Shown here piece after piece: positions 1-25,099 of a stretch of 25,099 nucleotides of DNA. Position 1 is the stretch's first letter, and each line of letters opens with the position of its first letter. The stretch is taken from IMG/VR virus record IMGVR_UViG_3300033981_002502, positions 1 through 25,099 of that record; one strand, 5' to 3'. The translations under genes were made by a program, and so were the position numbers. The DNA comes from a virus. The notes below the pieces were generated by a model. That model was given only the letters and a program-made list of their open reading frames with translations. It was not told the DNA's origin and did no database searches.

Positions 1-375
1 TAAAGGGCCGGGGGTGCTGTAGGCGCGACCGGAGATGCGGCGGGGGATGTCGGGGCGAATGGCGGGGAAGGTGCGGCCGAGGCGGATGTTGACGATGGAC
101 TGGCGGCTGCAGTTGTAGAGGGGGGCGAGGGTGCGGTCGGGCTCGGTGGAGAGAAGGATGGAGACAATGTCGCGCTCGGTGAGGCCGCGGGGGCTGTAAG
201 GGGTGGCGCGGGGTTGGTAGGCGGGGCGATCAGGCAGGGGTCCGTCGAGGAGGGTCCAGCGGTGGGTGCAGGAGCGACAGGAGAAGCGGCGGCGGGTGGT
301 GCCGTTGCGGAGATTGTCGGTGCGGAGGACAAAGGTGGAAGGGCTGCCGCACTCGGGGCAGAGGGGTGGGGTCAC
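1..375 (-). CDS. Zinc-ribbon / putative DNA-binding protein, 3' end cut by window edge
   Basis: The reading frame opens at a GTG at 375 (product begins MTPPLCPECGS) and stays open to base 1, so the C-terminus is missing. Residues 6-9 (CPEC) and a second pair further on (CRSC, about residue 32) form a four-cysteine zinc ribbon like those at the N-terminus of NrdR-type and transposase-type DNA-binding proteins. A later stretch (LTERDIVSILLSTEPDRTLAPLYNCSRQSIVNIRLGR is the region, residues about 63-99) looks like a helix-turn-helix. The GTG overlaps the TGA of the upstream gene (GTGA), which supports this start and translational coupling. A role in transcription control is inference. Confidence 0.6.
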   Translation of the reverse strand, partial: MTPPLCPECGSPSTFVLRTDNLRNGTTRRRFSCRSCTHRWTLLDGPLPDRPAYQPRATPYSPRGLTERDIVSILLSTEPDRTLAPLYNCSRQSIVNIRLGRTFPAIRPDIPRRISGRAYSTPGPL

Positions 376-545
376 GAGGTAAGGCTTTCGGCGAGGGCCC
401 ATTGGGCGCGAAGGATGTCCTCGAAACAGCGCTCGAGGAGGGGGGCGGTGCCGGCGTAGGTGAAGGCACCGTCAGGGCCGTCGTGGAGCTCCCAGCGGTA
501 GTAGCCGTCGGGAGTGGAGCGGATGGTGATGAGGAGGGGGTTCAT
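372..545 (-). CDS. Small hypothetical protein, 57 aa
   Basis: The product begins MNPLLITIRSTPDG and has an aromatic-rich beta-like first half (YYRWELHDG) and a helical second half. I recognise no family. The ATG at 545 overlaps the TGA of thyX by an ATGA junction, and its own TGA overlaps the GTG of the next gene. This chain of overlaps is the main evidence that it is a real, co-translated gene rather than a chance frame. Confidence 0.6.
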   Translation of the reverse strand: MNPLLITIRSTPDGYYRWELHDGPDGAFTYAGTAPLLERCFEDILRAQWALAESLTS

Positions 546-1270
546 GGTGCAAGGCGGGCTTTGTGCAGGCGCGAGGCGCCGTACCAGGAGGTGATCTCGG
601 GGGCCCACGCTTCGAGGTGGGGCCACATCAGATCGCAGAGGGCTTGGATCTCGAGTTGGGCGTCGCGCTTTGCGCGGAGATCCATGAAGTGCAGTAGCGA
701 GCGCAGGTTGAAGGACACCACGAAGTCCTGGCGGATTGCGTAGGGGATGATGTCCCGGGCGTGCTCTTCGCTGAAGCCGTCCTCGAGGGCGAGCTTGTAG
801 CGGCCAGCGGAGTCGATGCAGATGATCCGGTGGATCATGCGCTGGTCTTCGGTGTACTCGTACTTCTTGCCCTGGCGGTCTCGGTAGGTGCCTACGGGGC
901 GGAGGTAGAAGACTTCTTCGACGTCGCGCGCGCCTGTGCAGACATCAAGGATGCGTTTGCCTGTGTAGCGGCCGGATTGGACGTCGAAGCTGACGCCGAC
1001 GCGGTGGGTGCGGGCTTGCTGCATCACCGAGTGGGGGAAGCCGCCGACGTTGAAGGTGATGGCGGGGTGCTCGAGGGGGCCGTAGTGACCGCGCTCGCCG
1101 GCGAGGAGGTGCTTGATGAGGAGGGAGCCGGCCTCGGATTCACTCGGGGGTTCTTTGTCGAAGACAAAGTTCTCGGAGTAGTCCTGGTGCATGGCCCACC
1201 AGCACAGGGTCTGGGGGTGTTCGGTGCGGTTGAGCACCTCGACGCGGAGGTATGGGTCGATTAGGGGCAT
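542..1270 (-). CDS. thyX: Flavin-dependent thymidylate synthase ThyX
   Basis: This 242-aa protein makes dTMP from dUMP using FAD, NADPH and methylene-tetrahydrofolate, supplying thymidine for phage replication. The ThyX signature is present as RTHRVGVSFDVQSGRY at residues 87-102, with the RxHR core at 87-90 and the Ser and Arg expected after it (S99, R101). The C-terminal block NLRSLLHFMDLRAKRDAQLEIQ carries the conserved arginines and RDAQ-type motif of substrate binding. Length is normal for the family (about 210-250 aa). It sits in the leftward arm, coupled by ATGA to the 57-aa gene. Together with the dNMP kinase at 12967-13578 it forms the nucleotide-metabolism pair of this phage. Confidence 0.95.
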   Translation of the reverse strand: MPLIDPYLRVEVLNRTEHPQTLCWWAMHQDYSENFVFDKEPPSESEAGSLLIKHLLAGERGHYGPLEHPAITFNVGGFPHSVMQQARTHRVGVSFDVQSGRYTGKRILDVCTGARDVEEVFYLRPVGTYRDRQGKKYEYTEDQRMIHRIICIDSAGRYKLALEDGFSEEHARDIIPYAIRQDFVVSFNLRSLLHFMDLRAKRDAQLEIQALCDLMWPHLEAWAPEITSWYGASRLHKARLAP

Positions 1271-1323
1271 GTGAAGTTCTAATTTGAGGGAAATTTGAAG
1301 TTCGTCAGGAGAAGTGGGTCTGA

Positions 1324-1542
1324 CTACTTGGCATCAAGCTCATCAGCGATGGCGAGTAAGTCGTCGGCGTCGCACTGCCATATGTCGTGGCCAGGATGCC
1401 TTTGCGTCTGGGCTACAGCAGCACGCAGGGCGGCGGCAGCAATGTCCCTAGAGTCATTTAGGATGTCATCTGGGCCATAGCAGCAAGCGCCATTGGCGGC
1501 ATCCAACACAGCTTGGGCAGCAGGTGAAAGTTGTTGAGTCAT
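1324..1542 (-). CDS. Small hypothetical protein, 72 aa
   Basis: The product MTQQLSPAAQAVLDAANGAC... is mostly helical and alanine-rich in the middle (DIAAAALRAAVAQTQ), and ends with an acidic helix DADDLLAIADELDAK. The opening resembles small accessory proteins often seen in cyanobacterial phages, but I cannot assign a function. A 53-bp gap separates it from thyX and 12 bp separate it from the upstream gene; no clear ribosome binding site is seen. Confidence 0.65.
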   Translation of the reverse strand: MTQQLSPAAQAVLDAANGACCYGPDDILNDSRDIAAAALRAAVAQTQRHPGHDIWQCDADDLLAIADELDAK

Positions 1543-1554
1543 TAGTTGATCGGA

Positions 1555-1860
1555 CTAATCGGGTAGGGGCAAAGCGTCGGCAGGAAGCCAGTGGCTGTAG
1601 CAAGCTGTGCCGCCACGGATGCGGAGCAATGTCCACATGCCGCCATAGCCGTCCTCTTCATCAGGCTCGTACCACCAGCACAGTTGATCACCTGGCAAGC
1701 GCTCGCTCACTGGGATGGGTCGCGTCGGCCCCTCCGGCTCGGGCTCAGCCAGGGCGTCGCGGACACGCAGCATTAGGGGAGACAAGTGCATCCGATCTGT
1801 GGGAATACCGCTATCAATAGCGTCAACCAACTCAGCGCACAGTCGTTTGTAATCGGTCAT
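1555..1860 (-). CDS. DUF551-like protein, 101 aa
   Basis: I chose the ATG at 1860 (MTDYKRLCAELVDAID) because the product from there reads as one compact protein; in-frame starts at 1881 and 1947 are less protein-like. The second half, from PIPVSERLPGDQLCWWYEP to YSHWLPADALPLPD, follows the DUF551 pattern: an SERLP motif near the start of the domain and an (T/S)HWxPxxxLP motif at the end. DUF551 proteins are small phage and prophage proteins of unknown function. The N-terminal 30 residues form a helix that is probably an added module. Family call is by motif, function unknown. Confidence 0.7.
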   Translation of the reverse strand: MTDYKRLCAELVDAIDSGIPTDRMHLSPLMLRVRDALAEPEPEGPTRPIPVSERLPGDQLCWWYEPDEEDGYGGMWTLLRIRGGTACYSHWLPADALPLPD

Positions 1861-1885
1861 GGTGTTAAGTGAGGTGGACATGTGG

Positions 1886-2113
1886 TCATGGCAGGAAGTC
1901 TTCCCGGATGATCCGGGGCGATGGGAATTGAGGTTTAACCGGCTCACTGCGCCGGAACTTAAGCGGCGGCGGCCCGCTTGGCAGGTTGGTGTTCTCGTGG
2001 TTGAAGCTGCGGCGCCAGTCGGGGTCGCGGTCGCGGGATGTGCGGGCGATGGTGACGCCCAAGAAAAACCCGCAGACGCAGCCGAACATCCAGGCGGTGG
2101 TGAGTTCAGTCAT
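1886..2113 (-). CDS. Small single-pass membrane protein, 75 aa
   Basis: Starting at the ATG at 2113, the product MTELTTAWMFGCVCGFFLGVTIARTSRDRD... has one hydrophobic segment (about residues 7-23) followed by a charged, proline-rich cytoplasmic-looking tail. The start lies 8 bp inside the end of the upstream 113-aa gene, consistent with coupled translation. No family recognised. A longer in-frame start at 2158 would hide the membrane segment behind unlikely sequence, so I rejected it. Confidence 0.6.
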   Translation of the reverse strand: MTELTTAWMFGCVCGFFLGVTIARTSRDRDPDWRRSFNHENTNLPSGPPPLKFRRSEPVKPQFPSPRIIREDFLP

Positions 2114-2447
2114 CGAGCTGCTCCAGAGCGCGGCGGATGGTGTCGGTGTTAGTGCCAAGCCCGTGCACTTTCAGATCAGAGTGCAACGAATCCAGTTGCT
2201 CCAGCGCCTGCTCCTTCAAGCTCGGCGGCTTGGTGCGGCGGGCGGTGCGGAGACCCCGGCTTAAAGTTTCCCAGTGATCTGCAACTAGCAACTCACAGCA
2301 CGCCTCCAGCTCTTGGTCCGATCCCCAGCGGGCGGCTTGTGCAATGGCGTGCTCAGTGGCGCTGCAGTAGTCCTGATGGTGCCCTTCAGTAAGCCACTGG
2401 TTTACCAGCTCAGGCGGCGGGGTGATTGGGTAATTGTTGTTAGTCAT
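2106..2447 (-). CDS. Conserved cyanophage-type hypothetical protein, 113 aa
   Basis: The product begins MTNNNYPITPPPELVNQWLTEG and contains AARWGSDQELEACCELL followed by a basic linker (LRTARRTKPPSLKEQALEQL). I recognise this layout (TPPPELVxQWL ... RWGxDQELEACC ... KPPSLKEQAL) from small proteins frequent in Synechococcus/Cyanobium phages and genomes, none with a known function. It is predicted soluble and helical. No Shine-Dalgarno is seen before the ATG at 2447. Confidence 0.75.
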   Translation of the reverse strand: MTNNNYPITPPPELVNQWLTEGHHQDYCSATEHAIAQAARWGSDQELEACCELLVADHWETLSRGLRTARRTKPPSLKEQALEQLDSLHSDLKVHGLGTNTDTIRRALEQLDD

Positions 2448-2468
2448 GAGAAAGAGAAGTGTGTAGAT

Positions 2469-2675
2469 CTAAGAGCACGGAAGATCAGTAAGCGTTTTGC
2501 ATTCTTCTAGGTCGATGATGGTGATGTAGCCTTCGCCGCCCTCGGTGTGCCAAGTGCTTGGGTGTGCTTTGGCTACTTCCTTGGCTTCTGCAATCGTCTC
2601 GCAAGTCTTAATTGGATAAGACGAGACGCCGCATTCGATGCAGCCAATCTGGTAGACGAGATAGCGTGCGCTCAT
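2469..2675 (-). CDS. Small hypothetical protein, 68 aa
   Basis: The product MSARYLVYQIGCIECGVSSYPIKTC... is a small alpha/beta protein. One CxxC (CIEC, residues 12-15) and two further cysteines (C25, C59) could bind metal. The helix ETIAEAKEVAKAHPST followed by a beta hairpin resembles the fold of small phage proteins that carry a 'xxEAxxVAxxHP' helix. The start overlaps the stop of the SPFH-like gene as ATGA, so the two are translationally coupled. Function unknown. Confidence 0.7.
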   Translation of the reverse strand: MSARYLVYQIGCIECGVSSYPIKTCETIAEAKEVAKAHPSTWHTEGGEGYITIIDLEECKTLTDLPCS

Positions 2676-3067
2676 TTCTCGATGCCGAGTGTCGGAACAG
2701 GAAGACCGCCCTCGGTGGGTACGTAAATTGTGCGATTACCTTTCTCGCTACCTTCTTGCAAACCTACTATATAAAGATATTGCAAATACCTCGGATTGTC
2801 TTTCAGTGAATCGCCGATAATACGATTAGCTTCGGCCACGCCTTTAGCGCGTTCGATCTCGGCATCCGCTTCAAGCGAGGCTGCGTCTTTCTTGGCTTTA
2901 GCTTCGAGCACTTTCACTTGGCGTGTGCTTTCGGCTTCCATCAGAGAAGCCTTGCCGGCTAAGGTGCGGTTGTAGACGCCAAGCTGTGGAAGGCCCCAGA
3001 GCACAAAGGCGAGGGCGGCGAGACTTGTGATTGTCACGCTGATCGTGACAAGGGTGCTGTTTTTCAT
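2672..3067 (-). CDS. Truncated SPFH/prohibitin-like membrane protein, 131 aa
   Basis: The product starts MKNSTLVTISVTITSLAALAFVLWGLPQLG, a single N-terminal membrane segment (about residues 8-27). It continues with a long charged helix rich in A, E and K (LMEAESTRQVKVLEAKAKKDAASLEADAEIERAKGVAEANRIIG, residues about 42-85), then a region YLQYLYIVGLQEG...TIYVPTEGGLPVP. These match the end of prohibitin/band-7 proteins, where the A/E-rich helix is followed by YLxxLxxxxLxxG and a strand xIYVPtxxGxP. The SPFH core domain that should lie between the membrane anchor and this helix is missing: the family is usually about 270-300 aa. It may join host prohibitin rings at the inner membrane; that is inference. 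Confidence 0.7.
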   Translation of the reverse strand: MKNSTLVTISVTITSLAALAFVLWGLPQLGVYNRTLAGKASLMEAESTRQVKVLEAKAKKDAASLEADAEIERAKGVAEANRIIGDSLKDNPRYLQYLYIVGLQEGSEKGNRTIYVPTEGGLPVPTLGIEK

Positions 3068-3088
3068 GGTGCGTGTGTTGTTTGGTGT

Positions 3089-3292
3089 TTACTTCCAGCG
3101 CTCTTGCGTCGCCGGTTTGTCTTTTGAATAGAAGGCAAGAAACTGCTTGTAGTTTTCTTCCAGCCACTCACGAGTGGCTCGGTTAGCAAGCCCGGAGATA
3201 CTTGTGTCGCTCATGTTGGCGAGCTCGACAAGCTTCTCATAAATAGGTCGAGGAACGGTAAATGTCACACGGGTGTTGCGAGCGTTTGTCAT
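3089..3292 (-). CDS. Ribbon-helix-helix (CopG/Arc-type) DNA-binding protein, 67 aa
   Basis: From the ATG at 3292 the product is MTNARNTRVTFTVPRPIYEKLVELANMSDTSISGLANRATREWLEE... This is a ribbon-helix-helix: strand RVTFTVP (residues 8-14), helix A PIYEKLVELANMSD, turn, helix B SISGLANRATREWLEEN. Such proteins bind operator DNA as dimers through the N-terminal strand. The start was chosen because it puts the strand at the usual distance from the N-terminus and overlaps the previous stop. Probably a phage transcription regulator; target unknown. Confidence 0.75.
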   Translation of the reverse strand: MTNARNTRVTFTVPRPIYEKLVELANMSDTSISGLANRATREWLEENYKQFLAFYSKDKPATQERWK

Positions 3293-3453
3293 GCGTCGTC
3301 CTCGGTGAACCACTCGGGGGCGAGGAGCACGCTTAGCACTTTCTCATTGGGGTACAGTTCGTGCAAGCAGAGCCTAGCGTCTTCTAGGTCAAATGCCATC
3401 AATCCAACTGTGCGACATTGGAGACGGGCTTGATACAGCTTTAGGTTTTGCAT
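3289..3453 (-). CDS. Small hypothetical protein, 54 aa
   Basis: Reading leftward from the ATG at 3453 gives MQNLKLYQARLQCRTVGLMAFDLEDARLCLHELYPNEKVLSVLLAPEWFTEDDA. It has a strand-helix-strand layout with an acidic end and no recognisable family. The start follows directly on the stop of the upstream zinc-ribbon gene (stop 3454-3456) and its TGA overlaps the ATG of the ribbon-helix-helix gene as ATGA, so it fits exactly into the operon. Confidence 0.65.
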   Translation of the reverse strand: MQNLKLYQARLQCRTVGLMAFDLEDARLCLHELYPNEKVLSVLLAPEWFTEDDA

Positions 3454-3696
3454 TCAAGTACGAAGTAATCGGGATAGACGGCGGGCGAAGCGCTTGGACT
3501 GCACGCGGTCGTAGGTCGTGGTGTGCCAGTCGCCACAAATAGGGCAGTGGTAGGGCGTGCCGGTGTAGCTGCCCCGGCGGAGATGCGCAGAGGCAGCTTG
3601 GCGATTCAGGTGGGGGATCTTGGTCGCGCACATGGCGCGGGCGCGCTCGAGAAAGCTGTCATCTGGCAGGGAGAGGGGATCGATGTGTGGGTGCAA
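3454..3696 (-). CDS. Small zinc-ribbon-like protein, 80 aa
   Basis: The product MHPHIDPLSLPDDSFLERARAMCATKIPHLNRQAASAHLRRGSYTGTPYHCPICGDWHTTT... carries a CPxCGxWHxTT motif at residues about 51-59, preceded by a helix with a cysteine (C23). This is a pattern I know from small phage proteins with one-sided zinc ribbons in which Cys and His ligate the metal. The C-terminus is strongly basic (SKRFARRLSRLLRT), as expected for nucleic acid binding. Specific function unknown. Confidence 0.7.
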   Translation of the reverse strand: MHPHIDPLSLPDDSFLERARAMCATKIPHLNRQAASAHLRRGSYTGTPYHCPICGDWHTTTYDRVQSKRFARRLSRLLRT

Positions 3697-3705
3697 CGGG
3701 CGGGG

Positions 3706-3882
3706 TCAGTCGAGCTCAGAGGGTAAAGGCAGCGCCGGGGTTGAGGAGCTGCTGGCTGGAGGTAGCGAGGCGCGGTCGATGGCGCCGGCCAGGTCGGAGG
3801 CGGCGCTGAAGATGGGGCCGACCACAGGGGCGAGCTCGGAGCAGTAGCGGGAGACGGTGCTCCAGAAGCGGGTGTCAGGCAT
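3706..3882 (-). CDS. Small hypothetical protein, 58 aa
   Basis: The frame from the ATG at 3882 gives MPDTRFWSTVSRYCSELAPVVGPIFSAASDLAGAIDRASLPPASSSSTPALPLPSELD. It has one amphipathic helix and a Ser/Pro tail; no family recognised. The ATG lies 8 bp inside the end of the upstream HTH gene (stop at 3875), the same coupling seen elsewhere in this arm. Confidence is limited because the region is GC-rich and several frames are open. Confidence 0.5.
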   Translation of the reverse strand: MPDTRFWSTVSRYCSELAPVVGPIFSAASDLAGAIDRASLPPASSSSTPALPLPSELD

Positions 3883-4264
3883 TGGCGGTGCGGAAGTGGG
3901 TGATGGCGGCGTTAATCAGGTCGCTGCGGGTGGAGCCGTGGGGGGCGGCGGCGAGGGCGGAGTCGAGCCAGCTGAGGTTGTCGGGGGTGAGGATCAGCTT
4001 GACTTTTAGGCGCTCCAGGTCGCGGCGCAGGCTTTCGTTGGTGCGAGCTGCGGCGCGGCGGGCGGCCTCGGAGCGGTAGCGGTCGAGGTCGTCCTCGGTG
4101 AGGTGGCCCCGGCAGACGGCCTGCTGTAGCAGCTGGAGGATGCGCTGGCGGCTGAGGCCGAGCTCGGAGGCGAGGTCGGTCCACTTGACGAAGCCCTGGC
4201 GGGCGTAGTGGCTCTCGGCGAGGGAGATCAGCTCGGTGTAGCGCTCGGTGGGGGTGGGTCGCAT
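3875..4264 (-). CDS. Helix-turn-helix protein, 129 aa
   Basis: The product MRPTPTERYTELISLAESHYARQGFVKWTDLASELGLSRQRILQLLQQAVCRGHLTEDDLDRYR... contains a winged-helix-type HTH (WTDLASELGLSRQRILQLLQQAVCRG, residues about 27-52). A basic coiled linker (RRAAARTNESLRRDLERLKVKLIL) follows, then a C-terminal helical part (STRSDLINAAITHFRT) that resembles the helix B of ribbon-helix-helix proteins. It is probably a phage transcription regulator. The start at 4264 is an ATG that shares one base with the TGA of the upstream gene (TGATG). A GTG one codon earlier is possible. Confidence 0.65.
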   Translation of the reverse strand: MRPTPTERYTELISLAESHYARQGFVKWTDLASELGLSRQRILQLLQQAVCRGHLTEDDLDRYRSEAARRAAARTNESLRRDLERLKVKLILTPDNLSWLDSALAAAPHGSTRSDLINAAITHFRTANA

Positions 4265-4533
4265 CACAAGCGGATAGGGGAGAGGTAGACGGCGATGATG
4301 CGGAGGTCGCGCCAGCCGAGCTGTTGCAGGGCGGCGGCGCGGCGGCTGGCGGCGGTGATGTCGACGAAGCGGGTGGCGTCCTCGGGGGAGGGGCGCGTCA
4401 CGATCGGGGGGCCGTCGGCGGCGTGGCTGGCGGTGAGGAAGCCACCTTCAGCGCGGATCGTGTAGTAGAGGCGCGTGGTAGGTGTCCGCGGGGTAGTAAC
4501 GGCTGGGGATGCCGCGATCTCGGAGGCGTGCAT
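4264..4533 (-). CDS. Small hypothetical protein, 89 aa (overlaps upstream ORF in another frame)
   Basis: The frame ending at 4264 contains protein-like sequence RLYYTIRAEGGFLTASHAADGPPIVTRPSPEDATRFVDITAASRRAAALQQLGWRDLRIIAVYLSPIRL. The nearest plausible ATG is at 4533 (MHASEIAASPAV), but the first 20 residues look poor. This start lies 86 bp inside the ORF at 4448-4633. The good part of this frame begins about where the other frame ends, so the two may be one gene joined by a frameshift. I recognise no family. Confidence 0.5.
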   Translation of the reverse strand: MHASEIAASPAVTTPRTPTTRLYYTIRAEGGFLTASHAADGPPIVTRPSPEDATRFVDITAASRRAAALQQLGWRDLRIIAVYLSPIRL

Positions 4534-4633
4534 TGGCAGCGAGGATTTCGGTGGTGGTTGCGTAGGTGCGATAGAGGACAGTGCCTGTGGTGGGGTTGCA
4601 CAGGTCGTAATGGGCAAACGCAGGTGAAGCCAT
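4448..4633 (-). CDS. Small hypothetical protein, 61 aa
   Basis: The product MASPAFAHYDLCNPTTGTVLYRTYATTTEILAANARLRDRGIPSRYYPADTYH... reads as a small alpha/beta protein from its first residue. The stop at 4448 falls inside the following frame (4264-4533). The YYPADTYHAPLLH end matches in position the RLYYTIRAEGG start of usable sequence in the next frame, so a -1 or +1 shift could fuse them. About 95 bp of non-coding DNA lie upstream of its start. Confidence 0.6.
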   Translation of the reverse strand: MASPAFAHYDLCNPTTGTVLYRTYATTTEILAANARLRDRGIPSRYYPADTYHAPLLHDPR

Positions 4634-4728
4634 GCGAAAGCAACGGCTGGGCCGTGAAGGAAGGGAAGGTTGGGCCGGGCGGCGCTCAGCGCTCGGGGCG
4701 GGCCGGCTCGTTCAGTCTGGCAGGGTCA

Positions 4729-5130
4729 TCAGGGGGCGGTGTGGTGGATGCGGTAGGTACTTTCGCCGTCGAGCTCGGTGAAGTCGGGGGCGGCGTCGTA
4801 GAGGTTGAGGCAGGCCTCGATGAACTGGGCGACGCGGGCGTATTCGAGGGCGGAGTTGATCCAGCGGGTCTCGAGCTCGTCGTTGTCGTCGAGGAGCTGC
4901 TCGATCTGCAGGCAGGCGGTGCGGTTGAAGCAGCGCCAGAGCTGTGTGATGAACACGACGGTGTCCAGGAAGGACGCGTCGCTGAGCTCGCCCTTGGTCA
5001 GCTCCGTGTGGAACAGGTGGACGAGCTTGCGGTGGCGGGGGCGCAGCGAGTCGTAGTTGGAGAACATCTCGCGGACGTTGCTGTCGCTGAGGTGCTCGAA
5101 GAGCGCTTCGGGGGTTTCTGGGATCTGCAT
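4729..5130 (-). CDS. Hypothetical helical protein, 133 aa
   Basis: The product MQIPETPEALFEHLSDSNVREMFSNYDSLRPRHRKLVHLFHTELTKGELSDASFLDTVVFITQLWRCFNRTACLQIEQLL... is soluble, acidic and mostly alpha-helical, without cysteine motifs or a signal peptide. No family recognised. It lies alone between a 95-bp gap on its downstream side and a 58-bp gap with a GC-rich hairpin (5164-5180) upstream. Confidence 0.7.
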   Translation of the reverse strand: MQIPETPEALFEHLSDSNVREMFSNYDSLRPRHRKLVHLFHTELTKGELSDASFLDTVVFITQLWRCFNRTACLQIEQLLDDNDELETRWINSALEYARVAQFIEACLNLYDAAPDFTELDGESTYRIHHTAP

Positions 5131-5163
5131 GGCGTGGTGGGCGCTCTAGCGCAAGGGTAGGGA

Positions 5164-5180
5164 GGCCGGCTCAGCCGGCC
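5164..5180. repeat. Perfect 7-bp inverted repeat between two leftward genes
   Basis: GGCCGGC, TCA, GCCGGCC: a perfect stem of seven G-C pairs with a three-base loop, in the 58-bp gap between the DUF932-like gene and the 133-aa gene. It has no T-run on either side. It may be an mRNA-stabilising or attenuating hairpin rather than a terminator. Confidence 0.6.
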
Positions 5181-5188
5181 ATGCGGGG

Positions 5189-6268
5189 TCACACCAGGGC
5201 GAGGCAGGCTTCGCGGGCGCGCTCGATGCGCTTGGCGGAGGTGCCGCCCCAGAGGGATTCGAGGCGGGCCCGGGCGCGCTCGGTGGCGTCGGTGGCGCGG
5301 CCGGTGTCGTGGGTGGCGTGTTGGGTGATGGCGTTGAAGAGGCCGTAGAGGGTTCCGGCTACGCCGGGGATGTCGCGGATGCCCAGGCCGGTGTCACCGG
5401 CGTAGTGGTTGCGGATGGTGGCGACCTCTTTGAGGTCCGCGATGGTGCGGGGGCGCTTGTCGCCGGTGGTTTTGTCGCGGATGGGGGTGGCGAGCTTGTC
5501 GGCGTAGGTGGCCTCGAGGACGCGGCGGGCGAGCTCGGTGGTGAGCTGCACGTTGCTCAGGTCGCGGAGTTGGTCGATGGAGCGGGAGAAGCTGCGGCGC
5601 TCGAGATCGATCAGGTGAGGCAGCTGCTCGGCGAACTGCGTGACGGAGGAGGTGTGCTTGCGGCGGAGGCCGGCGCCCTCGTGGATGGCGTTGCCTACGG
5701 CTTTGCCGGTGAGGTAGGCGAGCTGGTTGGCGCAGCGGAGGCGGACGTCGCTGAAGAAGACGCCGAAGCCACTGCTCCCATCGTGGGAGTTGAAGAGGTG
5801 GAGGTAACGGCGGACGCGGTCGCCAGGGACGACTTCGTCCTCGGTGTCGATGGTGGCCGTGGCGAACACCTTGCGGCCGCCGCGGATGGAGAGGACGTTT
5901 TCGATGTGGAGGTCCTCGCGGAGGTAGTCGAGGAGGTTGATCAGGGCGCTGTTCTGCACCGGGGTGTAGCCGGCGCCGTGGATACCGAGCAGGCCGTCGG
6001 TGTCGCTGCGGACGATGGCGACGTGGTCGTTGGAGGTGAGTGGGCCGTCGGCGCCCATGAAGGTGACGGGGCGGCGCTCGGCGGTCCAGTTGAGGCCGGC
6101 GATGGCGAAGGCCTCGGAGGCGGAGGCGCGCTCGGGGACGAAGGTGCCGACTTGGGCGGTGAGCGGGTTCACGGCGTAGCCGTGGTCGCGGTACTTGCCG
6201 TAGACCAGGGGGCCGTGGCCGTTGGCGGCGTAGGCGGTGGTGACGGTGTTGGGGGCGTAGTCGCGCAT
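5189..6268 (-). CDS. DUF932-like phage/plasmid protein, 359 aa
   Basis: From the ATG at 6268 the product is MRDYAPNTVTTAYAANGHGPLVYGKYRDHGYAVNPL... and matches the layout of DUF932 (phage/plasmid-like protein family). The signs are an N-terminal preamble, a block HVAIVRSDTDGLLGIHGAGYTPVQNSALINLLDYL (a nucleoside-like VGxxYxxxQN motif, residues about 99-133), then FATATID...VRRYLHLFNSHDGSSGFGVFFSDVRLRCANQL. The family motif is 'hDGs...vR.vCxNtl'. DUF932 proteins are common on plasmids and phages; their function is not established. The length is typical (about 300-360 aa). An in-frame upstream extension to 6499 is proline/threonine-rich and not credible. Confidence 0.85.
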   Translation of the reverse strand: MRDYAPNTVTTAYAANGHGPLVYGKYRDHGYAVNPLTAQVGTFVPERASASEAFAIAGLNWTAERRPVTFMGADGPLTSNDHVAIVRSDTDGLLGIHGAGYTPVQNSALINLLDYLREDLHIENVLSIRGGRKVFATATIDTEDEVVPGDRVRRYLHLFNSHDGSSGFGVFFSDVRLRCANQLAYLTGKAVGNAIHEGAGLRRKHTSSVTQFAEQLPHLIDLERRSFSRSIDQLRDLSNVQLTTELARRVLEATYADKLATPIRDKTTGDKRPRTIADLKEVATIRNHYAGDTGLGIRDIPGVAGTLYGLFNAITQHATHDTGRATDATERARARLESLWGGTSAKRIERAREACLALV

Positions 6269-6326
6269 GGTGGTGGGGTAGTGGGGTAAAGGCTGGATTG
6301 GGTGCGGCTCCAGCGGGCCGCGGCCG

Positions 6327-6602
6327 CTACGCGGCGTCCGCAGCGTCGTAGTGGTAGAAGGCGGAGGCCCACTCGGTGAATGCCGGGTCCTCGGGGAGTG
6401 GGTAGCCCTCGTCTTCCCAATCGGATTCGTGGGTGCCGCAGGGGGCGTACCAGCCGCCCTCGTCGCCGGTCCAGCCGGCGCGCCAGCGAGCGTCGGCAAT
6501 GCGGTCGTCCTCGGCCATGGCGGCTTCGACGGCGCTGAGGTGGGTATACCAAGAGTCGCCGACGCGGGCGGCCATGGCGAGGTTGAAGGAGGGGTCGTTC
6601 AT
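6327..6602 (-). CDS. Small acidic hypothetical protein, 91 aa
   Basis: The product MNDPSFNLAMAARVGDSWYTHLSAVEAAMAEDDRIADARWRAGWTGDEGGWYAPCGTHESDWEDEGY... is acidic and tryptophan-rich, with no membrane segment. No family recognised. Its ATG overlaps the stop of the upstream 85-aa gene as ATGA. Confidence 0.65.
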   Translation of the reverse strand: MNDPSFNLAMAARVGDSWYTHLSAVEAAMAEDDRIADARWRAGWTGDEGGWYAPCGTHESDWEDEGYPLPEDPAFTEWASAFYHYDAADAA

Positions 6603-6856
6603 TCGCCGAGGTGGAGGAGGTGGGCTTCGAGGTATTTGCTGGCAGCGTGTAGGTGCTTGGCGGCCTCGGTGCGGTCCGCGGTGGCGCGGGTCCAGGCGTC
6701 ACCGGACTGCACGTAGTAGTCGCGGCAGTTGAACTCGATGGCGTTGAAGGCGGTGATGGCCTCGTTGAGGCGGTTCCAGGCCTCGAAGTAGCCGTCGGCG
6801 AGCATCTTGCGGCTGGTGCCGTTGAGGTGGATGGTGGGGAGGGTGGGGTTAGTCAT
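6599..6856 (-). CDS. Small helical hypothetical protein, 85 aa
   Basis: The product MTNPTLPTIHLNGTSRKMLADGYFEAWNRLNEAITAFNAIEFNCRDYYVQSGDAWTRATADRTEAAKHLHAASKYLEAHL is almost wholly helical. The pattern HLNGTS...LxxxYxxAxxAL...F.xxxFNxRDYYxQ...W..A...R is one I know from small phage proteins of unknown function, where it includes the motif 'NxRDYY'. It is ATGA-coupled at both ends, to the HNH gene upstream and the 91-aa gene downstream. Confidence 0.75.
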   Translation of the reverse strand: MTNPTLPTIHLNGTSRKMLADGYFEAWNRLNEAITAFNAIEFNCRDYYVQSGDAWTRATADRTEAAKHLHAASKYLEAHLLHLGE

Positions 6857-7506
6857 GGTTCAGTAGGGAAAGTGCGATTCCAGTTGGCATGACGCGCCAG
6901 CTTTGGGGTAACTGCCGCTTCTTTCTCGGACCAGCCGAGTTGCAAGCGCCGATAGAACGTGGTCGGATCCAAGCCGTGCAGATTCATCCAACCCTGCACC
7001 GTCAAGGATTGTCCGTTATGCTCTATCACTTTATTAGAGCTCTTGTTGTTATTCTGTTGCTTAAAAGTCGCCCATCGACAATTACTAGGCTCGTAATTGC
7101 CTGAGTTGTCGATCCTGTCTAAGGTGTGAGCTTCGGGGCACTCACCCATGTCGCTAGCGAACTGGTTAAAGTCGTTCAACCATGTACTAACAATCTCGAC
7201 ATTGGCGTAGTAGGGATCACGTCGCACTCTGGTCTTCATGTTCATCCATGCGTTGTAAGTGCGCGACTTATTGCCCCTTTGACTCTGCCCATGCCGCCGG
7301 GTGCAACCACAGCTCTGAGCGGGTGCGCGGGTTCTTGTAAGTACGTAGTTGCGAATGACAAGCTCTTTCCCGCACACGCAGCTGCACAGGCTAGCGGGCA
7401 CACGCTGCCTGCTTTCCTGTATGAAGTGAGTGTTATCTAGCACTGTGAGCTTGCCAAACTCAGTGCCGATCTCGGGGGCGGGTTTGAACTGCCCTTTCCT
7501 AGCCAT
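6853..7506 (-). CDS. HNH-type endonuclease with zinc ribbon and C-terminal HTH, 217 aa
   Basis: Residues about 41-68 hold a four-cysteine ribbon (LCSCVCGKE ... SCGC). SRTYNAWMNMKTRVR follows, then the catalytic-type block ECPEAHTLDRIDNSGNYEPSNCRWATFKQQNNNKSSN (residues about 122-158). This 'LDRIDNxGxYxxxNCRWAT' pattern is the hallmark of a large HNH-like phage endonuclease family. The C-terminal LTVQGWMNLHGLDPTTFYRRLQLGWSEKEAA resembles the HTH that homing enzymes use for site binding. The ATGA overlap with the next gene shows it is fitted into the operon. It is probably a free-standing homing endonuclease; AT content is higher than in its neighbours, which suggests a separate origin. Confidence 0.85.
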   Translation of the reverse strand: MARKGQFKPAPEIGTEFGKLTVLDNTHFIQESRQRVPASLCSCVCGKELVIRNYVLTRTRAPAQSCGCTRRHGQSQRGNKSRTYNAWMNMKTRVRRDPYYANVEIVSTWLNDFNQFASDMGECPEAHTLDRIDNSGNYEPSNCRWATFKQQNNNKSSNKVIEHNGQSLTVQGWMNLHGLDPTTFYRRLQLGWSEKEAAVTPKLARHANWNRTFPTEP

Positions 7507-7512
7507 AAGACC

Positions 7513-7827
7513 TCAGTTGGTGATGTCGACTTCCCTGATGCCATCCAAGGGGATACCCAGGGAGTAGGCGGCGCCTGCAGATAAATCTAGTTCGCAGTCG
7601 CAGCGGTCGGTAATAGGGACCGTGAGGGAGCGGCCTCGGTGGGTCACCCGCACTCGGGTGCCACAGGGGAGCCAGGGGTGGGCGGCCGAGACGCCCCAGA
7701 GCTGGAAGGTCTGGCCGCAGTACGTCGTGCGGCCGTGATACCACTCGTGATAGACGGTGGCGGTGACGGGGCGCGCCTGTGCTGGGGTGCAGAGCGCGAG
7801 CGCCGCGAACAGGGCGAGGCGCTTCAT
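7513..7827 (-). CDS. Exported RlpA-like double-psi beta-barrel protein, 104 aa
   Basis: The ATG at 7827 gives a clear signal peptide, MKRLALFAALALCTPAQA (residues 1-18). The mature part is a compact RlpA-like barrel: TATVYHEWYHGRTTYCGQTFQLWGVSAAHPWLPCGTRVRVTHRGRSLTVPITDRCDCELDLSAGAAYSLGIPLDGIREVDI. The family signs are the AAHxxLPxGTxVxVT block, the (V/I)TDR motif with the conserved Asp, and DLSxxAAxxLGI. Bacterial RlpA proteins bind or cut septal peptidoglycan, so a role in cell-wall remodelling during lysis or entry is possible. Four cysteines could form disulfides. The start overlaps the upstream stop (ATGA). A longer in-frame reading up to 8205 is shadow sequence. Confidence 0.8.
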   Translation of the reverse strand: MKRLALFAALALCTPAQARPVTATVYHEWYHGRTTYCGQTFQLWGVSAAHPWLPCGTRVRVTHRGRSLTVPITDRCDCELDLSAGAAYSLGIPLDGIREVDITN

Positions 7828-8018
7828 TGGGCGCCCTCGTACAAGCGGGTGCCGGGGGCGAAGTCCTCGAGGATGTGGCCGAAGGCCATCTCGATGCGCT
7901 GCTTGTTGCGCGGATCGGCGACGTACCAGGCCTGGGCGAGGGCGCGACAGAAGCCGCCGCCGTGGCGCTCCATGGAGGCGACGGTGTGGTAGCGCTCGGT
8001 TGCAGACAGGTTGGTCAT
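7824..8018 (-). CDS. Small hypothetical protein, 64 aa
   Basis: The product MTNLSATERYHTVASMERHGGGFCRALAQAWYVADPRNKQRIEMAFGHILEDFAPGTRLYEGAQ is soluble and helical. Its middle, GGGFCRALAQAWYVADxxNKxRIxxAFGHILxxF, is a pattern I know from small phage proteins (sometimes with 'ADxxNxxRLxxAF'), function unknown. It is coupled by ATGA to the RlpA-like gene and its start lies within 4 bp of the upstream stop. Confidence 0.75.
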   Translation of the reverse strand: MTNLSATERYHTVASMERHGGGFCRALAQAWYVADPRNKQRIEMAFGHILEDFAPGTRLYEGAQ

Positions 8019-8362
8019 GGCTGGTACTGGGTGGTGAGGGCGACGTAGACGGTGGGGTCGTCGGTGGCCAGGCCTTCGGCCTGTTCACGGAGCTGGGTTT
8101 TGCGGAGGGCCTCCATGAGGGCCTCGGTCTCGGGGGTGTAGGTCCAGCGGTGGCGGAGCTTGCGGGTGACGACGAGGTCGCCTTGCTCGATGCGGTCGAG
8201 GTCAAGGCGTTGCATGCGCTCGCAGAGCCAGTGGCGGTGGGCGGCGAGCTCGGCGGTGATGCGTTGGGACTGGAGCTGGAGCTCGTGGGCGGTGGACAGG
8301 CGGCGGCCGATGGCGCCGGTGGGGGAATAGGAGCGGGTCGTGCGTTGGGGGGAAGTGCGCAT
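8015..8362 (-). CDS. Hypothetical basic protein, 115 aa
   Basis: The product MRTSPQRTTRSYSPTGAIGRRLSTAHELQLQSQRITAELAAHRHWLCERMQRLDLDRIEQGDLVVTRKLRHRWTYTPETEALMEALRKTQLREQAEGLATDD... has a long basic helix, a beta-turn segment and a second helix. No family recognised, although the 'LxxIExGDxxVxRKxRxxWxYxxxTExxxxxLxxxQxxEQxxGxA' layout looks like that of small DNA-handling phage proteins. The ATG at 8362 is preceded by a 60-bp gap. Confidence 0.65.
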   Translation of the reverse strand: MRTSPQRTTRSYSPTGAIGRRLSTAHELQLQSQRITAELAAHRHWLCERMQRLDLDRIEQGDLVVTRKLRHRWTYTPETEALMEALRKTQLREQAEGLATDDPTVYVALTTQYQP

Positions 8363-8422
8363 GTGGGTGATTTGTAGCAGGTAGTTGTGATGAACGCAAG
8401 GAAGTTAGCAAGAGCTCACACG

Positions 8423-8629
8423 TTAGTGCGCGGGCTCCAGGGTGCAGATGACTTCGTATGGGGTGCCGCGGAGGCCGTACTCGGTGTAGAGGGCTTCCGC
8501 TTCGGTGGCGCACTCGGTCCAGTGCTCGTGGTCGTGGTCGGCGGAGAGGAAGTGCCAGACGCGCACGGGTGAGGCGGCGGGCTCAGGGTCTGGTGGGCTG
8601 AGGGGGCGGGGGTCGGGGCAGTCGCTCAT
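8423..8629 (-). CDS. Small hypothetical protein, 68 aa
   Basis: From the ATG at 8629 the product is MSDCPDPRPLSPPDPEPAASPVRVWHFLSADHDHEHWTECATEAEALYTEYGLRGTPYEVICTLEPAH. A proline-rich start is followed by a His/Asp/Glu-rich beta-alpha-beta part. The ATG overlaps the TGA of the 51-aa gene (ATGA). The same frame stays open far upstream, but that part is antisense shadow of the cysteine-rich gene. Confidence 0.55.
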   Translation of the reverse strand: MSDCPDPRPLSPPDPEPAASPVRVWHFLSADHDHEHWTECATEAEALYTEYGLRGTPYEVICTLEPAH

Positions 8630-8781
8630 GGGCCGGGGTAGTGAATGGGCGTCAGGCTCGGGAGGGTGTTGGTGGGGCGTTGGTAGCCGTAGTCGACGGC
8701 CATGGCGGCGAGGGCCAGGCCGAGGAGGAAGCCGGCGAGGTGCTCGGCGCGGATCCAGGGAGGGGTGGGGCGGCGGGTCAT
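8626..8781 (-). CDS. Small membrane protein, 51 aa
   Basis: Reading leftward from the ATG at 8781 gives MTRRPTPPWIRAEHLAGFLLGLALAAMAVDYGYQRPTNTLPSLTPIHYPGP. It has one hydrophobic segment (about residues 15-30) flanked by a basic N-terminus and a Pro/Thr tail, so it is likely an inner-membrane protein. Both ends overlap neighbouring genes as ATGA (8778-8781 and 8626-8629), which is strong support for such a short frame. No family recognised. Confidence 0.6.
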   Translation of the reverse strand: MTRRPTPPWIRAEHLAGFLLGLALAAMAVDYGYQRPTNTLPSLTPIHYPGP

Positions 8782-9488
8782 GCGAGGGCGGGGGTGGGTT
8801 GGACGTGGGCGGCGCGGGAGCCGTGGGCCCAGATGGCGACGTCGGCGGAGGCACCGTCGCAGAGGCCGCAGGTGGCGCAGTTGGTTTTGTTACCGCGCTC
8901 GGTGGAGGCGGCGCAGTGGATGGTGCCGGTGGGGTCGGGGGCGCCGAGTGGCAGCACGGTGAAGGTGCGCCAGCCGGCGGCGCGGGCATCGGTGAGGTCT
9001 TGCAGGGAGTCGCAGGACGCCTGCACCACGCCGCGGAGCCAGGAGCCGACAGCGCGGCGCCACTGGTGGGTATAGCCGGTGCGCTTGCGGACTCGGGGGA
9101 GGATCGGCTCCCAGATCCAGCTGGGGACGGCGGCCGGGTCACCGGCGGAGCCGAGGCGCAGGTCGAAGCCGTCGAAGTCGGCCGGGGTGGCCGGGGCGTA
9201 GCCGGCGCCGTGGTGCCAGCAGTTCCAGACAGCAAGCGGCGCCTGGTACCAGAGGACGTAGCAGGTGCGGTTGAGGCGGTGCGGGCAGTCGCCGCAGACA
9301 GAGGCGCCCTCGGGGGACTTGAAGGCGTGGTGTGGGGGGATGTCGGCGCGGAGGATCCAGGTCTGCAGCATGCCGCCGGTCTTGTCGTTGGCGGAGCGCT
9401 CGGCGAAGCCGGTGGCAATGACGACGATGGGCGCGCCATCAAGCATCGACGGACCCTCGTAGAGGACCCGTCCGTTGGGGTTGGTCAT
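8778..9488 (-). CDS. Cysteine-rich phage protein, 236 aa
   Basis: I chose the ATG at 9488 (MTNPNGRVLYEGPSMLDGAPIVVIATGF) because it follows the 17-base leader shared with the gene at 10061. The layout is LYxGPSxxDGxPIVVIAT, NxKTGxMxQTWIL (here NDKTGGMLQTWIL), a cysteine cluster SVCGDCPHR...CYV (residues about 64-77), and a second one GLCDG with CATCGLC near residues 207-217. This is a widespread phage family found in actinobacterial and cyanobacterial phages, of unknown function, with a DUF-style signature LxxGxSxxDGxPIxxIxTG. The cysteines could hold an Fe-S cluster or zinc. Confidence 0.8.
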   Translation of the reverse strand: MTNPNGRVLYEGPSMLDGAPIVVIATGFAERSANDKTGGMLQTWILRADIPPHHAFKSPEGASVCGDCPHRLNRTCYVLWYQAPLAVWNCWHHGAGYAPATPADFDGFDLRLGSAGDPAAVPSWIWEPILPRVRKRTGYTHQWRRAVGSWLRGVVQASCDSLQDLTDARAAGWRTFTVLPLGAPDPTGTIHCAASTERGNKTNCATCGLCDGASADVAIWAHGSRAAHVQPTPALA

Positions 9489-9505
9489 GCTGGTCACAGC
9501 TTGTG
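9486..9505 (-). promoter_or_regulatory. Shared translation leader, copy 1
   Basis: The 17 bases CACAAGCTGTGACCAGC followed directly by the start ATG are identical to those before the gene at 10061. Identity ends on both sides of this 20-base block. It includes GCTG-TGAC-CAGC, a possible four-pair hairpin, and no Shine-Dalgarno sequence. A GC-rich hairpin (GGGCGA / TCGCCC, 9514-9539) lies just upstream on the mRNA. Confidence 0.55.
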
Positions 9506-9567
9506 AAGGAAAGGGGCGAGGCGCCCAGGGAGCTCGCCCACAAAAGGGGTAGAGCTCCGGGGGAGCG

Positions 9568-9771
9568 TCAGGCGCGGGGGTCGGGGGTGAGGCCAAGCTC
9601 GTGGAGGATTTGGCCGGTGGTGAAGTACGGGGAAGCCGCGGCGGTGGCGCCGCAGAAGCGCCAGCAGCGGAAAGTGGCCGACCAGTAGAGGTCGGTGCGG
9701 TCGATGCCGACCGAGGCGAGCTGCTCGGCGGTCACGGGAGGGAAGGCGACTTCCCGGAAGTGGGTTTGCAT
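9568..9771 (-). CDS. Small hypothetical protein, 67 aa
   Basis: The product MQTHFREVAFPPVTAEQLASVGIDRTDLYWSATFRCWRFCGATAAASPYFTTGQILHELGLTPDPRA has a central aromatic/cysteine segment (YWSATFRCWRFCG) and a final helix; no family recognised. The reading seems genuine because amino-acid use is balanced compared with the Pro/Arg-rich shadow frames around it. An 80-bp gap follows before the cysteine-rich gene. Confidence 0.55.
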   Translation of the reverse strand: MQTHFREVAFPPVTAEQLASVGIDRTDLYWSATFRCWRFCGATAAASPYFTTGQILHELGLTPDPRA

Positions 9772-9777
9772 GGCGGG

Positions 9778-9846
9778 TCAGAAAGCGTTGAAAGCGTCCT
9801 CGGGGCACACTTCTTCAATGTGGAAGGTGGCGTGCTCGGTGATCAT
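9778..9846 (-). CDS. Possible 22-aa ORF
   Basis: A frame from the ATG at 9846 encodes MITEHATFHIEEVCPEDAFNAF. The start overlaps the stop of the 72-aa gene (9843) as ATGA and the stop lies 6 bp before the next start, so it fits the operon. It is too short to judge by composition. Confidence 0.35.
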   Translation of the reverse strand: MITEHATFHIEEVCPEDAFNAF

Positions 9847-10061
9847 TGGCCGGCCTCGATGAGGGCGAACAGTTCCGCCTTGACGGCGGCCACGGTGGAG
9901 CCGGCCACGGTGTGCAGGCCGTACATGCCGTGGAAGCGGCCGTCGTTGGTATCGGTGATGAGGGCGATGGCCTGGGGGTTGACGCCCTCGGGGAGGGACT
10001 TTTCCACCCAGATGAACTCCAGGTAGCCGGGGCAGTTGGCCCGGCGGGAATTGAAACGCAT
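9843..10061 (-). CDS. Small hypothetical protein, 72 aa; first gene of the leftward arm
   Basis: From the ATG at 10061 the product is MRFNSRRANCPGYLEFIWVEKSLPEGVNPQAIALITDTNDGRFHGMYGLHTVAGSTVAAVKAELFALIEAGQ, a balanced alpha/beta sequence without recognised family. I placed the start here because it directly follows the 17-base leader shared with the gene at 9488. It is the first gene downstream of the long control region, with a perfect hairpin (10084-10100) 23 bp before the start. Confidence 0.6.
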   Translation of the reverse strand: MRFNSRRANCPGYLEFIWVEKSLPEGVNPQAIALITDTNDGRFHGMYGLHTVAGSTVAAVKAELFALIEAGQ

Positions 10062-10078
10062 GCTGGTCACAGCTTGTG
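10059..10078 (-). promoter_or_regulatory. Shared translation leader, copy 2
   Basis: Second copy of CACAAGCTGTGACCAGC plus ATG, identical over 20 bases to 9486-9505. The proteins that follow are unrelated, so the conservation is in the leader itself. Confidence 0.55.
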
Positions 10079-10083
10079 GATGC

Positions 10084-10100
10084 GAGGTGCAAAGCACCTC
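10084..10100. repeat. Perfect 7-bp hairpin upstream of the leftward arm
   Basis: GAGGTGC, AAA, GCACCTC forms a perfect seven-pair stem with a three-base loop. On the leftward transcript it sits between the terminator at 10105-10135 and the shared leader. It lacks a T-run, so it is more likely a leader hairpin than a terminator. Confidence 0.6.
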
Positions 10101-10104
10101 AGCC

Positions 10105-10135
10105 AAAAGACCCCCGGACGCAGTGCGCCAGGGGG
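10105..10135 (-). terminator. Rho-independent-type terminator, leftward
   Basis: Read leftward, CCCCC is followed by GGCGC-act-GCGTC (with a G-T pair) and GGGGG, then directly by TCTTTT. This is a GC-rich stem plus a short T-run. It would end RNAs started at the tandem promoters at 10607-10848 before they reach the gene at 10061, or act as an attenuator for the whole leftward arm. Confidence 0.55.
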
Positions 10136-10600
10136 AACTTCTGGGGGAGATGGTTTGTGCCTGGCAGAGCCGTTTGCCAGGGCTTGGCCGTCCTAGTGAA
10201 GCCGGAGCGGCGGGCTACCCTATGGGCGTATCTGCAGACCGGGCGTTAAGGGGCCGGCGCACCCGCTGGGACCCCTGTCGGGGGCAGCGTTGATCCCCCT
10301 GCAGCAGCGGGATCGGTAAAGACACATGCAGTGCGCCCTCCTGCAGGAGGTTCCGCGTTCGCCTACTTGCCCCCAGCCATCGGGTACTGGTCGCCTCACC
10401 CTCTATCGCCCATCGTTCTGGCGTTCGGGTATCTCGGCGACGGTCCTCGTGCTCGGTGTGATCCGAGCAGGCCGTCCGTGAGGTGCAAGAGCTAGCGCCC
10501 AGTCAGTTTGGGCGCACTGCTGCTATAGCTCCGGGATCCGCCCGGCCGGCCGCGCTTTATCGGCTGCGCACTGCGTTTAACGCATCGGTGGTTTCGAACT
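10105..10600 (-). ncRNA. Candidate large structured RNA (about 500 nt)
   Basis: The segment has a promoter at its 5' side (10607-10636), a terminator at its 3' side and no ORF. Several strong stems are visible: TGCTCGG/CCGAGCA at 10450-10469 nested in GACGG/CCGTC at 10439-10476; CGCTG..CCCC/GGGG..CAGCG at 10264-10289; GATCCC/GGGATC at 10292-10314; the 14-bp palindrome CCTCCTGCAGGAGG at 10337-10350; and CCTGGCA/TGCCAGG at 10160-10181. I do not recognise it as tmRNA, RNase P RNA, 6S RNA or a tRNA. The call is inference from structure and context. Confidence 0.4.
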
Positions 10601-10606
10601 GAGAGA

Positions 10607-10636
10607 AGTGTGGCACACCCGGTGCCGATCTGTCAA
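10607..10636 (-). promoter_or_regulatory. Tandem leftward promoter P1
   Basis: Leftward TTGACA (10636-10631), an 18-bp spacer ending in TGTGC, then CACACT (10612-10607) as a possible -10. The motif GCTTGACAG ... TGTGCCA recurs at 10727 and 10820. The sequence GGTTGC precedes the -35, and a hairpin ACCGGC/GCCGGT (10640-10655) lies directly upstream. Confidence 0.55.
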
Positions 10637-10726
10637 GCAACCGGCCGGAGCCGGTATCGGCGCGCAGCCGCGGGGAGCTGGCCTGTGGCCTAGGCTCCGC
10701 GGGGCGGCTGTGCTCCGATGCCATGA

Positions 10727-10755
10727 AGGATGGCACAGGTTCGGGATCCTGTCAA
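10727..10755 (-). promoter_or_regulatory. Tandem leftward promoter P2
   Basis: Leftward TTGACA (10755-10750), a 17-bp spacer ending in TGTGC, then CATCCT (10732-10727). It shares GGTTGCTTGACAG and TGTGCCA with P1. A hairpin CCCGC/GCGGG (10760-10773) sits just upstream, at almost the same distance as in P1. Confidence 0.55.
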
Positions 10756-10819
10756 GCAACCCGCCGTAGCGGGCTTGCCAAGGAAGACGAAAACGCGCAT
10801 GATGTGCGCGCGTGAGCTC

Positions 10820-10848
10820 AGTCTGGCACAGGGCCGAGCGGCTGTCAA
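10820..10848 (-). promoter_or_regulatory. Tandem leftward promoter P3
   Basis: Leftward TTGACA (10848-10843), a 17-bp spacer ending in TGTGC, then CAGACT (10825-10820). It has the same TGTGCCA block as P1 and P2, but GGTGGC instead of GGTTGC before the -35 and no upstream hairpin. It is the copy nearest the TGAGACT operator-like cluster. Confidence 0.5.
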
Positions 10849-10858
10849 GCCACCCCAG

Positions 10859-10940
10859 TGAGTCTCATGCGTCGCACCTGAGGGGCTTGAGTCTCACGAT
10901 GTCGCAAGTTGAGTCCAGCCTTGCGTCGCAGTGAGACTGG
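10859..10940. promoter_or_regulatory. Cluster of TGAGACT/AGTCTCA operator-like sites
   Basis: TGAGTCTCA occurs at 10859-10867 and 10888-10896 and GTGAGACT at 10931-10938, with a half site TTGAGTC at 10909-10915. Each full site is linked to a GTCGCA element (10871, 10901 and 10925). The cluster lies between the leftward promoters and the rightward TATAAT, a natural place for a repressor that controls both directions. The XRE protein at 14637-14870 is a candidate binder; that is inference. Confidence 0.45.
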
Positions 10941-11004
10941 GGTAAGGGTGCAGACATCTCGGCCTGGCCTAGAAAAAATGTATATGAATAAATTTTGTAT
11001 GGGG

Positions 11005-11010
11005 TATAAT
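11005..11010 (+). promoter_or_regulatory. Rightward -10 box (TATAAT) of the HNH-like gene
   Basis: A perfect TATAAT in an AT-rich stretch, 22 bp before the ATG at 11033, so transcription would start close to the start codon. At 17 bp upstream there is only ATATGA, a poor -35, which suggests activator help or a different sigma factor. Confidence 0.5.
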
Positions 11011-11032
11011 CAAGGGGTTCTGAGCTCCTGCC

Positions 11033-11674
11033 ATGCCCAACCAGACGTACCAGCTGTGCTTACCGCTGACCGACGTTGCTTACGCGTTCAACGAGAAAGG
11101 CAGCCCAAGGCCCATCCCTCCCGTGGTCAAAGAGCTGTTTGCAGTGTGCGGCGACTCACCTTCCGGTCTCGTGTGGAAAGTAGTTAGTAAAAATAGCAGG
11201 GCAAAAGTTGGCAAACCCGCAGGTAGTAAATCTGGAGCAAAATGGCTTGTGTCTGTGCGTGGTCATGGTCTGTTCTATGCTCATCGAATTGTGTACTACT
11301 TAAAGTACGGTCAAGACCCGGGCCACATGGTTGTAAGGCACACAGACACAGATGCTTTAATACTCGGATGGCAAGATGACAATGGACACGATGAAAAAGG
11401 TGTGCCTAAAACGAAGAAAGATCGCGAACCTACGTCGCCTACGTGGTTAAAAAACGAAATGACAAAAAAGCTAAAAGAAAAAGAAGTAGTTATAGGTAAC
11501 GTTACTAAGACTATGTACCGATACGAAGGCGTCCTGTATAATGCAAAAAGTTTATGTGAGAAGTTAAAGCTAAATTACTCTAGCATTTATCAGCGTATGC
11601 ATAGGTGCAAGTACACAGGAAAATACGCGTTTGCGCTAGAAGGAGTAGAAGTAGACCAAATAGCTGTTTGGTAG
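11033..11674 (+). CDS. Degenerate HNH-endonuclease-like protein, 213 aa
   Basis: The central part follows the layout of HNH homing-type proteins: SGLVWKV, then a KVGKPAG turn, WLVSVRGHGLFYAHRIVYYLKYGQDPGHMVVRHTDTDALILGWQDDNGHDEKG (residues about 78-124). In active members the AHRIVY helix is followed by VDHxDGNxxNN; here it is VVRHTDTDALI, keeping the His but not the Asp before it or the Asn. The C-terminus (YRYEGVLYNAKSLCEKLKLNYSSIYQRMHRCKYTGKYAF) is a NUMOD-like helix-turn-helix. The gene is clearly more AT-rich than its surroundings, consistent with transfer. Its TAG abuts the TAG of the convergent sigma gene (TAGCTA). It may now be a DNA-binding protein rather than a nuclease. Confidence 0.75.
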   Translation: MPNQTYQLCLPLTDVAYAFNEKGSPRPIPPVVKELFAVCGDSPSGLVWKVVSKNSRAKVGKPAGSKSGAKWLVSVRGHGLFYAHRIVYYLKYGQDPGHMVVRHTDTDALILGWQDDNGHDEKGVPKTKKDREPTSPTWLKNEMTKKLKEKEVVIGNVTKTMYRYEGVLYNAKSLCEKLKLNYSSIYQRMHRCKYTGKYAFALEGVEVDQIAVW

Positions 11675-12565
11675 CTACGCATCGAAAGCTTCCCAAGTGT
11701 AGGAGAGCTCTACACGTAGCTTGTGTAGGGCTTTTTTGTACATGGCGGAGATGCGATATCGCGATATGTTCAGCTCTTCCGATAGCTGATGCAAGCTGCG
11801 CTTCTCAAAGTACAGTGATTGCACGATCAGATGCTGTGTTGGATCGAGCGTGCCGAGTGCTCGGTAGAGCAGCTCTTCGCGCTCGGTGGATAGAACCGCT
11901 AGGTCCGGGGATTCATTGATGGTGGGGTTGTCAGTAGTGAGTACCTCGAGGATGGATGTATCCGATAGCTGGCAAAGGGAATCGATAGACGTGCAATCGG
12001 TGATGGTGCAGCTGACTAAAGTCTCGGTTATGCGCTCACAGGGGAGGTCGAGCTCAGTGCTCAGCTCCTCGAGGGTGGGAGGTCTGCCATAAGCTGCAGT
12101 TAATGTGTGCATTGTGCGGCGTATTTTTGTAGCTAAATCCTGTACGTTAATTGGTAGCCGTATCGTGCGGGATGAATTGTAGAGCGCGCGTGATATCGAC
12201 TGACGAATCCACCAGTAGCTGTAAGTGCTAAAGGCGTAGCCGCGGGTAGGGTCGAAGAGCTCGATACCGCGGATGAGGCCGAGGCTGCCCTCCTGAATGA
12301 GGTCGCTCAGCTCGAGGCCACGGTTCTGGTAGCGCTTGGCGAGGTGGACAACGAGCCGCAGATTGGTGCGCACCATGATGTCCAGGGAGCGCTTGCCGAG
12401 CCGGGCAACGTGAGCGGGAGCGGCGGTGCGATCGGGCTCGGAGGCACCGGGTGGTGTGTAGTCGACCCAGGCGCGGATGCGGTAGGCGTGGCGGAGCTGC
12501 GCTTCGCGGGAGAGGATCGGGTGCCGGGCGATGTCGCTGAGGTACTTGGAGATGAGATCCGACAT
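11675..12565 (-). CDS. Phage-encoded group-2-type sigma-70 factor, 296 aa
   Basis: The protein should redirect RNA polymerase. Region 1.2-like sequence lies at residues 4-35 (LISKYLSDIARHPILSREAQL). Region 2 spans 66-130 and is well conserved: NLRLVVHLAKRYQNRGLELSDLIQEGSLGLIRGIELFDPTRGYAFSTYSYWWIRQSISRAL. Region 3 spans about 133-190 and region 4 about 226-290. The layout matches cyanobacterial group 2 sigma factors (about 300-400 aa), without a long N-terminal extension. In region 4.2 the recognition helix reads ISRYRISAMY (267-276), where host factors have VTRERIRQIE, so several -35-contacting residues differ. In region 2.4 Gln122 is kept, but the residue equivalent to Thr440 of E. coli RpoD is Ser125. 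It is the last gene of a leftward operon. Confidence 0.9.
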   Translation of the reverse strand: MSDLISKYLSDIARHPILSREAQLRHAYRIRAWVDYTPPGASEPDRTAAPAHVARLGKRSLDIMVRTNLRLVVHLAKRYQNRGLELSDLIQEGSLGLIRGIELFDPTRGYAFSTYSYWWIRQSISRALYNSSRTIRLPINVQDLATKIRRTMHTLTAAYGRPPTLEELSTELDLPCERITETLVSCTITDCTSIDSLCQLSDTSILEVLTTDNPTINESPDLAVLSTEREELLYRALGTLDPTQHLIVQSLYFEKRSLHQLSEELNISRYRISAMYKKALHKLRVELSYTWEAFDA

Positions 12566-12581
12566 GGCTCAGGCGGCAGGC

Positions 12582-12785
12582 TCAAGCGGCGGGTGAGCTG
12601 TGGAGGTCTCGGACCAGGGAGCCGAGGAGCCAGGCTCGGGCGTGAGCGAGGCCGTGCTGCTTCGCAAGTCTGAAGTACAGCTCGCTGTAGGGACCAGTGA
12701 CTGGGTTACGGCGGATTGTTTCAGCAGATGCGCTGGAGGTGAGGCGTATGTACTGGGGCAGCACAGTGGCGAGATGAGAGTCCAC
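12582..12785 (-). CDS. Small hypothetical protein, 67 aa (GTG start)
   Basis: The product begins at a GTG (12785), which shares a base with the TAG of the upstream gene (TAGTG). The sequence MDSHLATVLPQYIRLTSSASAETIRRNPVTGPYSELYFRLAKQHGLAHARAWLLGSLVRDLHSSPAA is helical and basic; no family recognised. It sits 16 bp before the sigma gene. Confidence 0.6.
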   Translation of the reverse strand: MDSHLATVLPQYIRLTSSASAETIRRNPVTGPYSELYFRLAKQHGLAHARAWLLGSLVRDLHSSPAA

Positions 12786-12970
12786 TAGACGGTGATTTTT
12801 AGCTGAACGTAGTATGCGGTAGAGGAAGAACCGAAGCGAGAAACAGGAGTAATGATTAAGTCGTCAACGGTTGTTCCGGTAATCTCGCTGAAGTCATTAA
12901 GGGTGGCTGTGATGTGCTTTTCTAGATGTTCGATCTGCTGACGCAGTTCAAGGACAGTTAGAGTGGTCAT
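12785..12970 (-). CDS. Small hypothetical protein, 61 aa
   Basis: The product MTTLTVLELRQQIEHLEKHITATLNDFSEITGTTVDDLIITPVSRFGSSSTAYYVQLKITV has an N-terminal coiled-coil helix and a C-terminal beta strand pair. The pattern LxxEIxxxIxxFExxTGxxVxxI...YxVxxxI is shared by many small phage proteins of unknown function. The start overlaps the dNMP kinase stop as ATGA. Confidence 0.7.
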   Translation of the reverse strand: MTTLTVLELRQQIEHLEKHITATLNDFSEITGTTVDDLIITPVSRFGSSSTAYYVQLKITV

Positions 12971-13578
12971 ACAGATACCGTGTACTCATTAAAAGCTACA
13001 ATGTCGTCGATATCAGCGTATAAGGCTTCCAGCGATTTATTGTTATCAATAATGTGCGTGAAGCCTATGGAGTAATCGTTCTCGGGGTCAGCGAGGGCGC
13101 GGAGGTGATCGAGGCTGCCCTCGGAGGCGTGGCGGGTGTTGCGCTTGACACCGGGGCGAGTGACCTTCCAGAGCTGGGCGCCGAAGCGATCGAGGTGGGC
13201 GGCCTCGTTAGGGAAGCGCATGTCGTCGACGACGACGCGGGTGATCCCCTGGAGGTGGAGGCGCATGTAGCGGGAGGTCCAGCAGCGGAGCCAGATCTCG
13301 GGGTGGACGCAGTCGCGGCCCCACTCGGTGCCGAGGGTGCGGAGCAGGTGGCGGGCGTCGACGTGTTCGTCGATCTCGGGGAGGGGCGCAGTCTTGGCGA
13401 CGTGTGTCATGTGGTGGGCGTCCTGGGCGCTGTAGCCGAAGTCCAGCAGCAGGGTGCTGATCATGGATTTCAAGGGCTCGGCGAAGCTGAGGTGGGTGTA
13501 GTCGTGGTGGGTGACGAGGTGATCAGCGATGGCTGATTTGCCGCTGCCGGCGGCGGGGGAGTAGATGCCGATGAGCAT
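12967..13578 (-). CDS. Deoxynucleoside monophosphate kinase, 203 aa
   Basis: The enzyme phosphorylates dNMPs to dNDPs for phage DNA synthesis, in the style of T4 gp1. The P-loop is at residues 8-16 (PAAGSGKSA). SFAEPLKSMISTLL follows (the AxPLK motif of the family), then HLLRTLGTEWGRDCVHPEIWLRCW, a block diagnostic for this kinase, and VVVDDMRFPNEA as the second phosphate-binding loop (DD-RFxNE). The protein is of normal length. It lies in the replication operon beside the exonuclease and acts with ThyX to build the dTTP pool. Confidence 0.9.
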   Translation of the reverse strand: MLIGIYSPAAGSGKSAIADHLVTHHDYTHLSFAEPLKSMISTLLLDFGYSAQDAHHMTHVAKTAPLPEIDEHVDARHLLRTLGTEWGRDCVHPEIWLRCWTSRYMRLHLQGITRVVVDDMRFPNEAAHLDRFGAQLWKVTRPGVKRNTRHASEGSLDHLRALADPENDYSIGFTHIIDNNKSLEALYADIDDIVAFNEYTVSV

Positions 13579-13580
13579 GA

Positions 13581-13970
13581 TCAGTGCTTGAGGTAGAGGG
13601 GGTAGAGGAGAACGAGAACCCAGGCATACACGGCTTTGCCGGCCTCGGTGTAGAGCGGGGGTGGCTCGCTGCCGTTTTGCGTGGGGTCTCCGAGTACTTC
13701 CCAGAGCATGCGAGCGAGATTCTTGACGTTGTAGTCGCTTACCTCGTCGTTGGCTAGGAGAGCGCAGAGCGATGTCAGAACGTGGGAAGCTGTGAGCTCA
13801 AAGTTCAAACCTGTGGTTGTAGTGAGGTCGCGGTACAGCTCTAAGGTGTCGGGGCTATTGGTATCTTCCAGGCAGGTGGTATCGATACCGCGAGCTTGGG
13901 CATGCTGTACAAGCAGTGCGCCACCAATCACGTTGGAGACAAGCGCATGAATTGGGGTTGTTTCAGTCAT
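13581..13970 (-). CDS. Hypothetical helical protein, 129 aa
   Basis: The product MTETTPIHALVSNVIGGALLVQHAQARGIDTTCLEDTNSPDTLELYRDLTTTTGLNFELTASHVLTSLCALLANDEVSDYNVKNLARMLWEVLGDP...AGKAVYAWVLVLLYPLYLKH is mostly helical. Its last 20 residues (YAWVLVLLYPLYLKH) are hydrophobic and may touch the membrane or a partner protein. No family recognised. The start overlaps the stop of the exonuclease gene (ATGA) and it is 2 bp from the kinase. Confidence 0.65.
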   Translation of the reverse strand: MTETTPIHALVSNVIGGALLVQHAQARGIDTTCLEDTNSPDTLELYRDLTTTTGLNFELTASHVLTSLCALLANDEVSDYNVKNLARMLWEVLGDPTQNGSEPPPLYTEAGKAVYAWVLVLLYPLYLKH

Positions 13971-14647
13971 GCGCGGGCTCGGGTAAAGCGTTTGATGCGA
14001 GCTTCAAAGTGCTGTATGTATTGGGTGAGTTGACGAGGGGAGAGTTCTTCGATTTGAGGGGGTTCGTCGGGGATAGCTACAACGATCAGGGCGCGAGTGA
14101 TGTTGAGGCCTTGTGGTTTGTAGACATAGTTGGCAGCGGCTGTGTAAGCAGCTACCTGCAAGGAGTACTCGTACATCTTGGCTGGGTTGCGGATTTTGTC
14201 CGCGGTTTTCCAATCAAGTAGAGAAGGTTGCTCGCCGTCGTCGTCTAAGTAGGCAATGCAATCGAATGTCCCTGCGTAGCGAAGCGGGTGGTAAATGGCA
14301 CCTTCCATTACGAGAGGTTTACGCACTCGATCAAGGAAGGCTCGTGAGCTGTTCCAGTAGGGGGTGTTGAGGAAGTCAAAACCAGGCTCGGTGCCGTCGA
14401 GCAGATAGCGCTCGACAGCGTCGTGATGGCGGGTGCCGCGGAAGCTGGCCAGGTTGCAGATGAAGTCAGCGCGGGCTTCGCCTACGGACTCGCGCCAGGC
14501 CTGCAGGCCGGTGCTGTCGCGGGTGCTGCTCAGGATGGTGGTGACAGAGCTGCAGGGACCGAGGGGTGTGGAGTAGCTGCGTTCGCCGTTCTCGTGGGAG
14601 CGGACCGGTTCGTACTTGGGGAGACCGCGGATGGCGTCAGTTGTCAT
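13967..14647 (-). CDS. PD-(D/E)XK exonuclease (RecB/MGME1-like), 226 aa
   Basis: The nuclease core is complete by motif: helix GTRHHDAVERYL (71-82), Glu115 (VMEGAIY), Asp129 in YAGTFDCIAYL, the D-x-K pair D145/K147 in LLDWKTA, and the QxxxY motif Q164-Y168 in YSLQVAAYTAA. These define the Cas4/RecB/MGME1-type exonucleases. Phages use them for recombination, host DNA breakdown or end processing. It is the second enzyme of a leftward operon with SSB upstream and dNMP kinase downstream. Its start lies 11 bp inside the XRE gene, so the two are coupled. Confidence 0.9.
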   Translation of the reverse strand: MTTDAIRGLPKYEPVRSHENGERSYSTPLGPCSSVTTILSSTRDSTGLQAWRESVGEARADFICNLASFRGTRHHDAVERYLLDGTEPGFDFLNTPYWNSSRAFLDRVRKPLVMEGAIYHPLRYAGTFDCIAYLDDDGEQPSLLDWKTADKIRNPAKMYEYSLQVAAYTAAANYVYKPQGLNITRALIVVAIPDEPPQIEELSPRQLTQYIQHFEARIKRFTRARA

Positions 14648-14870
14648 AGGGGACGCCCTCGAGGGGGAGCAGGAGGGCGTTGGCGTCGCATTTGAAGACG
14701 CGCATGAGATCAGTGAGAATGTTCGGGTCGATTAGCTTGGTTTTGCCGCTGGCTATGCGACCCAGGGAATATGGAGAGATTCCAGCGGACTCGGCAACAT
14801 CGCGCAGTGTGAGTTCTGTGCGGAATAGGTGGAAGCGGATGTTGCGACCCAGCAGCTTTGTGGTATCCAT
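14637..14870 (-). CDS. XRE/Cro-type helix-turn-helix regulator, 77 aa
   Basis: The product MDTTKLLGRNIRFHLFRTELTLRDVAESAGISPYSLGRIASGKTKLIDPNILTDLMRVFKCDANALL is a single HTH_3 domain. Helices 2 and 3 of the DNA-binding unit are TLRDVAESAGIS and PYSLGRIASGKT (residues about 20-43). Its size suits a Cro- or repressor-like protein that binds as a dimer; there is no separate dimerisation or cleavage domain. The gene lies just past the terminator of the SSB gene, so expression needs read-through or its own promoter. A possible target is the TGAGACT family of sites (inference). Confidence 0.85.
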   Translation of the reverse strand: MDTTKLLGRNIRFHLFRTELTLRDVAESAGISPYSLGRIASGKTKLIDPNILTDLMRVFKCDANALLLPLEGVPYDN

Positions 14871-14886
14871 CGAGGTGTAAAGGAAA

Positions 14887-14907
14887 GGGGGAGCTTTGAG
14901 CTCCCCC
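14887..14907 (-). terminator. Terminator after the SSB-like gene
   Basis: A perfect nine-pair stem (GGGGGAGCT / AGCTCCCCC, loop TTG on the + strand) is followed, reading leftward, by TTTCCTTT. It lies 12 bp after the SSB stop codon and 17 bp before the XRE start. The T-tract is interrupted, so partial read-through into XRE and the exonuclease is likely. Confidence 0.65.
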
Positions 14908-14918
14908 GTTGGATAGGA

Positions 14919-15452
14919 TTAAGCGGAAGCTTCAGCAAACGGATCTTCGCCGTCGAATAGACGGTTCAGATCACACTTGAGTTCGTCAAAGCGCTTTTGA
15001 ATGTCAGCTTTGATCGCTTTAGGAGGTGCGGCGACTAGGGTGTACTCGGTCTTTTTACCTTCGCCAGTTTTTCCGATCTTAACGTCGTAGGCGGTAGGGT
15101 CGCCGTAGTCTTCGTCGGAGATGAACTTAAAAAGCTGATCCATCAGAGTCTTCTGAGTGATCTGCAGAATCTTGAAGTCATCAGCGGAGTAGTCATAGAC
15201 AAGACCAGCGATGAAACGCTTAACGGTCTGGTAGCCCTCCTGCTGGCGGATGTTGGCGGGCAGCTCCTCGGGCTTGGTTTCCCAGCGGATGGGCTTGTTG
15301 TCGTTGGTCCAAGCCTCGAAGCCGGTGATACCAGAGCCGAAGAAACGCACTCGGACTTCTTCGGTGATCTTGGAGGGGTTCAGGTAGCGGCCGGAACCGG
15401 ACGACTCCTTGGAGATCTCCTCGATGGCGTCGGGTGATAGGAATGCTGACAT
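14919..15452 (-). CDS. Single-stranded DNA-binding protein-like, 177 aa
   Basis: The central core follows phage SSB/gp32-like proteins: FKILQITQKTLMDQLFKFISDEDYGDPTAYDVKIGKTGEGKKTEYTLVAAPPK (residues about 92-144). This matches the known 'ILEITQKTIxxxIxxLxxDxDWGDPxxYDIxIxRTGEGxxTxYxVxPxP' pattern. The C-terminus DGEDPFAEASA is acidic with an aromatic, as in SSB tails that recruit replication partners. It should coat single-stranded DNA at the phage fork. It has its own promoter (15519-15547) and terminator, suggesting higher dosage than the genes that follow. Confidence 0.85.
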   Translation of the reverse strand: MSAFLSPDAIEEISKESSGSGRYLNPSKITEEVRVRFFGSGITGFEAWTNDNKPIRWETKPEELPANIRQQEGYQTVKRFIAGLVYDYSADDFKILQITQKTLMDQLFKFISDEDYGDPTAYDVKIGKTGEGKKTEYTLVAAPPKAIKADIQKRFDELKCDLNRLFDGEDPFAEASA

Positions 15453-15518
15453 GTGGCGAAATCCCTCGAATAGTGGGTGATGTGCCAGAGGTGCGGGGGT
15501 TACCGCCCTCTTGTGCAG

Positions 15519-15547
15519 ATCCTAGTGGATTGACATGACCTTGTCAA
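15519..15547 (-). promoter_or_regulatory. Leftward promoter of the SSB/replication operon
   Basis: Leftward TTGACA (15547-15542), exactly 17 bp, then TAGGAT (15524-15519): a good sigma-70-type promoter, with transcription starting near 15512 and a leader of about 60 nt before the SSB ATG. The -35 is one arm of a perfect inverted repeat TTGACA-TGACCT-TGTCAA (15530-15547), a likely operator. Confidence 0.65.
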
Positions 15548-15575
15548 CGCTACCCGGACGCTTATGCAGAAATCG

Positions 15576-15595
15576 ATGAGTCTATTGAGACTCAT
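15576..15595. promoter_or_regulatory. Inverted repeat with TGAGACT (ATGAGTC / GACTCAT)
   Basis: ATGAGTC (15576-15582) and GACTCAT (15589-15595) form a perfect 7-bp inverted repeat around a six-base centre. It contains TGAGACT (15586-15592), the heptamer found repeatedly at 10859-10940 and 18584-18600. It lies between the leftward SSB promoter and the rightward primase gene. Confidence 0.5.
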
Positions 15596-15609
15596 GCAGG
15601 CGGGTTGTG

Positions 15610-15682
15610 CCCCCTGCTGGGGGTGGTTACGGTGAACCACGGCCAAGAAAAAACCCCCTGCGGGTGGCAGGGGGTCTTGGCC
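15610..15682. repeat. Three consecutive hairpins upstream of the primase-helicase gene
   Basis: Hairpin 1: CCCCC/GGGGG (15610-15623). Hairpin 2: GTGGTT/AACCAC (15623-15640). Hairpin 3: GGCCAAG/CTTGGCC enclosing ACCCCCTGC/GCAGGGGGT (15641-15682), with a run of six A on the left inner side. Read leftward, the inner stem of hairpin 3 is followed by TTTTTT, a strong terminator form. Read rightward it is a structured 5' leader ending 23 bp before the ATG at 15706. It may block leftward read-through or regulate primase. Confidence 0.65.
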
Positions 15683-15705
15683 TTCACTTGCTTCCACAGA
15701 TCGTA

Positions 15706-18468
15706 ATGGACAAAGAGAACAAAAGCAACGGTGCGGACTTGCTACAAGGTCGCGCCATTGAGTTGCTACGGCGAGACGTATTTCCTGATGGCTGGGCTTT
15801 TGTGCCCGTAGCTGGCAAGGCCACTTTCGTCAAAGAATGGAGCACCAAACCGCTGACGCGGATTGAGTGCATGACGGCCTACCAGCTCAGGCAGGACTAC
15901 GTCGGCCTAGGCGTTGTTACGGGATCGTTCTCGGGGGGACTGATTGCTTTGGACATCGATGGGCCTGAAGCAGATGCGCGCTATTGCGAGGTAGCGGGCG
16001 CTGAGTACGAGCCTTATGGCGAGGAGCGGACGATGTCGTGGACATCGGGTAAGCCGGGGCGTCGGCAGATCCTCTACCAGGTTCCGAAGCGGCTGGTGAC
16101 CGAGCTCGAGCATGTCAAGACGCTGATTCTGCGCACCGATGACGGTGGATGGCATCTGGGGCATGGGGATACCAACCGTGGTGCCGGTGGTGACGTGGAT
16201 GCGATCAGCGGGGCGGCCTACGAAGAAGTGGTGCTGCGGTTCAACGCATGCCAGAGCGTTGTGCCGGGGTCACCACACCCGGATACCAAGCAGCCCTATC
16301 GGTTCCTCAACTACAACGAGGGCCAGGTAGCGACGACACCGCAGTGGGTGCTGGATGTGCTGCGGCCGTATCGGAAGCCGGTGCAGTGGCTGTCTGAGGC
16401 GGAGCAGAAGGAGGTCATGAGCGACCTCGGGGGGCTGACGGCTGTGCCGCCGCGGCAGATCCGCGGGTGGTTCTTCAAGGAGGAGGTGCAGGCGTTGCTG
16501 CGACCTCGGTTGGAGCAGTTGGTGTTCCGCCACGAGGTGTTCGACAAGTACGGGTGGAAGAGCCGCAGCGGGGAGAGGCCGCAGCGGATGAGCGGTTGCC
16601 CATGGCATGGAGGCCGCAGTGGCACAACGTTCCAGTACGCCGAAGAGACCGGGTGCTGGGACTGCAAGGCGTGCGGGGTGGGGGGTGACGTCCTCGATTT
16701 TGTGCACAAGATCCGCACCAAGGACATGCACGCCGGGCGGCCAAACGGGCCCGATCTCGAGGCCTATGTGGCAGAGCTGGCCGGCGAGCTCGGGTACGAC
16801 TATCCGGCGTGTGCGACGGCGACGGAGGTCACCATCAAGGATGCACCGCTGAAGCGGCTGACAGGGGAAGAGTTCTTCACGACAGCGGAGCGGATCATCA
16901 ATGGGTACGACAACGCGGAGCTGGCGCACTACCAGCTGATGGAGCTGGTGCGCGACTCGGGGTTGACCCACGTCTACAAGTCGGGGCCGCAGGTGGAGTC
17001 CGCGCTCGAGCGGTTTCTGCTGCACCAGGAGCAGGTGGTAACGGATCCGCAGTGGCAGGAGAAGGTGCGGGGTGACCGGGACTATCTGATCCCGGACTTT
17101 CTGTCGAAGCCGTCCTCGGTGATGCTGCATGCCCGCGGAGGCATGGGTAAGACGCGACTGGCCGTGCTGATCTCCAAGATTGTGGGGCAGAAGCGCCCGA
17201 TGAAAGTGCGGGGGCTGACGGTGGAGCCGACAGTCTCGGGGAATGTGCTGTTCATCGGCAACGACATGTCGATGACGGACTATGCGGAGTACTTCGATCA
17301 GCAGGGGATCGATTCCAGCGGGGCTGATCGCTGGATGCACTTCAAGCCGCAGTGGCAGCAGAGCCAGTACCGGGTGCTGGTGCGGTGGCTGGAGGAGATC
17401 AAGCCGGTGCTGGTGGTGGTCGACTCGCTGACCTCGGTGAGCATGATGATCGCCGCCAAGGAGTACGAGAAGGAGTACGCCAACACGCTGTACCGCTTGG
17501 CGCGGGAGAACGGCACGGCGTTTCCGGCGACGACGTTCCTGTGGATCCACCACAACACGAAGGACGGCACGAAGTTCCGAGGGACGGACACGTTGCGGAA
17601 TGCGGTGCACGAGACCTGGGAGCTCAAGGATCTGACGGATGAGGATCGGGCGCAGTACGGCGACCATGCGCTCATCCTCGAGATCGACAAGAGCCGGGGC
17701 ATGCGAGGTGGTGACCGCTTCCTGGTGCGGGAGGACATCGAGGAGGCGCTGAGCATCGAGGACCTGACGCCGACCGTGACCCGGGAGAACGGAGGCAACG
17801 GGGATGAGCAACCGCGGACGATCGTTCTCGGGCTACTCAAGGAGGCTGAGGTGCCGATGACGGCCAAGGAGCTGCGTTATGCGCTGAATGCGCGGCTGGC
17901 GGGGCGCAGGGGGCCGGGGACGTGTGTGAGTGAGAAGACGGTGAAGCGGTGGGTGCAGCGGTGGGTTGTTGCCGGTCTCGTGGAGGAGTCGGTGGTGAGA
18001 CAGCCGGAGGGCAAGAAGGGACATCCTTGGACAGCCTTCAGCCTTAAAACCCCCATATACCAGGCACAGGATGTCCGTAAATGCCCAGAATTCTTTCAGG
18101 GGCCTTCCGCTGCAAGGGATTTGAATTACGGACACGCGTTGTCCGTAAATGCCGAGGAGGGCGGTTTGTCCGTAAATGCCGAGGGCGTAATCGGGACAGT
18201 CTCAGGTGAGACAGACGAGACCCGGCTGCCTGTGGAAAGCGTTGTGGAAAAACCCACTGAAGAGCCTCCAACATTTACGGACAAAACGGACACACAAGGG
18301 GGGTTGTCCGTAAATGCGGCGGCCGAAACCCACTCCAGCACAGAGATTCCCGAGGACGCGCCTGCATTTACGGACACGCTCTCGGAGATATATGGGACCC
18401 CCCTCTCTACGCAGGACTACGGAGACTGGGACGACACCGGGTGGGGTGGCTCTTCCGGCAACCGCTGA
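15706..18468 (+). CDS. Primase-polymerase/helicase fusion, 920 aa
   Basis: The protein should prime and unwind phage DNA. Residues 10-230 form an AEP-type primase-polymerase domain: the catalytic pair D83-x-D85 in ALDIDGP, then WTSGKPGRRQILYQ and CQSVVPGSPHPDTKQPYRF. A zinc finger follows (C298, H301, C317/C320, C323: CPWH...CWDCKAC), as in CHC2 primases. The helicase part has Walker A GGMGKT (478-483, K482) and Walker B VLVVVDS (D573), as in RepA/DnaB-like ATPases. A winged helix (TAKELRYAL...VSEKTVKRWVQRWVVAGLVEE) ends near residue 780. The last 135 residues are low-complexity with repeated LSVNA and FTD peptides encoded by the iterons (see repeat). The start at 15706 was chosen because the upstream in-frame part is the hairpin leader. 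Confidence 0.9.
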   Translation: MDKENKSNGADLLQGRAIELLRRDVFPDGWAFVPVAGKATFVKEWSTKPLTRIECMTAYQLRQDYVGLGVVTGSFSGGLIALDIDGPEADARYCEVAGAEYEPYGEERTMSWTSGKPGRRQILYQVPKRLVTELEHVKTLILRTDDGGWHLGHGDTNRGAGGDVDAISGAAYEEVVLRFNACQSVVPGSPHPDTKQPYRFLNYNEGQVATTPQWVLDVLRPYRKPVQWLSEAEQKEVMSDLGGLTAVPPRQIRGWFFKEEVQALLRPRLEQLVFRHEVFDKYGWKSRSGERPQRMSGCPWHGGRSGTTFQYAEETGCWDCKACGVGGDVLDFVHKIRTKDMHAGRPNGPDLEAYVAELAGELGYDYPACATATEVTIKDAPLKRLTGEEFFTTAERIINGYDNAELAHYQLMELVRDSGLTHVYKSGPQVESALERFLLHQEQVVTDPQWQEKVRGDRDYLIPDFLSKPSSVMLHARGGMGKTRLAVLISKIVGQKRPMKVRGLTVEPTVSGNVLFIGNDMSMTDYAEYFDQQGIDSSGADRWMHFKPQWQQSQYRVLVRWLEEIKPVLVVVDSLTSVSMMIAAKEYEKEYANTLYRLARENGTAFPATTFLWIHHNTKDGTKFRGTDTLRNAVHETWELKDLTDEDRAQYGDHALILEIDKSRGMRGGDRFLVREDIEEALSIEDLTPTVTRENGGNGDEQPRTIVLGLLKEAEVPMTAKELRYALNARLAGRRGPGTCVSEKTVKRWVQRWVVAGLVEESVVRQPEGKKGHPWTAFSLKTPIYQAQDVRKCPEFFQGPSAARDLNYGHALSVNAEEGGLSVNAEGVIGTVSGETDETRLPVESVVEKPTEEPPTFTDKTDTQGGLSVNAAAETHSSTEIPEDAPAFTDTLSEIYGTPLSTQDYGDWDDTGWGGSSGNR
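18072..18376. repeat. Iteron-like repeats inside the 3' end of the primase-helicase gene
   Basis: TGTCCGTAAATGC(C) occurs four times in direct orientation (18072-18085, 18140-18153, 18167-18180, 18305-18317) and twice inverted (18272-18283, 18364-18376). A shorter inverted piece (TTACGGACA) lies at 18126-18134. The copies encode different peptides: VRKC once, LSVNA three times and FTD twice. The repeats are therefore conserved as DNA, not as protein. A perfect palindrome GTCTCA-GG-TGAGAC (18199-18212) sits among them. This looks like the iteron array of a replication origin or a binding site for the gene's own product. Confidence 0.75.
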
Positions 18469-18471
18469 GGC

Positions 18472-18693
18472 TCATCCCTGGCGCCAAGGAAGCTCGTCAT
18501 CGAGCTCGGTCAGGTAGCTCGGGTGAACGGGGGTCGCGGCATCTCGCAGCAGTAGCGTTGCTATGAAGCTGCGAGATGTAAAGTGAGACTTAATGAGACT
18601 CTTAGCTAGAGCTTTTAGATCTGCTATATTGGTGCACTCATCGACTTGCCGCAGTGCTGCTTCTTGCGCAAAGCTAAAGGCAATGTTGTCCAT
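18472..18693 (-). CDS. Small helical protein, 73 aa
   Basis: The product MDNIAFSFAQEAALRQVDECTNIADLKALAKSLIKSHFTSRSFIATLLLRDAATPVHPSYLTELDDELPWRQG is a helix-turn-helix hairpin with a short tail. I know similar small proteins (FxFAQxAALxxVxxCxxLxDLKxLxxSLIxxHFxxRxFIxxLLL) from cyanobacteria and their phages, of unknown function. The two-helix shape recalls NblA, but the NblA motifs are missing. It opposes its neighbours: its stop is 3 bp from the primase stop and its start is 24 bp from the polymerase start. Confidence 0.75.
   Translation of the reverse strand: MDNIAFSFAQEAALRQVDECTNIADLKALAKSLIKSHFTSRSFIATLLLRDAATPVHPSYLTELDDELPWRQG
18584..18600. promoter_or_regulatory. Direct repeat of TGAGACT upstream of the polymerase gene
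   Basis: TGAGACT occurs at 18584-18590 and again at 18594-18600, a 10-bp step (one DNA turn). It lies just upstream of an extended -10-like TGC-TATATT (18622-18630) on the + strand, about 90 bp before the polymerase ATG. The site is inside the small leftward gene. Confidence 0.45.
18622..18630 (+). promoter_or_regulatory. Possible extended -10 promoter of the polymerase gene
   Basis: TGC followed by TATATT makes an extended -10 motif. The hexamer 17 bp upstream (TTAGCT, 18602-18607) is a weak -35. Transcription would begin near 18637 and give a leader of about 80 nt that overlaps the small leftward gene in antisense. Confidence 0.35.
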
Positions 18694-18717
18694 GCAAACA
18701 CTCGCATTTAACTGAGT

Positions 18718-20667
18718 ATGCCCTCAACTGAATCGCTCGCGCACAAAGAAGCTTTAGATAATGTTGATTTCGACTTTATCCGGGGGCCACAGGCAGCAGC
18801 GTTGCTGGCCCGCAGGGTTTCCGAGCTCGGGGAAGTGACCGGCCCGCTTGGCGTGGATACGGAGACCACCGGCCTTGATCCGCTGGCAAATCGCGTGCGT
18901 CTCATCCAAGTCGCGAGTTGCGACTACGCCTTGGTTGTGGACGTGGAGGCGTGGCGCGAGGACGGCAAGCGTCAGCTTCCGTGGGATGCACCTGGGCTGC
19001 AGCAGCTCAAGGCGCTGCTTGAGGGACCGAAGCACAAAGTGCTGCAGAACGCGGCGTTTGACTTGAACTTCCTTGCTGGGGAGGGCGTCGAGCTCGGGGG
19101 ATCGATCTTCGACACGATGGTGGCCGCCAAGGTGGTCAACAACGGCACAGGAGCCAAGAACGATCTCGGAAGCTTGGTGAACCGAGTGCTGAAGGTGCCG
19201 CTCGACAAGGAGTTGCAGAAGGCGGACTGGAGTGGCGAGATCTCGGATGAGATGGTGCGCTACGCAGCACGAGACGCTGTGTGCCTTCCACGGATGGTGC
19301 CAGCGCTTGTGGAGGCACTGAAAGACTCCGAGGTGTCGCCCTCGGTGACGTTGTGGGACGTCTTTCGGCTGGAGATGATGGCGCTACGTCCGATTGCACG
19401 GATGCAGTGGAACGGGTTTGGGTTCGACGCGGTGGCTGCCGCAGCTCTGCAAGTCTCATTGCAAGACAACGCTGAGACACTTAAGACTGTGTTCCTTGAG
19501 GCCCTGGATGAGGCCATCAAGCGGGAGAACCCGGATGAGCCTGGGGTGTGGCTACCGCGCGATGACGATGGGACGCTGAACACCCGGGAGAAGGACTCAG
19601 GGTCGATTCGCTTAGGGACGAAGCGCTACAAGGGCTTCAATCCGCGCTCGCCGAAGCAGATGGCAGAGCGCTTCGAGCAAGCGGGGATATTGCTGCCGCC
19701 GGATGAGAAGGGGGCACCGAGCCTGGATCAGAACTTGCTGGCGTTTCTGAAAGGTGAGCACGAGCTCGTGGAGATGTACATGCAGTGGAAGGTGGCTGTG
19801 ACTCGCGTGTCTCATATTGAGAAGCTGCTGGAATCGATCGGGCCGGATGGCAGGATTCATGCCGGGTATAGGCAGATGGGTACGGAAACAGGCAGGCTCA
19901 GCTGTTCTTCGCCGAACCTGCAGCAGGTGCCGCGGGAGGCTGAATTTCGCTGTCTTTTCCGAGCTCGGGAGGGCTACTGCTTGGTGGTGGCCGACTTCTC
20001 ACAGGTGGAGCTGCGTGTAGCAGCGGAGCTTTCGGGGGAGGAGCGCATGCTTGCCGCGTACCGTGCTGGTAGGGATCTGCATACGGAAACTGCAGCTTTG
20101 GTAACAGGTAAAAGTGCTGATAGTATTACTAAGAAAGAACGGACATCAGCCAAGCTTTGTAATTTTGGACTTTTGTACGGGGCTGGAGCTGCTACGTTGA
20201 GGAAGCAAGCTGTCGCACAGTATGGTGTGGATATGGCGCTAGAAGAAGCACAGGAGCTAGTTACTGGGTTTAGGGAAGCCTACCCGCAGCTATATAAGTG
20301 GCAAACTGAAGAAGGTAATAAGACAACACGAGCTGTATTTACTAGGTATGGACGGAGGCGCATACTAACAGGGTTTAACGATAAATACACAACTCGTATC
20401 AACACGCAGGTACAAGGTACTGCGGGAGATATTGCTAAGATAGCTCTTGCCATGATATGGAAGCAAATCAACGCAGCCCGGGCAGGCGAAGCGCTGCTTA
20501 TCGCAATGGTGCACGACGAGATCGTCCTCGAGGTCGAAGAGGAGGTGGTAGACAAATGGGCGAAACGCTTAGCAGCTGCCATGGAAGCTGCTGGTTCGGT
20601 GGTTTGTCAGCAGGTACCTATCGTGGCAGAAGCGTCTTTTGGTACTACCTGGGCTGACGCCAAATAG
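18718..20667 (+). CDS. Family A DNA polymerase with 3'-5' exonuclease, 649 aa
   Basis: The proofreading domain is intact: Exo I D47-T-E49 (GVDTETTGLDP), Exo II N111...D115 (NAAFDLNFL), Exo III Y182xxxD186. The polymerase domain has motif A with D426 (ADFSQVELR), motif B RTSAKLCNFGLLYG with Phe483 at the position of E. coli Phe762, and motif C H599-D600-E601. There is no 5'-3' exonuclease domain, as usual for phage enzymes of 600-700 aa. It is the replicative polymerase. From about 20090 to 20460 the codon use becomes AT-richer than before and after. No Shine-Dalgarno is seen before the ATG. Confidence 0.95.
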   Translation: MPSTESLAHKEALDNVDFDFIRGPQAAALLARRVSELGEVTGPLGVDTETTGLDPLANRVRLIQVASCDYALVVDVEAWREDGKRQLPWDAPGLQQLKALLEGPKHKVLQNAAFDLNFLAGEGVELGGSIFDTMVAAKVVNNGTGAKNDLGSLVNRVLKVPLDKELQKADWSGEISDEMVRYAARDAVCLPRMVPALVEALKDSEVSPSVTLWDVFRLEMMALRPIARMQWNGFGFDAVAAAALQVSLQDNAETLKTVFLEALDEAIKRENPDEPGVWLPRDDDGTLNTREKDSGSIRLGTKRYKGFNPRSPKQMAERFEQAGILLPPDEKGAPSLDQNLLAFLKGEHELVEMYMQWKVAVTRVSHIEKLLESIGPDGRIHAGYRQMGTETGRLSCSSPNLQQVPREAEFRCLFRAREGYCLVVADFSQVELRVAAELSGEERMLAAYRAGRDLHTETAALVTGKSADSITKKERTSAKLCNFGLLYGAGAATLRKQAVAQYGVDMALEEAQELVTGFREAYPQLYKWQTEEGNKTTRAVFTRYGRRRILTGFNDKYTTRINTQVQGTAGDIAKIALAMIWKQINAARAGEALLIAMVHDEIVLEVEEEVVDKWAKRLAAAMEAAGSVVCQQVPIVAEASFGTTWADAK

Positions 20668-20708
20668 CGATTTAGGTGTTAGGCTGTGCTTGTAGCGTTT
20701 TTTGACCG

Positions 20709-21098
20709 ATGCTGACTGGACAGGAGCTGCTTTCGTTTGTGAAAGCCAATGCCGACATGGATCAAGCCGAGCTTGCCCGTGAAGCTGGCTATGTGAAGAC
20801 TACAGATAAAGGTACTGAGCGCTTGTTGATCAACAAGCTGCACGAAGCACTGCTTGATGCTAAGGGTGTGAAGCTTAAGACCAGTAAGAAGCCGGGTAAG
20901 ACTGCTCAGTTTATGACCACCGTGCATCGCACTGGGGTTATTCTGGTTGGCAAGACTTATTCTGAGAAGTTCGGTGTAGAGCCTGGCGATGAACTCAAAA
21001 TTGTTATTGAGGATGATGCGATTCGCTTGGTGCCTCAAACAGCTGGATCTAAGCCGGCGGTAACTAAAGTTGGTTCTAACACTGTATCTGCTATCTGA
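20709..21098 (+). CDS. Cyanobacterial-type AbrB (cyAbrB) transcription regulator, 129 aa
   Basis: The N-terminus LTGQELLSFVKANADMDQAELAREAGYVKTTDKGTERLLINKLHEALLDAKGVKL (residues 2-56) matches the lineage-specific cyAbrB layout: LTGxxLLxxVKxxxxxxxxExAxxxGY...G..R......xALLxAKG. The C-terminus GVILVGKTYSEKFGVEPGDELKIVIEDDAIRLV (about 76-108) is the DNA-binding beta part, with the (Y/S)TExxGxxPGDEFxIxL pattern. In cyanobacteria cyAbrB proteins tune carbon/nitrogen metabolism and other global programs, so a phage copy could reset host transcription. It is followed by a 75-aa gene with a one-base overlap (TGATG). Confidence 0.9.
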   Translation: MLTGQELLSFVKANADMDQAELAREAGYVKTTDKGTERLLINKLHEALLDAKGVKLKTSKKPGKTAQFMTTVHRTGVILVGKTYSEKFGVEPGDELKIVIEDDAIRLVPQTAGSKPAVTKVGSNTVSAI

Positions 21099-21325
21099 TG
21101 AACGATTGCGAGCTGCGGTCTCGGTTGTTGGCTCGCTTAAACCGGATTGCAGAGCGTTTACCTAATGGGCTCCTTCATCGTTTGGTGGAGGATGCCCAGT
21201 TTTTTTATGATTGGAACTTAAAGAAAAGAGGTGCTAGGAAATGCAGCCGGGTAGCGCAAGCTAAAGCTAATGTGGCTAAAGCTGAAGAAAACTACTGGCG
21301 TAGCGTGCGCAAGCGTGTTGGGTAG
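21098..21325 (+). CDS. Small basic helical protein, 75 aa
   Basis: The product MNDCELRSRLLARLNRIAERLPNGLLHRLVEDAQFFYDWNLKKRGARKCSRVAQAKANVAKAEENYWRSVRKRVG is basic and helical. A middle block RLPxGLLHRLVEDAxFFYDWNxxKR looks like a conserved module also found at the end of some host regulators. It starts on the stop of the AbrB gene (TGATG), so the two are probably made together. Whether it modulates AbrB is unknown. Confidence 0.7.
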   Translation: MNDCELRSRLLARLNRIAERLPNGLLHRLVEDAQFFYDWNLKKRGARKCSRVAQAKANVAKAEENYWRSVRKRVG

Positions 21326-21349
21326 ACTTTCACTATTCGCTGTCGGTTC

Positions 21350-22504
21350 ATGGCATCACGCAGTCGGAGCTACGCCAATACGTGGGAAGGTGTGGCGCAG
21401 GCGGCTAAAGACGCCGGTGCAAAGTGGGTGCAGCTGGTAGCTGCGCAGTGGGCTTTGGAGTCCGGTTACGGAAAGCACACCAGTGGGCGGCACAACTACT
21501 TCGGGCTGAAGGCTGCGGGATCTCAAGGTGCGACGCATGAGACTCGCGAGTTTGTGGATGGCGAGTGGATCACAATCTCGGCGGAGTTTTTGGACTTTTC
21601 CGACCTCGGGGCATGTGTGAAGTATCTCGTGACTCGGTGGTACAAGGACTGGGACAAGTACGAGGGTGTGGATCGGGCGCCAACGCTTGAGGCGGCAGCG
21701 AAAGAGCTGGTCAAGCAGGGCTACGCCACGGATCCTGATTATGCGAGCAAGCTGCTGCGGCTGGTAGAGGAGAACGGAGCGAAGACGGAAAACCCGGCCA
21801 CGCCTGTGGTGAAGGCAAGTCCGAAGCCGATCTTGTATCGGGTGGAAGCGGTTCAGGCGACGTGGCTCAAGAAGGAGCCGGTTCAGGCCGCCGAGCTCGG
21901 GGAGAAGGAGAAGGTGTACTGCGCCAGGGGTAAGGACTATGCAGTGGTTGCATATTCCGAGTGTGTGGCGGATGCGCATGCGCGGGTGGAGTTGGCAGCC
22001 GGTTCTGGAACGTGGTTCCTGTTTGAGCCGCACTGGCGGAAGGTGGTGGCCGACGCGCCTGGGATGGCCAGCGATGTCGACTGGAGCGATTTTGGGTGCA
22101 TGGTGACGCCGAACCTCAGCGTGGGTGAGATTCTGCAGTGGGATAAGCGGCGGATTCCGGGGTCGGCGTCCTCGGTGCGTACGCGCTTGCTGCGAACGGC
22201 AGCGGAGTTTCAACGGGTGAGGGAGGCGTGGGGTCGGCCGCTGGGGGTGACGAGCTTTTACAGGCCGGAGCCCATCAATGCGCAGGTTGGTGGTGTACCA
22301 GGCTCGCGGCATGTCGCCGGGGAGGCTTTTGATGTCTATCCGGTGGATCGGAGCCTGGAGAGCTTCTACCAGTGGATTCGCAATCGGTGGACGGGCGGGT
22401 TAGGTGACGGACGGAACCGCGGTTTTGTCCACTTAGATACGCGGGATGGAGGTGGTTTCGTACCGGGCGCAGGGGCACGGCCTGCGGCGGAGTGGTTGTA
22501 CTAA
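21350..22504 (+). CDS. Two-domain endolysin: glucosaminidase plus M15 peptidase, 384 aa
   Basis: Residues 8-140 are a FlgJ-like glucosaminidase: VQLVAAQWALESGYGKHTSGRHNYFGLKA with the likely catalytic Glu37, then a helical end ...YATDPDYASKLLRLVEE. Residues about 160-235 form a beta domain typical of cyanobacterial M15 proteins (KEKVYCARGKDYAVVAYSE ... AGSGTWFLFEPHW). The C-terminal D-Ala-D-Ala carboxypeptidase-like domain has TSFYRPEPINAQVGGVPGSRHVAGEAFDVYPV and GFVHLDTR, with zinc ligands H321, D328 and H361. The enzyme can attack both the glycan chain and peptide links of peptidoglycan. No signal peptide is seen, so export would need a holin. Confidence 0.9.
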   Translation: MASRSRSYANTWEGVAQAAKDAGAKWVQLVAAQWALESGYGKHTSGRHNYFGLKAAGSQGATHETREFVDGEWITISAEFLDFSDLGACVKYLVTRWYKDWDKYEGVDRAPTLEAAAKELVKQGYATDPDYASKLLRLVEENGAKTENPATPVVKASPKPILYRVEAVQATWLKKEPVQAAELGEKEKVYCARGKDYAVVAYSECVADAHARVELAAGSGTWFLFEPHWRKVVADAPGMASDVDWSDFGCMVTPNLSVGEILQWDKRRIPGSASSVRTRLLRTAAEFQRVREAWGRPLGVTSFYRPEPINAQVGGVPGSRHVAGEAFDVYPVDRSLESFYQWIRNRWTGGLGDGRNRGFVHLDTRDGGGFVPGAGARPAAEWLY

Positions 22505-22644
22505 TGGATGACCGCACTCGGGAGAACTGGGCGAAGATCAAGGCTGCGCTCGAGCGATCAGGCAAGACCGACTGTGATTTTTACCGGCGTGCGGTTGCGG
22601 TGGTGACGACGGGACGGGACCCGGGCCCTGCGTTTGGGGCTTAA
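22504..22644 (+). CDS. Small hypothetical protein, 46 aa
   Basis: The frame from the ATG at 22504 encodes MDDRTRENWAKIKAALERSGKTDCDFYRRAVAVVTTGRDPGPAFGA, helical and basic. The 'RxxWxxIxxALExxGKTxxxFYxRAxAIxxGxxDP' pattern is one I have seen in small phage ORFs next to lysis genes. Its ATG shares one base with the lysin TAA (TAATG). Its stop overlaps the stop of the convergent 58-aa gene over TTAA. Confidence 0.65.
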   Translation: MDDRTRENWAKIKAALERSGKTDCDFYRRAVAVVTTGRDPGPAFGA

Positions 22645-22817
22645 GGCTTGGGTGTGTAGCCCATCTGCTCGGCGTACATGCGGCTCATGTACTCGTCTTC
22701 GCAGTAGCGGCAGATGCTGTTGAAGCAGGTGCGGTAGTAGGTGGCGCCGTCCTCGGAACAGAGCTGGTCGAGGGTGTAGCCGTCACCGAGGTCGATTGTG
22801 CTAACTAGGGTGCTCAT
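22641..22817 (-). CDS. Small cysteine-containing protein, 58 aa
   Basis: Reading leftward from the ATG at 22817 gives MSTLVSTIDLGDGYTLDQLCSEDGATYYRTCFNSICRYCEDEYMSRMYAEQMGYTPKP. Four cysteines (C20, C31, C36, C39) could bind metal. No family recognised. The start overlaps the stop of the coiled-coil gene as ATGA, and its stop overlaps the convergent gene's stop over the palindrome TTAA. Confidence 0.65.
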   Translation of the reverse strand: MSTLVSTIDLGDGYTLDQLCSEDGATYYRTCFNSICRYCEDEYMSRMYAEQMGYTPKP

Positions 22818-23104
22818 CGCATTTCCAGCTTGATGATGCGCCTGTCGTGTTCTTGGACTTTTTCTTCTAGGTTGGCGAAACGGCCTTCAAAGCGTTCTTG
22901 GTTGTTTAAGATGCGGGTTATTTGACCTTCGAGTTGCTGTAATCTATTGGGGAGTTGTATTACTAGCCAGCTCATGCCGCCGGCGGTGCTGATAATGGCG
23001 GCAGCTAATACGGCGGCGGCAGTCGCTTCCATGACTTGGATGCGGCTGATGCGCTGAGTCTGTGGCCGCGAGTCCTCGGGCGGTGCGGGTGGTGGGGTAG
23101 TCAC
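22814..23104 (-). CDS. Membrane-anchored coiled-coil protein, 96 aa (GTG start)
   Basis: The product has a proline-rich N-terminus, one membrane segment (about residues 28-50, AAAVLAAAIISTAGGMSWLVIQL) and a long heptad-patterned helix (LQQLEGQITRILNNQERFEGRFANLEEKVQEHDRRIIKLEMR). This shape is seen in phage XhlA-like and spanin- or holin-accessory proteins. The GTG at 23104 is the first credible start after an in-frame stop region; 57 bp separate it from the upstream gene. Function is inferred from shape only. Confidence 0.65.
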   Translation of the reverse strand: MTTPPPAPPEDSRPQTQRISRIQVMEATAAAVLAAAIISTAGGMSWLVIQLPNRLQQLEGQITRILNNQERFEGRFANLEEKVQEHDRRIIKLEMR

Positions 23105-23161
23105 GAGGACGGCTGGTAGTCGCTCTGATACTTCAGAGTAGCGATCGTAGGTGGTTGAGGT

Positions 23162-23302
23162 TTATGGCTTGCCTTGGCCTACGCGCTTTTTCTTGCCGCG
23201 ACGGCGAGGGCGAGAGTTTTGGCCATAACCCTGGCTTGTGGTTTTGGGGCGACCTGGTATGTGCTCAAGACGCGCAGTACCTGTTTTAGCTTTAGCTACC
23301 AT
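23162..23302 (-). CDS. Small very basic protein, 46 aa
   Basis: Reading leftward from the ATG at 23302 gives MVAKAKTGTARLEHIPGRPKTTSQGYGQNSRPRRRGKKKRVGQGKP. It contains 'RLExIPGxPKxTSQGxGxxSRPRRRGKKxxxGQGKP', a known pattern of tiny cyanophage ORFs with a highly basic tail that often sit near structural genes. It is probably nucleic-acid-binding. The start lies 11 bp inside the upstream gene. Confidence 0.7.
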   Translation of the reverse strand: MVAKAKTGTARLEHIPGRPKTTSQGYGQNSRPRRRGKKKRVGQGKP

Positions 23303-23537
23303 TGCTTTTTTGGAGTTCTTGTTGGAGGTATTGGCGTAGGGCCTTGTCTGACGGCGTGGGGTTTGTTTTTAGGTCAATTTCAAGTATGCGCAGCTTGAGC
23401 TGCTTGGCGTAGTACTCTTCAAGCTGCTGCTTGACCTCAGCGCTTTTGGCGTAGCGTGTTTCTACAGCAACAGTGGTACCCACAATGGCTGTGAGTACCG
23501 CTATTACTGCACCGCTAGTTACGATCCAGCGTTCCAT
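23292..23537 (-). CDS. Membrane protein with coiled-coil tail, 81 aa
   Basis: The product MERWIVTSGAVIAVLTAIVGTTVAVETRYAKSAEVKQQLEEYYAKQLKLRILEIDLKTNPTPSDKALRQYLQQELQKSNGS has an N-terminal membrane segment (about 5-25) and a helical cytoplasmic or periplasmic tail. The size and shape fit spanin/Rz-like or holin-associated proteins, but no motif proves it. Its ATG shares one base with the stop of the upstream 35-aa gene (TAATG). Confidence 0.65.
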   Translation of the reverse strand: MERWIVTSGAVIAVLTAIVGTTVAVETRYAKSAEVKQQLEEYYAKQLKLRILEIDLKTNPTPSDKALRQYLQQELQKSNGS

Positions 23538-23644
23538 TATTTGTAGCGATCCTGCCAGTCATAGGTGTGGCACCACTGCCACGTCATCAAACCGAGGATT
23601 ATGATGGCGAGCAGCGATGCGCCAAGGGCGACTATTACGCCCAT
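23537..23644 (-). CDS. Tiny membrane protein, 35 aa
   Basis: Reading leftward from the ATG at 23644 gives MGVIVALGASLLAIIILGLMTWQWCHTYDWQDRYK, a single membrane helix (about 3-22) with an aromatic, charged tail. It is of typical holin-accessory size. It overlaps the 105-aa gene by 10 bp and the 81-aa gene by one base. Confidence 0.55.
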   Translation of the reverse strand: MGVIVALGASLLAIIILGLMTWQWCHTYDWQDRYK

Positions 23645-23952
23645 GGCACACCAGCAGCTTTTGTAGGCGCCTGTTGTTCATCAATTTGGGCTTGCAGGGC
23701 GTTCTCGATCTCGGTGATCTTTTCGGGACCGCCCAGCTTGTCCTGCACCCATCCGAGTACAACTTCTTTTGTGAGATCAGCGTAGGGGATCATGGTGGCA
23801 GGATCCGGCTGCTCTAAGCCGACACTGCCATAGGCAGAGCTGCTGTAGATACCATTGCTAGCTGCAATCGTATAATGAACCGTAAAAATTGCACCATCAG
23901 AGGTGTGGCGCTCCATGTTTGCCACATTCCATTCAAATACGGTGTCAGCCAT
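23635..23952 (-). CDS. Conserved cyanophage hypothetical protein, 105 aa
   Basis: The product MADTVFEWNVANMERHTSDGAIFTVHYTIAASNGIYSSSAYGSVGLEQPDPATMIPYADLTKEVVLGWVQDKLGGPEKITEIENALQAQIDEQQAPTKAAGVPW belongs to a family frequent in marine and freshwater cyanophages. Its marks are WNVANxER, SDGxxxTVHYT, YxSSAYGSVGxE, MIPYxDLTxExVxGWV, and IExALxAQIxEQxxPTxAxGVPW. The known family members have no assigned function. It lies 22 bp after the integrase. Confidence 0.85.
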   Translation of the reverse strand: MADTVFEWNVANMERHTSDGAIFTVHYTIAASNGIYSSSAYGSVGLEQPDPATMIPYADLTKEVVLGWVQDKLGGPEKITEIENALQAQIDEQQAPTKAAGVPWA

Positions 23953-23974
23953 GCGTAAGGGAAGCTTTCGCTTC

Positions 23975-24823
23975 TCATAGTACCGGCATTTCGTATTCCT
24001 GGGTGGTGTTGCAGTAATGCTTGAAGATCACCTCGCTGGTATTTCCGGCCCATGCAGCGACTTGAGGTACGGGAATCCCTGCTTCGATCCAGCGGCTGAT
24101 GGCGGTGTGGCGACAGTCGTAGGGACGATATAAGTGTGAGATTAGTTCTACTTGTTTGAGCGGACTCAGCTTTTTACGGAAGTAGCTTTGGAAGGCAAGG
24201 CGATCCCAAGGAAATAAATACTCATCTGTTTGAGGTAAACTAGATAGTATGTCGAGACAGCGTTGGTTAAGTGGTACCCAGCGTTTTTTGTTAGTTTTTG
24301 TACTATTTTTTATTCCATGAGTAAGTGTGTAATTTTGATGGACTAACACACGATTATCTTTAATGTCGTTCCACGTTAGCGCACGGACTTCACCTGTGCG
24401 CATAGCTGTTTGGAGCATAAACTCTGTGTATAAAGCCCAGTTAACGTGCTTGTACGTTTGCTTAGCTTCTAATGCGGCTAGAACAAGTCCTACTTCATTA
24501 CGCGGTATTACTATTATATCTTCATCTTTTTGAGGTGCTTTGGGCATTTTGAAGCTAGCTAACGGGTTACGCGGTATAAGTGCTACGTCTTCCTGCGCAG
24601 CCCAGCGATACATTGTTTTAAGATACATAGCAACACGTCTGGATGTCAGTACTGGCTGTTGACCTAGTACCCAGATCATGATCTCACGAGCTCGGGAAAT
24701 ATCCTGCTGAGGGCAGCGAGCTAGCCATTTAGTAACTTGCTTGTAGTCTGATGTAAGACTTGTCGGGCAAAGCGATATGGCGCGTTCTGTTTGGAAAGCG
24801 ATCCACAGATCGGATAGGAGCAT
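23975..24823 (-). CDS. Tyrosine recombinase / phage integrase, 282 aa
   Basis: This enzyme inserts phage DNA into the host chromosome. The catalytic residues are visible: Arg142 in MLQTAMRTGEVRALTW, Arg238-His239 in YDCRHTAISRWIEAGIPVPQVAAWAGN, and the nucleophile Tyr270 in IFKHYCN. The HxxRH motif reads YDCRH, with Tyr in place of the first His, as in many cyanobacterial integrases. A SAM-like N-terminal core-binding domain spans residues 1-100 or so. The length is at the short end of the family, with no long arm-binding domain. The gene is more AT-rich than the left arm and lies between a candidate att region (24824-24984) and the 105-aa gene. Confidence 0.95.
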   Translation of the reverse strand: MLLSDLWIAFQTERAISLCPTSLTSDYKQVTKWLARCPQQDISRAREIMIWVLGQQPVLTSRRVAMYLKTMYRWAAQEDVALIPRNPLASFKMPKAPQKDEDIIVIPRNEVGLVLAALEAKQTYKHVNWALYTEFMLQTAMRTGEVRALTWNDIKDNRVLVHQNYTLTHGIKNSTKTNKKRWVPLNQRCLDILSSLPQTDEYLFPWDRLAFQSYFRKKLSPLKQVELISHLYRPYDCRHTAISRWIEAGIPVPQVAAWAGNTSEVIFKHYCNTTQEYEMPVL

Positions 24824-24984
24824 GCTGATAGGTTGAGCCAGCGCCTATTGTTGCAGTAAATAAATTAGTACAGTAGTAGGGTAATCCGTACGCTCTATGT
24901 ACGGTAAATACAGCTTGGTAGCGTCAAAGACTGCGATGGCTCAGTTGTTGATACTGAGCCAGGCAGACGAGAGAAGGGGACTCG
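24824..24984. other. Non-coding gap upstream of the integrase
   Basis: AT-rich 161-bp stretch that could contain the attachment site, since phage attP usually lies beside the integrase gene. It holds a perfect 8-bp stem TGGCTCAG/CTGAGCCA (24937-24961). I see no tRNA fragment long enough to name the attachment target. Confidence 0.4.
24937..24961. repeat. 8-bp inverted repeat near the integrase
   Basis: TGGCTCAG and CTGAGCCA, separated by nine bases, form a perfect stem. Downstream of the partial leftward gene at 24985 it may be its terminator, although the T-run is poor. A second stem GTCACC/GGTGAC (24984-25001) follows. Confidence 0.5.
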
Positions 24985-25099
24985 TCACCGTGGCTGGTGA
25001 CTCTCCATGTAGCGAAGAATTGCCTGCATTTCTTCCAGTGTGGCGTCGTTCTTAAGGAAGTTCGCCCTAGCCGAAATGACCATGACGTTGCCTTTGGTG
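24985..25099 (-). CDS. Partial small ORF at the window edge
   Basis: The frame ends with the peptide VMVISARANFLKNDATLEEMQAILRYMESHQPR and remains open to the window edge. An ATG at 25083 preceded by AAGG could be its true start, giving 32 aa; otherwise the N-terminus lies outside. No family recognised. Confidence 0.45.
   Translation of the reverse strand, partial: TKGNVMVISARANFLKNDATLEEMQAILRYMESHQPR

Follow-up and report, generated by a model that had tools for sequence, protein, structure and literature searches.

The 3′ end of a primase-helicase gene in an integrase-bearing cyanophage carries an array of short repeats that, with good confidence, we interpret as the initiator-binding iterons of the phage replication origin, located inside the gene of the initiator itself. 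The array is constrained as DNA, its motif is specific to it, the recognition helix and wing of a predicted winged helix in the encoded protein covary with separate halves of the repeated site, and near-identical phages differ by swaps of wing and array as a block. That the array is an active origin we infer from these properties; that the winged helix recognises the array is, on the basis of sequence covariation, a claim we would make with greater confidence still.

A repeat array inside a primase-helicase gene

The window, that is, the whole stretch of DNA analysed, is a 25,099-base IMG/VR virus record representing a 25 kb piece of this phage. The primase-helicase (920 residues) consists of Prim-Pol, a zinc ribbon, an AAA_25 helicase, a C-terminal winged helix and a variable tail, and the array lies in the part of the gene that encodes the tail; the only Pfam domains of the protein are Prim-Pol, AAA_25 and zinc ribbons. 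Neighbouring genes encode an SSB-like protein and, after the primase-helicase gene, DNA polymerase A (polA); arrays sit directly ahead of polA. The features are as follows.

15706–18468, + strand: primase-helicase gene (Pfam Prim-Pol 2e-13, AAA_25 2e-10)
17932–17973, + strand: predicted recognition helix (SEKTVKRW...; AlphaFold2 helix 58–71), tracking the 5′ half TGTCC
17980–18045, + strand: predicted wing, two strands and a loop, RQPEGKKGHPWTAF (AlphaFold2 strands 74–79 and 90–95), tracking the 3′ half GTAAATGC
18004–18398, no strand: swapped specificity block (wing loop and array), sharing about 60% identity with phage L007 between flanks of 95–98%; edges approximate
18072–18084, + strand: iteron 1, TGTCCGTAAATGC, exact 13-mer
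18122–18134, − strand: iteron 2, degenerate, TGTCCGTAATTCA, exact over TGTCCGTAA
18140–18152, + strand: iteron 3, exact 13-mer
18167–18179, + strand: iteron 4, exact 13-mer
18199–18212, no strand: palindrome GTCTCAGGTGAGAC, partly kept in near relatives of the clade
18231–18251, − strand: tandem DnaA-box-like pair CTTTCCACA / TTTTCCACA, the second an exact cyanobacterial DnaA box
18271–18283, − strand: iteron 5, one mismatch
18305–18317, + strand: iteron 6, exact 13-mer
18364–18376, − strand: iteron 7, exact 13-mer
18550–18750, no strand: AT-richer stretch, a weak candidate unwinding region (52–57% AT versus 40% overall)

Six near-exact copies and one degenerate copy of TGTCCGTAAATGC thus occupy 18072–18376, giving seven sites within 305 bp in both orientations (+ − + + − + −). 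A sequence-only reading had described these six copies and one degenerate inverted piece at the 3′ end of the gene, together with a palindrome (GTCTCA-GG-TGAGAC), and all of them were found where it had placed them. The position of the degenerate site is homologous to that of an inverted copy in relatives. Its claim that the window has the motif nowhere else also held: the 12-mer TGTCCGTAAATG occurs six times, always in the array, a reversed control pattern of it has no occurrence in the window, and the remaining three window matches carry three mismatches, which is the chance expectation. No tRNA, Rfam family, promoter or terminator was found in the array region.

The AT-richer stretch is modest and overlaps a small reverse-strand ORF (18472–18693, −, 73 aa) between the primase-helicase gene and polA. 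This ORF is recognisable in near relatives, and its only PHROG match is weak and to a family of unknown function. Elsewhere, the window encodes ThyX (542–1270), a sigma-70 factor (11675–12565), a deoxynucleotide monophosphate kinase (12967–13578), an AbrB-like regulator (20709–21095) and a tyrosine integrase (23975–24823), a predicted gene content suggesting that the phage is probably temperate. Two HNH endonuclease-like genes are also present (6853–7506, −, and 11033–11674, +).

Relatives keep the array and change the motif

Relatives comprised 70 related loci in IMG/VR, further loci found by profile scan, and prophages from Cyanobium and other picocyanobacterial genomes; no new relatives came from two scans of viral sequences that used divergent queries. 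The 12-mer TGTCCGTAAATG was found in none of the 70 related loci, even allowing one mismatch. Most relatives instead have 4–9 copies of one different short motif in the same stretch, at homologous positions and in homologous orientations. The motif types include TGTCCAAAACC, TGTCCGTAACC, TGACCAAAACC, TGAGCAAAACC, TGTCAAAAACC, TGTCGTTAA, TGTCCGAACC, TGTCCGCAC, TGTCCATCGTT, TGTCAATCGTT, TGTCCATTGCT, TGTCCTTTGC, TGTCCGTTCAT, TGATATTTG, TGATTCGATC, TGTCCCTATAT, TGTCGCTCGTT, TGACCGAAAAT and others. Collectively, some 55 matched protein/array pairs represent about 25 motif types, and the type differs by clade. Motif seeds were set by hand for array calling in the relatives, and the motif finder was rerun with a composition filter, against CG runs in some clades. 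Arrays were weak in five loci (L059, L070, L089, L090 and L158), and a few relatives (L037 and fragments) had no clear array; a CCCCGAGGA repeat in L037 was left uncounted, as nine copies of CCCCGAGG lie outside the tail.

These motifs are largely private to their arrays. In 10 whole contigs of 23–66 kb, 67 of 67 copies of TGTCCAAAAC are inside the array; the motifs of L081 and L079 are confined to the array in host genomes of 2.9 Mb and 3.2 Mb, respectively, and 6 of 9 copies of the L077 motif in its host genome fall in the array. Counting the motif across phage and host, a check proposed by the sequence-only reading, therefore supported it, with the window motif and its equivalents array-only in contigs and the latter nearly so in hosts. 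The same counts bear on whether a dispersed host or mobile repeat (MITE or HIP1-like) simply landed by chance in the gene. Short repeated units in both orientations would suit such an origin, but the window motif is absent from the rest of the window and from nine picocyanobacterial genomes, its two-copy pattern is absent from IMG/VR, and relatives carry different arrays at the same sites. A chance landing is thus already refuted by the motif counts, and we give it almost no credence.

Several individual loci deserve mention. One contig (L009) matches the window protein with 100% identity across 784 residues and stops (7353) immediately ahead of the first iteron, where the repeats probably broke the assembly. 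The array of L190 mixes the variants TGTTCCTAAC and TGTCCCTAAC (tail offsets 276–591), and is possibly in transition between motif types. Three genomes harbour two elements each (L182/L215, L186/L216 and L217/L218), with motif types that differ within each pair; this is weak evidence on incompatibility, the types being so many.

Selection acts on the DNA rather than the peptide

The copies in the window encode three peptides in different frames, VRKC, LSVNA (three times) and FTD (twice), as had been read from the sequence. If the repeats were selected as protein, for example as a partner-binding motif repeated in a flexible tail, one would expect the tail to be in frame in most relatives and peptides to recur, and both are seen, the recurring peptides being LSVNA and SKT. 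This explanation has difficulty, however, with copies in both orientations and several frames, and with the pattern of substitution. In the clade of TGTCCAAAACC, mean heterozygosity at codon positions 1, 2 and 3 is 0.064, 0.057 and 0.065 in iteron columns versus 0.140, 0.127 and 0.328 in winged-helix columns; iteron columns were picked for motif presence, such that their low diversity is partly by construction, but their flat codon-position profile is not. The frozen third positions are reflected in pS: iteron codons have 0.15, compared with 0.36 for the remaining tail and 0.65 for the enzyme core. The pN/pS ratio is 1.23 for iteron codons, 0.73 for the tail and 0.12 for the core. Two relatives (L054 and L077) have their entire array outside the gene, past its stop codon.

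Flat conservation across codon positions, low pS and arrays past the stop codon together mean that peptide-level explanations fail; selection on protein repeats is refuted as the main explanation, and we assign it a negligible probability. These results bear out the claim of the sequence-only reading that selection acts on the DNA, and they answer a comparison it had proposed: relatives retain an array at the same positions even though the encoded peptide differs. Within the iterons, synonymous change is suppressed.

Helix and wing each track one half of the repeated site

AlphaFold2 predicts a winged helix (mean pLDDT 77) just ahead of the tail, with helices at 18–28, 35–46 and 58–71 and strands at 74–79 and 90–95 (fragment numbering), and the array follows it, in agreement with the domain order proposed from the sequence. 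A PDB fold search returned only generic winged helices, including replication terminator protein and Orc1, and a PDB sequence search with the full-length profile gave no match. Across 10 phage records and 9 genomes, this winged helix was found only in the primase-helicase.

In partial Mantel tests on 45 distinct systems, controlling for relatedness of the enzyme core, pairwise distances among recognition helices correlated with those among 5′ half-sites (r = 0.69) and pairwise distances among wings with those among 3′ half-sites (r = 0.65), whereas the cross correlations were −0.26 and −0.12; because the systems are related, permutation p-values are inexact. When weak and hand-set arrays were dropped and the largest clade was thinned, r was 0.42–0.54 for helix and 5′ half and 0.71–0.73 for wing and 3′ half, with cross terms near zero or below.

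Within one group, wings of the class S/A-D-K-P accompany TTGC, Q-[RN]-[RK]-P accompanies TTCA and x-K-[TA]-P accompanies TCGTT. The 3′ half agreed with the prediction from wing class in all 19 of 19 systems, across different helix backgrounds; of 100,000 stratified shuffles, 1 did equally well. In the recognition helix, a leucine in place of lysine or arginine accompanies TGAT in two lineages (L091 and L181). The prophage L179 is nearest overall to L032 (TGAGCAAAACC), yet has a helix and wing of the L039 type and a matching array of seven copies of TGTCGTTAA. Within a single genome, L182 and L215 combine like wings and 3′ halves with unlike helices and 5′ halves (TGTCGCTCGTT versus TGTCCCTCGTT).

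These patterns also address the idea that another protein uses the array for packaging, partition or recombination, with the winged helix covarying merely through physical linkage. Helix, wing and array are adjacent and so would be co-inherited as blocks. Linkage alone, though, gives no double dissociation, nor does it account for the recurrence of one wing class with one 3′ half in different backgrounds or for the L182/L215 pair, and we consider a site for another protein very improbable.

Specificity blocks are swapped between near-identical phages

What separates the window from phage L007 is a single swapped block, about 390 bp of wing plus array: identity is about 95% in the core and 98% in the recognition helix, drops to 65% in the wing and 61% in the array, and returns to 98% just after it. 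Similar contrasts in core, helix, wing and array identity were found for L063/L073 (99, 95, 64 and 73%), L085/L093 (97, 87, 59 and 69%), L088/L089 (94, 87, 61 and 57%) and, as a helix switch, L091/L137 (97, 84, 85 and 70%). Site positions and orientations are retained across the switch; therefore, either a new block took the place of the old one or every site was converted, with the layout intact. A two-copy motif search of IMG/VR found no donor of the window's block.

We lean, with little more than even confidence, towards a modular code in which the 5′ half-site is specified by the helix and the 3′ half-site by the wing, with independent mixing of the two in nature, and in which wing and array are traded together, probably escaping origin-directed attack or prophage incompatibility. 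By analogy, an origin-directed nuclease, as in PLEs, and iteron incompatibility between resident prophages are possible drivers of the swaps.

A probable replication origin

In the mechanism we propose, the C-terminal winged helix of the primase-helicase would bind the iteron copies and so gather several molecules, and the fused helicase and primase may then start replication beside or within the array. Recognition would be in two parts, with the helix reading the 5′ half (TGTCC in the window) and the wing the 3′ half (GTAAATGC). Because the specificity-determining protein segment and its sites lie side by side, they could be exchanged between phages as one block.

Host DnaA perhaps assists in the clade of the window, where a tandem pair of DnaA-box-like 9-mers lies at the array centre. 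DnaA boxes are common, though not universal, in iteron-type origins. The exact box TTTTCCACA, the cyanobacterial DnaA box consensus (PMC4674748), has 9 of its 10 copies inside arrays across 11 contigs. DnaA boxes as a family-wide trait were rejected, as they are present only in this clade.

The sequence-only reading had proposed looking for a GC-skew inflection at the array; none was seen in five long contigs or in the window. This lends no support to a bidirectional origin, yet is compatible with a unidirectional one. GC skew is one-signed along most of several 56–71 kb contigs (G003, G004, G012, G013 and G015; L160–L178), and is one-signed throughout the window although its genes point both ways, a pattern that would fit unidirectional replication.

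The missing inflection also suits a different role, in which the winged helix binds the sites mainly as operators repressing its own gene or downstream polA, or as a copy-control sink. Any binding function explains the covariation equally, and the arrays lie just before polA. However, a weak search found no sigma-70-type promoter within or beside the array, the protein that would read the sites is a primase-helicase and not a repressor, and the layout looks like that of an origin, with six to seven alternating sites spread along 300 bp where the gene ends and, in the clade, DnaA boxes. We therefore regard a mainly regulatory role as unlikely, and origin iterons as the preferred reading.

Implications

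Initiator/iteron pairs decide which replicons can share one cell. Changes in their specificity are hard to study, as the protein and all of its sites must change together without killing the replicon. Here nature provides some 55 matched pairs, near-identical phages that differ in the specificity block, and half-switches of both kinds, such that short proteins and DNA probes would allow direct tests of how origin specificity evolves and of a readable helix/wing code. The arrays also mark likely origins in little-studied cyanophages and in prophages of Cyanobium and its relatives.

Comparison with known systems

Among open-licence papers, we found no publication on this array system. The only annotated phage record with detectable similarity to the window protein is the primase/polymerase of Synechococcus phage S-LBS1, at 30% identity over the Prim-Pol part, covering 23% of the protein.

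A close arrangement is that of SaPI Rep (SaPI5 and SaPIbov1) and SCCmec Cch2, in which a helicase reads iterons at the 3′ terminus of its own gene through a C-terminal DNA-binding domain, the SaPI5 Rep being a primase-helicase fusion (PMC7581432). The window protein is likewise a helicase, with a predicted C-terminal winged helix that covaries with the repeats at the end of the gene and would read them. Domain content differs, with D5-type or DUF927 helicases there and Prim-Pol plus AAA_25 here; Pfam found no D5_N/Primase_Cterm or DUF927 domain in the window protein, which on domain content falls outside SaPI Rep. Their origin is downstream of the gene, whereas here it would be mostly inside.

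Phage λ O has iterons within the initiator gene and an adjoining AT-rich region (PMC7466680); the placement of the iterons resembles that here, where the AT-richer stretch is a weak candidate counterpart, but the oriλ iterons are 19 bp imperfect inverted repeats in mid-gene and the protein family differs: the Pfam and PHROGs matches of the window protein are primase and RecA-like families, giving no sign of homology to λ O. λ O is not known to be a helicase or a primase. In the archaeal plasmid pRN1, the replication protein ORF904, a Prim-Pol/helicase, is comparable in kind, and DNA immediately downstream of its gene is required (PMC4234260); there a stem-loop is needed, and iterons were not found.

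The swaps are matched by RepA_N of PLEs, Vibrio cholerae satellites, in which, as here, the iterons covary with the DNA-binding domain and modular swaps of the two occur, and in which Odn, an origin-directed nuclease of ICP1, probably selects for the swaps (PMC8263062). PLE iterons are about 30 bp and intergenic and come in two allelic types, compared with about 25 motif types here, and the half-site tracking seen here was resolved only in the present system. The working principle is thus already known from SaPI Rep/Cch2, λ O and PLE RepA, and the array described here is best read as a variant of such initiator/iteron systems.
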